The notes under the pieces were generated by a model, which was not told the DNA's origin, ran no database searches, and saw only the letters and a list, made by a program, of their open reading frames with translations. A DNA stretch of 64,000 bases from Pseudomonadota bacterium (GTDB lineage Bacteria; Pseudomonadota; Alphaproteobacteria; Rhizobiales; Rhizobiaceae), in contig JAIUPA010000003.1 in the NCBI GenBank assembly GCA_020161665.1, positions 1-64,000 on the forward strand, given 5' to 3'. A program made the translations under genes and the position numbers. Below are positions 1 through 64,000 of this stretch, one piece after another; position 1 is the first letter of the stretch, and each line of letters opens with the position of its first letter.

Positions 1-841
1 CACCGCCCGCCCCTTCCGTGTGGAAGGCATGGATGGTGCGGCCCTTGATGGCGGAAATCGTATCTTCCACGAAGCCGCTTTCATTCAACGTATCCGTGTG
101 GATCATCACCTGCACGTCATATTCATCGGCAACCGTCAGGCAGCAATCAATCGCGCCCGGCGTGGTGCCCCAGTCCTCGTGAAGCTTCAGCGAGGTTGCC
201 CCGGCCAGCACCATTTCTTCCAAGGCGCCGGGCAGCGAGGCATTGCCCTTGCCCGCAAAGGCAAGGTTCATGGGGAAAGCATCCGCCGCCTCGATCATGC
301 GGGCAATGTGCCAGGGACCGGGCGTGCAGGTGGTGGCCAGCGTACCATGCGCCGGGCCGGTGCCGCCACCCAGCATGCAGGTGAGGCCGCTCATCAGCGC
401 TTCCTCGATCTGCTGCGGGCAGATGAAGTGGATATGGCTGTCCATGCCGCCAGCCGTGATGATTTTGCCTTCACCGGCAATCGCTTCCGTGCCGGGACCG
501 ACGATGATGTTGACGCCCGGCTGCGTATCCGGATTGCCCGCCTTGCCAATGGCATGGATGCGGCCATTCTTAAGGCCGATATCGGCCTTGTAGATGCCGG
601 TATGGTCAATCACCACCGCATTGGTAATGACCGTATCGACAGCACCATCGGCGCGCGTCACCTGGCTCTGGCCCATGCCATCGCGAATGACCTTGCCGCC
701 GCCGAACTTCACCTCTTCGCCATAGGTGGTGAAGTCCTTCTCGATCTCGATGAAAAGCTCGGTATCGGCCAGCCGCACCTTGTCGCCCGTCGTCGGGCCG
801 AACATGGAGGCATAGGCTGCGCGTGACATCTTGTAGGGCAT
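1..841 (-). CDS. ureC: Urease subunit alpha, N-terminal part (runs off the left edge)
   Basis: Catalytic subunit of urease, which hydrolyses urea to ammonia and carbamate in the cytoplasm. About 280 N-terminal residues of a protein that is usually about 570 are present. The product starts [11 protein letters not shown], as in other UreC proteins. Visible active-site elements are the nickel-binding HIH at residues 136-138, the SLKLHEDWG stretch holding the lysine that is carbamylated, and the [10 protein letters not shown] stretch holding a further nickel histidine. The ATG at 841 is chosen because the family N-terminus begins exactly there. It is the last visible gene of a minus-strand ureD-ureA-ureB-LprI-ureC operon; the accessory genes ureE, ureF and ureG are not seen and presumably lie beyond the edge. 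Confidence 0.97.
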
Positions 842-899
842 CGCTTCAGGCTCCCGTATTTCAGCGCCGACACCCAGCGGGTCGTCGCCTCAAGACTGT

Positions 900-1325
900 T
901 TACTCTTCAAAATCCGTGTACATCTGCTTCAGGTCCTGCGTCCGGACCCCGGTGATGCGCGATAGACAACTGAACTTGATCTGCGAATAGATCGTGCCGC
1001 TGCGATAGGGATAGGATTCGGCCTCGCAGGTATTGTCGCGATAATCGATCCACGCCCGCTGCGCTTTCAAAAGGGCAGCTTCGTTGCCCTTCGGCTCGCC
1101 GCTCTGGGCAGCATCCTTGTCGATGCGCGCCGCCGTCGCCTTGGTCTTGCGCCACACCTCGTTCAAAAGCTGATCTGCGTCGTCCAGCTCCTGCTCGGCG
1201 CAGTAATTCATCTCGACCTGATTTTCCGCATTCTTGCAGTCCACATCCGGCGTCTGGGCCGATGCGGATGCGGATACGGTGAGAAGCCCGGTGCCGATGG
1301 CCAGGAAAAGCGCCGTTTTCTTCAC
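900..1325 (-). CDS. Secreted LprI/DUF1311 family protein inside the urease operon
   Basis: A 141-residue exported protein. Residues 1-23 form a Sec signal peptide ending in ASASAQ. The mature part is a single LprI-type (DUF1311) domain with four cysteines (DVDCKN, MNYCAEQ, DNTCEAE, FSCLSR) that probably form two disulphides in the periplasm. The family includes lysozyme-inhibitor-like lipoproteins, but the role here is unknown. Its start overlaps the ureB stop by 4 bases, so it is translated as part of the urease operon although it is neither a structural nor a known accessory urease subunit. Homologous insertions in urease operons of related rhizobia are likely, but I cannot verify them from this sequence. 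Confidence 0.85.
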
Positions 1326-1627
1326 AGCTTGCCCATCACCTTCTGGCGGAAGCCATAAACCTCGCGCTTGCCCGAAAGCGGGATCAACGTCACCTGACGC
1401 GTCTGGCCCGGCTCGAAGCGAACCGCCGTTCCGGCCGGAATGTCGAGCCGCATGCCGCGCGCCTGATCGCGATCAAAGAGCAGCCCGCCATTCGTCTCGA
1501 AAAAATGGTAATGGCTGCCGACCTGCACCGGGCGGTCGCCGCTGTTCGAAACCTCGATGGTCACCGTCGGCTGGCCGACATTGAGTTCGATTTCGCCGGG
1601 TGCGGCAATGATTTCTCCGGGGATCAT
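1322..1627 (-). CDS. ureB: Urease subunit beta
   Basis: A 101-residue structural subunit of the cytoplasmic urease UreABC complex. It starts [16 protein letters not shown] and carries the family's conserved [11 protein letters not shown] stretch near residue 40 and the [25 protein letters not shown]-terminal pattern in parts. Length is normal for the separate beta subunit of bacterial three-subunit ureases. It lies 10 bases downstream of ureA and overlaps the following LprI-like gene by 4 bases, which supports one polycistronic message from the sigma-54 promoter upstream of ureD. Confidence 0.97.
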
Positions 1628-1637
1628 GAAAACCTCC

Positions 1638-1940
1638 TCAGCGGATCGGTTCGTGAACGGTCACAAGCTTGGTGCCGTCCGGGAAAGTTGCTTCGATCTG
1701 CACGTCGTGGATCATTTCGGCAATGCCTTCCATGACCATGGCGCGCGTCACCACATGCGCGCCGGCTTCCATCAATTCCGGCACCGGGCGACCATCACGC
1801 GCGCCCTCGACCACGAAATCGGTAATCAATGCAATCGCTTCGGGGTAGTTGAGCTTGACGCCACGTTCCAGCCGACGGCGCGCCACCATGGCCGCCATCG
1901 AAATCAAGAGCTTGTCTTTTTCTCTGGGAGTGAGGTTCAT
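1638..1940 (-). CDS. ureA: Urease subunit gamma
   Basis: A 100-residue urease gamma subunit, starting [20 protein letters not shown] and containing the [13 protein letters not shown] and [13 protein letters not shown] family signatures. The reading frame stays open for 21 further codons upstream, but the ATG at 1940 matches the universal UreA N-terminus. It follows ureD by about 95 bases and precedes ureB by 10. With UreB and UreC it forms the trimeric urease assembly. Confidence 0.97.
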
Positions 1941-2036
1941 GTCCGTTCCATCTTCCTGATCTGGATTGCGCTCATTCTTTTCTGAATCGCGCCGACAATC
2001 CAACGATTTATTTCGTGCAATCGCAAGGATCGCCCA

Positions 2037-2855
2037 TCAAAGATTCCAGACCTTCGGCACCGGCGTGCCCCGTCGCAGAACCGAAAGCATGGGGATCAGC
2101 AGCTTGCGCAACGAAAACCCGTCTACGGCGGCTACACGCACCACCAGCTTGTTTTCCCAAAGGCTGGCCCCGCCAATCGCATCACCCAGAATGGCGCGCA
2201 TTTTCGGCAGATACACCTCCGCGTCTTCGGCGCAATAAAGCACCGTCGCAAAGGCCACTTCACCACCCAGCACCGGCACCAGCGAGGTCAATTGCGCAAT
2301 GTCGCCATCCAGCCGCAACTCCTCGGCATGAATGAGCCGACCATTGCGGCGGACGCGCCAGCGGTCGCGAAACTGCCCGCTCGCCATCGCCTCGCCCATC
2401 GCCTTGCGGCCCAAAAGCACGGCCTCGACCGCGAGAAACTCGGACGTCTCGTCCAGATCGACATCGAGCCTGCGCACCAGCGCGGCGTTATCGAAAAGGA
2501 TCGTTTCCTGCGGCAGCCAATGCACCCGCGTTCCCGGCCCGGCAACGATATGCGAGCCGACCTCGGCCACGCCATCCGCCGCCTTGTAGATCTTCTCGCA
2601 GGCCTGCGTGGTGACGGTGAGAAAGGTGCCCTCTTCCGCCGTTACCGACCAGTCCAGACGATCCCCGCCGGTGAGGCCGCCGGAAGAATTGATGAGGATC
2701 GCCTCCATGCCATCGGTGAAGGTTTCCGGCAGACGAATCTTGCCGCAGCCTTCCTGATAAAGCTCGGCAACACGCGCGCGCCCATCGGAAAAGCGCGTCG
2801 TCAGCCGACCCGTTCCCCTCGCTCTCTGGGGTTTTATCTCCGCAATGTCGGTCAC
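2037..2855 (-). CDS. ureD: Urease accessory protein UreD
   Basis: A 272-residue urease maturation factor. UreD binds apo-urease and, with UreF and UreG, delivers nickel and supports lysine carbamylation. The family stretch [13 protein letters not shown] appears near residue 55, followed by [13 protein letters not shown]. The start is a GTG at 2855 (ValThrAsp), preceded at 4-5 bases by GGAGG, which decides the start. It is the first gene of the urease operon and is the gene that follows the sigma-54 type promoter at 2932-2948. Confidence 0.95.
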
Positions 2856-2931
2856 CGAGCCTCCGCCTGGCTTGCATAATTTCCTGACCGGACACCATTC
2901 CTCGATGCAGTCTGCCCGGCACTAGCGGAAA

Positions 2932-2948
2932 AGCAATTCCCGTGCCGT
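2932..2948 (-). promoter_or_regulatory. Sigma-54 type promoter of the urease operon
   Basis: On the minus strand the sequence reads CGGCACGGGAATTGCT. It fits the RpoN consensus TGGCACG-N4-TTGCW at every position but the first, with the invariant GG and GC exactly 10 bases apart. Transcription would start near 2921, leaving a leader of about 65 bases before the ureD GTG. Promoter identity is inferred from sequence only. Confidence 0.75.
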
Positions 2949-3026
2949 TTCTTGACCGATTGGACAAATCACCGCTTGCCCCTGTCCGCCAAGGCCGATG
3001 GCAAAGGCAAGCGAATGGGCTTCACC

Positions 3027-3051
3027 GTGATGCACAATAATTATGCATCAC
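3027..3051 (-). promoter_or_regulatory. Dyad with NtrC-like core upstream of ureD
   Basis: GTGATGCA and TGCATCAC form a perfect dyad around a 9-base AT-rich spacer. Inside it, positions 3031-3047 read TGCAC-N7-ATGCA, one mismatch from the NtrC site pattern TGCAC-N7-GTGCA. Its centre lies about 118 bases upstream of the start predicted from the sigma-54 promoter, a usual enhancer distance. The dyad is also 17 bases past the urtE stop codon, so a secondary role in terminating urt transcription is possible. Confidence 0.6.
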
Positions 3052-3067
3052 GCCTGCTGCAATTCAC

Positions 3068-3763
3068 TCAAACGGTGAGATGGCGGCGCGCCTCCGCCGT
3101 GTCCAGCGTTTCGGCAAGCCCCTCGTGAACGATCTCGCCGCGGTCCATGATATAGACGTAATCGGCCAGTTCGCGGCAGAAATCGAGATACTGCTCAACC
3201 AGCAGAATGGCCATGCCGGTGCTGTCGCGAAGATAGCGGATGGCGCGGCCAATATCCTTGATGATCGACGGCTGAATGCCTTCGGTCGGCTCATCCAGCA
3301 CCAGAATGCTCGGGCGCGTGACCATGGCGCGGCCAATGGCAAGCTGCTGCTGCTGGCCGCCGGAAAGGTCGCCACCGCGCCGCGACAGCATGGAGCGCAG
3401 CACCGGAAACAGGCTGAAAATATCGTCGGGAATGAAACGGTCCTTGCGCCCGATCGGGGCATAGCCGGTTTCGAGATTTTCTTTCACCGTCAGAAGCGGG
3501 AAAATCTCGCGGCCCTGTGGCACGTAACCGATCCCCTTGCGCGCCCGCTGATAGGGCGGCAGGCCGTTCAACGTTTCATCGCCCAGCGTAATCGTGCCCG
3601 CCGAAATGGCGTACTGGCCGGTGACGGCGCGCAGAAGCGAGCTTTTGCCCACGCCATTTCGCCCCAGAACGCAGGTGATCTTCGCCGCTTCCGCCTTGAT
3701 GGAAACGCCGCGCAGCGCCTGTGCCGCGCCGTAATGCAGATTGATGTTATCGACCGTCAGCAT
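3068..3763 (-). CDS. urtE: Urea ABC transporter ATP-binding protein UrtE
   Basis: A 231-residue LivF-type ATPase of the high-affinity urea/short-amide importer. Walker A is GRNGVGKSS at residue 34, the ABC signature is LSGGQQQQ, and Walker B is ILVLDEPTEG. It assembles with UrtD on the cytoplasmic face of UrtB-UrtC. It is the last gene of urtABCDE and begins 9 bases after the urtD stop. The urea assignment rests on gene order with UrtA and UrtB and on the adjacent urease operon; taken alone the protein could be called LivF. Confidence 0.93.
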   Translation of the reverse strand: MLTVDNINLHYGAAQALRGVSIKAEAAKITCVLGRNGVGKSSLLRAVTGQYAISAGTITLGDETLNGLPPYQRARKGIGYVPQGREIFPLLTVKENLETGYAPIGRKDRFIPDDIFSLFPVLRSMLSRRGGDLSGGQQQQLAIGRAMVTRPSILVLDEPTEGIQPSIIKDIGRAIRYLRDSTGMAILLVEQYLDFCRELADYVYIMDRGEIVHEGLAETLDTAEARRHLTV

Positions 3764-3772
3764 GATAGTCCC

Positions 3773-4525
3773 TCACCGTCCCAGATAGTTTTCGATCACC
3801 TTGGGATCGTTGCTCACATAATCGATGGAGCCCTCGGCCAGCACCGAACCTTCGGCAAGGCAAGTCACCTTGACGCCCAGATCGCGGATGAAGCCCATGT
3901 CGTGTTCCACCACCACCACGGAGCGCGTCTTGGCGATTTCCTTCAACAGAATGGCCGTTTCGACCGTTTCGGCATCCGTCATGCCTGCGACCGGCTCGTC
4001 AACCAGAAGAAGCTTCGGCTCCTGCGCCAGTAGCATGCCGATTTCCAGCCACTGCTTCTGCCCGTGCGAAAGGCTGCCCGCCAGTTCGTCACGGCGATGG
4101 CTGAGACGCACCGTCGACAGGATTTCCTCGATACGCGCCTTGTCTTCGGCGGTAAGCCGGTAGAACAGCGTGGAAAAGACGCCGCGCTTGCGGTTGAGCG
4201 CCAGTTCCAGATTGTCCCACACCGTATGGCTTTCAAACACCGTCGGTTTCTGGAACTTGCGGCCAATGCCGAGACGGGCAATGTCCGCCTCGTCCTTCTT
4301 GGTAAGATCGACAGTATCCTCGAAGAACACCTCGCCCTCATCGGGGCGCGTCTTGCCGGTGATGATATCCATCATCGTCGTCTTGCCCGCGCCATTCGGG
4401 CCGATGATGGCACGAAGTTCACCGGGCTCAATGACCAGCGACAGGGCATTCAATGCCTTGAACCCGTCAAACGACACCGACACATTATCGAGATAAAGCA
4501 GGCTTCTCGGTCTTGCTTCGCTCAT
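3773..4525 (-). CDS. urtD: Urea ABC transporter ATP-binding protein UrtD
   Basis: A 250-residue LivG-type ATPase. Walker A is GPNGAGKTT and Walker B LLLVDEPVAGM. The signature is LSHGQ rather than LSGGQ, a substitution typical of UrtD. The frame is open upstream into urtC, but the ATG at 4525 (MSEARPRSLLYLDNVSVSFDG) is the sensible start and lies 4 bases after the urtC stop. It works with UrtE to energise urea import. Confidence 0.93.
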   Translation of the reverse strand: MSEARPRSLLYLDNVSVSFDGFKALNALSLVIEPGELRAIIGPNGAGKTTMMDIITGKTRPDEGEVFFEDTVDLTKKDEADIARLGIGRKFQKPTVFESHTVWDNLELALNRKRGVFSTLFYRLTAEDKARIEEILSTVRLSHRRDELAGSLSHGQKQWLEIGMLLAQEPKLLLVDEPVAGMTDAETVETAILLKEIAKTRSVVVVEHDMGFIRDLGVKVTCLAEGSVLAEGSIDYVSNDPKVIENYLGR

Positions 4526-4529
4526 CGTC

Positions 4530-5690
4530 TTACTCCGCGGGCTGGATGGGTTTATCGACATCGACGCCCGCCTCGGCATCCTTCGATGCCTTAATGGCCT
4601 TGCGGGCGCTGACATAGCCGGAAATCGTGCCGACAATGCCCTTGGGCAGGAAGAGCGTGACGGCCACGAACAGGCCCCCCAACGCAAACAGCCAGACTTC
4701 CGGGAATGCACTGGTGAACATGCTCTTGCCGAAAGCGACCGCCACCGCGCCGATGATCGGACCGATCAGCGTGCCGCGACCGCCGACCGCCGTCCAGATC
4801 ACCACCTCGATGGAGTTGCCGGGGGCAAATTCGCCGGGGTTGATAATGCCGACCTGCGGCACGAAGAGCGCACCGGCAATGCCGGCCATCATGGCCGAAA
4901 CCACGAAGGTGAAGAGCTTCACATGCTCGACCCGGTAGCCCAGGAAGCGCACGCGGCTTTCCGCATCACGAACACCGACCAGCACCTTGCCGAACTTCGA
5001 CGACACAATCGCCGAAGCAATCAGCAGGCAGAGCGCCAGGAAGAAGGCGGTTGCCGCAAAGAGCGCGGCGCGTGTGCCATCGGCCTGCACGGAAAAGCCG
5101 AGAATATCCTTGAAGTCGGTCAGGCCGTTATTGCCGCCAAAGCCCATGTCATTGCGGAAGAAGGCCAGAAGCAGCGCATAGGTCATGGCCTGTGTGATAA
5201 TCGACAGATAGACGCCGTTGACGCGCGAGCGAAAGGCGAACCAGCCGAACACGAAGGCAAGCAACCCCGGCACGAGCAGCACCATCAGCATGGCAAACCA
5301 GAACATATCGAAGCCGTGCCAGAACCACGGCAATTCCTTCCAGTTCAGGAACACCATGAAATCGGGCAGGATCGGATCGCCATAAACACCGCGCGGGCCG
5401 ATCTGGCGCATCAGGTACATGCCCATGGCGTAACCGCCGAGCGCGAAGAACGCGCCATGGCCAAGTGAGAGAATGCCGCAATAGCCCCAGACCAGATCAA
5501 GCGCCAGCGCCAGCAGCGCATAGCAGAGATACTTGCCGAACAGCGACATGGCATAGGTCGGCACATGCAGCGGGTTTTCCGGCGAAAGCAGAAGGTTCGA
5601 GGCGGGCACCAGAACAGCCAGCGCCAGAAGCACGGCGAGCATGATGGTGATGCGGCGATCCGCACCTTTCAGGAGAAACTGCGTAATCAT
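4530..5690 (-). CDS. urtC: Urea ABC transporter permease UrtC
   Basis: A 386-residue LivM-type inner-membrane permease with about 8-10 hydrophobic segments, including the conserved WGYCGILSLGHGAFFALGGYAMGMY near residue 70 (seen in pieces) and VGGRGTLIGPIIGA. It is longer than ordinary LivM (about 300-350), as is usual for UrtC. It overlaps urtB by 4 bases and forms the heteromeric channel with it. Confidence 0.93.
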   Translation of the reverse strand: MITQFLLKGADRRITIMLAVLLALAVLVPASNLLLSPENPLHVPTYAMSLFGKYLCYALLALALDLVWGYCGILSLGHGAFFALGGYAMGMYLMRQIGPRGVYGDPILPDFMVFLNWKELPWFWHGFDMFWFAMLMVLLVPGLLAFVFGWFAFRSRVNGVYLSIITQAMTYALLLAFFRNDMGFGGNNGLTDFKDILGFSVQADGTRAALFAATAFFLALCLLIASAIVSSKFGKVLVGVRDAESRVRFLGYRVEHVKLFTFVVSAMMAGIAGALFVPQVGIINPGEFAPGNSIEVVIWTAVGGRGTLIGPIIGAVAVAFGKSMFTSAFPEVWLFALGGLFVAVTLFLPKGIVGTISGYVSARKAIKASKDAEAGVDVDKPIQPAE

Positions 5691-7297
5691 GATTCCACCG
5701 CCCGGCCCTTGAGGGCAAACAGCCCGCGCGGACGCTTCTGGATGAAGAGAATAATGAGGACGAGCACGAGGATCTTGCCCAGCACGGCCCCGACGTAGGG
5801 TTCAAGGAACTTGTTGAGGATGCCAAGCGACAGAGCGCCCACCAGCGTGCCCCAGAGATTGCCCACGCCCCCGAACACCACGACCATGAAGCTGTCGATG
5901 ATGTAGGACTGGCCAAGGTTCGGCGAAACATTGTCGATCTGCGAGAGCGCCACCCCGGCAAGTCCGGCAATGCCGGAGCCGAGCGCAAAGGTGAAGGCAT
6001 CCACCCATGGTGTGCGAATGCCCATGGACGAAGCCATGCGGCGGTTCTGCGTCACGGCGCGCATCATCAGGCCGAAGGACGAACGCTTGAGCAGCACGAG
6101 AAGCGCCAGAAACACGGCCATCGAGAATGCGATGATCCACAGGCGGTTCGAGGTGATCGCCAGACCGCCAAGCTGGAACGAGCCGGACATCCATGACGGA
6201 TTGCCCACTTCCCGGTTGGTCGGCCCGAAGATCGAACGCACGGTCTGCTGCAGGATGAGCGAAATGCCCCAGGTGGCGAGAAGGGTTTCAAGCGGACGTC
6301 CGTAAAGGAAGCGGATAACCCCGCGCTCGATGGCAAAACCGACCGCGCCGGTAATGACAAAGGCAACCGGCAGCGCAATCGCCAGCGACCAGTCAAACAG
6401 GCCCGGCGCATGGGTGCGGATCACGTCCTGCACGATGAAGGTGGAATAAGCGCCGATCATCACCATCTCGCCATGGGCCATGTTGATGACCCCCATCACG
6501 CCGAAGGTGATGGCAAGGCCGATAGCGGCCAGCAGCAGAACGGAACCAAGCGACAGGCCGTAAACGACATTCTGGCCCATATCCCAAAGCTTGAGGCTGT
6601 CCTCAATGCCGGTAATGGCCTTTTCAATATCCGGCTTCAGGCTGGCATCGGCAGCAGGAAGGGCCGCACGCAGGATGCCGATGGCATCACGCCCGCCAAT
6701 CTCGCGAATGGTCTGGATCGCCGTCTTCTTGTCTTCCAGCGGACGATCAGACGACATCAGCGATACGGCACGCGCCTCTTCCATCACTTTTCGGACACCG
6801 GCATCGCTTTCGGCAGCCAGTGCCGTTTCCAGAAGCGCGAGCATTTCGCCCGACGGCGACTTGATGACGGCTTGCGCGGCGGAAAGACGGGTCGCCTTGT
6901 CCGGCGACATCAGCGTCAGACCGCCCAGCGCCGAATTGATGGCACGGCGCAGCGTGTTATTGACCTTGATCTTGGTGAGAGCCCCCTTGGGCGCTTCGCC
7001 TGCGGCCTCTCCGCTGGCCGGATCGGTGAGCGTCAGCGTCGCGCCGGAACCTTTGGCCACGAATACCTTGCCGTCTTCCTTGCGCAGGTAAAGATCACCG
7101 GCACCAAGAGCTTCCAGCGCCGGAACGATCTTCGTGTCGCCGCTCTTGGCGAGTTCCACCACGATCTTTTCCGCATCGGCAAAGTTTGCCTTGCCCAGTT
7201 GGTTGAAAAGATCGGAAGACGCCGTTTGCGCGAAAGCCTGACCGCCAAAGGCCAAGGCCAGGCAAAGAAACCATGTTTTGAAGAGTAGTTTGAGCAT
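5687..7297 (-). CDS. urtB: Urea ABC transporter permease UrtB with N-terminal periplasmic extension
   Basis: A 536-residue protein. Residues 1-23 are a signal peptide ending in AFAQ. Residues about 25-225 are a soluble, helix-rich repeat-like region. Residues about 240-530 are a LivH-type permease beginning VYGLSLGSVLLLAAIGLAI and including the NMAHGEMVMIGAY signature. The extension distinguishes UrtB from LivH (about 300 residues) and probably folds outside the membrane; its function is not established. The gene is the second of the urt operon, after a 240-base spacer containing repeats. Confidence 0.92.
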   Translation of the reverse strand: MLKLLFKTWFLCLALAFGGQAFAQTASSDLFNQLGKANFADAEKIVVELAKSGDTKIVPALEALGAGDLYLRKEDGKVFVAKGSGATLTLTDPASGEAAGEAPKGALTKIKVNNTLRRAINSALGGLTLMSPDKATRLSAAQAVIKSPSGEMLALLETALAAESDAGVRKVMEEARAVSLMSSDRPLEDKKTAIQTIREIGGRDAIGILRAALPAADASLKPDIEKAITGIEDSLKLWDMGQNVVYGLSLGSVLLLAAIGLAITFGVMGVINMAHGEMVMIGAYSTFIVQDVIRTHAPGLFDWSLAIALPVAFVITGAVGFAIERGVIRFLYGRPLETLLATWGISLILQQTVRSIFGPTNREVGNPSWMSGSFQLGGLAITSNRLWIIAFSMAVFLALLVLLKRSSFGLMMRAVTQNRRMASSMGIRTPWVDAFTFALGSGIAGLAGVALSQIDNVSPNLGQSYIIDSFMVVVFGGVGNLWGTLVGALSLGILNKFLEPYVGAVLGKILVLVLIILFIQKRPRGLFALKGRAVES

Positions 7298-7301
7298 CTT
7301 A

Positions 7302-7460
7302 GCCCCTCATCCGGTCTGCCGTTCTCCTGAGGCCCCTGAGGGGTGGAAGGAGATGGACAAGCACCTGCCGTTCACGTGGATAGGCGGCGCTCTAAAGTCG
7401 CCTCTTGAGGCACGCATCCCCTCTCCCCGCGCGCGGGGAGAGGGTTAGGGTGAGGGGCAA
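7302..7460. repeat. Intergenic repeat elements between urtA and urtB
   Basis: The spacer holds a perfect 26-bp palindrome at 7419-7444 (CCCTCTCCCCGCG plus its inverse) followed by TTAGGGTGAGGGGC. Ahead of it is a CCCCTCATCCGGTCTGCCG stretch with imperfect inverted repeats. Both resemble the interspersed mosaic repeats common in Rhizobiaceae chromosomes. In the urt message they would form strong stem-loops downstream of urtA, where they could favour higher levels of the binding-protein mRNA than of the downstream genes. Confidence 0.65.
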
Positions 7461-7539
7461 AGACCCCGCATTTCAAAGAAGAAGCACCCCACCATTCAGG
7501 CGGAGACAGAGGCCGGGGAGAACCCGGCCTCCCGAAAGC

Positions 7540-8829
7540 TTACTTGCCCTTGCCGCCGCACTTGCCAGCCGCAACGTTGAAGTTGCCGCACGACATCGGA
7601 GCGCGCCAGTCGGAGATCAGGTCCTTGGAGTCCGGCAGGAAGTCAGACCATTCGTCGCCAACCACCTGAGCGGTCTGCTTGACGATCGAGAACTGGCCGT
7701 CTTCCTGAATTTCACCGATCAGCACCGGCTTGGTGATGTGGTGGTTCGGCATGACGGTGGAGTAGCCGCCCGACAGGTTGGGAACGGAAACGCCGATCAG
7801 CGAGTCGAGAACCTTGTCGGTCTCGGTCGTGCCAGCGGCTTCGACAGCCTTGACCCATGCGTTGAAGCCGATAAACGTGGCTTCCATCGGGTCGTTGGTC
7901 ACGCGCTTGTCGTTCTTCGTGTAGGCATGCCAGGTCTTGATGAACTCGGCATTGGCATCGGCTTCGACGGACTGGAAGTAGTTCCAGGCAGCCAGATGAC
8001 CGACGAGCGGCTTCGTGTCGAGACCGGCGAGTTCTTCTTCACCGACCGAGAAGGCAACAACCGGAATATCGGTGGCCTTGATGCCCTGGTTGCCGAGTTC
8101 CTTGTAGAAGGGAACGTTGGCGTCGCCGTTGACGGTCGAGACCACGGCGGCCTTCTTGCCGGCCGAACCGAATTCCTTGATCTTGGCAACTTCGGTCTGC
8201 CAGTCGGAGAAGCCGAACGGCGTGTAGTTGATGAGGATGTCTTCCTTCGGAATGCCCTTGGAGATCAGGTAGGCTTCGAGGATCTTGTTGGTCGTGCGCG
8301 GGTAGACATAGTCCGTGCCTTCGAGAACGAAGCGCTTCACGCCTTCTTCTTCGAGCAGGTAGTCAACAGCCGGGATAGCCTGCTGGTTCGGAGCGGCACC
8401 CGTGTAGAAGATGTTGCGCGAGGATTCTTCGCCTTCGTACTGAACCGGGTAGAAGAGGATGGAGTTCAGCTCTTCAAAGACCGGCAGAACGGACTTGCGC
8501 GACGACGAGGTCCAGCAACCGAATACGGCGGAAACCTTGTCCTTGGCGATCAGGTCACGGGCCTTTTCAGCAAACAGCGGCCAGTCGGAAGCCGGGTCGA
8601 CAACAACGGCTTCGAGCTTCTTGCCGAGAACGCCACCCTTCTTGTTCTGCTCTTCAACGAGCATCAGGACGGCATCCTTCAGCGTCGTTTCGGAAATGGC
8701 CATCGTGCCGGAGAGCGAGTGCAGAACGCCGATCTTGATGGTGTCTTCAGCGGCGAAAGCGCCCGAAAGCGCCGTGGCAGACATGGCGGCGGCAAGGAGA
8801 GCGCCGGAAAGCTTGATCTTCAGAGACAT
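7540..8829 (-). CDS. urtA: Urea ABC transporter substrate-binding protein UrtA
   Basis: A 429-residue periplasmic binding protein. The start at 8829 (MSLKIKLSGALLAAAMSATA) gives a clean signal peptide cleaved after AFA. The mature protein begins EDTIKIGVLHSLSGTMAISE, a hallmark of the urea/amide (UrtA/FmdD/AmiC) group. An in-frame upstream extension of 32 codons has no signal character. It is the first gene of urtABCDE. A 16-bp palindrome lies 96 bases upstream of the ATG, shared with the nearby histidine-kinase gene. Substrate may include short amides as well as urea. Confidence 0.95.
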   Translation of the reverse strand: MSLKIKLSGALLAAAMSATALSGAFAAEDTIKIGVLHSLSGTMAISETTLKDAVLMLVEEQNKKGGVLGKKLEAVVVDPASDWPLFAEKARDLIAKDKVSAVFGCWTSSSRKSVLPVFEELNSILFYPVQYEGEESSRNIFYTGAAPNQQAIPAVDYLLEEEGVKRFVLEGTDYVYPRTTNKILEAYLISKGIPKEDILINYTPFGFSDWQTEVAKIKEFGSAGKKAAVVSTVNGDANVPFYKELGNQGIKATDIPVVAFSVGEEELAGLDTKPLVGHLAAWNYFQSVEADANAEFIKTWHAYTKNDKRVTNDPMEATFIGFNAWVKAVEAAGTTETDKVLDSLIGVSVPNLSGGYSTVMPNHHITKPVLIGEIQEDGQFSIVKQTAQVVGDEWSDFLPDSKDLISDWRAPMSCGNFNVAAGKCGGKGK

Positions 8830-8924
8830 GTCGATGGAACCCCTCTTTTCGTTGTGGCAATGGTGACCAAGAGAATTTGGCCCCTGCTGCAACGAACTAT
8901 CCGGCACACCTGCCGGGGGCGACA

Positions 8925-8940
8925 TACGTCATATGACGTA
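8925..8940. promoter_or_regulatory. 16-bp palindrome TACGTCATATGACGTA upstream of urtA
   Basis: A perfect palindrome ending 96 bases upstream of the urtA start. The identical 16 bases recur at 9887-9902 upstream of the hybrid kinase gene. The half-site TACGTCAT is of a kind bound by NarL/FixJ-class regulators, which makes the LuxR-type regulator at 13383-14309 the obvious candidate binder. That assignment is inference. Confidence 0.7.
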
Positions 8941-8977
8941 GCGAGGGGGGAAGAATCTGCGCATCGTGCGCACCCAC

Positions 8978-9003
8978 AAAAAAGCCGGGCGCGATGGCCC
9001 GGC
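8978..9003 (-). terminator. Rho-independent terminator downstream of terC
   Basis: On the minus strand GCCGGGC and GCCCGGC pair around a 6-base loop and are followed by six T residues. It lies about 140 bases after the terC stop, beyond an interspersed repeat, and would insulate terC from urtA. Confidence 0.75.
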
Positions 9004-9035
9004 CAGACTGCTGACAAAGCTCGAAAACCTCTCTT

Positions 9036-9113
9036 TTCGTCATGGTCGGGCTTGACCCGACCATCCATACGTCATCGAATGATGGATCCTCGGGTCAAGC
9101 CCGAGGATGACGG
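9036..9113. repeat. Interspersed palindromic repeat, copy 1
   Basis: A 78-base element made of two hairpins, GGTCGGGCTTGACCCGACC and TCCTCGGGTCAAGCCCGAGG, separated by a variable loop and flanked by TTCGTCA and GATGACGG. A second copy with the same ends is at 32174-32252. The two hairpins share the 13-mer CGGGTCAAGCCCG in opposite orientation. It is a non-coding REP-like element of a type frequent in Rhizobiales. Confidence 0.85.
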
Positions 9114-9141
9114 AGTGTGTAGGGAAAGGCTTGCGTTCACC

Positions 9142-9771
9142 TCAACCAAGGAAGCTCTGGATTTCCGGCCAAAGCTCCAGGAATCCGGTATAAAGCATGT
9201 TGATCGTCACATAGACGATCACGCCAAGGCCCACATAGGCAATCCAGCGATGCTTGTGCAGAAGGCGCGCCACGAGATTGGCGGCAAGGCCCATCAGGCC
9301 AATCGACAGGATGAGGCCGATGATCAGCACCGACGTATGTTCGCGCGCAGCCCCGGCGACCGCCAGAACATTGTCGAGCGACATGGAAACATCGGCAATG
9401 ACAATCTGCATGGCCGCCTGCAGGAACGTCTTCTTGACGTTGTAATCAACGTCATCCGTCTCGCCTTCATGATGCGGCTGGGCGGCGGCTTCACGCAGTT
9501 CGCTCCACATCTTCCAGCAGACCCAGGCCAAAAGCACGCCCCCCAGGAAATGCAGACCCTTGAGGTTCATGAGATAGGCGGTACCGCTGGCAAAACCGAT
9601 GCGCAAAACGGTGGCCGCGAGAATGCCCACCAGAATGGCTTTGTTGCGCTGATGGGCGGGAAGACCCGCCGCCGCAAGTCCGATGACAACTGCGTTGTCG
9701 CCTGCCAGAACGAGGTCGATGGCAATCACCTGCAACAGCGCCATAATGCCTTCCGGCGTGAAGATTTCCAT
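9142..9771 (-). CDS. TerC/YjbE family integral membrane protein
   Basis: A 209-residue membrane protein with about 7 hydrophobic segments. Two acidic membrane motifs typical of TerC proteins are visible: IDLVLAGDNAVVIG near residue 20 and IVIADVSMSLDNVLAVAGAA near residue 125. Family members are associated with tellurite resistance or manganese export; the substrate here is unknown. The start at 9771 (MEIFTPEGIMALLQV) is preferred over in-frame upstream codons. It sits alone between urtA and the divergent kinase gene, so a functional link with urea uptake is not implied. Confidence 0.87.
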   Translation of the reverse strand: MEIFTPEGIMALLQVIAIDLVLAGDNAVVIGLAAAGLPAHQRNKAILVGILAATVLRIGFASGTAYLMNLKGLHFLGGVLLAWVCWKMWSELREAAAQPHHEGETDDVDYNVKKTFLQAAMQIVIADVSMSLDNVLAVAGAAREHTSVLIIGLILSIGLMGLAANLVARLLHKHRWIAYVGLGVIVYVTINMLYTGFLELWPEIQSFLG

Positions 9772-9886
9772 TCTTTCGGCCTCGCAAACCGTCATCACAT
9801 TCGTTAACGCCCGCGTTACCAGACTTTGCCCGCCAAGGAAAAGCAACCTTAAGGCGAATTGCGCGTGCCTTACGCACGTAACGACC

Positions 9887-9902
9887 TACGTCATATGACG
9901 TA
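9887..9902. promoter_or_regulatory. 16-bp palindrome TACGTCATATGACGTA upstream of the hybrid kinase
   Basis: A second, identical copy of the palindrome at 8925-8940. It ends 89 bases before the kinase ATG at 9992 and lies 116 bases upstream of the divergent terC start. The distance to the kinase gene is similar to that from the other copy to urtA, consistent with an autoregulatory site. Confidence 0.7.
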
Positions 9903-9991
9903 GATGGCACTGGGAAACTTGAAAGCCCAACCCTTTAACGCCAGGAACCGGGCATGCTAGTAAGAACGGGGAACGAAGCGGAAAGAGTAGC

Positions 9992-12900
9992 ATGACAGCG
10001 CGGCAACGCATCATTCCAGTGAGGCGCGAATACAATCGCTGGGTGGCGAACCAGACGCTGGAAGACTACGCCCTGCGTTTCACCGCCAAGAGCGCCCGCC
10101 GCTTTTCCTCCGACCGCATTTCGCAAACCGCCATCGGCGCCATTTCCTTTCTGGCGCTGGAAGCCATCGGCGGGGCCATCACCCTTTCCTACGGCACGAC
10201 CAATGCGTTCTTCGCCATTGTCGCCGCCTCCATCGCCATGCTGGCGATTGGCCTGCCCATCAGCCGCTATGCCATCCGCCACGGCGTCGATATCGACCTT
10301 CTGACGCGTGGCGCAAGCTTCGGCTATATCGGCTCCACCATCACCTCGCTGATCTATGCCAGCTTCACCTTCATGCTCTTTGCCATCGAGGCATCGATCA
10401 TGTCCGGCGCACTCGAACTGGCCTTCGGCCTGCCCGTGTGGATCGGCTATATTGTCAGCGCGCTGGTCGTCATTCCGCTCGTCACCCACGGCGTGCAGCT
10501 GATTTCCCGCTTCCAGCTGGTCACGCAGCCCTTCTGGATCATCCTCAACATCCTGCCCTTCATCTTCATCGCCTTCATGGATTCGGGGAAGTTTGATCTC
10601 TGGGTGGCTTTTGAGGGCATCCACCATGCCGCCTCCGAACCGGGCAGCTTCGCCCCCTTCCGGCTGGTGGAGTTCGGTGCGGCCTCCGCCGTCATTCTGG
10701 CGCTCATGTCGCAGATCGGCGAACAGGTGGACTTTCTGCGCTTTCTCCCCCCCGAGGGGCAGACCAGCCTTCGCCGGCGCATCGCCGTGTTTCTCGCCGG
10801 GCCGGGCTGGGTCATCGTCGGCGCGCCAAAACTTCTGGCCGGTTCCTTCCTCGTCGTGCTGACGCTTTCGAGCGGCATTCCGGCCAATGAGGCCGCTGAT
10901 CCCTCGCACATGTATGCCGTGGCCTTCGGCTACATGATTCCGAACGAGAAGGCCGCCCTTCTCCTGATGGCCGCCTTTGTTGTCGTCTCGCAGTTGAAGA
11001 TCAACGTGATGAACGCCTATGCCGGGTCGCTCGCCTGGTCGAACTTCTTCTCGCGCCTCACCCACAGCCATCCGGGCCGCGTCGTCTGGTTGGTCTTCAA
11101 CGTGGCGATTGCGCTTCTCCTGATGGAACTCGGCATCTACCGGCTGCTTGAAGAAACACTCGGCATCTTTTCGATTGTCGCGACCGCTTGGCTCTGCACC
11201 ATTTCCGCCGATCTCTTCATCAACAAGCCGCTCGGCCTCGCCCCACCCGGCATCGAGTTCAAGCGCGCCCATCTCTACGACATCAACCCGGTGGGAACCG
11301 GCACGCTCATCCTCTCGGCAGGCATTGCGCTCTTTGCCCATTTCGGCCTGTTCGGTGCGGTGGCCGCTTCGCTTGCGCCTTACATCGCGCTTGTCGCCGC
11401 CCTCATCATCTCACCGCTGATCGCCTGGGCCACGAAGGGCAAATTCTACCTCGCCCGCAAGCCGCGCCGCCAATGGAAGAACCTCACCGGCATCACCTGC
11501 TCCATCTGCCAGCACCCGTTCGAGCCGGAAGATATGGCCTGGTGCCCCGCCTATTCAGCGCCGATCTGCTCGCTATGCTGCTCGCTCGACAGCCGCTGCC
11601 ACGACATGTGCAAGCCGAAGGCCCGCCTCAATGCACAGGCCGGTTCCGTGGCTCGCAAATTCCTCTCGGAAAAGATCGTCGAATGGATGGCGTCCCGCCT
11701 CGGGCGCTATGTGCTGGCCACCTGCATGTCGATCACCGTCATCGGTGCCATTCTCGCCCTCGTCGCCCATCAGGTGGGCGCGGCTTCGCCGGAAACCGCA
11801 GAGGTCGTCAACCGCGTGACGCTCATCGTCTTCTTCGTCTTCTCGGTGATTGCCGGCGTGGTCTGCTGGTTCTATGTGCTGGCCCATGATGCGCAGGTGG
11901 TGGCCGAAGAGGAAAGCTTCCGCCAGAACAGCCTGCTTCTGAAGGAGATCTCCGCTCACAAAAAGACGGACGCGGCGCTTCAAAATGCCAAGGAAGTGGC
12001 CGAAGCCGCCAACCGCGCCAAGAGCCGCTACGTCGTCGGCCTTTCCCATGAACTGCGCACGCCGCTCAACGCCGTGCTGGGTTACGCCCAGATCCTTGAA
12101 CGCGACGACACGATCCCGACACCGCGCCAGTCGGCCATCCGCGTGATCCGCCGCTCCGCCGAGCATCTCTCCGGCCTGATCGACGGCCTTCTCGACATTT
12201 CCAAGATCGAGGCGGGTCGCCTGCAGGTCTATTCCAACGAAATCAACCTGCAGGACTTTCTCGACCAGATCGTCGACATGTTCCGCCCGCAGGCTCTGGC
12301 CAAGGGCCTGACCTTCGAGCATGAGCGCGCCCGCATGATGCCGCGTTACGTGCGCGCCGATGAAAAGCGCCTGCGCCAGATCCTCGTCAACCTGCTGTCG
12401 AATGCCATCAAGTTCACCGATAGCGGCACGGTGCGCTTCGATATCGGCTACCGTAATCAGGTCGCGACCTTTACCGTCTCCGATACCGGACGCGGCATTT
12501 CCGAACGCGACCTCACCCGGATTTACGAGCCTTTCCAGCGCGGCGAGGCCGAAAGCGTGCGCCCGCTGCCGGGGCTGGGGCTTGGCCTCACCATCACCAA
12601 GCTTTTGACCAACACGCTGGGCGGCGAAATTTCCGTGACCAGCGAACACGGCAAGGGCACCACGTTCAAGGTGCGGCTGATGCTGTCGGCGATCGACCGC
12701 CCGCTGCCCGCCCCGCCCGCCGAAAAGAAGATCGTCGGCTACACAGGGCCACGTCGCACCATCGTCGTGGTGGACGACAACGAGGACCATCGCGACCTGA
12801 TGCATGCGGTGCTGTCGCCGCTCGATTTCGTCGTGCTGACGGCGGGAAGCGGCGAGGCCTGCCTGACGCTGATCGAGGGCATTCGCCCCGATCTCTTCCT

Positions 12901-13390
12901 CATCGATATTTCCATGCCCGGCATGAATGGCTGGCAACTCGTCTCCAAGCTGCGCGACGCAGGGCAGATCGCCCCCATCTTCATGCTCTCGGCCAATATC
13001 GGCGATGGCTCCTTCGCCGGGGCCGATCAGGGCGGCCATAATGGCGCGATTTCCAAGCCCGTCGATATCCGCCAGCTTTGCGACAAGCTGGCGCTGACGC
13101 TTGGTCTGGACTGGGTTTGGGCCGGGGAAGAGCCGCCCTCCCCGCCGCCGCCGGTCCGCGCCACGCTCAAAAGCCCCGGTGCCAGCCATGTTGACGAATT
13201 GATCCGTCTTGGCGAAATCGGCTATGTGCGCGGCATCCGCGCAAAGCTTGCCGAGCTGGCGCAGCAGCCGGACAACAAGCCCTTTACCGAAGCGCTCGAA
13301 GCCTATGTGCAGGTCTTCGATCTGGCGGGCTATGCCGCCTTCCTCGCCCGCTTTGCGGATCAGGATGAAAGGAACCCGGACCATGCCTGA
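9992..13390 (+). CDS. Hybrid sensor histidine kinase with NCS1-permease-like sensor domain and cysteine cluster
   Basis: A 1132-residue multidomain protein. Residues about 25-490 resemble NCS1 nucleobase/cytosine/allantoin permeases, with roughly 12 membrane spans and stretches such as LEAIGGAITLSYGTTNA and LLTRGASFGYIGS. Residues 503-540 contain eight cysteines (503, 506, 518, 526, 529, 530, 536, 540), a probable metal or redox site. Two more membrane spans follow (about 573-598 and 610-632), then a HisKA domain with the phosphoacceptor in SHELRTPLNAVLGY (His686), an HATPase domain (NLLSNAIKF, DTGRGIS, GLGLGL), and a receiver with Asp928/929, phosphoacceptor Asp972 and Lys1022. About 80 residues of unknown function end the protein. 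The stop overlaps the next regulator gene by 8 bases. The ligand is unknown; context suggests urea or a purine-derived nitrogen compound. Confidence 0.9.
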   Translation: MTARQRIIPVRREYNRWVANQTLEDYALRFTAKSARRFSSDRISQTAIGAISFLALEAIGGAITLSYGTTNAFFAIVAASIAMLAIGLPISRYAIRHGVDIDLLTRGASFGYIGSTITSLIYASFTFMLFAIEASIMSGALELAFGLPVWIGYIVSALVVIPLVTHGVQLISRFQLVTQPFWIILNILPFIFIAFMDSGKFDLWVAFEGIHHAASEPGSFAPFRLVEFGAASAVILALMSQIGEQVDFLRFLPPEGQTSLRRRIAVFLAGPGWVIVGAPKLLAGSFLVVLTLSSGIPANEAADPSHMYAVAFGYMIPNEKAALLLMAAFVVVSQLKINVMNAYAGSLAWSNFFSRLTHSHPGRVVWLVFNVAIALLLMELGIYRLLEETLGIFSIVATAWLCTISADLFINKPLGLAPPGIEFKRAHLYDINPVGTGTLILSAGIALFAHFGLFGAVAASLAPYIALVAALIISPLIAWATKGKFYLARKPRRQWKNLTGITCSICQHPFEPEDMAWCPAYSAPICSLCCSLDSRCHDMCKPKARLNAQAGSVARKFLSEKIVEWMASRLGRYVLATCMSITVIGAILALVAHQVGAASPETAEVVNRVTLIVFFVFSVIAGVVCWFYVLAHDAQVVAEEESFRQNSLLLKEISAHKKTDAALQNAKEVAEAANRAKSRYVVGLSHELRTPLNAVLGYAQILERDDTIPTPRQSAIRVIRRSAEHLSGLIDGLLDISKIEAGRLQVYSNEINLQDFLDQIVDMFRPQALAKGLTFEHERARMMPRYVRADEKRLRQILVNLLSNAIKFTDSGTVRFDIGYRNQVATFTVSDTGRGISERDLTRIYEPFQRGEAESVRPLPGLGLGLTITKLLTNTLGGEISVTSEHGKGTTFKVRLMLSAIDRPLPAPPAEKKIVGYTGPRRTIVVVDDNEDHRDLMHAVLSPLDFVVLTAGSGEACLTLIEGIRPDLFLIDISMPGMNGWQLVSKLRDAGQIAPIFMLSANIGDGSFAGADQGGHNGAISKPVDIRQLCDKLALTLGLDWVWAGEEPPSPPPPVRATLKSPGASHVDELIRLGEIGYVRGIRAKLAELAQQPDNKPFTEALEAYVQVFDLAGYAAFLARFADQDERNPDHA

Positions 13391-14309
13391 AGCAGGTCAC
13401 CGCCGCGATATCATTCTGCTCGTGGATGACAGTCCCGAAGCGCTGGGCTTCCTCACCGAAGCGCTGGAACAGGCCGGTTACTCCGTTCTGATTTCCACCT
13501 CCGGCAAGGGCGCGCTCGGCATTGTCGAACGCATCACACCCGACCTCATCCTGCTCGATGCCGTCATGCCCGGCATGGATGGCTTTGAGACCTGCCGTCA
13601 GTTGAAGGCGAGCGCCGCCGCCGCTCAGGTGCCGGTGATCTTCATGACCGGCCTGACGGAGACCGGCCACATCGTTCACGCGCTCGAATCGGGCGGCGTG
13701 GACTATCTCACCAAGCCCATCGACATCGACGAATTGCGCGCCCGCATCCGCGTGCATCTGGCCAATGCCCGCTCGGCCCAGAGTGCGCGCGTCGCACTCG
13801 ATGCCACCGGACGCCATCTTCTGGCGGTTGCCACCGACGGCCACCTGCAATGGTCCACGCCGCAGGCCGCCCGCCTTGCCGACACGGCCGCAGGTCGCGA
13901 AAACGGTCTGGACCATGTGCTGACCGCCATCACACTCTGGATGAAGGACCGCACCCGCCCCGGCTTTGCGCAGGATGCCGCTTTTCCGGTGATGATTGGC
14001 GGGGTGGAAACGGCGCTCCAACTTGCCTTTCTGGGCAGCATCGGTCCCGATGAATTCCTCTTTCGCCTGACGGCAACGGCACAACGCAACGAAGAGGACA
14101 TTCTGCGCCGTGCCTTTTCGCTGACCGCCCGCGAATCGGAAGTGCTGTTGTGGATCGCCCGCGGCAAGGCCAACCGTGACATTGGCGAAATTCTGGGCCT
14201 GTCGGCCCGCACCGTGAACAAACACCTTGAGCAGATCTATGTGAAGCTTGGCGTCGAAAACCGCGCCTCGGCAGCGGTCAAGGCTGCGCAGGCCCTGCAC
14301 GAGGTCTGA
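13383..14309 (+). CDS. Response regulator: receiver plus LuxR-type DNA-binding domain
   Basis: A 308-residue regulator. The receiver spans residues about 9-130 (LLVDDSPEALGF, phosphoacceptor Asp59 in LILLDAVMPGMDGF, lysine in LTKPIDIDEL). A linker region of about 110 residues follows, then a C-terminal LuxR/NarL helix-turn-helix at about 245-305 (LTARESEVLLWIARGKANRDI, LSARTVNKHLEQIYVKLGVENR, given in pieces). The ATG at 13383 overlaps the end of the kinase gene (ATGCCTGA), so the two are translationally coupled and form a phosphorelay. It is the best candidate to bind the two TACGTCATATGACGTA palindromes, one in front of this operon and one in front of urtA. Confidence 0.92.
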   Translation: MPEAGHRRDIILLVDDSPEALGFLTEALEQAGYSVLISTSGKGALGIVERITPDLILLDAVMPGMDGFETCRQLKASAAAAQVPVIFMTGLTETGHIVHALESGGVDYLTKPIDIDELRARIRVHLANARSAQSARVALDATGRHLLAVATDGHLQWSTPQAARLADTAAGRENGLDHVLTAITLWMKDRTRPGFAQDAAFPVMIGGVETALQLAFLGSIGPDEFLFRLTATAQRNEEDILRRAFSLTARESEVLLWIARGKANRDIGEILGLSARTVNKHLEQIYVKLGVENRASAAVKAAQALHEV

Positions 14310-14354
14310 ACCCGCCAACGGCAGCAAGCGGCCCCAATTTCTCCCCAGAAACAG

Positions 14355-14381
14355 AAAAAGCCCGGCACATGGCCGGGCTTT
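14355..14381. terminator. Bidirectional terminator between the response regulator and livK
   Basis: AAAGCCCGGC and GCCGGGCTTT pair around a short loop, with A-rich and T-rich flanks, between two convergent genes. It can serve the plus-strand kinase-regulator operon and the minus-strand DNA downstream of livK. Confidence 0.8.
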
Positions 14382-14402
14382 CCCTGTTCATTCCGGAAGG
14401 AA

Positions 14403-15521
14403 TTAGTCGATCGGGAAGTAGTTGTACTTGCCGTCGTCGCCCTTCTTCCACTGGTAGGTGATGTAGTCCGGACGCGTGATGTCGCCCTTGGCATCGAAGG
14501 ACAGATCGCCGATAGCGGTCTTGAACGGACCCTTTTCCTTCATGGCCTTGGCAACGGCTTCCGGATCGGAAGAACCGGCAGCCTTGGCGGCTTCAGCAAT
14601 CACCTGGAGACCAGAGTAGGAATAGAGCGTGTAGGCTTCCGGCTCGAAACCAGCCTTGCGGAAGGTTTCAACCAGGTCCTTCGATTCCGGACGCGTGCGC
14701 GGATCCGGAGCAAAGGTGTTGTAGGTGCCGGCAACGGCGTCACCAGCAATCGAAGCCAGTTCGTTCGAAACGATACCGTCACCCGAGAAGAGCGGAGCCT
14801 TCAGGCCCTGGTCAGCAGCCTGACGGATGATGAGACCAGCTTCGGTGTGCAGACCGCCGAAGTAGATCAGGGTCGTGCCAGCCTGCTTCATCTTGGCGAT
14901 GAGGGCCGAGTAGTCCTTTTCACCGGGGGTGATGCCTTCGTAGATGACTTCCGTCACGCCAGCAGCGTTGAGAGCCTTCTTGGTTTCATCGGCAAGGCCC
15001 TGACCATAGGGGGTCTTGTCGTGAACGATGGCAACCTTGGCATCCTTGAACTTTTCAGAGATGTACTTGCCGGCAACAGCGCCCTGCTGGTCGTCACGAC
15101 CGCAGGTACGGAAGGTGTTCCACAGGCCACGCTCGGTGAACTTCGGGTTGGTCGAAGCCGGGGTGATCTGCAGGATGCCGTTTTCAGCGTAAACTTCAGA
15201 AGCCGGGATGGAAACGCCCGAGTTGAAGTGGCCGACCACGAACTTCACGCCATCAGCAGCGAACTTGTTGGCAACCGAAACGCCCTGCTTGGCGTCGGAA
15301 ACGTCGTCGCCGAGAACGATCTTGATCTTTTCGCCGTTGATGCCGCCAGCCGCGTTGATGTCGGCGGCTGCCTGTTCGGCACCCTTCTGGAGCTGCGCAC
15401 CAAAGGCAGCGTTCGGGCCGGTGAGCGGACCAGCAACGCCAACGAGAATGTCAGCCGAAGCATTGCCACTGAAGGCAACCATGGCCGTCAGCGCGACTGC
15501 GGAAAGAAGAATCTTCTTCAT
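14403..15521 (-). CDS. livK: Branched-chain amino-acid ABC transporter substrate-binding protein
   Basis: A 372-residue periplasmic binding protein. The signal peptide [20 protein letters not shown] is cleaved after ASA, and the mature protein starts [20 protein letters not shown]. The [19 protein letters not shown] stretch is characteristic of LivJ/LivK/BraC proteins. The start at 15521 has GGGAG at good spacing; the longer open frame is non-coding. By gene order (livH-M-G-F, small membrane protein, livK, all minus strand) it is the last gene of the operon, although its 197-base upstream spacer may carry its own promoter. Confidence 0.93.
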
Positions 15522-15717
15522 GCCAAATACTCCCAATTCATGCGGGTTCGGTTGATTTTGTCCGGACAAGCACCCGCCGAGGCTCTTCCGGAAATTGGTT
15601 CCCCATGGGCGAGGATCGCCCCCTGGCATTTCGAAGCGCCAATCTGAAAAATCAGCGACGCTTTTGTCAATCCTGGAAACGATGGCACGTGGCCAGTTTC
15701 CGGTTCCAGGTTGAAAC

Positions 15718-16074
15718 TCAGTTAACTTTCGACCGCCACGTGAAGGGCGAAGCCTTCTCGTAGAGCCAATAGTAGTTCGACACCATCTGCTCGGTGCGAC
15801 GCAGGCGGTAGCCAAGCGTTGCGAAAACCAGCAGAACCGCAGTGTCGAGCACATAATTCACAGCGCTGATGAACGGTCCCTGAAAGAGTGCGAAGTGCAG
15901 GAAGCGCGCCGCAAATCCGAGCAGGATCGTATAGAAAAGCACCGTGCCGAAATTGCTCCAGCCTTCCGCCGCCGCACGGCCCGAACGCCAGGCCGTCCAG
16001 AAGCAGAGGAGCATGACGAGAACGCGAAGAATGAGGCGCACGCCCGTATCGGTCTCGAAAAGAAGTCCTTGCAT
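15718..16074 (-). CDS. Small membrane protein of the liv operon (DUF6867-like)
   Basis: A 118-residue inner-membrane protein starting [20 protein letters not shown], with three or four hydrophobic segments and a charged C-terminus. The start at 16074 follows GGAGG with 7-base spacing. It lies between livF and livK on the same strand. I believe it corresponds to the small DUF6867 family found at this place in rhizobial liv operons, but the family assignment is from memory of context and its function is unknown. Confidence 0.75.
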
Positions 16075-16170
16075 TTTAAACCTCCTGAGGCGGAAGCGGC
16101 AAAACGCCCCTGCCCCGAAACTGGTAAGAGACCGGCCGCCCCGCAAATGTCCCGGGACAACCGTTCCTGA

Positions 16171-16896
16171 TCAGTGATGTCCACCTTCGAGATAGGCCGC
16201 ACGCACTTCCGGATTGGCCAGCAACTCACGACCGGAGCCGGTCATCGTCACCTTGCCGTTCACCATCACATAGGCCCGGTCGGAGAGCTTGAGCGCAGCA
16301 AAGGCGTTCTGCTCCACGAGGAACACGGTGAGCCCCTCTTCCTGGTTGAGCTTCTTGATGGCTTCGAAAATGCCCTTGACGATCAGCGGCGCGAGACCGA
16401 GCGACGGCTCGTCGAGCAGCAGAAGCTTCGGACGGGCCATCAGCGCGCGGCCAATCGACAGCATCTGCTGTTCACCGCCCGAAAGTGTTCCGCCACGCTG
16501 GCTCTGACGTTCCTTCAGACGCGGGAACATCTCGAAAATGCGCTCCACATCTTCCTTGAAATACTTCAGGTTATCGAGGCCAGCGCCCATCTGCAGGTTT
16601 TCCAGAACCGTCATGCGGCCGAAAATGCGGCGGCCTTCCGGCGACTGGGCAATGCGCATGCGGGCAATCAGATGCGTCGGCATACGGGTGATGTCAGTGC
16701 CATCGAAAATGATCGAGCCGCTGCGCGCCTGCGGCGCACCGCAAATCGTCATCATCAGCGTGGATTTACCGGCACCATTGGCCCCGATAAGGCTGACGAT
16801 CTCGCCCTTCTTCACTTCCACATCCACACCGCCAAGAGCGCGGATATTGCCGTAATAGGTTTCTACACCTTCAACTTTCAGAAGCGTCTCGCTCAT
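16171..16896 (-). CDS. livF: Branched-chain amino-acid ABC transporter ATP-binding protein LivF
   Basis: A 241-residue ATPase with Walker A GANGAGKS, signature LSGGEQQMLSIGRALM, and Walker B LLLLDEPSLGLAP. Length and the C-terminal LANPEVRAAYLEGG are typical of LivF. It overlaps livG by 4 bases and energises amino-acid import with LivG. Confidence 0.94.
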   Translation of the reverse strand: MSETLLKVEGVETYYGNIRALGGVDVEVKKGEIVSLIGANGAGKSTLMMTICGAPQARSGSIIFDGTDITRMPTHLIARMRIAQSPEGRRIFGRMTVLENLQMGAGLDNLKYFKEDVERIFEMFPRLKERQSQRGGTLSGGEQQMLSIGRALMARPKLLLLDEPSLGLAPLIVKGIFEAIKKLNQEEGLTVFLVEQNAFAALKLSDRAYVMVNGKVTMTGSGRELLANPEVRAAYLEGGHH

Positions 16897-17774
16897 GCGC
16901 CCTGCCCTCCGTCAAGGCTTTCCACTTCCGAAATCGCCTCGTCCACCTCATCGTCATCCACACCGAGATAGGCGGCGATGACCTTCGGGTCGTTCTTCAC
17001 ATGCTCCGGCGTACCGTCGGAGATCTTCTGGCCATATTCCAGCACCACAACGTGGTCGGAAATTTCCATGACCACGGACATGTCGTGCTCGATCAGAAGC
17101 AGCGACGTCCCCTCGTCACGAATGGAACGCAGCAGCGTATTCAGCGCCAGCGATTCCTTGGGGTTGAGACCGGCAGCCGGTTCGTCGAGGCAGAGAAGTT
17201 CCGGATCGGTACACATGGCGCGGGCAATTTCCAGACGGCGCTGTGCACCGTAGGAGAGATCACCCGCCGGATCGTCGGCGCGATCCAGAAGATCGGCACG
17301 CTCGAGCCAGTGAGCCGCCTTCTCAATCGCCTTCTTGGCTTCGCGCTTGTAGATCGGCGAGCCCAGAAGACCGAGAAGGGTGTAACCCGACGCCCGCATC
17401 AGCTTGTTATGCTGGGCGACGAGCAGGTTTTCCAGAACGGTCAGACCCGAAAACAGGCGAATGTTCTGGAAGGTACGGGCCACTTTCGCGTCCCGGGTGA
17501 TGATGAAATCCGGAAGGCGCTCCAGAAGGTGTTCTTCACCGTTCTGGCGCGTCATGCGGATCATGCCCATCGTCGGCTTGTAAAAGCCGGTGATGCAGTT
17601 GAACACCGTGGTCTTTCCGGCACCGTTCGGGCCGATCAGAGCCGTGATTTCGCCGCGGCGCGCCGTAAACGACAGATCATTGATCGCCATCAGGCCGCCG
17701 AAACGCATCGACAGATGTTCAACAGAGAGAATGTCTTCAGGAGACGTCATGGAATCACTCACTTTCATGATCAT
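16893..17774 (-). CDS. livG: Branched-chain amino-acid ABC transporter ATP-binding protein LivG
   Basis: A 293-residue ATPase with Walker A GPNGAGKTT, signature LSYGAQRRLEIARAM, Walker B LCLDEPAAGLNP, and the LivG-specific GFYKPTMG and FQNIRLFSGLTVLENL stretches. It carries an acidic C-terminal tail of about 25 residues (DDDEVDEAISEVESLDGG). The start at 17774 overlaps the livM stop as TGATG; later methionines at residues 3 and 9 are possible alternatives. Confidence 0.93.
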   Translation of the reverse strand: MIMKVSDSMTSPEDILSVEHLSMRFGGLMAINDLSFTARRGEITALIGPNGAGKTTVFNCITGFYKPTMGMIRMTRQNGEEHLLERLPDFIITRDAKVARTFQNIRLFSGLTVLENLLVAQHNKLMRASGYTLLGLLGSPIYKREAKKAIEKAAHWLERADLLDRADDPAGDLSYGAQRRLEIARAMCTDPELLCLDEPAAGLNPKESLALNTLLRSIRDEGTSLLLIEHDMSVVMEISDHVVVLEYGQKISDGTPEHVKNDPKVIAAYLGVDDDEVDEAISEVESLDGGQGA

Positions 17775-19159
17775 CAGCCATGCCCTTCCTTGGTGAAGCT
17801 GCCGGAGACGGCCTTCTTCTCCCGAAGGAAGGCGGACGGCTCACGGCTGCCAACGAAACCGCGCGGCTTCAGGATCATCACCACAACCATGGCCAGACCG
17901 AAGAGAAGCATGCGGTAAAGTTCGGGCGTGAAGTCCGGACCAAAGAAATGTTTGAGGAATTCCATTTCGCGCAGCAGTTCCGTGCCGCCGGTCATGACGA
18001 TGGCAGCCACCGCGATGCCGGTGAGCGAGCCCATGCCGCCAAGAACGACGATGGCCAGAATAACAGCGGATTCCATGAACACGAAAGATTCCGGCGAAAC
18101 GAAGCCCTGACGTGCCGCAAAGAACGAGCCCGCGAAACCGCCGAACATGGCACCGATCGAGAAAGCGGTGAGCTTCGTCGTCACGGTGTTGATGCCGAGC
18201 GAACGGCAGGCGATTTCATCCTCACGCAGTGCTTCCCAGGCGCGACCGACGGGCATGCGGCGAAGCCGGATGGTCACATAGGCCGTGATCAGGCAGAGCA
18301 CCAGAATGAGGTAGAACAGGAAGATCTTGTAATAGGCCGACGACATCGGCAGGCCAAACATCTTGGCAAACCCGTTCGGCGAGGCGTCGAACGGAATGCC
18401 AAACAGCGTGGCCTTCGGAATGCTCGACACGCCGAACGTTCCTTTTGTCACATCGGTCCAGTTGATAAGCACCAGACGGATGATTTCCCCGAAAGCAAGC
18501 GTCACGATGGCAAGATAGTCACCGCGAAGACGCAGAACCGGGAAGCCGAGAATCATGCCCCAGAAGGCAGCCAAAATGCCGGAAATCGGCAGAAGCACCC
18601 AGAAGGACAGGCCGTAATAGCTCGAAAGCAGCGCGTAGGAATAAGCGCCCACAGCATAGAAGGCCACATAGCCAAGGTCGAGAAGACCGGCCAGACCCAC
18701 GACGATGTTCAGACCCCAGGCCAGCATCACATAGATGAGGATCTGGATGCCGAAATTGTCGACGAACTTCAGCGAACCCTGGAAGCCGTAGAGCGAGACG
18801 ATCACCGGCGGATAAAAGATGAGCGCAACGAGTGCGAACTTCAGAATATGCTTCTTGAAGAAGGTCGCCTCGCGGTCTTGTACCACGGCAGCGGCCTTGG
18901 CTTCCTTGCGAGCCTTGAGAAGGGGCTGCACGAAAACCACCATCAGGAAGCGACCGACGGCAGCAATCGCCACGAAGATCGCCAGAAGACCCGGACGTCC
19001 GTAAACGATGGGGGTGTTCGAGATGTCCTGATCGGTTCTGAAGCCGATATAAAGCAGGAAGAGGCCAAGCGTCATGACGCCGGTAAACAGCGCTTCCTTG
19101 ATGGCCTTGCCCACCAGCGACCCTTCGGTCGCGGGCGTGTCGAGAACGGTATTCGCCAT
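17774..19159 (-). CDS. livM: Branched-chain amino-acid ABC transporter permease LivM
   Basis: A 461-residue permease. The first about 130 residues include three hydrophobic segments and a basic, charged linker, and precede the core LivM domain (GLNIVVGLAGLLDLGYVAFY, LREDEIACRSLGIN, VVLGGMGSLTGIAVAAIV). ATG 19159 (MANTVLDTPATEG) is 4 bases after the livH stop and follows a purine-rich ribosome site, so it is preferred to the in-frame codon 33 bases upstream. Confidence 0.92.
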   Translation of the reverse strand: MANTVLDTPATEGSLVGKAIKEALFTGVMTLGLFLLYIGFRTDQDISNTPIVYGRPGLLAIFVAIAAVGRFLMVVFVQPLLKARKEAKAAAVVQDREATFFKKHILKFALVALIFYPPVIVSLYGFQGSLKFVDNFGIQILIYVMLAWGLNIVVGLAGLLDLGYVAFYAVGAYSYALLSSYYGLSFWVLLPISGILAAFWGMILGFPVLRLRGDYLAIVTLAFGEIIRLVLINWTDVTKGTFGVSSIPKATLFGIPFDASPNGFAKMFGLPMSSAYYKIFLFYLILVLCLITAYVTIRLRRMPVGRAWEALREDEIACRSLGINTVTTKLTAFSIGAMFGGFAGSFFAARQGFVSPESFVFMESAVILAIVVLGGMGSLTGIAVAAIVMTGGTELLREMEFLKHFFGPDFTPELYRMLLFGLAMVVVMILKPRGFVGSREPSAFLREKKAVSGSFTKEGHG

Positions 19160-19163
19160 GTGC

Positions 19164-20066
<903 letters not shown>

Positions 20067-20648
20067 TTATTTTCCCCTGGTCGCAGCAAGGCTTGGCTGC
20101 GCCTTTTTTCGGTTTGTTTCGATGACACGATCAATGCCGACCCCATTTGCGAGGCGGCCGCCATGCCATTTCGTCCGGAATAGTGGTCAAACGCGATTTT
20201 TGTCAAAAATCGCCCCATAACTTCCGATTAGGGGATTCCATACCGCTTTAAACTCAAAAGGGAAGCACCAAACGCGACCCTCTTCCATTTTACTGCCTTT
20301 TTTTCACGCTTTGGCGTTTTTCTAACCAAAAGGTCCAAAATCCCGCGTTTCACGAGCGCATTTTCACCAAATGGACAAAATATACTGGCGGCATTCAGAC
20401 CTGCCAAACAGGGAATGTGTAGCGAATTTGCGTCGCCTGAGGCAGGCGTACTGGGCGTTACGCCTACAATTCGCATCATTCACGGTTTTTCACGGGAACT
20501 GACTCTTCCCGCTTTCAACCGGCTGTCATCGGGGAAAATGACAAGCCTGACATGAAGGCTTTCAGGCGTTTGCGCGGTCAATCATCCCCCACGCCCGACA
20601 CCGCCCTAGACTGGACGCGACCTTGACCACACGGGACGCAGTTAAGCC
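20067..20648. other. Intergenic region between divergent livH and the DUF2793 gene
   Basis: About 580 bases without a convincing gene. It is more AT-rich than its surroundings and must hold the livH promoter on the minus strand. I see a short hairpin at 20434-20448 (CGCCTG/CAGGCG) and T-rich runs near 20190-20320. An open frame of 83 codons on the minus strand at 20228-20479 has no recognisable features and is not called. Confidence 0.5.
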
Positions 20649-21680
20649 ATGAGCGACACCACCCATAACCTTGATCTCCCTTTTATCATGCCTTCGCAGG
20701 CCCAGAAGCACGTCACCCACAATGAGGCGCTGCAAAAGCTCGATGCCATTGTCCAACTCAGCCTGAATGCCGTCCTCGCTGCGCCTCCGGCCACGCCACA
20801 GGAGGGCGATTGCTATGCCATTGCCGAAAGCGCCACCGGCGTCTGGACCGGACGGAGCGGACGGATCGCCGTCTGGCAGGATGGCGCATGGGCTTATCTC
20901 GATCCGCGCCGCGGCTGGCGGGCGTGGAATGCCGCGGTCGGTCGCCTCCTCATTCATGACGGTACGATCTGGCAGCCGCTGCCGCTTCCCGATGATGCGA
21001 CCTGCCAAACGCTCGGCATTGCTACGAGCGCCGACAGCACGAACCGTCTTTCGGTCGCCTCCCCCGCCACGCTTCTCAATCATGCGGGCGGCAGCCATCG
21101 TCTCAAGATCAACAAGTCATCCAGCGCGGAAACCGCCTCGCTGCTGTTCCAGTCCAACTGGTCGGGGCGAGCCGAGATGGGACTTGCCGGAAACGACGAG
21201 TTTGCGATCAAGGTGAGCGACGGCACGACCTGGAAGACCGGCCTTGCGATTTCGCCCGCCGGTCTGGTCAGAAAGCCCGAAAACCCCGCCTTTCGCGCCT
21301 GGCGCGCCACGGCCACGTCCACCCCGGCCAGCGGCGCCAAAACCGGCTTCACACAGACAACAGCCCTTGCGGGCACGATTTCGCTCGGCGCAGCGCTCTC
21401 CGAAGGCGCAAATCTCGTGGTTCCGGCCACCGGCCTTTATCTCATCTTCCTGCAATATGTGATCAACACCACGACCGGCTATGAGCTGTCTCTCTTGGTC
21501 AATGGCGTCACCGAAATCGCCTATGGGCGCGGCGGAAACACCGGCGCCATCATCCAGACCGGCATGTTGCAGGCGCTCACAGCGCTTTCGGCAGGCGATA
21601 CGCTCTGCCTTAGCCACTCCGGCAGTGCCCAGTTTCAGCACGGCCCCAATCGCACGCAGATCAGCGGCGTCATGCTTTAG
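20649..21680 (+). CDS. DUF2793 protein with C1q-like C-terminus (phage-tail-like, orphan)
   Basis: A 343-residue protein. Residues about 5-100 match DUF2793 (LPFIMPSQAQKHVTHNEALQ, PQEGDCYAIAESATGVWTG), a domain seen in phage and gene-transfer-agent structural proteins. Residues about 215-343 have alternating small and beta-forming residues (GAALSEGANLVVPATGLYLI, LSAGDTLCLSHSGSAQF) that suggest a C1q/jelly-roll domain. No other phage genes are near. The gene may be a domesticated tail-fibre-type protein or an envelope-associated protein; the function is unknown. Confidence 0.75.
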   Translation: MSDTTHNLDLPFIMPSQAQKHVTHNEALQKLDAIVQLSLNAVLAAPPATPQEGDCYAIAESATGVWTGRSGRIAVWQDGAWAYLDPRRGWRAWNAAVGRLLIHDGTIWQPLPLPDDATCQTLGIATSADSTNRLSVASPATLLNHAGGSHRLKINKSSSAETASLLFQSNWSGRAEMGLAGNDEFAIKVSDGTTWKTGLAISPAGLVRKPENPAFRAWRATATSTPASGAKTGFTQTTALAGTISLGAALSEGANLVVPATGLYLIFLQYVINTTTGYELSLLVNGVTEIAYGRGGNTGAIIQTGMLQALTALSAGDTLCLSHSGSAQFQHGPNRTQISGVML

Positions 21681-21722
21681 CCATGACTAAGATGCCACAC
21701 CTCTGAACTTCCGACTTGATGG

Positions 21723-21781
21723 TTAACCATTTCTTAATTTTCAGGATGACTCGAAAATGGGCATGGTTTAAGAAATGTTAA
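21723..21781. promoter_or_regulatory. CtrA-type boxes and a GANTC site upstream of the sugar transferase
   Basis: TTAACCATTTCTTAA at 21723-21737 is a perfect TTAA-N7-TTAA CtrA box that also contains the TTAACCAT variant. A second near-box, TTTA-N7-TTAA, lies at 21767-21781. GACTC, a CcrM-type methylation site, lies between them at 21748-21752. All are within 95 bases of the start of the following gene. Confidence 0.75.
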
Positions 21782-21814
21782 GTTTTATTCACAGCGGTTG
21801 GTCAGGTGGTACAA

Positions 21815-22540
21815 GTGAGCATCCTTGAAATCTCGAGGAGTAGTTCGGATCCGGTAATCGATCGTAACGTTAATATGATCGTTCGTCCGGTCGCTCCGGG
21901 AACTGAGCACAGTGGCGCTGGTCTTGAGCGCAAAACGCTTCATCTTGCAGCAAAGCGCGTATTTGACATTTGCGCGTCGGCGAGTGCCCTGCTCGTACTT
22001 TCCCCTCTTCTTCTAGCGGTCGCGATTCTCATCCGGCTGGACAGTCCCGGTAACGTGCTGTTCAGCCAGACCCGCTGGGGCAAGGACGGTCGCAAGATTC
22101 GCGTCTTCAAGTTCCGTTCCATGCGCACGGACCTTTGCGACGTCTCCGGCGTAGCCCAGACGGTCAAGAATGATCCGCGCATCACCCGTGTTGGTGCCGT
22201 ATTGCGTCGCACCAATATCGATGAACTTCCGCAACTCTTGAATGTCCTGAAGGGCGACATGTCGCTCGTCGGTCCGCGCTGCCATGCCATTGGCATGTTG
22301 GCGGCTGGCATTCCCTATGAGGATCTGGTGCCGGATTATCATCTGCGCCATTGCATGCGCCCCGGCCTCACGGGTCTTGCCCAGATGCGCGGCCTGCGAG
22401 GCCCGACGGATCGCCCCGGCAAGGCACGCGCCCGCATCGCCTGCGATCTGCACTATGTCGAAAACTTCTCTTTCTGGCTCGACATGAGAATTATTTTCGG
22501 AACCGTTATTTCCGAAATTCGCGGCGGTCAGGGCTTCTGA
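21815..22540 (+). CDS. Polyprenyl-phosphate sugar-1-phosphate transferase (bacterial sugar transferase family)
   Basis: About 241 residues. After a hydrophilic N-terminus of about 45 residues and one membrane hairpin (VFDICASASALLVLSPLLLA), the catalytic PF02397 region shows VLFSQTRWGKDGRKIRVFKFRSM in parts, LRRTNIDELPQLLNVLKGDM, and the VGPRCHAIGM and RPGLTGLAQMRG motifs. Such enzymes (ExoY/PssA type) prime polysaccharide synthesis on undecaprenyl phosphate at the inner membrane. Start choice: GTG at 21815 has AGGTGG five bases upstream; GTG at 21806 is also in frame. No other polysaccharide genes are adjacent. CtrA boxes in front suggest cell-cycle timing. Confidence 0.88.
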   Translation: MSILEISRSSSDPVIDRNVNMIVRPVAPGTEHSGAGLERKTLHLAAKRVFDICASASALLVLSPLLLAVAILIRLDSPGNVLFSQTRWGKDGRKIRVFKFRSMRTDLCDVSGVAQTVKNDPRITRVGAVLRRTNIDELPQLLNVLKGDMSLVGPRCHAIGMLAAGIPYEDLVPDYHLRHCMRPGLTGLAQMRGLRGPTDRPGKARARIACDLHYVENFSFWLDMRIIFGTVISEIRGGQGF

Positions 22541-22570
22541 TTTCAGCCCTCAATGAACCGAAACTCTTTG

Positions 22571-22596
22571 AAAAGCGCCCTTTTCGGGCGCTTTTT
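22571..22596 (+). terminator. Rho-independent terminator after the sugar transferase
   Basis: GCGCCC and GGGCGC pair around TTTTC and are followed by five T residues, about 30 bases past the stop codon. Confidence 0.88.
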
Positions 22597-22683
22597 CGTC
22601 ATTTGAGCGCCACAATTTCGAATTTGCGCTTCACCATCAATATCGTTGTTTTTGTTGCATCCTTACCAATTATTAGCATCTGC

Positions 22684-22698
22684 TTAGGCAAATTTTAA
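22684..22698. promoter_or_regulatory. Near-consensus CtrA box upstream of sciP
   Basis: TTAGGCAAATTTTAA matches TTAA-N7-TTAA with one mismatch. It lies 52 bases upstream of the sciP ATG, a position compatible with direct control by CtrA. Confidence 0.55.
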
Positions 22699-22750
22699 AT
22701 GTGGCAAGCTAAATTGGCTTCCGTGGTCTTGAGTTTATGTAGAGAGTACA

Positions 22751-23026
22751 ATGACCGAAGTGATGCGCCCCCGAGTTAAGTATGTCATCGGACCTGATGG
22801 TAGCCCGTTGACGATCGCAGACCTACCGCCGGCCAATACCCGCCGCTGGGTCATTCGCCGCAAGGCGGAAGTGGTCGCCGCGGTAAGAGGCGGTCTTCTC
22901 AGCCTTGAGGAAGCCTGTGAGCGTTATACGCTTACCGTTGAAGAATTTCTGTCCTGGCAGTCGTCCATTTCAGATCACGGCCTTGCCGGTCTGCGCACCA
23001 CGCGCATCCAGCAGTATCGCCACTGA
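22751..23026 (+). CDS. sciP: CtrA inhibitor SciP (DUF1153)
   Basis: A 91-residue DNA-binding protein. It reads MTEVMRPRVKYVIGPDGSPL, then PANTRRWVIRRKAEVVAAVR and the helix-turn-helix LSLEEACERYTLTVEEFLSW, the defining pattern of SciP. In Caulobacter SciP represses CtrA-activated promoters after division. It lies 1.4 kb upstream of ctrA on the same strand and has its own near-consensus CtrA box, as expected of a feedback element. Confidence 0.9.
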   Translation: MTEVMRPRVKYVIGPDGSPLTIADLPPANTRRWVIRRKAEVVAAVRGGLLSLEEACERYTLTVEEFLSWQSSISDHGLAGLRTTRIQQYRH

Positions 23027-23050
23027 TCGGCTGATCAAGACCATTTTCGA

Positions 23051-23100
23051 AAGCCCGTCGTCAGACCCTTCAAGGGACTGAAGGCGGGCTTCGCGCTTTT
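23051..23100 (+). terminator. Probable terminator after sciP
   Basis: AAGCCCG (23051-23057) and CGGGCTT (23085-23091) pair around an inner hairpin (CCCTTCAAGGG), with TTTT at 23097-23100. It is located 25 bases past the sciP stop. Confidence 0.6.
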
Positions 23101-23187
23101 AGCGGCCCGCGCGGCCCGCCCCGCCTCGCCCCTTGCAATTGCCGCGTGATGCGCCACTTTCACCTGTCGAATGACAGGAGACATGAA

Positions 23188-23466
23188 GTGGAAATCACCC
23201 ACGAAACCGGCAAATCCGGCGGCCGCTATGTGACCACCGTTGATGGTCACGAAGCAGAAATCACCTATTCCCGCACCTCTCCCCGGCTGATCATCGTCGA
23301 TCATACCGGCGTGCCCGATGCCTTGCGCGGACGCGGCGTCGGCCAGGCATTGGCTCAGTATGTGGTGGATGATGCGCGCAAGGGCGGCTGGAAAATCATT
23401 GCGCTTTGCCCGTTCTTCAAGGCGCAGGCGTCACGTCACCCCGAATGGCGCGACGTGGTGCAATAA
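23188..23466 (+). CDS. Small GNAT-family N-acetyltransferase (YjdJ/PF14542 type)
   Basis: About 92 residues, the usual size of the compact GNAT family PF14542. The strand-loop VPDALRGRGVGQALAQYVVDDAR holds the acetyl-CoA binding RGRGVG motif, and ALCPFFKAQASRHPEW follows at the C-terminus, also typical. The GTG at 23188 is preferred since AGGAGA lies about 7 bases upstream; an in-frame GTG-ATG at 23146-23149 would add 14 residues. The acceptor is unknown. Confidence 0.82.
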   Translation: MEITHETGKSGGRYVTTVDGHEAEITYSRTSPRLIIVDHTGVPDALRGRGVGQALAQYVVDDARKGGWKIIALCPFFKAQASRHPEWRDVVQ

Positions 23467-23489
23467 GGCATGTCGCGCAAAGCTGCGCA

Positions 23490-23562
23490 GCGTTTTTGCG
23501 ATCACGACGGCAAAAACGCCAAAAGCTGTCCCTGCCCGCGGATCGTGACGGGCAGAGACAGC
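23490..23562. terminator. Two tandem inverted repeats between convergent genes
   Basis: GCGTTTTTGC/GCAAAAACGC at 23490-23519 and GCTGTCCCTGCCCG/CGGGCAGAGACAGC at 23525-23562 are perfect stems. They lie between the GNAT gene (plus) and the FliJ-like gene (minus) and probably terminate both. The rest of 23467-23669 shows no gene. Confidence 0.5.
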
Positions 23563-23669
23563 GTTTGACCGCTCAAAGCGGTGAAACGATGGTGCGACGG
23601 GTAAAGAAGGCGAGAGCCACCCGTGACCGCTTCTTGCGGAAACGATCATCGACTGACCTGTCGCGGACT

Positions 23670-24020
23670 TCAGGCCCGGGCGCGCATCGCGGTATCGCGT
23701 CCCTCCAGGGCGGCAGCCTTGGCGCGTTCTGCGAGGGCTTCCTCGAGAGCGAGTTCGGCAGCGTCCTGCTGGGTCTTCAGGTCCCGGATGGAAACCAGAA
23801 GGTTGTCGGCGCGCTGACGCGCCGCTTTCGCGAAGGTTGGATAAGCGAAGTGGTTGGGATCAGAAATACCCGAACGGCTCTCTTCGAGACCGATCTGGTG
23901 CTCCAGTTCCTTCGACATCCGCTCAAATTCCGCGATCATCGTCTGCAACTGCTGCAGTTGTCGACGTTTTTCGTTCACCTGAAACTCTTTCAGACGAACT
24001 AGGCTGTCATTCGGCTTCAT
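23670..24020 (-). CDS. FliJ-like coiled-coil protein divergent from ctrA
   Basis: A 116-residue, highly charged and almost entirely helical protein (MKPNDSLVRLKEFQVNEKRR ... QLQQLQTMIAEFERMSKEL). The N-terminal LVRLKEFQVNEKRRQLQQLQ pattern and size resemble FliJ, the export chaperone and stalk component of the flagellar type III ATPase. It is divergent from ctrA, and its promoter lies in the same CtrA-box-rich spacer. No other flagellar gene is visible, so the FliJ assignment is probable, not certain. Confidence 0.7.
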   Translation of the reverse strand: MKPNDSLVRLKEFQVNEKRRQLQQLQTMIAEFERMSKELEHQIGLEESRSGISDPNHFAYPTFAKAARQRADNLLVSIRDLKTQQDAAELALEEALAERAKAAALEGRDTAMRARA

Positions 24021-24464
24021 ACGCTATACTCCCGTGATGCGAGATCCCGGCCTTCTTACTCGACGCACCCGTTAACGATCCTTTTAGGGGACCTGTGACG
24101 AAAAAACCTCTCGGCCTTAACAAAAACCTACCGTCGGTAACCTTTCGTTTACGGGCATAGTTAATGATAGGGACGATCATTTAAGGGTCGGTAAATGCAG
24201 AGCCATAAAAAATCAGGTCGACAATGACGAGTCGACTGAATCACTTACGATGATTTCTTCATCCAGTGGTTCAGGTTTTGCGATGGCGGATTCATGTTTG
24301 GAATCAGGGGAGTGCCAAATTTATTTAACGAATTCGATAGGCCTTGCCAGAAGGAATCAGAATTTGTTAACCATTTGGTGGCAGCCTGCAAATCAGACAA
24401 CGTCTGGGTCCGTATCGCGTAAGGGGGCAGGCATTACCTTTCGGCGGCGGTAAAGGGGATTAAC
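24021..24464. promoter_or_regulatory. ctrA upstream regulatory region with GANTC cluster and CtrA-like boxes
   Basis: A 444-base non-coding region between divergent genes, noticeably AT-rich. Five GANTC sites fall in 130 bases (24229, 24238, 24289, 24301, 24354). The CtrA variant site TTAACCAT is at 24367-24374, 90 bases before the ctrA ATG. One-mismatch TTAA-N7-TTAA boxes are at 24072-24086 and 24181-24195. This layout fits autoregulated, DNA-methylation-dependent transcription as known for Caulobacter ctrA. Confidence 0.7.
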
Positions 24465-25166
24465 ATGCGGGTTCTACTCATTGAAGACGACAGCGCCACG
24501 GCGCAGAGCATCGAACTGATGCTGAAATCCGAGAGCTTTAACGTCTACACCACCGATCTCGGTGAAGAAGGCGTCGATCTCGGTAAGATTTACGACTACG
24601 ACATTATCCTTCTCGATCTGAATCTTCCCGACATGTCGGGTTACGAAGTGCTTCGCACGCTTCGTCTTTCCAAGGTCAAGACGCCCATCCTCATCCTGTC
24701 CGGCATGGCCGGCATTGAAGACAAGGTGCGCGGCCTCGGTTTCGGTGCAGACGACTACATGACCAAGCCGTTCCACAAGGACGAACTGGTCGCCCGCATC
24801 CACGCCATCGTTCGCCGCTCCAAGGGCCATGCCCAGTCCGTGATCGTCACGGGCGAGCTTCTGGTGAACCTGGACGCCAAGACGGTTGAAGTCGGCGGCC
24901 AGCGCGTGCACCTCACGGGCAAGGAATACCAGATGCTCGAGCTGCTCTCCCTGCGCAAGGGCACGACGCTCACCAAGGAAATGTTCCTCAACCACCTCTA
25001 TGGTGGCATGGACGAGCCGGAACTGAAGATCATCGACGTCTTCATCTGCAAGCTGCGCAAGAAGCTGGCCAACGCCGCCGGTGGCGCCAACTACATCGAG
25101 ACGGTCTGGGGCCGCGGCTATGTGCTGCGCGAGCCCGATGGTGCCGAATACCTCGAAACTGCCTGA
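24465..25166 (+). CDS. ctrA: Cell-cycle response regulator CtrA
   Basis: A 233-residue OmpR-class regulator. Receiver: [20 protein letters not shown], phosphoacceptor Asp51 in [15 protein letters not shown], and lysine in [12 protein letters not shown]-terminal winged helix: [20 protein letters not shown] and [11 protein letters not shown]. CtrA is the essential alphaproteobacterial master regulator of division, motility and envelope genes, phosphorylated through CckA and ChpT. chpT and the inhibitor gene sciP are both within 2 kb. The C-terminus is EYLETA, unlike the Ala-Ala degron end of Caulobacter CtrA. Confidence 0.98.
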
Positions 25167-25196
25167 TAGACCGCCTATCCCCGCCTCCGATATCAG

Positions 25197-25232
25197 CCCG
25201 CCCTCGCAACCCCGCGAGGGCGGGCGTTTTTG
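25197..25232 (+). terminator. ctrA rho-independent terminator
   Basis: An 11-bp perfect stem (CCCGCCCTCGC/GCGAGGGCGGG) is followed by CGTTTTTG, 30 bases after the ctrA stop. Confidence 0.9.
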
Positions 25233-25264
25233 TTTGCCGAACGCACGCCAGACGCATGCGCGCA

Positions 25265-25302
25265 CCAAAAAAGCCGGTCTTGTTTGTTCAAAGACCGGCT
25301 TT
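25265..25302 (-). terminator. Terminator of the single-domain receiver gene
   Basis: On the minus strand AAGCCGGTCTT pairs with AAGACCGGCTT and a run of six T residues follows. It lies just past the stop at 25324. Confidence 0.87.
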
Positions 25303-25323
25303 CAATCGTTAACGGTTGTTCGA

Positions 25324-25686
25324 TCAGGCAGCGCGATCGACCCAGTCAAACGCGGCCATCAGGCTGCGACGGTCGAAAGGCTTCATCAGAAAATCCGTGG
25401 CCCCTGCCCGGCGGGCAGCCATCATCTTCTTCATGTCGTTTTCAATGAGGCTGTAATAGATGCGGAACTCGCGATCACCGGCGCGGCGGCGCATCTGCGT
25501 GATCAGATCGAGCGCGCCCTCGATATTGGCGTCAATGATGACGACATCCGGGAAATCGCTGGCGGCGCGCTCCAGCGCCTGATCAGCGTCCGAGGCCTCG
25601 CTCACCAGAAAATCAGCGCCCGACAGGATCCGGCGTCCGACCTTGCGGACAATATCCGAACTATCGACAATCATCAGACGTCTCAT
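25324..25686 (-). CDS. Atypical single-domain response regulator next to chpT
   Basis: A 120-residue stand-alone receiver. The phosphoacceptor is Asp52 (VVIIDANIEGAL), the switch residue Ser79 and the lysine Lys102 in LMKPFD. The acidic pocket reads IVDSSD at residues 6-11, so the usual second acidic residue next to Asp8 is replaced by Ser. It is not DivK or CpdR by sequence. It lies 140 bases downstream of chpT on the same strand, which suggests it takes part in the CckA-ChpT-CtrA relay, possibly as a phosphate sink or an output adaptor. That role is inference. Confidence 0.85.
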   Translation of the reverse strand: MRRLMIVDSSDIVRKVGRRILSGADFLVSEASDADQALERAASDFPDVVIIDANIEGALDLITQMRRRAGDREFRIYYSLIENDMKKMMAARRAGATDFLMKPFDRRSLMAAFDWVDRAA

Positions 25687-25826
25687 AATGCCTACCCCTT
25701 GCCGACCACCCGGTCAAAACTCAAACAGGGACCCGATAAGGCCCCTGTTGTGCAGTTAAGCATGGAGGCGTTAAACAATCCGTTACCGGATCATGAAACG
25801 GCAAGGCAAAGCGCGATCCGGCGCGC

Positions 25827-26522
25827 TTATTCGCCGTCCTTGTCCGGCGTGTCCGCCGTCTCTTCAGCCTTGTCGTCGGCAGCCGCCATCTTGGCCGTGA
25901 AGACGATGTTGTCTTCGTTAACGGCGTAGGTGATGACCATGCCGCTCTCATCGGCCATCAGCAGCGTGTAATAGGGCTGAATGGCGTGGGCATCCACGGC
26001 TTCCTCAAGCTTGCCTTCGTAGAGCTGAACGAATTTGCCCGGCATACGCAGCATGCGGCCCTTGACGGTCAGCGTAAACACCGCGTCGAATTCCGGGTTT
26101 TCCAGAACCACATCCACCGAGCCGCCGCGCGGGATCGCGCCATAAGCCACGAGGAAAAGGTTCATCAAAAGCTTGACGCGGTTCTTGGCAACGATGGCGC
26201 GCGGGCCGCTCCACGTCACTTCCGTCTTCTTTTCCGCCGCGGCAAAATCCTTGGCCGCCTTTTCAGCTTCGCCCGTATCAATGGACGAACCAGCCGAACC
26301 GGAGGCACCAAAGGCAAGGCGGGCAAATTTCAGGCGAACCGCGGCATTGAGCGCGCTGGTCCGGATGAGGTCCATGGCATCGGCATCGGCACCACCCTCG
26401 TCCAGCAGTTCCAGCCCGTTGGCAATCGCACCCACCGGGGAGATCACGTCATGGCAGACGCGGCTGCACAGCAGCGCCGCGAGATCCGGCCCGGACAGCG
26501 TGAGGTAAGGATTCTTCGTCAT
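25827..26522 (-). CDS. chpT: Histidine phosphotransferase ChpT
   Basis: A 231-residue protein. The phosphorylatable His24 lies in LLCSRVCHDVISPVGAIANG, followed by a degenerate ATPase-like domain (NRVKLLMNLFLVAYGAIPRG). ChpT carries phosphate from CckA to CtrA and CpdR. ATG 26522 has GGAGA six bases upstream; the much longer open frame is spurious. The acidic C-terminal tail (DDKAEETADTPDKDGE) is an extension. It is divergent from eipA, with a near-consensus CtrA box 108 bases upstream of its start. Confidence 0.92.
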   Translation of the reverse strand: MTKNPYLTLSGPDLAALLCSRVCHDVISPVGAIANGLELLDEGGADADAMDLIRTSALNAAVRLKFARLAFGASGSAGSSIDTGEAEKAAKDFAAAEKKTEVTWSGPRAIVAKNRVKLLMNLFLVAYGAIPRGGSVDVVLENPEFDAVFTLTVKGRMLRMPGKFVQLYEGKLEEAVDAHAIQPYYTLLMADESGMVITYAVNEDNIVFTAKMAAADDKAEETADTPDKDGE

Positions 26523-26629
26523 GAACTTTCTCCAGGGTGTCGTGTCCGTTACCGCGTCCGCCCGAACGCCACGCGAACGGGGACGCGCGAAGCAGCGCTG
26601 CGTCTTTGCCATAATGACACCATTTTTGG

Positions 26630-26644
26630 TAAACCGAATGTTAA
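26630..26644. promoter_or_regulatory. Near-consensus CtrA box between chpT and eipA
   Basis: TAAACCGAATGTTAA matches TTAA-N7-TTAA with one mismatch. It lies 108 bases before chpT and 179 before eipA. The remaining part of the 300-base spacer shows no gene. Confidence 0.5.
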
Positions 26645-26822
26645 CACCATCTGCGCAAAATGGCCCTCTGACCGCAAGTCCGCCAAATTCTTCGGAAAGG
26701 CTGCACGCTTGCGTCACATGCATGTGAACTGACATGCGTGATTTCTGAGGATCGCAGGACCGGCGCGCGGAGGAGACCGGATATACCGGACACAAGCGCC
26801 CAACCGGAAGGACTGGAAAACC

Positions 26823-27416
26823 ATGTGCGAAGACCGTTTTACCCGCCGCAATGCTCTTGGCATGCTCGCAACTCTGGCTGCCGTCAGCAGCCTCGGCCTG
26901 CCCGCAACGGCATTGGCGCGCAACACCTCCAGCTCGCAGTACAGTGCGCAGGAAATCGTTGATGCGGGTCACAATTTCTTCGGCTCCACCAGTGGCGGGC
27001 TCGCCAAGGTGGTCGAAAAAGCGTTCCAGCGCTATGGCCTGCCGAATGGCTATATTCTCGGTCAGGAAGGCTCCGGCGCCCTGATCGCGGGCCTGACCTA
27101 TGGCGAAGGCGAGCTTTTCACCAAGAATGCCGGTCGCCACCCCACCTACTGGCAAGGCCCCTCCCTCGGCATCGATTATGGTGGTCAGGGTTCGCGCGCC
27201 ATGATGCTCGTCTATAACCTGCCTTCGGTCGATATGCTCTATCGCCGTTATGGCGGGGTGAGCGGCTCGGCCTTCGTTGTGGCCGGCGTCGGCATGACGG
27301 TTCTGTCGAACAGCAACATCCTGATCGTGCCGATCCGCACCGGCCTTGGCGCGCGTCTTGGCCTCAATGTCGGCTATTTGAAGCTGACCCGTTCTCCCAC
27401 TTGGAACCCCTTCTGA
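26823..27416 (+). CDS. eipA: Envelope integrity protein EipA (DUF1134)
   Basis: A 197-residue exported protein. The N-terminus (residues 1-32) carries RRNALGMLATLAAVSSLGLP and a cleavage site near ALA; the paired arginines are suggestive of Tat export. The mature DUF1134 domain has GHNFFGSTSGGLAKVVEKAF and YWQGPSLGIDYGGQGSRAMM. In Brucella EipA is a periplasmic factor for envelope integrity and is under CtrA control, which fits its place beside chpT and a CtrA-like box here. Confidence 0.9.
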   Translation: MCEDRFTRRNALGMLATLAAVSSLGLPATALARNTSSSQYSAQEIVDAGHNFFGSTSGGLAKVVEKAFQRYGLPNGYILGQEGSGALIAGLTYGEGELFTKNAGRHPTYWQGPSLGIDYGGQGSRAMMLVYNLPSVDMLYRRYGGVSGSAFVVAGVGMTVLSNSNILIVPIRTGLGARLGLNVGYLKLTRSPTWNPF

Positions 27417-27537
27417 CCTTACCCCCTCGAAAGGGGTGCTTGCGGCCCCTTTTGGCACATGTATAAAGGCGCAAGACCGTAAAAAGAACCGCGCGACATG
27501 CGTGCCGCCGGTTCATGCCCTGAACGGGCAGATTTGA

Positions 27538-28728
27538 GTGAGAGCGATCGTGATCGAGTATGCGCTACTTTTCGCGCTGGGTTTTCTGACCGCCTCACTG
27601 CTGGCCGTGGTCATCACGCCCGCTATTCATCGCCGCATCGTTGCCTATACCGAACGCCGTATTTTCGCGACCATGCCCATTAGCCGCGAGGAAGTGCAGG
27701 CGCAAAAGGCCATGGTGCGCGCCACGCTGGCGGCTGAAAATGCCCGCATTGGCAGCGATCTGTCGCGCGAGCGGCAAAAGGTCATCGACGCCACCGTCAA
27801 GGCGGATGCGATGCAGAAGGAGGCGGTTCGCCTCACCGGCCAGATGAAGGACCTGCAGGCGATCCTGGAAGACATGCGGACCGAGGCGTCCGCCATGCGC
27901 TCCGACATCCGCCGGGTCGACCTGCAAAACAGCGACCTCAAGGGCGCACTCAACCACTCGCAGGTGAGCATCGACGCCCTTCGCCGCGAAAACGAACTCC
28001 ATCTGGAGCGCATGCGCCGACTGGAGCTTGATCTTTCGACCAGCAAGGTGGAACTCGCCTCCCGCGATGCGGACAATGAATCGCTTTCGCTGCGCATTCA
28101 GGCCGTTCGTCATGAGCGCGATGCGCTGCGCGCCGATTACCTCCAGAGCGGCACGACAATCAGCGATCTGCAACAGCGCACCGAACAATCGGAAGCGCGC
28201 CTTGTCCGCCTTGAGCAAAAGACCTTCCGTCAGGCCTCTGACATCGCCGATCTGGAAACCAAACTGGAGCGCCGCAACCGCGAACTGGAACGCCTGCGCG
28301 AGCGCCTGAAATTGACGGTCCGCGAAAAGGATGCCCTGCGCGTGGCGCTGAAGGCCGCTGGGCTGGCCTTGCCCTTGGCCGGTGAAACGGCATCGCAAAC
28401 GGATGAAACCGCTCTGGAGGCGGATATGGACGCCGAAACACCGCAGAGCCCCGACACCGTCGGCAAGACAGAACTGGCAAGCCGCGCGGCGGCACTCTCC
28501 GAGCAGGTGATGGCCGCCAGCGATGGCAGTAATGACGATGCGTTGCGTGACGAACTGGCAAACCTTGCGGCCGCCATGACCGCCGAGGCGACCAGCGACC
28601 CCAAACTTGCCCGTCATGTTCGCGATATCGTTGGCCCGCCTCCGGCCTCCAACGACGATGACCATACGCTGGCGCGCCGCATTCGCCTTGCCATGGGTGA
28701 AAAGGCCGGAGCCATCCTGAACGACTGA
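27538..28728 (+). CDS. Membrane-anchored long coiled-coil protein
   Basis: A 396-residue protein of unknown function. One N-terminal membrane segment (residues about 5-27, EYALLFALGFLTASLLAVVI) is followed by about 240 residues of heptad-rich coiled coil (RRLELDLSTSKVELASRD, LETKLERRNRELERLRERLK) and an acidic C-terminus. The start is GTG at 27538 or GTG at 27550; neither has a strong ribosome site. The topology suggests an inner-membrane scaffold. It is downstream of eipA on the same strand with a 120-base gap. Confidence 0.75.
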   Translation: MRAIVIEYALLFALGFLTASLLAVVITPAIHRRIVAYTERRIFATMPISREEVQAQKAMVRATLAAENARIGSDLSRERQKVIDATVKADAMQKEAVRLTGQMKDLQAILEDMRTEASAMRSDIRRVDLQNSDLKGALNHSQVSIDALRRENELHLERMRRLELDLSTSKVELASRDADNESLSLRIQAVRHERDALRADYLQSGTTISDLQQRTEQSEARLVRLEQKTFRQASDIADLETKLERRNRELERLRERLKLTVREKDALRVALKAAGLALPLAGETASQTDETALEADMDAETPQSPDTVGKTELASRAAALSEQVMAASDGSNDDALRDELANLAAAMTAEATSDPKLARHVRDIVGPPPASNDDDHTLARRIRLAMGEKAGAILND

Positions 28729-28741
28729 CCCGGACCGCCGG

Positions 28742-29566
28742 TCAGATCCGGCCTTGCGTCTGCGCAATCCGGTAAAGGGCAATGCCCGCCGCCGTCGCGA
28801 CATTCAGGCTATCAAGGCTATCACGCTGGGCAATGCGCGCTGTCTGGAACCGCTCCATCACATCGGCGGGTAGTCCCTCGCCTTCCGTGCCCATCACGAG
28901 CGCCATGCGACGGCTGGCCGGAACCGCACCGATCTCGACCGTTCCACGCGGCGAAAGCCCCCAGATGGCAAAGCCTGCCGCATCCAGCGCTTCCAGAACA
29001 TCGAGAATGCTGCCTTCGCGGACAAACGGAACCGCCAGAACCGAGCCGACCGAGACGCGAAGCGCCTTGCGGTAAAGCGGATCACAACTGGTCGCATCGA
29101 GGAAGATCGCATCGACGCCAAAGGCCGCCGCATTGCGAAACAGCCCGCCCGCATTGTCGTGGTTGGAAATACCGCAGCCGACGAGCACCAGCGCATCGTC
29201 CGGCAGTGCGGCGACCAGCGCCCGCATGTCGGGGCTTGTGTCCGGGCGCCTGCCGATGGCCAGCACACCGCGATGCATGTTGAACCCGGCAATCGCGTCG
29301 ATCACCCGGGCCGTTGCCACATAGACGGGCACGTCCGGCGAAAAGCGCGCCAGAATGTCGGCCACGCCGGAAAGCCGGTTTTCCAAGACCAGAATGGCTT
29401 CGGCCTCGAACCGCCCGGCCCGGTGCGCTTCGGCCAGCATACGCAGCACCACCGTGCCCTCGGCCACGAAGCGGCCTTGCCGCCCCGTCAGGTCGCGTTC
29501 CTTCAGGTCGCGGAACACCGCGACGCGGGTATCCTCCGGATCTTCGATCAGAACCGGCGACACCAC
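28742..29566 (-). CDS. SpoU-family RNA 2'-O-methyltransferase
   Basis: About 274 residues. The N-terminal substrate-binding part (RVAVFRDLKERDLTGRQGRF) is followed by the knotted SpoU domain with motifs NHDNAGGLFRNAAAFGVDA, LVMGTEGEGLP and SLDSLNVATAAGIALYR. The target nucleotide is unknown. The start is uncertain: GTG at 29566 is chosen, but a TTG at 29587 would add 7 residues and overlap the upstream gene by 17 bases. Confidence 0.88.
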   Translation of the reverse strand: MVSPVLIEDPEDTRVAVFRDLKERDLTGRQGRFVAEGTVVLRMLAEAHRAGRFEAEAILVLENRLSGVADILARFSPDVPVYVATARVIDAIAGFNMHRGVLAIGRRPDTSPDMRALVAALPDDALVLVGCGISNHDNAGGLFRNAAAFGVDAIFLDATSCDPLYRKALRVSVGSVLAVPFVREGSILDVLEALDAAGFAIWGLSPRGTVEIGAVPASRRMALVMGTEGEGLPADVMERFQTARIAQRDSLDSLNVATAAGIALYRIAQTQGRI

Positions 29567-29570
29567 GCGC

Positions 29571-29957
29571 TTACTCGCCGACGGCAACGGTCGCGACGAT
29601 GCGGCCCGTGGTCAGGTCGAAGACATAGGCGCGCGCGCCACCATCGGCAGCCTTGCCGTAAAACAGGATCTGCGAACCGGAGAGCGACGTGCTGACCACC
29701 GTAAAGCCCGCCGGAAGGGCGGCCAGAAGGTTGAGCGGGTTATCGCTCGGCACCGGCGAGGTCTGGCTGACCGTGGCGGCGGGCGCATCCTTGCCCTTGC
29801 TCACGACCTTGTAGACAACCGCACCGAAGACAGCCATAAGGCTGACGAACATCACAAAGCCCGAAACGATCTGCAGGCGGATCATCTTGCGGCGGACTTT
29901 TTCCAGCGCCGGATCGAGCGGCTTTTCGTCTTCGATTTCTGGTTCGATATGCGACAT
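29571..29957 (-). CDS. Single-span membrane protein of unknown function
   Basis: A 128-residue protein: an acidic N-terminus (MSHIEPEIEDEKPLDPALEK), one membrane segment (LQIVSGFVMFVSLMAVFGAVVY in parts) and a periplasmic C-terminal part with beta character (ILFYGKAADGGARAYVFDLT). It starts at the ATG at 29957; the longer frame upstream lies antisense to the pseudouridine synthase gene and is rejected. It probably forms an operon with the downstream methyltransferase. I do not recognise the family. Confidence 0.75.
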   Translation of the reverse strand: MSHIEPEIEDEKPLDPALEKVRRKMIRLQIVSGFVMFVSLMAVFGAVVYKVVSKGKDAPAATVSQTSPVPSDNPLNLLAALPAGFTVVSTSLSGSQILFYGKAADGGARAYVFDLTTGRIVATVAVGE

Positions 29958-29991
29958 GACAGCCCCGCTTTCCGAGGTTCGAAGGTAAAGA

Positions 29992-31017
29992 ATGAGCGAT
30001 CCCTTTAAACAAGCCGAGGCTGCAAGGAAAGCCATTATCGTTCCCGATGACGCGAGCGGGCGTCTGGATGCCTGGCTGGCGGCCACGCTGGAGGGCGAAA
30101 TTTCGCGAAGCCGCCTCAAGGCGCTGATCGAAGAGGGCGCGGTTCTGGTGGGCGGCGTGCCGGTGACAGAGCCGAAACGCAAGGTGAAACCGGGCGAAAC
30201 GGTCGAGATCGTCATGCCCGAGCCGGAACCCGCCGAACCGCAGGGCGAGGACATTCCCCTTGACGTTCTCTACGAAGATGAAGACCTCATCGTGCTCGTC
30301 AAGCCCGCCGGTCTCGTCGTGCATCCGGGTGCGGGCAACTGGACCGGAACGCTGGTCAATGCGCTGATCCACCATTGCGGCGACAGCCTTTCCGGCATTG
30401 GCGGCGTGCGCCGCCCCGGCATCGTCCACCGCCTCGACAAGGATACGACCGGCGTTATGGTTGTGGCCAAGAACGACGCCGCACACCGCCATCTGGCCGC
30501 GCAATTTGCCGACCATGGCCGCACCGGCCCGCTGGAACGCGCCTATCTGGCCGTCGTCTGGGGTCGCCCGACACGCTTTGCCGGCACGATTGATGCGCCG
30601 CTGGGGCGCGCTGGCGACCGCACCAAACGCGCCGTCAAGCGCGAGGAAAGCGAAGACGCCCGCGAAGCCATCACCCATTATGAGGTGCTGGAACGGTTTC
30701 GCGAAAAGCCCGATGCCACCAGCATGGCCTCGCTCGTCGAATGCCGTCTGGAAACCGGCCGCACGCACCAGATCCGCGTTCACATGGCCCATATCGGCCA
30801 TCCACTGATAGGCGACGCGGATTATGGCGCAGCCTTCCGCACCAAGGCCAACCTGCTCGATCCGGAGGCCAAGGCCATCGTCAACGCCTTCCCGCGTCAG
30901 GCGCTTCACGCCTACCTCCTGACCTTCGAGCACCCCAGAACGGGCGAGGAAATGCATTTCGAAGCGCCCATGCCGGAAGACATGGAAGCGCTTTGCGAAG
31001 CGCTTCGAGGCTCTTGA
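29992..31017 (+). CDS. RluA/RluD-family pseudouridine synthase
   Basis: A 341-residue enzyme. An S4-like RNA-binding domain (about 22-75, GRLDAWLAATLEGEISRSRL) precedes the catalytic domain. The catalytic aspartate is Asp149 in HRLDKDTTGVMV. KPAGLVVHPGAG and RLETGRTHQIRVHMAHIGHP are further family marks. It isomerises uridine in rRNA, RluD-like (23S helix 69) being most likely. Its end overlaps the predicted -35 element of the rpoH promoter. Confidence 0.92.
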   Translation: MSDPFKQAEAARKAIIVPDDASGRLDAWLAATLEGEISRSRLKALIEEGAVLVGGVPVTEPKRKVKPGETVEIVMPEPEPAEPQGEDIPLDVLYEDEDLIVLVKPAGLVVHPGAGNWTGTLVNALIHHCGDSLSGIGGVRRPGIVHRLDKDTTGVMVVAKNDAAHRHLAAQFADHGRTGPLERAYLAVVWGRPTRFAGTIDAPLGRAGDRTKRAVKREESEDAREAITHYEVLERFREKPDATSMASLVECRLETGRTHQIRVHMAHIGHPLIGDADYGAAFRTKANLLDPEAKAIVNAFPRQALHAYLLTFEHPRTGEEMHFEAPMPEDMEALCEALRGS

Positions 31018-31040
31018 AACACGGTTTCGCCGTACTTAAC
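31013..31040 (+). promoter_or_regulatory. Possible heat-shock (sigma-32 type) promoter of rpoH
   Basis: CTTG at 31013-31016, an 18-base spacer, and CTTAAC at 31035-31040 resemble the alphaproteobacterial RpoH promoter pattern (CTTG, N17-18, CYTAT). It lies about 150 bases before the rpoH ATG. Only the first four bases of the -10 element fit. Confidence 0.4.
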
Positions 31041-31187
31041 TAATAACGCTGTGTGACACGGGTTTCCATGAAACCGTGCCAGAAGGCTTGCCCGCATGGG
31101 GCCGAGTTCGCGCTTGAGCGTTGATCCCTTAAACAGGGAACCGCCGGGCTGCATCGGCAAGGGGAGCCGATTTGAGGAGGGTGCTTT

Positions 31188-32090
31188 ATGGCCCGTAATT
31201 CGATGCCGACTATTCTTGCCGGTGAAGGTGGACTGAATCGCTATCTGGATGAAATCCGCAAGTTTCCGATGCTGGAACCCCAGCAGGAATACATGCTGGC
31301 AAAGCGTTATTCGGAGCATGGCGACCGTGATGCGGCCCACCAGCTTGTCACCAGCCATTTGCGTCTCGTGGCCAAGATCGCCATGGGCTATCGCGGCTAC
31401 GGCCTGCCGATTGGCGAGGTCGTGTCGGAAGGCAATGTCGGCCTCATGCAGGCCGTGAAGAAGTTTGATCCGGAGCGCGGCTTCCGCCTCGCCACCTACG
31501 CCATGTGGTGGATCAAGGCCTCCATTCAGGAATATATTCTGCGCTCGTGGTCGCTCGTCAAAATGGGCACCACCGCCAACCAGAAGCGCCTGTTCTTCAA
31601 CCTGCGCCGCCTCAAGGGCCGCATTCAGGCCATTGAAGATGGCGATCTGCGCCCCGATCAGGTCACCGAAATCGCCACCACCCTCAAGGTGTCGGAAGAG
31701 GAAGTGATCTCGATGAACCGTCGCCTCTCCGGTGACGCCTCGCTCAACGCACCGATCCGCGCCGCCGAGGGTGAATCCGGTCAGTGGCAGGATTGGCTGG
31801 TGGATGAACACGACAGCCAGGAAACGACGCTGATCGCACAGGACGAGCTGGAAACCCGCCGCCGTATGCTGGCCAAGGCGCTTGCCGTTTTAAACGATCG
31901 CGAACGCCGCATCTTTGAAGCCCGCCGTCTGGCCGAGGAGCCGGTGACGCTGGAAGAGCTTTCGACGGAATTCGACATCAGCCGCGAACGTGTCCGCCAG
32001 ATCGAGGTTCGCGCCTTCGAAAAGGTGCAGGAAGCCGTGCAGCAGCAGGCCCTCGAGGCCGCCAAGGCGCTGAAGGTGGTCGACGCCTGA
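31188..32090 (+). CDS. rpoH: Heat-shock sigma factor RpoH (sigma-32)
   Basis: A 300-residue sigma-70 family factor. Region 2 contains SHLRLVAKIAMGYRGYGLPI and FRLATYAMWWIKASIQEYIL. The RpoH box is present as KRLFFNLRRLK. Region 4.2 has ISRERVRQIEVRAFEKVQEA. ATG 31188 follows GAGGAGGG. It directs transcription of chaperone and protease genes. Alphaproteobacteria often have two rpoH paralogues; which one this is cannot be decided here. Confidence 0.96.
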   Translation: MARNSMPTILAGEGGLNRYLDEIRKFPMLEPQQEYMLAKRYSEHGDRDAAHQLVTSHLRLVAKIAMGYRGYGLPIGEVVSEGNVGLMQAVKKFDPERGFRLATYAMWWIKASIQEYILRSWSLVKMGTTANQKRLFFNLRRLKGRIQAIEDGDLRPDQVTEIATTLKVSEEEVISMNRRLSGDASLNAPIRAAEGESGQWQDWLVDEHDSQETTLIAQDELETRRRMLAKALAVLNDRERRIFEARRLAEEPVTLEELSTEFDISRERVRQIEVRAFEKVQEAVQQQALEAAKALKVVDA

Positions 32091-32121
32091 CGAGGCCTCA
32101 ACGGATTTTTGCCGATAAAAT

Positions 32122-32142
32122 AAGCCCCGGTCTCCCGGGGCT
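32122..32142 (+). repeat. GC-rich hairpin after rpoH, first copy
   Basis: AAGCCCCGGTCTCCCGGGGCT lies 32 bases after the rpoH stop. The same 21 bases occur at 32287-32307, where a T run makes it a full terminator. This copy lacks the T run, so it may be a weak or degenerate terminator. Confidence 0.65.
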
Positions 32143-32173
32143 CAGACTGCGGCAGGACTCGCAAGCCTAACTC

Positions 32174-32252
32174 TTCGTCATGGTCGGGCTTGACCCGACC
32201 ATCCATCTCCCCTTGAAATTGTGGATCCTCGGGTCAAGCCCGAGGATGACGG
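32174..32252. repeat. Interspersed palindromic repeat, copy 2
   Basis: The same two-hairpin element as at 9036-9113, with identical outer parts and a different central loop. It sits between two direct copies of the rpoH-downstream hairpin. Confidence 0.85.
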
Positions 32253-32284
32253 AAGATAGGTCAGCTGGGTGTGTCAGCAAACTC

Positions 32285-32311
32285 AAAAGCCCCGGTCTCC
32301 CGGGGCTTTTT
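32285..32311. terminator. Bidirectional terminator between rpoH and the proline-rich protein gene
   Basis: AAAAGCCCCGG and CCGGGGCTTTTT pair around a 3-base loop with A and T tails on each side, between convergent genes. Confidence 0.88.
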
Positions 32312-32327
32312 CGTGTCTTGCTCTGGC

Positions 32328-34403
32328 TTACTGGCCGCCGTCCTGCGTCGACCACTGGGCAATCGCCTTGTTGAAGGCGGCGGTGCCATCTACACCCTTT
32401 TCCATGGTCAAAAGCGCGCGGCGACCGTTGCGGTAGGTCACTGGAATATCCATCCAGTTGCGGCTCTTCAGGAGTTCCATATTGGCCTTGCGCGCATCAG
32501 CAAAATCGTTGAGCGCCACCATATGGAAATCATCGGTAATGCGGGCCGGAACGGCGATCAGCGGGTTGCCGCGATCCTGCTCCGTGCTCTTCATCGAGAT
32601 GCGCTGCACGCTTTCAATCGCACCACCTTCAAAGCCCGCCGGGATCGAGAAAACGATCTCGACCAGATGGCTTGCCGGAAGCGACGGATCGCTGTTGCGC
32701 TTGAAGGTCACAAGCGCCGTCAGGTTCTTGCCCGGGACATTGATCGTGCCCTGAACCGTCCCTTCCGGACGACCATTGTCATCCTTCTCTTCACGGAATT
32801 CCCACTTCACGCTGCCTTCGATGGCGGTCGGCGTCGATTGCCCAACCTTTTCCTCATAGAGGTACATCTTGTCGCCAGCCGCCTGCGGAGCCTGCGTGGC
32901 AGTTGCAGCGCCCGAGGCACCAGCATTCGATACGCCTGTGCCCGGCGGTTGCGATGCAACGTTCTTTTCAGCCACCGAGGTGCCCTCACGAGAACCGCCC
33001 GTCTGCGCGGCACCCTGCCCGGCATCCACTTCCTTGCCATCCGCCATCAGGCGCTGGGTGAATTTGGTGCTACCTGCCGCCGGATCGGGCTTGGTCGCAG
33101 GCGTCGTTGCCTGTTCGCTCGTACTCGTTGCAGGGGTCGTGGAACCGTTTCCGTGCGATACGACCGGCGTGCCGGACGGCTGCGCCGGGCCGCTGAACAG
33201 CGTGGTCATGGCATCACGATTGAGCCACAGCGCATAGGAACCGCTGGCGATCAGCAGAACGGCCAGTGCGCCAATGCCCATCTTGGCAATGCTCGGACGC
33301 GGCTTGGGAACCGCACGATAGGGGAAGGTCACTTCGCCCGGCGGAAGATCGCCAAAGCCGATATCGGCGGAGGCAACCGTCTTTTCAACCGCAGGCGCCA
33401 CGGGCGCAGCAGGCGCAGAAGCCCCGGCAACCGGCTCGTTGCCATATCCGATCAAGGCTTCGAAATCGTCCCAGGCTTCCTTGCCCTGCTTGGGGGCGGC
33501 GGGAGCGGCAGGCGCAACGGGAACCGGATCAGCTACCGGCTCAAGAGCGACCGGCATGGCACCTGTCGTTCGACCTTCGAGATAGGCATCAAAATCATCG
33601 ATCAGCGCATCGCTGGAACGCGCCTGTTCGCCAGCCGGTGCCGCCGCAGGTGCGACGGCAGGCGCGAGCAGATCATTCGTCTCCGGCCAGTCCCAGGAGC
33701 GATCGGCCTTGTCAGAGGGTGCAGCAGGCGTTTCGTCCCAGCCCTGAACGACCGATGCAAAAGGATCATCGCGCTCATCGCGACGCGGAATCGGCGGAAA
33801 ATCATCGGGAGCGGCGTCAACCACACCCTGCGCTTCGGGCAAGGCATCGTCAAAACCACGTTCTGCCTGCTCGAATCGCTCTTCCGCATCGGCAGCCGTC
33901 ACCGGCTCTTCATAGGCCGGTTCTTCGAAAACAGGCTCTTCGCGTGCGGGAGCGGCAGCCGGTTCGTCCCAGACCGGCTCGGGCTGCGGCTCGGGCTGCG
34001 TAAACACCGGCTCGTCGTAAACCGGCTTCGGCTCTTCCCAGACAGGCTCAACGGGAAGCGGCAGCGGCGCGGCAACCACCGGCGGCGGCACGAAAGCAGG
34101 CTGCGGCGGCACGACCGGCGCCGCGGCCACCGGCTCCGGCGCAACGAAGACGGGCGGAGCAACCGCGGCAACCGGCTCTTCAGCCGGAAGCGCTTCGGCA
34201 TATTCGGCCTCGACCTCGGCAATGGCCTGATCGAGCTTATCGATCTGGCGCTTGAAGAGGGCCTCCGGCGGAGCAGGCTTCATGCTCTCCAACTGCCGGA
34301 TCACGGCACTTCGAGCTTTTTCGTAAACCTTCACCCGCATTTCGGGCGTATTGTTCGCCAGTCCGTCGACCGCACGGCGAATAACCGCGACAAAATCCGC
34401 CAT
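32328..34403 (-). CDS. Large proline/alanine-rich membrane protein next to purA
   Basis: A 691-residue protein of unknown function. A conserved-looking N-terminal helical region (1-75, MADFVAVIRRAVDGLANNTP) is followed by about 280 residues of low-complexity Pro/Ala/Val/Glu sequence, one membrane segment at about 365-390 (MGIGALAVLLIASGSYALWL), another Ser/Thr/Ala-rich linker, and a C-terminal globular domain (about 530-690). This layout suggests a cytoplasmic N-terminus, a single span, and a periplasmic sensory or structural domain. It is read in the same direction as the upstream purA, with a 60-base gap holding a small hairpin. Confidence 0.8.
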   Translation of the reverse strand: MADFVAVIRRAVDGLANNTPEMRVKVYEKARSAVIRQLESMKPAPPEALFKRQIDKLDQAIAEVEAEYAEALPAEEPVAAVAPPVFVAPEPVAAAPVVPPQPAFVPPPVVAAPLPLPVEPVWEEPKPVYDEPVFTQPEPQPEPVWDEPAAAPAREEPVFEEPAYEEPVTAADAEERFEQAERGFDDALPEAQGVVDAAPDDFPPIPRRDERDDPFASVVQGWDETPAAPSDKADRSWDWPETNDLLAPAVAPAAAPAGEQARSSDALIDDFDAYLEGRTTGAMPVALEPVADPVPVAPAAPAAPKQGKEAWDDFEALIGYGNEPVAGASAPAAPVAPAVEKTVASADIGFGDLPPGEVTFPYRAVPKPRPSIAKMGIGALAVLLIASGSYALWLNRDAMTTLFSGPAQPSGTPVVSHGNGSTTPATSTSEQATTPATKPDPAAGSTKFTQRLMADGKEVDAGQGAAQTGGSREGTSVAEKNVASQPPGTGVSNAGASGAATATQAPQAAGDKMYLYEEKVGQSTPTAIEGSVKWEFREEKDDNGRPEGTVQGTINVPGKNLTALVTFKRNSDPSLPASHLVEIVFSIPAGFEGGAIESVQRISMKSTEQDRGNPLIAVPARITDDFHMVALNDFADARKANMELLKSRNWMDIPVTYRNGRRALLTMEKGVDGTAAFNKAIAQWSTQDGGQ

Positions 34404-34463
34404 CAGTACCTTCTCATGCTCTCCGGTTCACTGACCGGAACTGGGACATAGTGCAATGAAACC

Positions 34464-35762
<1,299 letters not shown>

Positions 35763-35981
35763 CGAATAATTCCTGTTGCGTGCCGGGGTAAAAAGCACCC
35801 CGGACCATTCCAAACCCGCGCATCTATAATGGTTTGTTTCGCGGAAAGCGACTCCGTTTCACCGCAGGATTTCGCCTTTTTTACGTGACAAATCGCAGCT
35901 TAAGGTTCTATCTGCCCGCCTGTCGTTTTTCCCACGCCCGGCATTCTGGCCGCGCGACACCTTCTCAGCCGGTGCCTTTAC

Positions 35982-36869
35982 GTGTCCAGCAAAGCCTATT
36001 TCTTTCTCGTGACCGCCACCCTTCTGTGGGCCGGAAACACGCTGGCCGGAAAGCTCGCCGTCGGCCATATCAGCCCGATGATGCTGACGCTGTGCCGCTG
36101 GGTGATTGCTGTCACCCTGATCGTTTCGATCTCGCTGCCGCAACTGCGCAAGGACTGGCCGCTTCTGAAAAAGAACTGGTTGCTGCTCTTTGCCTATGGC
36201 GCCTTCGGCTACTCCGTCTTCAACGCGCTTCTTTATTCGGCGCTGAGGCTGACAAGCGGCGTCAACGGCGCCATCGAGCAAGCCAGCATTCCCATGCTGA
36301 TCTTCATCATCAACTTCGCCTTTTTCCGCATTCGCGCCTCCTGGGCACAGCTGGTCGGTTTTGCGCTGTCGATTCTCGGCATTGCCATCACCGCCTCGCA
36401 TGGCGATCTGTCCGCCCTTCTGGAACTCGACATCAATGCGGGCGACCTCATGGTGCTGACCGCATCGCTGATCTATGCATGCTATACGGTGGCATTACGG
36501 TGGCGACCGGCCATTTCCTGGCAGAGCCTGATGGCGGCCTCAGCCTCCGGCGCGCTCGTCGCAGCCGTGCCGCTTCTGGCCGTTGAAATCGCCAGCGACA
36601 CCTTCATCATGCCGGATTTCACCGGCTGGATGCTGGTTCTTTATGCCGGACTTCTGCCCTCGCTCGTCTCGCAAATCTTCTGGGTGAATGGCGTGGAAGG
36701 CATCGGCGCCAACCGCGCCGGCCTCTTTATCAATCTCATTCCCGTCTTCGGAACCGTGCTGTCAGTGCTCTTCCTCAAGGAAACGCTGCACAATTTCCAC
36801 CTTCTGGCGGTGGCGCTCGTCATGGCAGGCATCGCCATTGCCGAATGGGGCAAGCCGAAAACGGCCTGA
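35982..36869 (+). CDS. EamA/DMT-family exporter
   Basis: A 295-residue inner-membrane protein with ten predicted spans in two EamA repeats (LLWAGNTLAGKLAVGHISPM in the first; LMVLTASLIYACYTVALRWR in the second). A charged stretch, LPQLRKDWPLLKKN, joins early spans. The substrate is unknown; relatives export amino acids or metabolites. The GTG at 35982 is the start. It is divergent from purA and separated by 219 bases without a gene. Confidence 0.88.
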   Translation: MSSKAYFFLVTATLLWAGNTLAGKLAVGHISPMMLTLCRWVIAVTLIVSISLPQLRKDWPLLKKNWLLLFAYGAFGYSVFNALLYSALRLTSGVNGAIEQASIPMLIFIINFAFFRIRASWAQLVGFALSILGIAITASHGDLSALLELDINAGDLMVLTASLIYACYTVALRWRPAISWQSLMAASASGALVAAVPLLAVEIASDTFIMPDFTGWMLVLYAGLLPSLVSQIFWVNGVEGIGANRAGLFINLIPVFGTVLSVLFLKETLHNFHLLAVALVMAGIAIAEWGKPKTA

Positions 36870-36886
36870 ACCTGAAAAAGAAAAAC

Positions 36887-36928
36887 GGCGGATCACTGTC
36901 TCCGCACGCTATGGAGACAGGACCCGCC
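36887..36928. terminator. Inverted repeat between convergent genes
   Basis: CTGTCTCC and GGAGACAG, flanked by GGCGG and CCGCC, form a long stem between the exporter gene and the convergent secreted protein gene; no strong T run is present. Confidence 0.45.
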
Positions 36929-36959
36929 TTCAAAGTTGAGGCATTTCAGTTCAGGGTCG

Positions 36960-37370
36960 TCAGAGCGGGTCGCCAGCCGGAACAGAGCCGGTCAGCACAC
37001 CATAATCAATCGCCGGAGCTTCCGGCAGGATGAAGGGCGAGATCTGCGAACGGGCCGCGGCAAGCGCCTGCTCAACGTCAAGCGAGGTCAGCATCAGCTG
37101 ATCGAGCGGCATGACCTGATCACGGTCCGCGCGCCAGGACGCCTTGATGGCAATCGAACGACCGTCAATGCAATGGCCGAAAGCGGCGCAAAAACGATCG
37201 GAAGCCTTGGTGGACGCCGTTTCCGGCACGCTGACGGTGCCTGCGGAAAATGCGGAAGACTGGAGAAGGCCACGGGCCAGACCGCCCGGACCGAATGCAT
37301 GGGCAGGAACGGCACCGGCAAGCGAAGCCGCAATGAGACCGACTGCAACAGCAAGAACCTTGGTACGCAT
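36960..37370 (-). CDS. Small secreted protein of unknown function
   Basis: A 136-residue exported protein. MRTKVLAVAVGLIAASLAGA forms a signal peptide cleaved after AHA. The mature part has a Cys pair (FCAAFGHC) and no family I recognise. ATG 37370 is chosen over an upstream in-frame ATG because the signal peptide begins there. Confidence 0.7.
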   Translation of the reverse strand: MRTKVLAVAVGLIAASLAGAVPAHAFGPGGLARGLLQSSAFSAGTVSVPETASTKASDRFCAAFGHCIDGRSIAIKASWRADRDQVMPLDQLMLTSLDVEQALAAARSQISPFILPEAPAIDYGVLTGSVPAGDPL

Positions 37371-37391
37371 GACTTTAACCCCGTTTATTCC

Positions 37392-37415
37392 GGACGGTAC
37401 TTCCGTCCTCTTTTT
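37392..37415 (+). terminator. Terminator-like hairpin without an obvious upstream gene
   Basis: GGACGG and CCGTCC pair around TACTT and are followed by TCTTTTT on the plus strand. The nearest plus-strand gene ends 520 bases earlier. The rest of 37371-37695 holds the LysR-type dyad at 37595-37620 and no gene. Confidence 0.5.
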
Positions 37416-37594
37416 ATCGTTCCGGTTCATTCCGGTGTCTGGACTGCTTCATGCGAGAGATTGTTCCCTCTCGTCCTGTGATGCCCAATTGATAGACCCA
37501 AAAACTTTCCAACCCGCCTAAACCGGAAGATACAATTTTATCGAAACCTGATTTTTGTCATCGCACCCCCGGATCGGGTGGCGCTCGCATTTTG

Positions 37595-37625
37595 GCATCA
37601 GCGCGGGCGCAAATTGATGCTTTTC
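37595..37625. promoter_or_regulatory. Dyad operator GCATCA-N14-TGATGC upstream of the creatininase gene
   Basis: GCATCA (37595-37600) and TGATGC (37615-37620) are separated by 14 bases and followed by TTTTC. The same dyad with the same 14-base spacing and the same TGATGCTTTTC right half occurs at 39520-39550. It lies 70 bases before the creatininase ATG. Confidence 0.7.
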
Positions 37626-37695
37626 CGCACTCGCCAAATTGCCTACCCCTTATGGAAACGAGGCCAAGCGCCGGACATTCGGGGAGAGACGCGGC

Positions 37696-38493
37696 ATGAC
37701 CCTGCCCTTTTACTGGAACGAAATGAACGCCAGCGATTTCGCCGGTCTCGACCCGGAATCAACGGTCGCGATCCTGCCCATCGCCTCCACGGAACAGCAC
37801 GGCCCCCACCTGCCAATTGCCACCGATGTGGCGATTGCCAACGGTATGCTGGCCGAATATCGCCGCCAGAAGCCCGCGGATCTGAAGACGCTCGTTCTGC
37901 CCACGCAGGAAATCGGCAAGGCCAATGAACATATCTATGGCCCCGGCACGCTCTCCTTTGGCGCGGAACTGCTCATTCAGGCGTGGACCGCCATCGGTCA
38001 GAAGGTTGCAGAAGCCGGCGTGCGCAAGATGGTCATCGTCAATTCGCATGGCGGCAATCTCGATGTCATGAGCATCGTTGCCCGCGAAATGCGCGTCCGT
38101 TTCCAGATGGCGGTGGTTTCCACCCAGTGGACGCGCTTCGGCTATCCGGAAGGGTTTGTCAGCGAACACGAACAGAAATTCGGCATCCATGGCGGTGATG
38201 TGGAAACATCCCTGATGCTCCACTTCCGCCCCGATCTGGTGCGCATGGAAAAGGCCGAAAACTTCGCCTCCAAGGCTGAAGAGATGAAGGCGCATTCGCG
38301 CTTCCTCGGGCCGCTGCCGCCGCATTCGCTGGCCTGGATTGCCCACGACCTCAACCCGCATGGCGTGGTCGGCGACGCGACGAAGGGCACCGCCGAACGC
38401 GGCGAAATCATTTGCCGTCACCAGATTGCGGGCTTTGTCGAACTGGTGCAGGACCTCGTTGGCTGGCCGCTGTCGAACCTCTATGTGAAATAA
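37696..38493 (+). CDS. Creatininase-family amidohydrolase
   Basis: A 265-residue metal-dependent hydrolase of the creatininase/creatinine amidohydrolase family (PF02633). Metal and active-site motifs are STEQHGPHLPIATDVAIANG near residue 33, NSHGGNLDVM near 115, and GIHGGDVETSLML near 165. Relatives open creatinine, cleave formamidopyrimidines or act in cofactor maturation, so the substrate is open. ATG 37696 is preceded by GGGAGAG. It shares a dyad operator with the ABC/deaminase operon beyond the LysR gene. Confidence 0.88.
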   Translation: MTLPFYWNEMNASDFAGLDPESTVAILPIASTEQHGPHLPIATDVAIANGMLAEYRRQKPADLKTLVLPTQEIGKANEHIYGPGTLSFGAELLIQAWTAIGQKVAEAGVRKMVIVNSHGGNLDVMSIVAREMRVRFQMAVVSTQWTRFGYPEGFVSEHEQKFGIHGGDVETSLMLHFRPDLVRMEKAENFASKAEEMKAHSRFLGPLPPHSLAWIAHDLNPHGVVGDATKGTAERGEIICRHQIAGFVELVQDLVGWPLSNLYVK

Positions 38494-38497
38494 AGGC

Positions 38498-39448
38498 TCA
38501 CCCGTCGCGCCGCTCGCTGGGCGGCACGGCACCGCTCGCCTGCAATTCCTGCACCATGGCCGAGAATTCGGTGAGCAGATATTCCACGAAAAGCGTCGCC
38601 GCTGCATCAAGCGGCGTGCGTGAGCGGGCAAACAGCTTCATGGCCTGATGGCGCACATAAGCGGGCGTGAAAGGCCGGAACACCAGTTCGCCGCGTCGGC
38701 ACTCGGCAATCACGTCAAGCGGGTTCAGCACCGAAATGCCCGCCCCCTGCTTCACCATCTTCTTCATCAGTTCGACGGAGTTGGTTTCAAGCACCGGCTC
38801 CACCGGCAGCGCCATGGGGGCCAGCGCCAGATTGATGGCATTGCGCAGACTGTTGCCGGGATTGGAGAGCACCAGCTTTTCCTGAAGCACCTCCAGCGGA
38901 TCAATGCTGTCGAGCGCCGCCAGCCGATGCCCCACAGGCATCACCACCCCCACCGGAACGTCGAAATTGGCAAGCGTTCGCACGCCCGGCGTTGCCGGAA
39001 TGTTGAAGCCAAGGCCAATATCCGCCTCCCCGGTCAGAACCGGATTGAGCGTGACCGAGCCCGCATCGTTAAGCAGACGAATGCGCACACGCGGATGCGC
39101 CTCCATGAACCGCGCCAGAAGCTCCGGCAATGGCCCGGCAGCAAGCCCGACCGTCGTCACAATGGACACCTTGCCCGCCTGCGGCATCTTCAAACCACGG
39201 ATGCGCGTTTCCAGTTTCTCATAATTCTTGAGCACTTCGCGGATATGCTCGATGCACAGCTCCCCCGCCGCCGTCAGCCTGAGTCCGCGCGGCAGGCGCT
39301 CGAAAATCGGCGCGCCGAACTCTTCTTCCAGCGCCAGAATCTGCCGGTTGACGGCGGAAGAGGCAACATTGAGCCGTGCCGCCGCCTTGCGGATGGAGCC
39401 GCAACGGGCAATTTCGTCAATATATTGTAGCTTGCGCGAGTGAAGCAT
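38498..39448 (-). CDS. LysR-family transcriptional regulator
   Basis: A 316-residue regulator. The N-terminal winged helix-turn-helix is MLHSRKLQYIDEIARCGSIR then KAAARLNVASSAVNRQILAL. The effector domain runs from about residue 90 (GKVSIVTTVGLAAGPLPELL). It is transcribed away from the ABC operon and convergent with the creatininase gene. The dyads at 37595-37620 and 39520-39545 are its likely targets. The inducer is unknown. Confidence 0.92.
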   Translation of the reverse strand: MLHSRKLQYIDEIARCGSIRKAAARLNVASSAVNRQILALEEEFGAPIFERLPRGLRLTAAGELCIEHIREVLKNYEKLETRIRGLKMPQAGKVSIVTTVGLAAGPLPELLARFMEAHPRVRIRLLNDAGSVTLNPVLTGEADIGLGFNIPATPGVRTLANFDVPVGVVMPVGHRLAALDSIDPLEVLQEKLVLSNPGNSLRNAINLALAPMALPVEPVLETNSVELMKKMVKQGAGISVLNPLDVIAECRRGELVFRPFTPAYVRHQAMKLFARSRTPLDAAATLFVEYLLTEFSAMVQELQASGAVPPSERRDG

Positions 39449-39519
39449 GGGCAGAGCCTTGCACATTTTTTGATCAGCCCGCATGATTTGCGGACAAAGA
39501 TGATACCGATGCCGAAAAA

Positions 39520-39550
39520 GCATCATTGCGCACGAATTTTGATGCTTTTC
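39520..39550. promoter_or_regulatory. Dyad operator GCATCA-N14-TGATGC in the LysR/ABC operon divergent promoter
   Basis: GCATCA (39520-39525) and TGATGC (39540-39545) with 14-base spacing, followed by TTTTC, match the element upstream of the creatininase gene. It lies 72 bases from the LysR start and 82 from the binding-protein start. An extra GATGC at 39508-39512 forms a second overlapping dyad. Confidence 0.72.
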
Positions 39551-39631
39551 AAAGCGCAAAGCAACGGGTCAAATGGCCGCCAGGGATAAAAATCTCGCTT
39601 GATCCAAGCTCCAGAATGGGAACCCGTACAC

Positions 39632-40648
39632 ATGAGCAACGCCTTGACTTCCAAGACTTTTCTCGCGGCCTTTGGCCTCCTCGCCACTGGTCTTGCGGCC
39701 CAGCCCGCCGCCGCCCTCGATGAGGTCACCTACGGCACCAACTGGCTGGCCCAGGCCGAACATGGTGGCTTCTACCAGGCTGTGGCCGATGGCACCTACG
39801 AGAAATACGGCCTCAAGGTGAAGGTCATTCAGGGTGGCCCGCAGGCCGCCAACCGTTCGCTGCTGATCGCCGGCAAGGTCGATTTCTACATGGGCAGCCC
39901 GCTCGGCGAATTCGACGCCGTGAAGGAAGGCATTCCGCTGATCGACGTGGCCGCCATCTTCCAGAAGGACCCGCAGATCCTCATGTCCCATCCGGATCAG
40001 GGCGTTGAAAAGTTCGGCGATCTCGCCAAGCTTGAAACCCTGTTCATGGGCAAGGACGGTTACACCACCTATTTCGAGTGGATGAAGAAGAACTATCCGG
40101 GCTTCAAGGACGAGCAGTACAAGCCCTACACCTTCAACCCGGCCCCCTTCATTGCCGACAAGAAATCCGGCCAGCAGGGCTATCTGACCTCCGAGCCCTT
40201 CGAAGTGGAAAAGCAGGCTGGCTGGAAGCCGAAGGTCTTCCTACTCGCCGATAACGGCTACAACCCCTATTCCACGATGATCACCGCCAAGACGGATCTG
40301 GTTGAAAAGAACCCGGACCTCGTTCAGCGCTTCGTCGATGCCTCGATCGAGGGCTGGTACAACTACCTCTACGGCGACAACAAGGCCGCCAACGCCTTGA
40401 TCAAGACCGATAACCCGGAAATGACGGATGAGCAGATTGCCTACTCCATCGAGAAGATGAAGGAATACGGCATCCTGATTTCGGGTGAAGCCGAAACCAA
40501 GGGCATTGGCTGCATGACCGACGAACGCGAAAAGAAGTTCTTCGATGACATGGTGGCCATCGGCCTGCACACCGCCGATCTCGACTACAAGAAGTCCTAC
40601 ACGACGAAGTTCGTCTGCAAGGGCCTCGGCATGGCGCTGAAGAAGTAA
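39632..40648 (+). CDS. NMT1/THI5-type ABC transporter substrate-binding protein
   Basis: A 338-residue periplasmic binding protein. The signal peptide (MSNALTSKTFLAAFGLLATG) is cleaved near AAA. The mature fold starts LDEVTYGTNWLAQAEHGGFY, with GLKVKVIQGG and GKVDFYMGSPLGEFDAVKEG as in the NMT1/SsuA-like family that binds pyrimidines, thiamine precursors or sulfonates. The start at 39632 is chosen since the signal peptide begins there. It is the first gene of a six-gene operon and is followed by an mRNA hairpin. Confidence 0.88.
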   Translation: MSNALTSKTFLAAFGLLATGLAAQPAAALDEVTYGTNWLAQAEHGGFYQAVADGTYEKYGLKVKVIQGGPQAANRSLLIAGKVDFYMGSPLGEFDAVKEGIPLIDVAAIFQKDPQILMSHPDQGVEKFGDLAKLETLFMGKDGYTTYFEWMKKNYPGFKDEQYKPYTFNPAPFIADKKSGQQGYLTSEPFEVEKQAGWKPKVFLLADNGYNPYSTMITAKTDLVEKNPDLVQRFVDASIEGWYNYLYGDNKAANALIKTDNPEMTDEQIAYSIEKMKEYGILISGEAETKGIGCMTDEREKKFFDDMVAIGLHTADLDYKKSYTTKFVCKGLGMALKK

Positions 40649-40663
40649 GCGCACGCTTGATCC

Positions 40664-40689
40664 GGCCTCTCCCTTCGCGGGGAGAGGCC
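40664..40689 (+). other. Intercistronic mRNA hairpin after the binding-protein gene
   Basis: A 10-bp perfect stem (GGCCTCTCCC/GGGAGAGGCC) with a 6-base loop lies between the binding-protein and ATPase genes and has no T run. It probably stabilises the upstream message and raises binding-protein output relative to the membrane components. Confidence 0.6.
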
Positions 40690-40730
40690 CCGCAATTGCC
40701 TATTCTCTGCCAACCGGAAACGCCTTCCTG

Positions 40731-41561
40731 ATGACCGAGCAAGCCATAGCTTCCCCTCCCCACGCCTCGCATCCGGGGACCCGACGCCCGCTTGTGGTCA
40801 TGAAATCCGTCTCCAAGGTTTTCTCCTCGGGAACGGTCGCTCTGTCCGATATGTCGCTCACCGTCGAAAGCGGCGAGTTCATCAGCCTTCTCGGCCCCTC
40901 CGGCTGCGGCAAGTCCACCGCCCTTCGCATCATCGCCGGTCTCGGCGACACCACAACCGGCTCGATTGACTGGCCAAGCTCGCGCATCAATTCGCGCGGC
41001 CTGCCGGAAGGCGATATTTCCTTCGTGTTTCAGGAACCGACGCTGATGCCCTGGCAGACGGTGTTCGGCAATGTTCACCTGCCGCTCAAGCTGCGCGGCG
41101 TCTCGAAGGCCGCCGCCCGCGCCGACATCATGACGGCGCTCGAAACGGTGGGCCTCAAGGATTTCGCCGACGCCTACCCGCGTGAACTGTCCGGCGGCAT
41201 GAAGATGCGCGTCTCCATTGCCCGCGCGCTCGTGACCCGTCCGAAGCTGCTGCTGATGGATGAGCCCTTCGCAGCGCTGGACGAAATCACTCGCCAGAAG
41301 CTCAACGACGACGTTTTGAAGCTGTGGCGCGATACCGGCATCACGGTGATTTTCGTCACCCATTCGGTTTTTGAATCGGCCTATCTGTCGAACCGCATCG
41401 TGGTGATGAAGGCGCGTCCCGGACGCGTCCATGCCGACCTGCCGCTGGTCACCAGCCTTGAGCGGGGCGAGCTTTACCGTTCGTCGGAAGAATACCGTCA
41501 GGCCTGCGAACTGGTCTCGAAAACGCTGCTGGACGCCATGGGCGGCGTGGAGGAACATTGA
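40731..41561 (+). CDS. ABC transporter ATP-binding protein (nitrate/sulfonate/taurine type)
   Basis: A 276-residue ATPase with Walker A GPSGCGKST, Q-loop FQEPTLMPW, signature LSGGMKMRVSIARAL, Walker B LLLMDEPFAALDE, and the H-loop histidine in VTHSVFE. It belongs to the SsuB/TauB/ThiZ-like group. The stop overlaps the permease ATG (TGATG). Confidence 0.92.
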   Translation: MTEQAIASPPHASHPGTRRPLVVMKSVSKVFSSGTVALSDMSLTVESGEFISLLGPSGCGKSTALRIIAGLGDTTTGSIDWPSSRINSRGLPEGDISFVFQEPTLMPWQTVFGNVHLPLKLRGVSKAAARADIMTALETVGLKDFADAYPRELSGGMKMRVSIARALVTRPKLLLMDEPFAALDEITRQKLNDDVLKLWRDTGITVIFVTHSVFESAYLSNRIVVMKARPGRVHADLPLVTSLERGELYRSSEEYRQACELVSKTLLDAMGGVEEH

Positions 41562-42400
41562 TGAGCGACGTGACCGCTGAGACCGCCATTCCCGTGCCGC
41601 CGCGTCCGTGGAAATATCGCGATACCGCGCTTCGCATCCTGATCCCGATTGGCGTGGTGATCGGCCTTCTCATTATCTGGCAGGCCATTGTCACCATCAA
41701 CGAAATCCCGCCTTACATCCTGCCCGGCCCGGTGCTTGTCGCCAAGGCGCTGGTGCGCGATTGGGCAACGCTCTTTCCCGCCCTTCTCGTCACCGCACAG
41801 ATCACCTTCATTTCGCTGATGCTGGCACTGGCCGGTGGCGTCGGCTTTGCCGTCTTCCTCGTGCAGTCGCGCTGGATTGAAACGGCCTTCTATCCGATTG
41901 CCGTCATCCTGCAGGTAACGCCGATTGTCGCCATCTCGCCGCTGATCCTGATCTACGCCCCGTCGACGCAAGTAGCGCTTCTCATCTGCGCCTTCCTCGT
42001 TGCCTTCTTCCCGATCCTTTCCAACATGGTGCAGGGCCTGAAGAGCGTCGATCATAACCTCTTGAACCTGTTTGATCTTTACGGCGCCTCGCGCTGGCAG
42101 ACGCTGCTTTACCTGAAGCTGCCCGCCTCGCTGCCCTATTTCATGACAGGGCTTCGCATCGGCGGCGGTCTGGCGCTCATTGCCGCCGTGGTTGCCGAGT
42201 TTGCCGCAGGCTCTGCCGGTGCCGGGTCCGGCCTCGCCTTCCGCTTGCTGGAAGCACAGTTCCGCCTCAACATTCCGCGCCTCTTCGCGGCCCTTCTCAT
42301 GCTCTCGGTGCTGGGCGTGCTGATCTTCATGCTCACCTCCTTCATCGCCTGGCTCAGCCTGCACCGCTGGCACGAGAGCAGCCTGAAACGGGAAAACTGA
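41561..42400 (+). CDS. ABC transporter permease (SsuC/ThiX type)
   Basis: A 279-residue inner-membrane permease with six spans and the cytoplasmic coupling loop DLYGASRWQTLLYLKLPASL. LRIGGGLALIAAVVAEF is typical of the family. It forms a transporter with the preceding two genes, overlaps each neighbour by one base, and its stop TGATG starts the deaminase gene. Confidence 0.92.
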   Translation: MSDVTAETAIPVPPRPWKYRDTALRILIPIGVVIGLLIIWQAIVTINEIPPYILPGPVLVAKALVRDWATLFPALLVTAQITFISLMLALAGGVGFAVFLVQSRWIETAFYPIAVILQVTPIVAISPLILIYAPSTQVALLICAFLVAFFPILSNMVQGLKSVDHNLLNLFDLYGASRWQTLLYLKLPASLPYFMTGLRIGGGLALIAAVVAEFAAGSAGAGSGLAFRLLEAQFRLNIPRLFAALLMLSVLGVLIFMLTSFIAWLSLHRWHESSLKREN

Positions 42401-43716
42401 TGCCTGCCGAATTCATGACACTCCCCAAGGCCCCGCGTTTTGCGCTTCTGAACGCCACCCTGCCGCAGATTGCGGTCAAAGGTTACGCGGCCACCGCCAA
42501 GGAAGGACTGGTGAAGGCCGATCTGGTGATTGCCGATGGCAAGATCGAGGCCATCCTTCCCCCCGGTCACGCCCCGGCAGACATTCCCGCCGCAGACCTG
42601 CGTGACGGCATGGTGTGGCCTACCTTCACCGACATGCACACCCATATCGACAAAGGCCATATCTGGGAGCGTAACCGCAATCCGGATGGCACCTTCATGG
42701 GCGCGCTGGAAACGGTGGGCATGGACCGCACCGCTAACTGGAATGCCGATGATGTACGCACTCGCATGGATTTCTCCCTGCGTTCGGCCTATGCGCATGG
42801 CACCGGCCTGTTGCGCACCCATCTCGATTCCATCGCCCCGCAGCACCGGATTTCCTTCGAAGTTTTTGGTGAAATGCGCGAGCGCTGGCAGGGCCGCGTC
42901 GATCTGCAGGCGGTTGCCCTCTTCAATATGGACCATGTCTATGACACGGCCTATTTCGCCGAACTCGTTGCCACGGTGAAACGCTTTGGCGGCCTGATGG
43001 GCGGCGTGCCGCAAATGTGGCCGGACCTGCATGAACGGCTGGATATCGTCTTCCGTGCCGCCGCCGAAAACGGCCTCGATGTCGATTTCCATGTGGATGA
43101 GACAAAGGACAGAGAAGTCCTCGCCCTGGAGGCGGTGGCCGAAGCGAAGCTGCGAAACGGCTTTGAAGGCACCGTCACCGTCGGCCATTGCTGCTCGCTC
43201 GCCCGTCAGGATGACGATGTCGCCGCCCGCGTCATCGACAAGGTGGCGAAGGCCGACCTGAAGGTCGTTTCACTGCCCATGTGCAACATGTATCTGCAGG
43301 ATCGCACACCCGCCAACACCCCGCGCTGGCGCGGCGTGACCCTCTTCAAGGAACTGACGGCTGCGGGCGTTGATACGGCTGTTTCGTCCGATAACACGCG
43401 CGACCCGTTCTATGCCTATGGCGACCTCGACCCCGTCGAAGTCTTCCGCGAGGCAGTGCGCATTCTCCATCTCGATCACCCGCTCGACACCTCGGCGCGC
43501 ATCGTCACCACGACGCCCGCCGCCATTCTCGGGCGTCCCGAAAAGGGCGTGATCGCCGCGGGCAACCCCGCTGACCTCGTTCTCTTCAGCGCTCGCCGCT
43601 GGAGCGAATTCCTCTCCCGTCCGCAGGCTGACCGCATCGTGATGCGGAATGGCATGGGCATCGACCGCAACCTGCCGGATTATCGTGACCTTGACCCGCT
43701 TTCATCTGGAGCATGA
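42400..43716 (+). CDS. Cytosine-deaminase-like amidohydrolase (CodA type)
   Basis: A 438-residue TIM-barrel metal-dependent hydrolase. Metal ligands are in TDMHTHIDKGHIW, DVDFHVDET and VTVGHCCSLARQDD; the SSDNTRDPFYAYGDLDPVEV stretch resembles the CodA DDVRDPF motif with Asn instead of the second Asp. CodA relatives deaminate cytosine, isoguanine or creatinine (to N-methylhydantoin). Transporter and creatininase-family partners suggest an N-heterocycle substrate. It overlaps the FAD oxidase gene by 4 bases. Confidence 0.87.
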   Translation: MPAEFMTLPKAPRFALLNATLPQIAVKGYAATAKEGLVKADLVIADGKIEAILPPGHAPADIPAADLRDGMVWPTFTDMHTHIDKGHIWERNRNPDGTFMGALETVGMDRTANWNADDVRTRMDFSLRSAYAHGTGLLRTHLDSIAPQHRISFEVFGEMRERWQGRVDLQAVALFNMDHVYDTAYFAELVATVKRFGGLMGGVPQMWPDLHERLDIVFRAAAENGLDVDFHVDETKDREVLALEAVAEAKLRNGFEGTVTVGHCCSLARQDDDVAARVIDKVAKADLKVVSLPMCNMYLQDRTPANTPRWRGVTLFKELTAAGVDTAVSSDNTRDPFYAYGDLDPVEVFREAVRILHLDHPLDTSARIVTTTPAAILGRPEKGVIAAGNPADLVLFSARRWSEFLSRPQADRIVMRNGMGIDRNLPDYRDLDPLSSGA

Positions 43717-45122
43717 CGATGCCCGATTATGATGCCCTGAAAAAAGACCTCGAAGGCCTCACCATTGAAGACAACCCGGCTCTGGTGCGCCAGAAAAGCC
43801 GTGACTTCTACTGGTACTCCCCGGTTCTGAAAGAAGAACTCGACAAGGTGGTCGGGGACCTCGTGGTCACGCCGAAGAACGAGGAAGAAGTGATCCGCGT
43901 TCTGAAAACCGCTTTTGCCCATGGCGTTCCGGTCACCGCACGCGGCGGCGGCACCGGCAATTACGGCCAGTGCATGCCGCTCTCCGGCGGCATCGTGCTC
44001 AACATGCTGGCCATGAACGCCATCAAGGAAATCGCGCCCGGCCGCGTACTCGCCGAAGCCGGTGTGCTGACCGCCGATCTCGACCGCGCCTGCCAGGAGC
44101 ATTCCGGTCAGGAACTGCGCTTCCACCCCTCGACCACGGCGACCGCCACGCTGGGCGGTTTCGTCGCCGGCGGCTCGGGCGGCGTCGGCTCCATCCATTG
44201 GGGCGGCTTGCGCGAACTCGGCAACATCCTGAAGCTCAGGATCGTCACCATGGAAGCCGAACCGCGCGTCATCGAACTGACCGGCTGGGATCTGCAGAAG
44301 GTGAGCCACGCCTATGGCACCAACGGCATCATCACCGAGGTGGAAATGCCGCTCGCCCCGGCCTACGACTGGGTGGATGTGATCGTCGGCTATGACGATT
44401 ACATGGACGCCGTGCGCTATGCCGATAATCTGGCCCAGCGCGATGGTGTTCTCCTGAAAGAACTGGCGGTGATTTCCGCCCCCGCCCCGTTCGATTATTT
44501 CACGCGCCACAAGCCGTTCCTGAAGGAAGGCCAGTCTGTGGTGGTGATGATGGTTGCCCCGCATTCCATGGGGGCCATCGAATCCTTCACGGCGATGCGC
44601 AAGGGCGACATGCGCTTCCGCTCAGACAAGGCCGAGAGCATGAAGGGCATCCCGCATGCCTATGAAATCGCCTGGAACCACACGACGCTGCGCGCCTTGA
44701 AGCTCGACACCAACATCACCTATCTTCAGGTGCAATATTCCGGCCCCAATCATCTCGAAAAGATCGAGACGCTGGAAAAGCTGTGCGGCGACGATCTGAT
44801 CGGCCATCTGGAATTCATCCGCTTTGATGGCACCGTGCAGTGCGTGGGCCTGCCGATGGTGAAATACACCACCACCGAGCGGCTGGACGAACTCATGCGC
44901 ATTCATGAAGATACCGGCTGCCCGATCTTCAATCCGCATCGCTACACGCTGGAAGAAGGCGGCATGAAGCAGACCGATACGGTTCAGCTGGCCTTCAAGC
45001 AGGAGACCGATCCGAAGGGGCTGTTGAACCCCGGCAAGATGATCGCCTGGGAAAACCCGGATTTCGACTTTACGGCAGGCAAGAACTTCCTATTCCCGGG
45101 TCTCGCGGCACTGGAAGGCTGA
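43713..45122 (+). CDS. FAD-linked oxidase (D-lactate/glycolate dehydrogenase-like)
   Basis: A 469-residue flavoprotein. The PCMH FAD-binding part shows VTPKNEEEVIRVLKTAFAHG, VPVTARGGGTGNYGQ and FHPSTTATATLGGFVAGGSG. The C-terminus has the FKQETDPKGLLNPGKMIAWE of the FAD-oxidase C-domain. It probably oxidises a hydroxy acid or ring product downstream of the deaminase. The start overlaps the previous stop as ATGA; a second ATG two codons later is possible. Confidence 0.87.
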   Translation: MTMPDYDALKKDLEGLTIEDNPALVRQKSRDFYWYSPVLKEELDKVVGDLVVTPKNEEEVIRVLKTAFAHGVPVTARGGGTGNYGQCMPLSGGIVLNMLAMNAIKEIAPGRVLAEAGVLTADLDRACQEHSGQELRFHPSTTATATLGGFVAGGSGGVGSIHWGGLRELGNILKLRIVTMEAEPRVIELTGWDLQKVSHAYGTNGIITEVEMPLAPAYDWVDVIVGYDDYMDAVRYADNLAQRDGVLLKELAVISAPAPFDYFTRHKPFLKEGQSVVVMMVAPHSMGAIESFTAMRKGDMRFRSDKAESMKGIPHAYEIAWNHTTLRALKLDTNITYLQVQYSGPNHLEKIETLEKLCGDDLIGHLEFIRFDGTVQCVGLPMVKYTTTERLDELMRIHEDTGCPIFNPHRYTLEEGGMKQTDTVQLAFKQETDPKGLLNPGKMIAWENPDFDFTAGKNFLFPGLAALEG

Positions 45123-45128
45123 GAAGCA

Positions 45129-45710
45129 ATGCGCGTTCTTCTCCTTCACTCCCATCCGGTGGAATCAAGCTTTGGTCGTGCTCTGCACGACCTCACGCTC
45201 GAAAGCCTGCGCAAGGCGGGCCACGAGGTCGATGACTGCAATCTCTATGAGGAAGGCTTCGACCCGGTCATGTCGCGCCATGACCGCATGGTCTATCACG
45301 ACTACCCGGAAAACACGAAGCGGGTCGGCACCTATGTCGAGCGTTTGCAGAAGGCCGAGGCGATTGTCATCGTCACGCCCGTCTGGAACTTTGGTTTCCC
45401 GGCCATCCTCAAGGGCTATTTCGACCGCGTATGGGTGAAGGGCGTGACCTTCGACCTGGAGAACGGCAAGCTGTCCTCCAAAATGACGCACATCAAGAAG
45501 TTCGGCGTCGTCTTCACCTATGGTGCAACCCGCTGGAATGCGTTTCTGGCGGGCAATCCACCGAAGAAGATCGTCACACGCTGGCTGCGCGCCCATTTCG
45601 GCCTCACCACCCCGGCGCTCTTCCTCGCCCACTACGACATGAACAACTGCACGCCCGAAACGCGTCAGCGCTTCATGGACAAGGTGCAGGCGAAGATGGA
45701 AGCCTTTTGA
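45129..45710 (+). CDS. Flavodoxin-like NAD(P)H oxidoreductase (KefF/MdaB type)
   Basis: A 193-residue FMN/FAD-binding reductase. It starts MRVLLLHSHPVESSFGRALH and has the VIVTPVWNFGFPAILKGYFD motif and FTYGATRW. Family members reduce quinones or nitro compounds; in this operon it may regenerate or partner the upstream flavoprotein, which is inference. It starts 6 bases after the oxidase stop and ends the operon before a strong terminator. Confidence 0.87.
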   Translation: MRVLLLHSHPVESSFGRALHDLTLESLRKAGHEVDDCNLYEEGFDPVMSRHDRMVYHDYPENTKRVGTYVERLQKAEAIVIVTPVWNFGFPAILKGYFDRVWVKGVTFDLENGKLSSKMTHIKKFGVVFTYGATRWNAFLAGNPPKKIVTRWLRAHFGLTTPALFLAHYDMNNCTPETRQRFMDKVQAKMEAF

Positions 45711-45722
45711 GGAGGCCCCACA

Positions 45723-45759
45723 AAAAACTCGCCCCTCTAAATAAAAGGGGCGAGTTTTT
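45723..45759. terminator. Strong terminator at the end of the ABC/deaminase operon
   Basis: AAAAACTCGCCCC and GGGGCGAGTTTTT pair around an 11-base loop, with A and T tails, immediately after the operon. It also faces the convergent AT-rich gene and can serve both. Confidence 0.92.
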
Positions 45760-45795
45760 AATTAGCGGATATTACAATCACATCATCCATATTAG

Positions 45796-46701
45796 TTACA
45801 TATCGTAGCGATAATTTACGATGCTTTTTATATTTTGAGTTCTTTTATGAAGATGCTCTCTATATTCATCCAACTGTCGACTTATGTATATTTTTTTGAA
45901 TTCTTTCACCAACTTCCCATCTTTAAGCAAACAAGCAGCCACCCCTGTAAAAAAATTGTCTTCGAAGACTGAAGACCATTTAAGCCGAGCGTCTTCAATA
46001 GCATTAACTGCATTAAGTTGAAATGGATCCAGCTCCGCCTTTACTTCCTTATGTATTTTACAAATTTCTTCAAAGTACGAACGAACACCACGTTTCAAAT
46101 TGAATTTTCCTGGCAAAGCCTCAAGTTCATTTCTTACAGACTTTTTGAATTTATCGTCGAATAACTGATAAATATCCAAATAAAAATCCAAAGAAAATAA
46201 TATATCATCAAGTTCACCATCTCTTTTTCTTGAGAAAGTAGTTAAGTGAACAGGAAAAGCGCGATGTTGCGAATGATTTCTGATTTCTTCCATCACTCTA
46301 TAATTAAAATTATCATCGTAACATTTACTTTTTTTGATTTTTGCCCCATCTTTCAATTTTATATCATGTGATATTTCATAAACATGGGTTCCAATCACAT
46401 CAAAAAACAACCGAACAGATGAGAGAAACGAGCCAATTCGACGTCCAAACTGAGCACCAACTCCATATAAATCTGGAACACTTCCTTTTCCAAAGACTGC
46501 ATCCTCAAGTGCTGATTTGAATATAAACTCCTCAATATCACGATAGTTTTCGCAAATAGCGAAAAATTTCTCATCCAAAGATGTAAATTCGCTAAGAACA
46601 CGTCGAGCTCTAAGCAAATTATCATATTCACTTTTTTCTATTTCGATCTCGTCACGTGAACCAATTACAAGACGTGCCAAAAAATAGGATTCTTTAGTCA
46701 T
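45796..46701 (-). CDS. AT-rich orphan gene with a HEPN-like RNxxxH motif
   Basis: About 301 residues, predicted to be mainly helical, with many Lys, Asp, Phe and Ile codons. The DNA is clearly far more AT-rich than all neighbours, in both coding and flanking parts, a sign of recent acquisition. Around residue 170 the sequence RNHSQH fits the Rx4-6H (often RNxxxH) active site of HEPN RNases, within IRNHSQHRAFPVHLTTF. No nucleotidyltransferase or other partner is adjacent. ATG 46701 (MTKESYFLARLVIG) follows GGAGG at a slightly long spacing; an upstream in-frame start at 46776 would add 25 residues. The HEPN call rests on one motif and context. Confidence 0.6.
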   Translation of the reverse strand: MTKESYFLARLVIGSRDEIEIEKSEYDNLLRARRVLSEFTSLDEKFFAICENYRDIEEFIFKSALEDAVFGKGSVPDLYGVGAQFGRRIGSFLSSVRLFFDVIGTHVYEISHDIKLKDGAKIKKSKCYDDNFNYRVMEEIRNHSQHRAFPVHLTTFSRKRDGELDDILFSLDFYLDIYQLFDDKFKKSVRNELEALPGKFNLKRGVRSYFEEICKIHKEVKAELDPFQLNAVNAIEDARLKWSSVFEDNFFTGVAACLLKDGKLVKEFKKIYISRQLDEYREHLHKRTQNIKSIVNYRYDM

Positions 46702-46940
46702 GTAAGTACCATCCTCCAAAAATAAATTCGCGGTTCCATACTCAAAAGTTGAATGACCTTGACCACCGCACAGCAAATAATGCGCTGCAATATTAACTGA
46801 AATTTAAACACAATTATAGATTTAGCATTTAAATCAATTTTGAAGCGCTATTGTATTTCCCGGTTCCGGGTGGATTTTATAGCCCGGCTTTGGTGCTTGC
46901 GGCGGGCCATGAGGGCACCGTCCCCCCGGGAGAATGAACA

Positions 46941-47528
46941 ATGCGTCCGATATCCATCGCAACCCTTGTTCTGCTTGCCACGCTGGCGGGCTGCGCCACG
47001 GCACCCTCGCGCATCACCAATGCCTGCTCGATCTTCGAGGAGAAGGACAGCGTCTTTGATAACTGGCGGCGTCAGGCCAAGTCCGTTGAGCGCGAATATG
47101 GCGTTCCGGTGCCGGTACTGATGGCGACGATCTACACCGAATCCGCCTTCAAGGCCCGCGCCCGCCCGCCGCGCAAATACCTCTTCGGCTTCATTCCGTG
47201 GGGTCGCATTTCGTCGGCCTATGGCTATGCGCAGGCGCTTGATGGAACCTGGGCGCGCTATAAGCGCGAGACGGGCCGCTGGACGGCAGACCGCACCGAT
47301 TTCGGCGATGCCGTGCGCTTCATCGGCTGGTATCACTCCACCAGTTCGCGCGTGAACGGCGTGCGCCTCAACGACACCTATGGCCTCTATCTGAACTATT
47401 ATTTCGGCCACAAGGGCTATGCCAATGGCAGCTGGCGCAGCAATGCGACGATCCAGCGCGCCGCGCGCCGCTCCGCCAACATGGCGGAACGCTACGAGCA
47501 GCAATTGCGGCAGTGCGGTCAGCGTTAG
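46941..47528 (+). CDS. Lytic-transglycosylase-like lipoprotein
   Basis: A 195-residue lipoprotein: lipobox LATLAGC with Cys18. The SLT-like domain has a putative catalytic Glu67 in VLMATIYTESAFKARARPP and the SSAYGYAQALDGTWARY stretch. Such proteins cleave peptidoglycan glycan strands at the outer-membrane side of the periplasm. ATG 46941 follows GGGAGAATG-like purine-rich sequence. It lies just to the right of the AT-rich gene. Confidence 0.82.
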   Translation: MRPISIATLVLLATLAGCATAPSRITNACSIFEEKDSVFDNWRRQAKSVEREYGVPVPVLMATIYTESAFKARARPPRKYLFGFIPWGRISSAYGYAQALDGTWARYKRETGRWTADRTDFGDAVRFIGWYHSTSSRVNGVRLNDTYGLYLNYYFGHKGYANGSWRSNATIQRAARRSANMAERYEQQLRQCGQR

Positions 47529-47529
47529 T

Positions 47530-47928
47530 TCAAGCGGAAGGAATGACCTTGGCCGCGGTGATTTCCACCTCGACCAGAAATTCCGGTCGCGTAAAGCCTG
47601 AAACGACGATCAGCGTCGAAACCGGCTTGGGATCGAGCGTGTAACGGTCGCGCACCGCCATATAGGGCGCAAAGTCCTCACGTTTCGTCACGAAACCGGA
47701 GATGCGGATCACATCGGCAAAGCTCATGCCCGCCTCTTCGAGAATGGCCTTGCAGGCTTCAAAGCAAAGCTCGGCCTGCGCCGTCACATCCTGCGGGATC
47801 GTATCATCGGGGCGAATGCCAAGCTGGCCGGACGTGACGAGAAGGGCTGCCCCCGGCGGCACGTAAAGCCCGTGATTATAGTGACCGAACGGCTTGCGGA
47901 CGGACGGCGGATTGAAGACCTTTTTCAT
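47530..47928 (-). CDS. RidA-family protein lacking the canonical arginine
   Basis: A 132-residue protein of the YjgF/YER057c/UK114 family (TSGQLGIRPDDTIPQDVTAQ, EEAGMSFADVIRISGFVT). Where RidA has the imine-binding Arg in an R-V-E-[IV]-E pattern, this protein reads FLVEVEITAAK, so Leu replaces Arg. It is probably not a classical enamine deaminase and may belong to another Rid subgroup. The stop is two bases from the convergent lipoprotein stop. Confidence 0.85.
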   Translation of the reverse strand: MKKVFNPPSVRKPFGHYNHGLYVPPGAALLVTSGQLGIRPDDTIPQDVTAQAELCFEACKAILEEAGMSFADVIRISGFVTKREDFAPYMAVRDRYTLDPKPVSTLIVVSGFTRPEFLVEVEITAAKVIPSA

Positions 47929-48012
47929 GCCATGCCCCTGAAATGAAATTGCCGGAACGGTAAACCGTCCCGGCCAGTACTATTTCGAAGGATGGCCCGG
48001 ATCGCAAGGCAA

Positions 48013-48621
48013 TCAGGCAAAGCGGGCCAGAAAAGCCTGCACCGCCGTCACCTCACTCTGGCGAAGCTCGTGGCCGCCCTCATGCCAGTCGATGGTCACA
48101 GACGCCCCCTGCCCGACAAGGTGTTCGGCCAGACGCTCCGTCAGTCCTGCCGGGCAGATCGGATCATGCTGGCCCGCCGTGATCAGCACATCCGTGCCGA
48201 ACAGCGCGCCATCCTTTGGCGTGAACGGAATGAGCGGATGCATCAGCACCGCCGCATCGACCAGCCCCGGATATTCGATCAGCACGTTGGCGAGGATGTT
48301 CGCCCCGTTCGAGTAACCAAGCCCGATCACCGCCGTGGCACCATGCGCCTCGGTCTGCTCGCGGATGAAACCGGCCATCTTGTCGGTCGCCCGCGCCAGA
48401 TCGGCCATGTCATACTGACCTTCCGCCCGACGCTTGAAGAAGCGCAACGCGCCGTACTCCGAAACATCACCGCGCGGCGAGATCACCGTGGCCTCGGGCA
48501 TAAGATCGCCGCCGAAGCGGTGGAACTGCTGCTCGTCGCCACCCGTGCCGTGAAAGGTGAAAAGGATGGGGCGGGCTTGCCCGCCCGCCCTTTCTGCAAA
48601 GACGTACGTGTCTACGCTCAT
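48013..48621 (-). CDS. MhqD-like carboxylesterase/phospholipase
   Basis: A 202-residue alpha/beta hydrolase: oxyanion region FTFHGTGGDEQQF, nucleophile Ser in IGLGYSNGANILA, Asp in AGQHDPICP, His in WHEGGHEL. In Bacillus mhqD is linked with the dioxygenase mhqO in hydroquinone resistance. Here it begins 2 bases after the dioxygenase stop, which supports the same pairing. Confidence 0.88.
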   Translation of the reverse strand: MSVDTYVFAERAGGQARPILFTFHGTGGDEQQFHRFGGDLMPEATVISPRGDVSEYGALRFFKRRAEGQYDMADLARATDKMAGFIREQTEAHGATAVIGLGYSNGANILANVLIEYPGLVDAAVLMHPLIPFTPKDGALFGTDVLITAGQHDPICPAGLTERLAEHLVGQGASVTIDWHEGGHELRQSEVTAVQAFLARFA

Positions 48622-48623
48622 GT

Positions 48624-49556
48624 TTAGCCCTCCAGCGGCTGGAGGTGCTTTTCGAGGAAGGGCCGCAGATGCGCATGCTGGGCGGGAAGCTTCAGCGCTT
48701 CCCCCAGATGGGCCGTATCCTCGTCACGCGCAAAGCCCGGCTCATTCGTGGCAATCTCGAACAGCACACCGCCCGGCGTGCGGAAATAGATCGCCCAGAA
48801 GTAATCGCGGTCAATCACCGGCGTCACCTGATAGCCCGTATCGAGAAGCGCCTTGCGCACGGCAAGCTGCTTGGCCCGATCCTCAACGGCAAAGGCCACG
48901 TGATGCACCGAACCAGCCCCCAGACGGGCAAAATCAGCGCCCGGCAGGGTTTCCACTTCGATGAAATCGGCCCCGTTGCCGCCCGGCATGATGAAGCGGC
49001 GAACCCCGTCCTTCATGTCGGTCTGCTCATAGCCCATGTATTTCAGGAGTTCGGACGTGGCCCCGGCATCGCGAAGACGCATGGACACCCCGCGAAACCC
49101 GCGAATGGCGTGATCTTCGGCAATGCCGTTGCCGGTCCAGCCGGGACGATGGTCGCCTGCGGCTTCCGTCAGCGAAAAGACATCGCCATCCGGACCGTTG
49201 AAGGTCAGGCGCTTTTCACCGAGCACCGTTGTTTCGCCAAGACCCGTAACGCCTTCCTTTTCCAGACGCTCGCGCCAGAAGCCGAGCGAGCCTTCGGGAA
49301 TGGAAAACAGCGTGGTGCCGACCTCGCCGGTACCGGGACGCCCGCGGGCAATATCCGGGAATGGGAAATAGGTCATCACCGAGCCGGGTGTTCCCACCTC
49401 ATCGCCATAATAGAGATGGTAGACATCCGGCGCATCGAAGTTGACGGTCTGCTTGACGCGGCGAAGGCCAAGCGTCTTCGTGAAGAAGTGGTTGTTCTGG
49501 CGCGCATCACCGGCCATCGACGTGACGTGGTGCAGCCCCTTGATTTCGTTGAGCAT
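48624..49556 (-). CDS. Ring-cleaving dioxygenase, MhqO-like
   Basis: A 310-residue vicinal-oxygen-chelate protein with two glyoxalase-like modules (residues about 5-130 and 150-280). Metal ligands are plausible at His9 (IKGLHHVTSMAG), His217-218 (GSVHHVAFAV) and Glu in VLFEIATNEPGF. Length and the RRVKQTVNFDAPDVYHLYYG stretch match MhqO/LinE-type hydroquinone dioxygenases. ATG 49556 has AAGGGG ahead. First gene of a two-gene operon with the esterase. Confidence 0.88.
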   Translation of the reverse strand: MLNEIKGLHHVTSMAGDARQNNHFFTKTLGLRRVKQTVNFDAPDVYHLYYGDEVGTPGSVMTYFPFPDIARGRPGTGEVGTTLFSIPEGSLGFWRERLEKEGVTGLGETTVLGEKRLTFNGPDGDVFSLTEAAGDHRPGWTGNGIAEDHAIRGFRGVSMRLRDAGATSELLKYMGYEQTDMKDGVRRFIMPGGNGADFIEVETLPGADFARLGAGSVHHVAFAVEDRAKQLAVRKALLDTGYQVTPVIDRDYFWAIYFRTPGGVLFEIATNEPGFARDEDTAHLGEALKLPAQHAHLRPFLEKHLQPLEG

Positions 49557-49696
49557 GACAAGCCCCTTTCCGGCCCGTTCAGTTCGTGGGCCATTTGATG
49601 GGCTTATATTTGGTCGATCCGGGTGCTACGCCTAGCCCGGCAAATCGCAACGGATTGTCAACGGTGCGTGAACGATAAAATGAGTTCGTAAACCCC

Positions 49697-50398
49697 TCAG
49701 TGACGATCAACCGTCTCGGGCAATTGCCAGTTCACGGGATCACGCCCCTGTTTTACCAGCCATTCATTGGCCTTCGAGAACGGCTTGCTGCCGAAAAAGC
49801 CGTTATGCGCCGAAAGCGGCGACGGATGCACGCTCTTCAGCACCAGATGACGCGATGTATCGACAAAGGCTGCCTTGCGCTGCGCGTAAGCCCCCCAGAG
49901 GATGAACACCACATGCTCGCAACGCTCGTTGACGATACGGATCACCGCATCGGTAAAGCGCTCCCAGCCCTGCCCCTGATGCGAGGCAGCGCGCGCCTCC
50001 TCCACCGTCAAAACGCTGTTGAGAAGCAGAACGCCCTGCTTGGCCCAGCTTTCCAGAAACCCGTGCCGTGCCGGGGGAATACCTAGATCGGCCTGCATTT
50101 CCTTGTAGATATTGACGAGCGAGGGCGGGATGCGAACACCCGGCTGCACAGAGAAGCAAAGCCCGTGCGCCTGACCCGCACCATGATAGGGGTCCTGCCC
50201 CAGAATGACGACCTTGACGGCATCAAGCGGCGTCAGATCCAGCGCGCGAAAATATTCCGCCCCCTTGGGAAAGATGCGTTTGCCCGCTTCGCGCTCCGCC
50301 ACCAGAAAGGCGCGCAGGGCCGTCATGTAATCGCTGGAAAATTCCGCTGAAAGCGCCTGTTTCCAGCTGTCTTCCAGCTGGATCGCCGTCTCGCTCAT
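49697..50398 (-). CDS. ung: Uracil-DNA glycosylase
   Basis: A 233-residue family-1 UDG that removes uracil from DNA. The water-activating motif [17 protein letters not shown] and the DNA-intercalation motif [17 protein letters not shown] are intact. The start at ATG 50398 ([16 protein letters not shown]) is preferred; a TTG at 50413 would add five residues and abut the upstream gene. Confidence 0.97.
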
Positions 50399-50413
50399 CA
50401 CCGCCACCCGCAA

Positions 50414-50809
50414 TCAGAGAAACCGGCCGTGGCGCTGCAGCACCTCGATCTTGTAGCCATCCGGATCGGTCACGAAGAAGAAGCGGGCAAAGAGCGCGCC
50501 ATCACGCTCGAACGTCACCAGCTTGCCCGGGGCCAGACCGGCCTCGGTGAAGCGGGCATGTTCCGCCTCGATATCATCGACCGAAACGGCGAGATGACCG
50601 TAACCATCACCCATCTGGTAAGGCTCGGTGCGCCCCTTGTTGACCGTCAGTTCCAGTTCAAAGGGTGTCTCGTCACTGCCGAGATAGATCAGCGTGAACG
50701 TCTCGAAATCCAGCCGCTCGATGATGCGAAAGCCGAAGGCCAGCTGATAGAAGTCCAGCGAGCGCGCCTCATCCAGAACCCGCACCATCGAATGGATCAT
50801 CTTCGCCAT
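50414..50809 (-). CDS. Glyoxalase I-like protein (VOC family)
   Basis: A 131-residue VOC-fold protein close to lactoylglutathione lyase GloA: MIHSMVRVLDEARSLDFYQL, FELELTVNKG, YGHLAVSVDDIEAEHARF, FFVTDPDGYKIEVLQR. Metal-ligand positions His/Glu/His/Glu appear present, so glyoxalase I activity toward the methylglyoxal-glutathione adduct is plausible. ATG 50809 has GGAGCGA at good spacing. It is divergent from an ArsR gene. Confidence 0.85.
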   Translation of the reverse strand: MAKMIHSMVRVLDEARSLDFYQLAFGFRIIERLDFETFTLIYLGSDETPFELELTVNKGRTEPYQMGDGYGHLAVSVDDIEAEHARFTEAGLAPGKLVTFERDGALFARFFFVTDPDGYKIEVLQRHGRFL

Positions 50810-50841
50810 AAATTCGCTCCTTGCACCTGCCACGACACATT

Positions 50842-50863
50842 GTGTTCACACCACTTTGAACAC
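50842..50863. promoter_or_regulatory. Dyad operator between the glyoxalase and ArsR genes
   Basis: GTGTTCA and TGAACAC are separated by 8 bases, a perfect 7-bp-arm dyad 35 bases before the ArsR ATG and 33 bases before the divergent gene. It is a likely autoregulatory ArsR site. Confidence 0.6.
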
Positions 50864-50898
50864 GCCGCCAACTTGTATTATATGAAAAGCCGAAAGCA

Positions 50899-51258
50899 AT
50901 GCAGCAGGACGCAAAAGTGCACCACGCCGAGGCCAAAACACTTCCGCCGACCGAAACGCTTGAGGATTTCCGCTGTCAGGCCCGCAAGGCCAGCGAATTC
51001 CTGAAGGCGCTTTCGCATGAAACGCGCCTGCTGATTCTGTGCACGCTGAATGATGGCGAGCGCACCGTCGGCGAACTGGAAGAATCGCTCGGCCTGCAAC
51101 AAGCCGTGGTTTCTCAACAGCTTGCCCGCCTGCGCGCCGATGATCTGGTCAAGACGCGCCGCGAGGGCCGTCAGATTTTCTACCGCATCGCCAGCCCGAA
51201 TGTCAGCCTTGTGGTCGATGCGCTCTATCGCGGCTTCTGCGCCACTGGCAAAGGCTGA
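50899..51258 (+). CDS. ArsR-family regulator resembling BigR/SqrR
   Basis: A 119-residue winged-helix repressor. The HTH is VGELEESLGLQQAVVSQQLA. Cys48 in LLILCTLNDGE and Cys115 in LYRGFC fall at the places of the two redox cysteines of BigR/SqrR persulfide sensors, and the GRQIFYRI wing is also shared. It has no ArsR metal motif CVC. Candidate targets are itself and the divergent glyoxalase-fold gene through the dyad at 50842-50863. The effector is inferred only from the cysteine pattern. Confidence 0.87.
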   Translation: MQQDAKVHHAEAKTLPPTETLEDFRCQARKASEFLKALSHETRLLILCTLNDGERTVGELEESLGLQQAVVSQQLARLRADDLVKTRREGRQIFYRIASPNVSLVVDALYRGFCATGKG

Positions 51259-51529
51259 GACGCCACCCTTTCCGACGACATCCGGACACTTATCACCAGA
51301 ATTTTACCCTGCGCGCCACATATTACGCTTACGTCAAAGTTATTTCCATGTTGCAGAATGTCGCGCCTTGAGGCAAGAATACGACTTAAGGTGCAGGGAA
51401 GAGGAGCCCTGTGCGCCGGGCAGTCGCAAACGCCGTCTGTTTCAGCATTGGAGGATGTCGAAACAGTAAGAAACCCCGAAAGGGGTCAGAAGTCGGCAGC
51501 ACTGTCCGTTACAGTTTGGGAGGAATGGA

Positions 51530-53230
51530 ATGAACAGTGTGGCTGTGCAAATGCCGCCCATGGCGCGTGATCGGATTTGGTTGAATTCCTATCCGCCGGG
51601 CGTTGCTGCCGAAATCGGCCCCTACGCCGCCAATTCGATTGGCGAGCTTTTCGAAAAAAGTTGCCGTGACTATTCGGCCCGCCCTGCTTTCACCAGCATG
51701 GGCAAAAGCCTATCCTATCGCCAGATGGAAGAGAAAAGCCGTGCCATTGCCGCTTGGCTTCAGGCGCAGGGCTTGCGCAAGGGCGACCGCGTCGCGGTCA
51801 TGATGCCGAACGTGCTGCAAAACCCGGTGACCGTCTATGGCATCTTGCGGGCCGGCCTGACGGTGGTCAACGTCAATCCGCTCTATACCCCGCGCGAACT
51901 GGAGCATCAGCTCAATGATGCAGGTGCCAAGGCCATTTTCGTGATGGAAAACTTCGCCCACACCGTGGAGCAGGTTCTGCCGCGCACCGGCATTCGCTAT
52001 GTCGTGGTCACCGCCATGGGCGATATGCTGGGCCTCAAGGGCCACCTCGTCAATTTCGTGGTGCGCAAGGTTAAGAAGCTCGTGCCGCGCTGGTCGATCC
52101 CGTCCGCCATTGGCTTCCGCGCCGTTGTCTCGGACGGCAAGCGTATTGCGATGAAGCCCGTCGATGTATCGTTGAGCGATATAGCCTTCCTGCAATACAC
52201 GGGCGGCACAACCGGCATTTCCAAGGGCGCGGCCCTGACGCACGCCAACCTGTTGGCCAACAAGCAGCAGATCGCCATGTGGCTGGATTCCGCCTTCGCC
52301 GATGGCAAACGCCCGGCGGCCATGACCTTCCTGTGCGCCCTGCCGCTCTACCATATCTTTGCCCTGACGGTGAATTCGCTGATGGGCGTTGCCACAGGCT
52401 CGAACAATCTGCTGATTGCCAACCCGCGCGATATTCCCGCCTTCGTCAAGGAATTGCAGAAAACGAAGGTGCATATCTTCCCCGGCCTCAACACGCTGTT
52501 CAATGCGCTGATGAACAATGCCGATTTTGCCAAGCTGGATTTCTCGTCGCTGATCTTCGTGCTGGGCGGCGGCATGGCCGTGCAAAAGCCGGTGGCTGAA
52601 CGCTGGCTTGCCATGACCGGCTGCCCGATCACCGAAGGCTATGGCCTTTCGGAAACCTCGCCGGTCGCCACCGTCAACCGGCTGGATACCCGCGACTTCA
52701 CCGGCACCATCGGCCTGCCCCTGCCCTCGACCGACATCGATATTCGCGATGAGGCAGGCCTTTCCCTGCCGCTTGGCGACGTGGGTGAAATCTGCATTCG
52801 CGGCCCTCAGGTCATGCCGGGTTACTGGAACCGCCCGGAAGAAACCGCCAGCGTCATGACGCCGGATGGCTTTTTCCGCTCCGGCGACATGGGCTTCATG
52901 GATGAGCGCGGCTACGTCAAGATTGTCGACCGCAAGAAGGACATGATCCTCGTCTCCGGCTTCAACGTCTACCCGAACGAGGTCGAGGAAGTGGCCATGA
53001 GCCATCCCGGCATTCTCGAAGCCGCCGCCATCGGCATTCCCGATGGCCATTCGGGCGAGGCCGTGAAGCTTTTCATCGTGCGCCGTGACCCGGATCTCAC
53101 GGAAGCCGACGTGAAAGCGTTCTGCGCCGAGAACCTCACCAACTACAAGCGCCCGCGCATCATCGAATTCCGCACCGAACTGCCGAAATCGAATGTCGGC
53201 AAGATCCTGCGTCGCGAATTGCGCGGCTGA
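51530..53230 (+). CDS. fadD: Long-chain fatty-acid-CoA ligase
   Basis: A 566-residue AMP-forming acyl-CoA synthetase. The P-loop is FLQYTGGTTGISKGAALTH, the adenylate motif GYGLSETSP, and the hinge and C-domain motif RSGDMGFMDERGYVKIVDRK. Length is typical of FadD. It activates fatty acids for beta-oxidation or lipid use. ATG 51530 follows GGGAGG. The 271-base upstream spacer has no gene that I can support. Confidence 0.92.
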   Translation: MNSVAVQMPPMARDRIWLNSYPPGVAAEIGPYAANSIGELFEKSCRDYSARPAFTSMGKSLSYRQMEEKSRAIAAWLQAQGLRKGDRVAVMMPNVLQNPVTVYGILRAGLTVVNVNPLYTPRELEHQLNDAGAKAIFVMENFAHTVEQVLPRTGIRYVVVTAMGDMLGLKGHLVNFVVRKVKKLVPRWSIPSAIGFRAVVSDGKRIAMKPVDVSLSDIAFLQYTGGTTGISKGAALTHANLLANKQQIAMWLDSAFADGKRPAAMTFLCALPLYHIFALTVNSLMGVATGSNNLLIANPRDIPAFVKELQKTKVHIFPGLNTLFNALMNNADFAKLDFSSLIFVLGGGMAVQKPVAERWLAMTGCPITEGYGLSETSPVATVNRLDTRDFTGTIGLPLPSTDIDIRDEAGLSLPLGDVGEICIRGPQVMPGYWNRPEETASVMTPDGFFRSGDMGFMDERGYVKIVDRKKDMILVSGFNVYPNEVEEVAMSHPGILEAAAIGIPDGHSGEAVKLFIVRRDPDLTEADVKAFCAENLTNYKRPRIIEFRTELPKSNVGKILRRELRG

Positions 53231-53415
53231 TCCTGCCTGCTGGCGAGCGCCCCTGCCGCTCGCCAGCCTTTTCCCAATTTGATCCGCAACAAATTTAAAT
53301 CGATTGAAATACGCTTCTTGTCTCTGTTGCAAAAGCGGAATAGTCTGCATGCGCGGCATGAGACTTCATCAGCCTTTTCAAACGGTTCGCCGCGCCGGAA
53401 TTCAGGGTCAAGACC

Positions 53416-55029
53416 ATGCAGGACATACTGGGGCAGCTCAAGAACAGCGCCTTCACCGATATTCGCGCCGCGTTTGCCAGCGATCCGGATCGTTTTTCCC
53501 GGTTCAGCGCACGCTTTGACGATCTCCTGATGGATTTTTCGAAATGCGCCGTCGATGACACCATCCTTGCGCTGCTGGAAAAGCTTGCCGAAAAGGCGGG
53601 CGTGGCCGCGAAACGCGAAGCCATGTTCTCCGGCGCGCCGATCAACTTCACCGAAGGCCGTGCCGTTCTGCACACGGCACTGCGCAACCGCGCCAACACG
53701 CCGGTTCTGGTCGATGGCAAGGACGTGATGCCGGATGTGAACGCCGTGCTCGATGCCATGGGCGCGTTTGCCGCCGCCATCCGCAGCGGCGCCTTGAAGG
53801 GTGCCACCGGCAAGGCCATCACCGATGTCGTCAATATCGGCATTGGCGGTTCTGACCTTGGCCCGGCCATGGCAACGCTGGCGCTCGCGCCTTTCCATGA
53901 CGGTCCGCGCCTGCACTTCGTCTCCAATGTCGATGGCGCGCACATCGCCGACACGCTGAAGACGCTGAACGCCGAAACGACGCTGTTCATCGTCGCGTCG
54001 AAGACCTTCACCACCATTGAAACCATGACCAATGCCGCAACGGCCCGCCGCTTCATCGTTGCGGCGCTTGGCGAAGCCGCCGTCGGCGCGCATTTTGCCG
54101 CCGTCTCCACCGCCCTCGACAAGGTGGCGGCCTTCGGCATCGGTGCCGAGCGCACCTTCGGTTTCTGGGATTGGGTCGGCGGTCGCTATTCCATCTGGTC
54201 GGCCATCGGCCTGCCGCTGATGATTGCGGTTGGCCCGGAAGATTTCGCCCAATTCCTCGCTGGTGCCCATGCGCTGGATGTGCATTTCCGCACCGCTCCC
54301 GTGCGCCAGAACCTGCCGATGCTGCTCGGCCTCATCGGTTACTTCCACCGCAATGTCATGGGCTACGCCTCGCGCGCCATCCTGCCCTATGACCAGCGCC
54401 TGTCGCGCTTCCCGGCCTACCTGCAGCAGCTCGACATGGAATCGAACGGCAAGTCGGTGACGATCGGCTCGAAGCCCGTGACCGGCGAAACCGGCCCCAT
54501 CGTCTGGGGCGAGCCGGGCACCAATGGCCAGCATGCGTTCTACCAGCTGATCCATCAGGGCACGACGGTCATCCCGTGCGAATTCCTGATTGCCGCCAAC
54601 GGCTTTGAGCCGGACCTGCGCCACCAGCACGAATTGCTGATCTCCAACTGCCTTGCCCAGTCCGCGGCACTCATGAAGGGCCGCACGCTGGAAGAAGCCG
54701 CAGACCAGCTGCGCGCCAAGGGGGCCGATGCCGACACCGTGGCAAAGATCGCCCCGCATCGCGTCTTTGAAGGCAACCGCCCGTCGATCACCTTTGTGCA
54801 TGATCGCCTGACGCCATTTGCCCTCGGCCGCCTCATTGCCCTTTACGAACACCGCGTCTTCGTGGAAGGCGTGCTGTTCGACATCAATTCCTTCGATCAA
54901 TGGGGTGTTGAGCTTGGCAAGGAACTGGCCACGGGCCTACTTCCCGTTGTAGAAGGAAAAAAGTCCACGGAAGGGCAGGATTCGTCTACGGCGGGCCTCG
55001 TCAAGACCCTTCTCGAAGCAAAAGCCTGA
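53416..55029 (+). CDS. pgi: Glucose-6-phosphate isomerase
   Basis: A 537-residue enzyme that interconverts glucose-6-phosphate and fructose-6-phosphate. Family motifs include [47 protein letters not shown] and [20 protein letters not shown]; the C-terminal GVELGKELA is also typical. ATG 53416. It is followed after 46 bases by a DUF808 gene on the same strand. Confidence 0.97.
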
Positions 55030-55075
55030 TCCGTACAGCCTCAAGCGCGGGTCGGCCTCACAAAGGAGACCCGCC

Positions 55076-56038
55076 TTGAGTATCGGATTGCTGGCACTGC
55101 TCGATGACGTGGCAGGCATTGCGAAAGTGGCTGCCGCTTCGCTGGATGACATTGCCGGACAAGCCGCCAAGGCGGGCGTCAAGGCCGCAGGCGCGGTGAT
55201 CGATGATGCGGCGGTGACGCCGCGTTATGTCGATGGCTTTGCCGCCGAACGTGAAATTCCCATCGTCTGGAAGATCGCCAAGGGATCGCTGCGCAACAAG
55301 CTCCTGATCCTGCTGCCGATTGCACTCGCCCTTTCCACGCTTCTGCCGGTGATCATCACCCCGCTTTTGATGATCGGCGGTGCCTATCTTTGCTATGAGG
55401 GCGCGGAAAAGGTGTTTGGCGCGCTGTTCCCGCATCAGGCCCACGCCCATGAGGAATCCGTCGGCTCGATTGACCCGACCGCCGCCTCGCTCGAAGACCA
55501 GAAGGTGGCCGGTGCCATCAAGACGGACTTCATCCTCTCCGCCGAAATCATGACCATTGCTCTGGCCGCCATTCCCGAAGGCGGCTTCTGGATGGAGGCC
55601 GTGGTGCTGGCGCTGGTGGCCGTTGGCATTACCATCGCCGTCTATGGCGGTGTCGCGCTGATCGTGAAGATGGATGACGCCGGGCTTTATCTCGCCCGCA
55701 AGGGCATTGGTGGCGCAACGCGCGCCTTCGGCCGCTTCCTGGTCAAGGCCATGCCGGTGTTCATGAGCGTTCTGGGCGTGGTCGGCACGGCTGCCATGAT
55801 CTGGGTTGGCGGCGGCATTGTCCTGCACGGACTGGCCGAATTCGGCCTCGGTGGCCCCGCCCACATGCTGGAGCTGTGGACCGAAGAAGCCGCCCATGCC
55901 CTTCCGGCCATCGGCAGCTTCATCGATTGGGCGGTCAACGCCTTCGGCTCCGGCATTGCCGGTCTCGCCATCGGCTTTGTCATGATCCCGCTGGCCGGTT
56001 ACGTCATCAGCCCGCTGTTGAAGGCATTCAAGAAATAG
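55076..56038 (+). CDS. DUF808 (YedI-like) membrane protein
   Basis: A 320-residue inner-membrane protein. The N-terminal LLALLDDVAGIAKVAAASLD with the DD(I)A repeat, AGAVIDDAAVTPRYVDGFAA and AIKTDFILSAEIMTIALAAI are DUF808 hallmarks. About six hydrophobic segments follow. The function is unknown. The start is a TTG at 55076, decided by AGGAGA eight bases ahead. Probably co-transcribed with pgi. Confidence 0.85.
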   Translation: MSIGLLALLDDVAGIAKVAAASLDDIAGQAAKAGVKAAGAVIDDAAVTPRYVDGFAAEREIPIVWKIAKGSLRNKLLILLPIALALSTLLPVIITPLLMIGGAYLCYEGAEKVFGALFPHQAHAHEESVGSIDPTAASLEDQKVAGAIKTDFILSAEIMTIALAAIPEGGFWMEAVVLALVAVGITIAVYGGVALIVKMDDAGLYLARKGIGGATRAFGRFLVKAMPVFMSVLGVVGTAAMIWVGGGIVLHGLAEFGLGGPAHMLELWTEEAAHALPAIGSFIDWAVNAFGSGIAGLAIGFVMIPLAGYVISPLLKAFKK

Positions 56039-56039
56039 C

Positions 56040-56672
56040 TCACGCGCGGGCGTGGTTTTCCTGAATGACGATAACCTTCGTGCCCGGCTTTACGCGCTCA
56101 TAAAGATCCATCACATCGTGGTTCATCATGCGGATGCAGCCGCTCGACATGGCCTGACCGATGGACCACGGCTGATTGGTGCCGTGAATGCGGAACATCG
56201 TGTCATTGCCGCCGCGATAGAGATACATGGCGCGCGCGCCCAGCGGATTGGTCGGGCCGCCCGGCATGCCGCCCGCATAGCGGCGGTTCTTGTGCGGATC
56301 GCGGCGGATCATGTTGGGCGTCGGCGTCCAGGTCGGCCATTCCGCCTTGCGGCCCACATAGGCCGAACCGGCAAGCGCCAGCCCTGCCCGACCCACACCC
56401 ACGCCGTAGCGCATGGCGCGGCCATTGCCGAGCACGTAGTAAAGGCGGCGCGCAGGCGTATCGACAACAATCGTACCGGCCGGATGCGTGGTCTCATAAG
56501 CCACTTCCGTGCGGCGAAGTTCCGGCTTGATCTTGTCGATGGAGACCGCCTTCATCGGGTGCGGCTCGTTGGGCCGGTCGCCGTAAAGGGCCTGATGGTC
56601 CGTACCGGAGGTGGCACAGCCGGCCATAAGAAGCGGAAGGCCCAAGAAAAGGCCGCGCGTGAAAAGTGACAT
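56040..56672 (-). CDS. L,D-transpeptidase (YkuD domain) lipoprotein
   Basis: A 210-residue lipoprotein: lipobox LMAGC, Cys19. The YkuD catalytic core has His163 in RIHGTNQPWSIGQAM and Cys179 in SSGCIRMMNHDVMDLYERV. It can form 3-3 peptidoglycan cross-links or attach outer-membrane components to peptidoglycan. Polar-growing Rhizobiales depend heavily on this enzyme class. A perfect CtrA box lies 51 bases upstream of its start. Confidence 0.92.
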   Translation of the reverse strand: MSLFTRGLFLGLPLLMAGCATSGTDHQALYGDRPNEPHPMKAVSIDKIKPELRRTEVAYETTHPAGTIVVDTPARRLYYVLGNGRAMRYGVGVGRAGLALAGSAYVGRKAEWPTWTPTPNMIRRDPHKNRRYAGGMPGGPTNPLGARAMYLYRGGNDTMFRIHGTNQPWSIGQAMSSGCIRMMNHDVMDLYERVKPGTKVIVIQENHARA

Positions 56673-56722
56673 GAGTGAAATCCCCGAAACCGTAATCCTG
56701 CCGCAAAGATTAACGACTATGG

Positions 56723-56737
56723 TTAATCTGCGGTTAA
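56723..56737. promoter_or_regulatory. Perfect CtrA box upstream of the L,D-transpeptidase gene
   Basis: TTAATCTGCGGTTAA is an exact TTAA-N7-TTAA. A further TTAA at 56710-56713 is nearby. It lies in the 84-base gap between the DedA gene and the transpeptidase gene, 51 bases before the latter's ATG. Confidence 0.7.
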
Positions 56738-56756
56738 GAGCACGATCACGGCGACG

Positions 56757-57341
56757 TTATTGCCCCGAACGGGCGAGAGAATAGAGCCAGTAACCAAGGC
56801 CCAGCGCCACCATACCCGCCGCCGCGAAGCCAAGGAAGTTCACCGCCATATCAGACGCGGCGGTAATATTTCCGGCAAAGGCATAGCCAAGCCCGACATA
56901 AAGCCCGACCCAAACCGCCTCGCCCGCAATCCCCCAGAAGGTGAAATGCGCCCAGGGCTGGGGCGCGGCCCCGGCGGCGAGATTGACGTATGGCCCCAGC
57001 GCCGAGGCAAACCAGCGCGACAGAAATACCGCCCCGCCTCCTTTTCGGGCGAGAAAGTCACGCGCCTTTGAAATGACTTTTGAACGCCGGGAGACGTGCG
57101 AGAGCAGCGCCTCGCCGCCATAACGCCCGGCAAAATAGCCGGTTTGATCGCCAATCACCGCCCCGCCCAGCGCGCCAACCACCGCCTCGGCAAGGCTCAA
57201 ATCTCCCGATGCCACGAAACCTCCCGCCGTCAGCATGAACACCGAGGCCGGAATCGGTAGCGCCAGACAGGACAGAAACGTCGCCCCGGCCAGAAGCCAG
57301 ACGCCATAAACGGGAACAAGACCGATCAGCAAGTCGATCAC
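56757..57341 (-). CDS. DedA-family membrane protein
   Basis: A 194-residue inner-membrane protein with the DedA/SNARE-associated pattern: LALPIPASVFMLTAGGFVAS, GALGGAVIGDQTGYFAGRYG and FLSRWFASALGPYVNLAAGA. Members are lipid scramblase or carrier-recycling proteins needed for envelope homeostasis. The start overlaps the previous stop as ATGA. Confidence 0.9.
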   Translation of the reverse strand: MIDLLIGLVPVYGVWLLAGATFLSCLALPIPASVFMLTAGGFVASGDLSLAEAVVGALGGAVIGDQTGYFAGRYGGEALLSHVSRRSKVISKARDFLARKGGGAVFLSRWFASALGPYVNLAAGAAPQPWAHFTFWGIAGEAVWVGLYVGLGYAFAGNITAASDMAVNFLGFAAAGMVALGLGYWLYSLARSGQ

Positions 57342-57703
57342 GGCTTCTCCGTCTGTTCAGAAGCCGCCTTCAGCGCCTCAACCGCCTTTTCGATTTCGGC
57401 AATGACGGTTTCGACCGGCACACCCCGTTCAGCGGCCAGCGTCTCAATCGTGCGCCGCTTGCCATCCTTCAAGGGCGGCAGACCCGCCGTGCGCGCCAGT
57501 TCCTTGGGATCGACGCCCCAGCTTCGCGCCACGTAGCCGGGTGTCATCCAGGCGCTGACGGGTTCATAGGCATGGGCCTGCCAGTAGATCACCTGAAAGA
57601 CGAAACGCCCGGCAAAGAACAGCGCCAGAAGGGCCGAGAGCGCAAAGGCACCGCCCAGCAGCGGATGACGGCGAAACACACCGAAAAGCGCACCCTTTGC
57701 CAT
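57338..57703 (-). CDS. Small membrane protein co-transcribed with DedA
   Basis: A 121-residue protein with one membrane segment near residues 15-40 (GGAFALSALLALFFAGRFVF) and a soluble C-terminal part whose RSWGVDPKELARTAGLPPLK and ETLAAERGVPVETVIAEIEK resemble helix-turn-helix units. ATG 57703 is decided by GGAGGTG six bases ahead. It overlaps the DedA gene by 4 bases. The function is unknown. Confidence 0.78.
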   Translation of the reverse strand: MAKGALFGVFRRHPLLGGAFALSALLALFFAGRFVFQVIYWQAHAYEPVSAWMTPGYVARSWGVDPKELARTAGLPPLKDGKRRTIETLAAERGVPVETVIAEIEKAVEALKAASEQTEKP

Positions 57704-57786
57704 CAACACCTCCACGCATCACCAAGGCTCAAGTGGTAACGCCACAGGCCGCCGAGTCAACGCCTGCGGTGCCGGAGAGCGAAAAC

Positions 57787-57816
57787 AAAAAGGCCGGACA
57801 CGAGGTCCGGCCTTTT
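57787..57816. terminator. Terminator of cspA
   Basis: AAAAGGCCGGAC and GTCCGGCCTTTT form a perfect stem with a 5-base loop, 54 bases after the cspA stop. A-rich and T-rich sides make it bidirectional. Confidence 0.85.
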
Positions 57817-57869
57817 CAGGTCTTTCAAAGGGAGCAGGCCGGGAAACGGCTCGCTCGCACCTTCAAATA

Positions 57870-58079
57870 TTAGGCAGCCTTCAGGTTGCCGGCCGAGCTC
57901 TTGCCCGAACGACGATCCGTGAGGATTTCGTAGGAGACCTTCTGACCTTCGGTCAGAGCGCCCATGCCCGAACGCTCAACAGCAGAGATGTGGACGAAAA
58001 CGTCCGCGCCGCCGTTGTCAGGCTGAATGAAACCAAAACCCTTGGTGGTGTTGAACCACTTGACCGTACCAGTGTTCAT
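57870..58079 (-). CDS. cspA: Cold-shock protein
   Basis: A 69-residue single OB-fold protein with RNP1 KGFGFI and RNP2 DVFVHI nucleic-acid binding motifs, starting [17 protein letters not shown]. It acts as an RNA chaperone. ATG 58079 follows AAAGGAAA. The upstream non-coding region of over 300 bases is consistent with the long leaders of csp genes, but I see no specific thermosensor fold that I can defend. Confidence 0.95.
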
Positions 58080-58478
58080 AACGATTTCCTTTCGTAGCAA
58101 TCGTTGTTGTGCCCGCGATACCTTGCGGGCGTCAGGTCGATGTTTTGAGAGGAAATCAGAAGTAGAGCGTAGAAGCCCGAAAGCGATATCGCAAGCAAAG
58201 TTCGATGGCGGGGGGTTATAGCGGATTTACGGGAAACCGCAAGAGCATTGAACGCGCGAGTTCCGCAAGACTTCGGCAAACCCCTGAAAAGACCTTGGCG
58301 AAACTGTCGATTCTGCCTCGTTCGACACGAGAAGTTGATGACGACCTCCCGGTCGGCACTATTTTTCCCGATCCCGGCGGCGAACGGCTAACAGCGACAG
58401 GATTGACATATGCAATCTTACGAATTACGACTGACGAAATTCAAAATTCGTCAGTCGTAATTCGCGAGGCTTGAAAGC
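58080..58478. other. Intergenic region between cspA and the TetR gene
   Basis: About 400 bases between divergent genes. It holds the cspA leader and promoter on the minus strand and the TetR operator at 58421-58464 on the right. TTGACA at 58413-58418 is a possible -35 element for the TetR gene that overlaps the operator's left edge. No gene is called in it. Confidence 0.5.
58421..58464. promoter_or_regulatory. TetR operator: 18-bp perfect inverted repeat
   Basis: CGAATTACGACTGACGAA and its exact reverse complement flank an 8-base spacer, ending 14 bases before the TetR ATG. Each arm holds GACTGAC-like half-sites. Its place over the promoter of the TetR-efflux genes marks it as an autoregulatory operator. 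Confidence 0.85.
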
Positions 58479-59087
58479 ATGACACCGCCAGCCGAAACAG
58501 ACGCCGAGTCGACGCGACAGGACAATATCGCGCGCATCCTCGACGCGGCCGATCGCGCCTTCAGGCACTATGGCTACGGCAAGACGACCGTGGCCGACAT
58601 TGCCCACGACCTCGGCATGTCGACCGCCAACATCTACCGCTTCTTTGCCTCGAAAGTGGAAATCCATCAGGCGGTGTGCGCCCGGATGCTGACGGAAAGC
58701 TACAGGCTGGCCTTTGAAAATCGCCATCTGCCGCTCACCGCCAGCGAGCGTTTGCGGCGGCACGTTGAGAGCCAGTATCTCCAGACGGTCGAAACCATGC
58801 TCGATGAAACCAAGGTCCACGAAATGATCATCGTGGCCATTGAGCGCGACTGGGCCGTGATCGAGGAACATCTCGACAGGATTCATGACCTGATTGCCGA
58901 AATCATTCAGGACGGCATCGATGCCGGCGAATTTGCCAAACAGGATGCCGCCATTGCTGCGCGCTGCTTCAGCGCGTCCATGGTCACGCTCTGCCATCCG
59001 CAGCTCGTGGCCCAATGCCGTGAAAAGACGAACCGCGCCACGGTCGACGAACTGGTCGATTTCGCGATCCGTGCGCTGAAGAAATGA
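58479..59087 (+). CDS. TetR-family regulator of the RND efflux genes
   Basis: A 202-residue repressor. The helix-turn-helix is TTVADIAHDLGMSTANIYRF within residues about 18-65, and the C-terminal region resembles TetR_C7-type ligand domains. It is followed 61 bases later by the efflux periplasmic adaptor and pump genes on the same strand and preceded by a large inverted repeat, so it probably represses all three. The inducer is unknown. Confidence 0.92.
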   Translation: MTPPAETDAESTRQDNIARILDAADRAFRHYGYGKTTVADIAHDLGMSTANIYRFFASKVEIHQAVCARMLTESYRLAFENRHLPLTASERLRRHVESQYLQTVETMLDETKVHEMIIVAIERDWAVIEEHLDRIHDLIAEIIQDGIDAGEFAKQDAAIAARCFSASMVTLCHPQLVAQCREKTNRATVDELVDFAIRALKK

Positions 59088-59148
59088 AAACCAGCCGGAC
59101 GCCCAGCGCTCCGGTCTCCCGCCGATCCGTTTTGCCAAAGGTGCGAAC

Positions 59149-60297
59149 ATGATTTCGCTAGACAAGAACCCGCTGTCGTTTTTTGCCCGCCTGGCGCTTT
59201 TCGGCGCCCTTTCCCTGGGGCTTTCCTTGGGCCTTGCATCCTGCAGTGAGGAAAAGAAGGAGGAGACGAAGGAAGTCGTCCGCCCCGTCAAGATCTTCGA
59301 GGTTTCCAATGCCCATGGCGGCCAGAAGCTCATCTATTCCGGTGCGGTCAAGGCGCGGGTTGAAACGGGCCTCGGCTTCCGTGTCCCCGGCAAGATCGTG
59401 GCACGCGGCGTCAATGTCGGTGATCGTGTCAAGGCCGGCGACATTCTCGCCCGCATCGACCCGACCGACTACCTGTTGAGCGCCCGCACCGCCGAGGCGA
59501 ACCTTGCCGCGGCGGAAAAAGGCGTTGCGACAGCCGATCTCGCCAACAAGCGTGCCCAGCAGCTTTACGAAAAGAACGCGACGGCCAAGTCACAGTCCGA
59601 ACAGGCTGCCCTCAACTATGAACAGGCCGTCTCGAGCCGCGATGCAGCGGCTTCGGCCCTTGAACAGGCCCTCAATCAGGTGACCTACACCGAGTTGAAG
59701 TCCGACCGCGATGGCATTGTCACGGCTGTCAGCGCCGATACCGGCGCGGTGGTGGCGGCGGGCGCGCCGGTCGCGACCGTGGCCCTCGACAGCGAGAAGG
59801 AAATCCAGATCGCTGTGCCCGAAAATGACATCGCCCAGTTTTCGACCGGCAAGACCGTCAAGGCCAGCTTCTGGTCGGATACGGCACTTGAGCTTGAAGG
59901 CCGGGTGCGCGAAGTCTCCGGCAGCGCCGACCCCCAGTCGCGCACCTTCGCCGTCCGGGTCAGTCTTCCCGCAAACGACAATATCCGCCTTGGCATGACC
60001 GCCACCGTCGAAACCATCCCGACTAATGCCTCCGGCGCGCTGAGTGTGCCACTGGCGGCCCTTGCCGAACAGGAGGGACGCAAAATCGTCTGGACCGTCG
60101 ATCCGCAGACCTCGACCGTTCATGCGCGGGAAATCACGGTCAGCGATTTCACGACCGATGGCGTCAACATCGCAAAGGGTCTGGCCAACGGCGACCTCGT
60201 CGTGGTCGCCGGGACGCAATTCATGACCGAGAACCTGAAGGTGAAGCTGCCGCAGAATGCGACTGCCGAAACCGGCTCCACCCAGGCTGTGCGCTGA
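59149..60297 (+). CDS. RND efflux periplasmic adaptor (membrane-fusion lipoprotein)
   Basis: A 382-residue HlyD/AcrA-type adaptor. Lipobox LGLASC with Cys32 anchors it. The lipoyl half-motif GFRVPGKIVARGVNVGDRVK, an alpha-hairpin (about 105-180, AEKGVATADLANKRAQQLYE), the second lipoyl part (LKSDRDGIVTAVSADTGAVV), and a beta-barrel follow. It bridges the RND pump with an outer-membrane channel, which is not encoded here. Confidence 0.92.
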   Translation: MISLDKNPLSFFARLALFGALSLGLSLGLASCSEEKKEETKEVVRPVKIFEVSNAHGGQKLIYSGAVKARVETGLGFRVPGKIVARGVNVGDRVKAGDILARIDPTDYLLSARTAEANLAAAEKGVATADLANKRAQQLYEKNATAKSQSEQAALNYEQAVSSRDAAASALEQALNQVTYTELKSDRDGIVTAVSADTGAVVAAGAPVATVALDSEKEIQIAVPENDIAQFSTGKTVKASFWSDTALELEGRVREVSGSADPQSRTFAVRVSLPANDNIRLGMTATVETIPTNASGALSVPLAALAEQEGRKIVWTVDPQTSTVHAREITVSDFTTDGVNIAKGLANGDLVVVAGTQFMTENLKVKLPQNATAETGSTQAVR

Positions 60298-60323
60298 ACA
60301 GACGCGACGGAAGGAACACAAAG

Positions 60324-63300
60324 ATGGCCAACCCGAGCGCCGAGAAGGCACCCTTTAACCTGTCCCGCTGGGCCATCGGTCATCCGAGCATCGCCCGCTT
60401 CCTGTTCGCGCTCATCCTCATCACCGGCGCGCTCGGTCTGATGCGCATGGGCCAGAAGGAAGACCCTGATTTCACCTTCCGCGTCATGGTGGTGCAGGCC
60501 GTATGGCCGGGCGCATCCATTCAGGAAATGGAAGATCAGGTCGTCAACAAGATCGAGCGCAAGCTGCAGGAAACACCGCATCTCGACTGGGTGAAATCCT
60601 ATACCCGCGCGGGCAGCGCCATCATCACCCTGCAGGTCAAGGGCGACACCAATTCGGCACAGGTTGCCGACGCCTTCTATCAGGTGCGCAAGAAGGTGGG
60701 CGATATTTCTGACGACCTGCCGGAGGGGCTGCTCGGCCCCTATTTCAACGACGAGTTTGGCGATACGTTCATCACGCTGCACTCCATCAGCGGTGAGGGT
60801 TTCACCTACCCGGAGCTGAAGAAATTCGCGATTCAGGCGCGCGATTTGCTTTTGACGACGCCGGGCGTCGAGAAGGCTGTGATCATCGGCGACCAGCCTG
60901 AGAAGATCTATATCGACGTATCCTCAAAGGTGCTGGCCGAGCGTCAACTGACGCTGGTCGACATCCAGAACGCCATCAAGGGTCAGAACAATGTTGACCC
61001 CGCCGGGTCGGTCGACACCGGCCTGCGCTCGGTGCGCATTTCCGTGGAAGGCGACCTGAAGCGCGCTGCCGACATTCGCGAACTGCGCCTGCGTGCCGGT
61101 GGCCAGATCACCCGGCTGGGCGATATCGCCACCGTCACCACCGGCCTGGAAGACCCCTACCAGCGCAAGTTCCGCTTTAATGGCGCTGACAGTGTTCAGG
61201 TTGGCGTGGTGATGGCGCGCGGCTACAAGGTGACGGATGTCGGCAAGGCCGTTGAGGCAACCTACCAGCATTTCGAAAGCGCCCTGCCCTATGGCGTCGC
61301 GGTTCAGCAGATCTCGAACCAGCCGGAAGTCGTGACCGAAGCCGTTGGCGAGTTCATGAAAGCGCTGATGGAGGCGCTGGCCATCGTGCTTGTGGTTTCG
61401 TTCCTGTCCATCGGCTGGCGGTCCGGTCTGGTGATCGCCATTGCCATTCCGCTGGTGCTCGCCGCCACCTTCGCCATCATGTACGAACTGGGCATTGAGC
61501 TACAACGCATCTCGCTGGGCGCGTTGATCATCGCGCTCGGGCTGCTCGTCGATGACGCGATGATCGTGGTCGAGATGATGGAGCGAAAACTGGAGGAAGG
61601 CCTCGTCAAGATCGATGCGGCAAGCTTCGCCTATTCGTCCACCGCCTTCCCCATGCTGACGGGCACGCTGATCACCACGGCAGGCTTCATTCCAGTCGGA
61701 TTTGCCGCCTCCACCGCGGGCGAATATGTGCGCACGCTGTTTTACGTCGTCGGCATCGCGCTGGTCGTTTCATGGTTCGTCGCGGTCTATTTCACGCCGT
61801 GGCTTGGCTACATGATCCTCAAGCAGCGCGGCCATGCAGGCGAACATCAGGACGTGTTTGATACCCGCTTCTATCGCGGCCTCAGGGCAACGGTCGGCTG
61901 GGCGGTGCACCACCGCATCATCATTATCGCCACGACGCTTCTGACCTTCGCCACAAGCCTCTGGGCCTTCCAGTTCATTCCGCAGAACTTCTTCCCGCAA
62001 TCCTCGCGCCCGGAAATTCTGGTTGATCTCTGGCTGCCGGAAGGCACCAGCATCAAGGAAGTGGATGCACAGGCCAAGGCACTGGAAACCCGCATCATCG
62101 ATGATCCGGACAAGCGCTTCGTCGCCACCTATATCGGCGAAGGCGCGCCGCGCTTCTTCCTGCCGCTCGATCAGCAGCTGCGCAATCCGAACTTCGCGCA
62201 ATTGCTCGTCATGGCCAATGATGAACCGGCCCGTGAACGCCTGATCACCAAGCTGCGCACAATTCTCGCCGAGGATTTCCCCTCCATTCGCGGCAAGGTC
62301 GATCGCCTCTTCCTCGGTCCGCCGACCGGCTGGCCGGTGCAGATGCGTGTGACCGGCCCGGATCGCGCGGAAGTGCGCCGCATCGCCGACGCGGTAAAGG
62401 CCCGCTTTGCTGCCAATCCCGATCTCGGCGCCATTCACGACGACTGGCTGGAACCCGTACCGGCCATGAAGCTGGTGATCGATCAGGACCGCGCCCGCGC
62501 GCTGGGCGTCACCTCGCAGCGGGTCCGGCAGATGCTGCAGGCCGCCATGAGCGGCGCACCCATCGACAACTTCCGTGATGGCGAGGAGACGGTCTCCATC
62601 GTCGTGCGGGAACCGGACCAGACCCGTTCGCTGCTGTCAGCCGTGAACTCGGTCTACATTCCGACCGACTTCGGCAACTTCGTGCCGGTGTCGCAGATCG
62701 CCAAGGTCGTCCCGACCCTTGAGCCGGGGATTGAATGGCGGCGCGACCGTCTGCCCACCATCACCATTCGCGCCACCTTGCCCGACGCGATCCAGCCGAA
62801 TGACGTGGTCATGAAGATGTTCGCGGATATGAAGGACCTTCGCGACGGCCTGTCCCCGGGCTACAAGATCGAGATTCAGGGCGGGGCGGAAGACGCCGCT
62901 GAAAGTCAGGGTTCGATTGCCGCCAAGGCACCGATCATGCTGGTCATCATCGTCATTCTTCTGATGGCGCAGCTCCAGCATTTCGGAAAGGCAATGCTCG
63001 TTCTGGCAACCGGCCCGCTCGGCATCATCGGTGCGGCGGCCGCCCTGCTCATCAGCGGCGCGCCCTTCGGTTTCGTCGCCATTCTCGGCGTCATCGCGCT
63101 GCTCGGCATCATCATCCGCAACTCGATCATCCTCATCGACCAGATCGATCAGGACATCAAGGCGGGCATGCCACGACAGGAAGCCATCATCGGTGCAGCC
63201 GTCAGGCGTTTCCGCCCGATCATGCTGACGGCGCTGACCGCTGTGCTTGCGCTGATCCCGATCTCGCGCGGCGTCTTCTGGGGGCCGTTGGCCTACGCCA

Positions 63301-63401
63301 TGATGGGCGGCATTCTGGTCGCCACCGTGCTGACGATCCTCGTGCTCCCGGCGGCCTATGCGCTGTTCTTCGGCAAGGAGAAAAGCATCGCGGCGGAATG
63401 A
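60324..63401 (+). CDS. RND efflux pump, HAE1/AcrB-type
   Basis: A 1025-residue inner-membrane proton/drug antiporter with twelve spans in two halves and large periplasmic loops. The proton-relay aspartates are in LGLLVDDAMIVVEMMERKLE, and GYMILKQRG and FGFVAILGVIALLGIIIRNS mark the spans. It is 26 bases downstream of the adaptor. The N-terminal NLSRWAIGHPSIARFLFALI is typical of the group that is often found with TetR regulators in Proteobacteria. The substrates are unknown. Confidence 0.94.
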   Translation: MANPSAEKAPFNLSRWAIGHPSIARFLFALILITGALGLMRMGQKEDPDFTFRVMVVQAVWPGASIQEMEDQVVNKIERKLQETPHLDWVKSYTRAGSAIITLQVKGDTNSAQVADAFYQVRKKVGDISDDLPEGLLGPYFNDEFGDTFITLHSISGEGFTYPELKKFAIQARDLLLTTPGVEKAVIIGDQPEKIYIDVSSKVLAERQLTLVDIQNAIKGQNNVDPAGSVDTGLRSVRISVEGDLKRAADIRELRLRAGGQITRLGDIATVTTGLEDPYQRKFRFNGADSVQVGVVMARGYKVTDVGKAVEATYQHFESALPYGVAVQQISNQPEVVTEAVGEFMKALMEALAIVLVVSFLSIGWRSGLVIAIAIPLVLAATFAIMYELGIELQRISLGALIIALGLLVDDAMIVVEMMERKLEEGLVKIDAASFAYSSTAFPMLTGTLITTAGFIPVGFAASTAGEYVRTLFYVVGIALVVSWFVAVYFTPWLGYMILKQRGHAGEHQDVFDTRFYRGLRATVGWAVHHRIIIIATTLLTFATSLWAFQFIPQNFFPQSSRPEILVDLWLPEGTSIKEVDAQAKALETRIIDDPDKRFVATYIGEGAPRFFLPLDQQLRNPNFAQLLVMANDEPARERLITKLRTILAEDFPSIRGKVDRLFLGPPTGWPVQMRVTGPDRAEVRRIADAVKARFAANPDLGAIHDDWLEPVPAMKLVIDQDRARALGVTSQRVRQMLQAAMSGAPIDNFRDGEETVSIVVREPDQTRSLLSAVNSVYIPTDFGNFVPVSQIAKVVPTLEPGIEWRRDRLPTITIRATLPDAIQPNDVVMKMFADMKDLRDGLSPGYKIEIQGGAEDAAESQGSIAAKAPIMLVIIVILLMAQLQHFGKAMLVLATGPLGIIGAAAALLISGAPFGFVAILGVIALLGIIIRNSIILIDQIDQDIKAGMPRQEAIIGAAVRRFRPIMLTALTAVLALIPISRGVFWGPLAYAMMGGILVATVLTILVLPAAYALFFGKEKSIAAE

Positions 63402-63434
63402 GGAAGCGGCAAGCCTGACGATACAGGCTTGCCG

Positions 63435-64000
63435 TCACGACTGGCCGATGTCGAGGCAGATATACTTGATCTCGACATAGTCATCAATGCCATAGCGTGA
63501 ACCTTCACGCCCGAGCCCGGACTGCTTGATACCGCCAAAGGGCGCGACTTCCGTTGAAATCAGCCCGGTATTAACGCCGACGATCCCGTATTCGAGGGCT
63601 TCCGCCACGCGGAAGACCCGGCTTAGATCCTTGGCGAAGAAGTAGGACGCCAGACCGAATTCCGTATCGTTGGCCAGTTCCACCACCTCGTCCTCCGTCT
63701 CGAAACGGAAGAGCGGCGCGACCGGGCCAAAGGTCTCTTCCCGGGCGATCTTCATCGCTGCGGTCACGCCCGTCAAAACGGTCGGCTGATAGAAGAGGCC
63801 GCCGCGTTCATGCGGGTTGCCGCCCGTTTCCACCTTGGCCCCCTTGGCAACGGCATCGGCCACATGCTCTTCGACCTTGGCAAGCGCCTTGTCGGAAATG
63901 AGCGGCCCCGCCTTCGTACCAGCCTCAAAGCCATCCCCGACTTTCAGCGCCTCGACTGCCGTTTTCAGCTTGGCCGCAAAGGCATCGTAAATCCCGGCTT
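63435..64000 (-). CDS. gabD: NAD(P)-dependent succinate-semialdehyde dehydrogenase-like, C-terminal part (runs off the right edge)
   Basis: About 187 C-terminal residues of an aldehyde dehydrogenase. AGPLISDKALAKVEEHVADA, REETFGPVAPLFRFETEDEV, NDTEFGLASYFFAKDLSRVF and FGGIKQSGLGREGSRYGIDD match GabD-type succinate-semialdehyde dehydrogenases well. The catalytic cysteine and the coenzyme-binding domain lie beyond the window. It is convergent with the RND pump gene, 33 bases away. GabD is more likely than a generic aldehyde dehydrogenase but not certain without the remainder. Confidence 0.88.
   Translation of the reverse strand, partial: AGIYDAFAAKLKTAVEALKVGDGFEAGTKAGPLISDKALAKVEEHVADAVAKGAKVETGGNPHERGGLFYQPTVLTGVTAAMKIAREETFGPVAPLFRFETEDEVVELANDTEFGLASYFFAKDLSRVFRVAEALEYGIVGVNTGLISTEVAPFGGIKQSGLGREGSRYGIDDYVEIKYICLDIGQS

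Follow-up and report, generated by a model that had tools for sequence, protein, structure and literature searches.

A hybrid histidine kinase headed by an NCS1-type permease domain and its proposed role in urea and amide sensing

Positions 9992-13390 of the window, by which we mean the whole 64,000-nucleotide stretch of Rhizobiaceae DNA analysed here, hold one intact forward-strand open reading frame encoding a hybrid histidine kinase of 1132 residues. Its sensor is an NCS1-type domain, and sensor kinases headed in this way appear not to have been characterised previously. We think it likely that the protein uses this transporter-derived domain to sense urea and short-chain amides, and that it switches on the genes for their uptake and breakdown through a partner response regulator. 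Both urea and formamide commonly serve as nitrogen sources. To a broader proposition we would give about even chances: that these kinases arose when a urea/amide NCS1 permease bearing a zinc-finger tail was joined to a hybrid kinase, that they form an undescribed signalling family spread through the proteobacteria, that with a defined operator they provide a dedicated two-component system responding to urea and amides and controlling urt, fmd and ure genes, and that their stand-alone sisters represent an unrecognised class of bacterial urea/amide permeases, found in Klebsiella and Acinetobacter urease operons.

Domain layout and NCS1 identity of the sensor

The kinase leads from an NCS1-type permease through an eight-cysteine module and two more membrane spans to the HisKA, HATPase and receiver domains.

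9992..13390, forward strand: hybrid histidine kinase, 1132 aa (open reading frame and Pfam)
10049..11461, forward strand: NCS1-type permease (sensor) domain, about residues 20-490 (profile-profile alignment, Foldseek and VIA-align)
11498..11611, forward strand: eight-cysteine module, residues 503-540 (8/8 cysteines invariant in 144 homologues; AF2 model; weak zinc-module matches)
11699..11881, forward strand: two extra membrane spans, about residues 570-630 (hydropathy)
12020..12217, forward strand: HisKA (Pfam, E=4.8e-16), phospho-acceptor His686 at 12047-12049
12359..12685, forward strand: HATPase_c (Pfam, E=1.3e-25)
12761..13090, forward strand: receiver domain (Pfam, E=6.4e-20), Asp972 at 12905-12907

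The open reading frame, Pfam and hydropathy agree on this one-protein architecture, which an earlier note on this DNA had described. HisKA (residues 677-742), HATPase_c (790-898) and Response_reg (924-1033) all lie far over the Pfam cut-offs; with the histidine and the aspartate in place they make this a hybrid HisKA kinase, and the 64 relatives from beyond the Rhizobiaceae sample all retain H686 and D972. A hydropathy scan gave about 12 spans within residues 45-490, some of them merged, and a further two at 574-592 and 609-627. The stretch between permease and kinase, where a STAC domain was sought, gave nothing convincing with the Pfam and NCBIfam models searched.

The earlier note's NCS1 reading of the sensor was borne out, though the Pfam HMM misses it. 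PF02133, the Pfam NCS1 model, did not match the kinase at E<=1, an NCBIfam search gave no NCS1 call, and a PDB sequence search with the sensor profile returned no NCS1 chain, its best matches being spurious G-protein chimeras. Placing the sensor in NCS1 required profile-profile, fold and sister-protein evidence. Aligned with hhalign, the sensor scored 99.5% over 421 columns against the NCS1 profile, compared with 2.9% over 62 columns for an SLC5 control; identity to the NCS1 family was about 16% over the profile alignment. A Foldseek search with the predicted sensor model (pLDDT 63, pTM 0.62) placed Mhp1 and CodB at the top, and VIA-align gave this model a Z of 24.0 for CodB and about 21 for Mhp1. 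Residues 1-500, which could have fallen outside NCS1, are NCS1 and not SLC5; an SLC5 origin was rejected on the hhalign control, and Pfam gave no SSF match.

Stand-alone permeases, 42% identical to the kinase sensor domain, form the sister group of the kinase sensors (tree support 98). The Klebsiella sister matches PF02133 (37.7 bits against a cut-off of 23.5) and the other sisters do not; the miss in the kinase reflects a sensitivity limit of this model, a match to which is not a defining NCS1 trait. In Klebsiella and Acinetobacter the sister gene is part of the urease operon; in Moraxella, Tsukamurella, Arthrobacter and Methylovirgula it adjoins fmdA or an aliphatic amidase. These permeases probably bind small amides, as the kinase domain would, and they suggest that the "cytosine/allantoin permease" genes of urease operons are misnamed.

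This relationship also raises the possibility, to which we give some weight while thinking it the less probable case, that the NCS1 domain has kept its transport activity for urea or amides, making the kinase a true transceptor that reports flux or the transport cycle and not static binding. The kinship with permeases of urease and amidase operons, the conservation of the NCS1-like xDFxRF and Asn-rich TM8 stretches in the sensor, and the transport of histidine by CbrA (PMC7096432) are consistent with transport. However, such transport would be redundant, since almost every kinase has a dedicated ABC transporter beside it, and the ammonium sensor Ks-Amt5 has lost transport (PMC5764959).

The cysteines of the module, spaced C503-x2-C506-x11-C518-x7-C526-x2-C529-C530-x5-C536-x3-C540 exactly as first noted, are all kept in 144/144 homologues; the remaining cysteines of the kinase are not broadly conserved. 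The module looks like a cytoplasmic, structural zinc finger: its AF2 model (pLDDT 76) is a hairpin and a helix, its top structural matches are RING, PHD, FYVE and LIM zinc modules, all weak (E>=0.8, Z<=4.2), and Prok-RING_1 gave a weak match (E=0.13). No support was found for an Fe-S reading of the cysteines. The module also occurs in stand-alone permeases, with eight cysteines in Methylovirgula and four in Klebsiella, Acinetobacter and Moraxella, and is older than the kinase fusion. These observations do not support the earlier idea of the cluster as a redox or metal input. The invariance of all eight cysteines would suit a module that is the real input, for redox or for a metal such as the nickel of urease, with the permease as a membrane anchor. 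We nevertheless consider this unlikely: stand-alone permeases carry the module too, its weak structural matches point to structural zinc modules, and conservation reaches 97% or more in 121 sensor columns, far beyond the needs of an anchor. Formamidase loci, moreover, are not known to require nickel.

Gene neighbourhood and co-occurrence with urea and amide genes

One flank of the kinase carries genes for urea uptake and urease, and the start of the next gene overlaps the kinase stop codon.

13383..14309, forward strand: partner response regulator, receiver and LuxR/GerE helix-turn-helix (Pfam)
7540..8829, reverse strand: urtA, urea-binding protein (TIGR03407, 549.7 bits against a cut-off of 492.75; open reading frame to 8925, signal-peptide start at 8829)
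5687..7297, reverse strand: urtB (order and conservation in rhizobial loci, as for urtC, urtD, urtE and ureD)
4530..5690, reverse strand: urtC
3773..4711, reverse strand: urtD (open reading frame; true start probably internal)
3068..3763, reverse strand: urtE
2037..2855, reverse strand: ureD, urease accessory gene
1638..2003, reverse strand: ureA, urease gamma subunit (translation read)

A binding protein of the branched-chain-amino-acid type (Pfam) lies on the other flank, in agreement with the placement first proposed, between a urea transporter/urease cluster and an amino-acid transporter. The regulator, which the earlier note did not mention, is immediately 3' of the kinase in 58 of 60 wider loci.

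Linkage to these pathways is conserved. The urtABCDE genes adjoin the kinase in 80/80 nearest relatives (the Rhizobiaceae sample), and of the 60 wider loci, 19 adjoin urea genes and 37 adjoin formamide/amide genes, making 56. Neither kind of gene lies close by at five loci (L153-L155, L160 and L246), though the L153-L155 genomes carry the amide locus elsewhere. The architecture, which might have turned up away from nitrogen-uptake genes, is consistently found with them. The family extends across alpha-, beta- and gammaproteobacteria. With genomes treated as independent, the kinase is present in 16/16 sampled Alphaproteobacteria with an amide-type UrtA (p ~1e-21), and 24 of the 26 genomes with the kinase encode a urea-type UrtA, versus 64 of 359 others. 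The context switched between amide and urea at least four times on the tree, as expected if the ligands are near-analogues. Gene context favours a sensor of urea, as had been suggested, and extends this to short-chain amides; it lends no support to allantoin or cytosine, the other solutes then named.

The tight linkage of urtABCDE-type transporters in most loci would also fit a kinase that senses the adjacent ABC transporter or binding protein, in a PhoR/Pst-like manner, with the NCS1 domain as a docking surface. We find this improbable, since urease without neighbouring urt genes is seen at several loci (L189, L190, L198 and L200), the Methylovirgula kinase accompanies a formamidase with no ABC genes in the stretch examined, and the sister permeases have no ABC partner.

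In Klebsiella, a homologue adjoins a plasmid-borne urt/formamidase cluster, and 340 Klebsiella records in PLSDB carry a homologue; the kinase type is widespread and present on many plasmids of this genus. For lineage CG307, PMC13060141 discusses a urtABC/amiF cluster, UTS, as contributing to fitness in the urinary tract; its text does not mention a histidine kinase or two-component system.

A candidate operator and the proposed signalling path

Unbiased dyad counting revealed an 18-bp palindrome, ATACGTCA-NN-TGACGTAT, found in the window only before urtA and before the kinase, with 0.03 strand matches expected. Like the regulator, both sites are new to this follow-up.

8924..8941, unstranded: ATACGTCATATGACGTAG, candidate operator 1 (palindromic), about 95 bp before urtA begins
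9886..9903, unstranded: CTACGTCATATGACGTAG, candidate operator 2 (palindromic), about 90 bp before the kinase gene begins

Direct repeats, considered as an operator, were weaker than the dyad. Reading of the sequence revealed no evident sigma-54 promoter at urtA or the kinase.

The palindrome lies upstream of urtA in 80/80 rhizobia and upstream of fmdA or the kinase in many other loci; at seven other loci it is found about 70-125 bp upstream of fmdA, most of these sites being outside the matrix-building set. Near urtA it occurs in 8 of 13 kinase-positive loci versus none of 17 kinase-negative ones. The palindrome might instead be the site of some other regulator of urea and amide genes, perhaps one that moves together with the cluster, leaving the kinase pair with other targets, and several kinase-positive urease loci do lack strong sites. 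This seems doubtful to us given the kinase-negative loci, and given that in L153-L155 the strong site is found only before the kinase, far from urt. Where the strong palindrome is missing at urease-linked relatives (L177, L185, L187 and L200), their regulators may read another site or differ.

A scan of the kinase's own genome for a wider regulon, at <=3 mismatches, gave no excess over a reversed-pattern control. A near match (score 18.6, L280) upstream of a nickel-uptake operon is only a lead; the nickel-uptake gene is present in 1 of 60 other family genomes, there without the site. Another near match (L279) falls inside a coding region.

In the signalling path that we propose, the NCS1-type domain would bind a small amide, urea here and formamide or acetamide in most relatives. 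The ensuing conformational change would reach the HisKA/HATPase core by way of the eight-cysteine module, which resembles a zinc finger, and of the two additional membrane spans. From this core a phosphoryl group would pass to the LuxR-type regulator, either directly or via the kinase's own receiver. The regulator would then recognise the palindrome in front of urtABCDE and of the kinase-regulator operon itself, and in relatives it would do so in front of fmdA and ure genes; activation of these targets is the most likely outcome. As the kinase comes with a regulator and a candidate operator sequence, the system is directly testable.

Comparison with known systems

In the literature, with subscription journals largely outside coverage, we found neither an NCS1-fused kinase nor this kinase/LuxR-type regulator pair described, and came across no two-component system reported as dedicated to urea/amide sensing. 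The kinase is an NCS1 counterpart to CbrA and Ks-Amt5 and bears on how a transporter fold becomes a receptor. The SLC5/STAC kinases CbrA, CrbS and RpuS (PMC13022988, PMC5715377, PMC9100948) likewise join a transporter-derived domain to HisKA and control the use of their cognate nutrient; CrbS is also a hybrid kinase, and RpuS/R controls the adjacent pyruvate symporter via a promoter repeat. They combine an SLC5 domain and a STAC linker with carbon solutes, whereas the kinase described here has an NCS1 domain, an eight-cysteine module with two spans and, as proposed, nitrogen solutes. Ks-Amt5 (PMC5764959) is likewise a nitrogen transporter turned into the sensor of a HisKA kinase, but it has an Amt fold, direct coupling and no cysteine module, and is characterised in one organism, whereas NCS1 kinases are widespread in proteobacteria. 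CodB (7qoa) and Mhp1 (2jln), the closest solved folds to the sensor, are stand-alone transporters of cytosine and hydantoins without a kinase or cysteine module. The sister permeases, annotated as "allantoin permease" or "cytosine permease" in urease and formamidase clusters, in some cases share the cysteine tail but too lack a kinase. Finally, AmiC-AmiR (as described in PMC13209695) also provides amide-responsive control, there of amidase genes, but AmiC is a periplasmic-binding-protein-like ligand sensor that acts on an antiterminator and is not a kinase.

The sensor of the kinase and its partner regulator

The two-component pair occupies the following positions in the window:

9992-13390, + strand: hybrid histidine kinase open reading frame, 1132 residues
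13383-14309, + strand: partner regulator with a receiver and a LuxR/GerE helix-turn-helix (Pfam), overlapping the kinase stop codon

Pfam recognises HisKA, HATPase_c and receiver domains in the kinase. About 12 membrane spans lie within its residues 1-490, with a further two at 574-592 and 609-627. The earlier note had described the sensor as NCS1-permease-like. PF02133 (Pfam) gave no match to it, and a profile-profile alignment of the sensor family with about 30 NCS1 proteins gave 99.5% probability over 421 columns. An SLC5 origin was rejected, the control alignment reaching only 2.9% over 62 columns. An AlphaFold2 model of the sensor, built from a shallow alignment (pLDDT 63, pTM 0.62), had its best matches among solved structures in Mhp1 and CodB, the latter with a Z of 24.0 over 383 residues. 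Finally, the sensor shares 42% identity with a group of stand-alone permeases, whose Klebsiella member scores over the PF02133 cut-off. Alignment, fold matches and these permeases together bear out the NCS1 assignment.

The ~95 residues C-terminal of the kinase receiver (window 13091-13390, + strand) include a stretch, DELIRLGEIGYVRGIRAKLAEL, similar to the tail of the Klebsiella homologue. Two relatives in other genomes (L169 and L170) are only 880-885 aa long, apparently without a receiver; they have FmdA nearby, lack the usual adjoining regulator and form the deepest branches among the kinases. Public annotation names the protein 'ATP-binding protein', 'response regulator' or hybrid kinase.

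Gene neighbourhoods and the putative ligand

Among the 80 nearest relatives, almost all from Rhizobiaceae and hence not independent, urt genes lie upstream of the kinase and the regulator downstream in 80/80. Searching evenly drawn samples gave matches in 27/385 Alphaproteobacteria and 60/398 Pseudomonadota genomes, a few being weak matches to unfused permeases, and 60 loci taken from the matching genomes were surveyed. Amide-type genes, meaning an amide-type urtABCDE set and/or the formamidase FmdA, often with FmdB and an amidase, adjoin the kinase in 37 of the 60, and urea-type urt or urease genes in 19. Neither type was found close to the kinase in four, three of which come from genomes carrying an amide locus elsewhere. 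The regulator follows immediately downstream in 58/60, urtA lies upstream and divergent in 42/60, and gene names at the kinase loci agree with annotated plasmid records. In the Alphaproteobacteria sample, every genome with the amide-type binding protein also carries the kinase (16/16; hypergeometric p ~1e-21, co-occurrence p-values being overstated in significance as they treat related genomes as independent), and urea-type UrtA occurs in 24/26 kinase genomes versus 64/359 others. The link to a nitrogen solute, proposed earlier, is supported.

The Klebsiella plasmid homologue adjoins urtABCDE and formamidase, as in this K. quasipneumoniae plasmid:

L242:12001-15381: kinase homologue beside urtABCDE and formamidase, with the palindrome described below between urtA and the kinase

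From gene content we infer that this cluster and UTS, the urtABC/amiF cluster discussed for lineage CG307 (PMC13060141), are one; the terms histidine kinase and two-component are absent from that paper. Kinases of the NCS1-fused family are carried by 340 Klebsiella plasmid records.

The stand-alone sister permeases have comparable neighbours. That of Klebsiella adjoins ureG at the end of a ureD-ureG cluster, and that of Acinetobacter directly precedes ureE-F-G-J-D-A-B-C; those of Moraxella and Tsukamurella adjoin fmdA and a zinc-ribbon gene, that of Arthrobacter U41 an aliphatic amidase gene, and that of Methylovirgula a kinase-regulator pair of the same NCS1-fused family, with formamidase and amidase. 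The neighbourhoods in Streptomyces and Arthrobacter NicSoilB11 held no informative gene. The names that these permeases now bear, allantoin or cytosine permease, are at odds with the urease, formamidase and amidase neighbourhoods, which appear to point to the ligand of the kinase sensor. The following, annotated as cytosine/allantoin permease or hypothetical, are likely to be so far unrecognised urea/amide permeases:

L251:6944-8551, L250:5959-7566, L243:5914-7557, L253:5998-7686: stand-alone NCS1 permeases in urease or formamidase clusters

A tree built from sensor regions groups the stand-alone permeases together (support 98). Among the kinases, the amide and urea context labels cluster, but at least four label switches are needed on branches with strong support, and parsimony counts 7-9. 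Given how closely urea, formamide and acetamide resemble one another, repeated re-targeting of one sensor pocket between them is plausible.

A palindrome as candidate operator

Inverted repeats were counted without a prior motif in 64 urtA-kinase intergenic regions, with shuffled controls. In the rhizobial set as well as in the other, one dyad, ATACG-N8-CGTAT with nested forms of it, was more frequent than in any shuffle. The consensus reads ATACGTCA-NN-TGACGTAT, with at least 11 of 16 positions present in 56/64 regions versus 3/64 shuffled ones. The window holds only two copies, on either side of a terC-like gene:

8924-8941: palindrome copy 1, ~95 bp upstream of urtA
9886-9903: palindrome copy 2, ~90 bp upstream of the kinase

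The intervening gene (9142-9846, - strand) encodes a TerC-family membrane protein and adjoins the kinase in only some rhizobia.

A matrix score of at least 15 was found upstream of urtA in 80/80 rhizobia (75 sites within the counted interval, five overlapping the estimated match start), including loci with other genes between urtA and kinase, which were not in the matrix training. Sites of this score also lie ~70-125 bp upstream of fmdA at seven other loci (L167, L172, L174, L175, L178-L180) and, at L248, near urtA and upstream of ureD. At urtA loci of kinase-negative genomes, 0/17 had a palindrome scoring at least 14, versus 8/13 in kinase-positive ones (Fisher p 0.0002). No strong palindrome was found in the urease-linked family members L177, L185, L187 and L200, whose regulators may read another site. 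On the simplest reading, the candidate operator would serve the pair's own regulation as well as that of the genes for uptake and breakdown; activation, not repression, is an assumption modelled on CrbR and RpuR.

Elsewhere in the same genome (contig 28, L280:1501-1518), a near match is flanked by nikR-like and nickel-uptake-like genes, as read from their translations; the site is missing in the one other family genome with that uptake gene.

The cysteine module and known transporter-fused kinases

All eight module cysteines are invariant (64/64 and 80/80 homologues). The Methylovirgula stand-alone permease retains 8/8, those of Klebsiella, Acinetobacter and Moraxella keep only the equivalents of C503, C506, C526 and C529, and in those of Arthrobacter and Tsukamurella the paired motifs are gone. 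The module is therefore either older than the kinase fusion or was shared across it, and the cysteines lost in these permeases suggest two putative metal sites, one at C503/C506/C526/C529 and one at C518/C530/C536/C540. In an AF2 model (pLDDT 76), residues 484-570 form a hairpin and then a helix; the model's best structural matches, all non-significant, are RING, PHD, FYVE, LIM and ZZ zinc modules. As the cysteine-bearing loop is rich in Lys/Arg (16 K+R per 100 residues), the positive-inside rule would place it in the cytoplasm.

The earlier observation was upheld and its central interpretation supported, with the ligand guess sharpened to urea and short-chain amides: gene and protein comparisons support an NCS1-derived sensor for these putative ligands, with its own regulator and candidate operator. 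Neither an NCS1-fused kinase nor this kinase-regulator pair was found in searches of a full-text collection with few subscription journals. In the literature covered, the characterised transporter-fused kinases are the SLC5/STAC group, with CbrA, CrbS and RpuS (PMC9100948), and Ks-Amt5, which senses ammonium (PMC5764959). In CbrA, the STAC domain docks beneath the transporter and has been proposed to relay its motions (PMC13022988). The cysteine module takes the same position, directly C-terminal of the permease core and N-terminal of the kinase, and by analogy may serve as the relay between the two.
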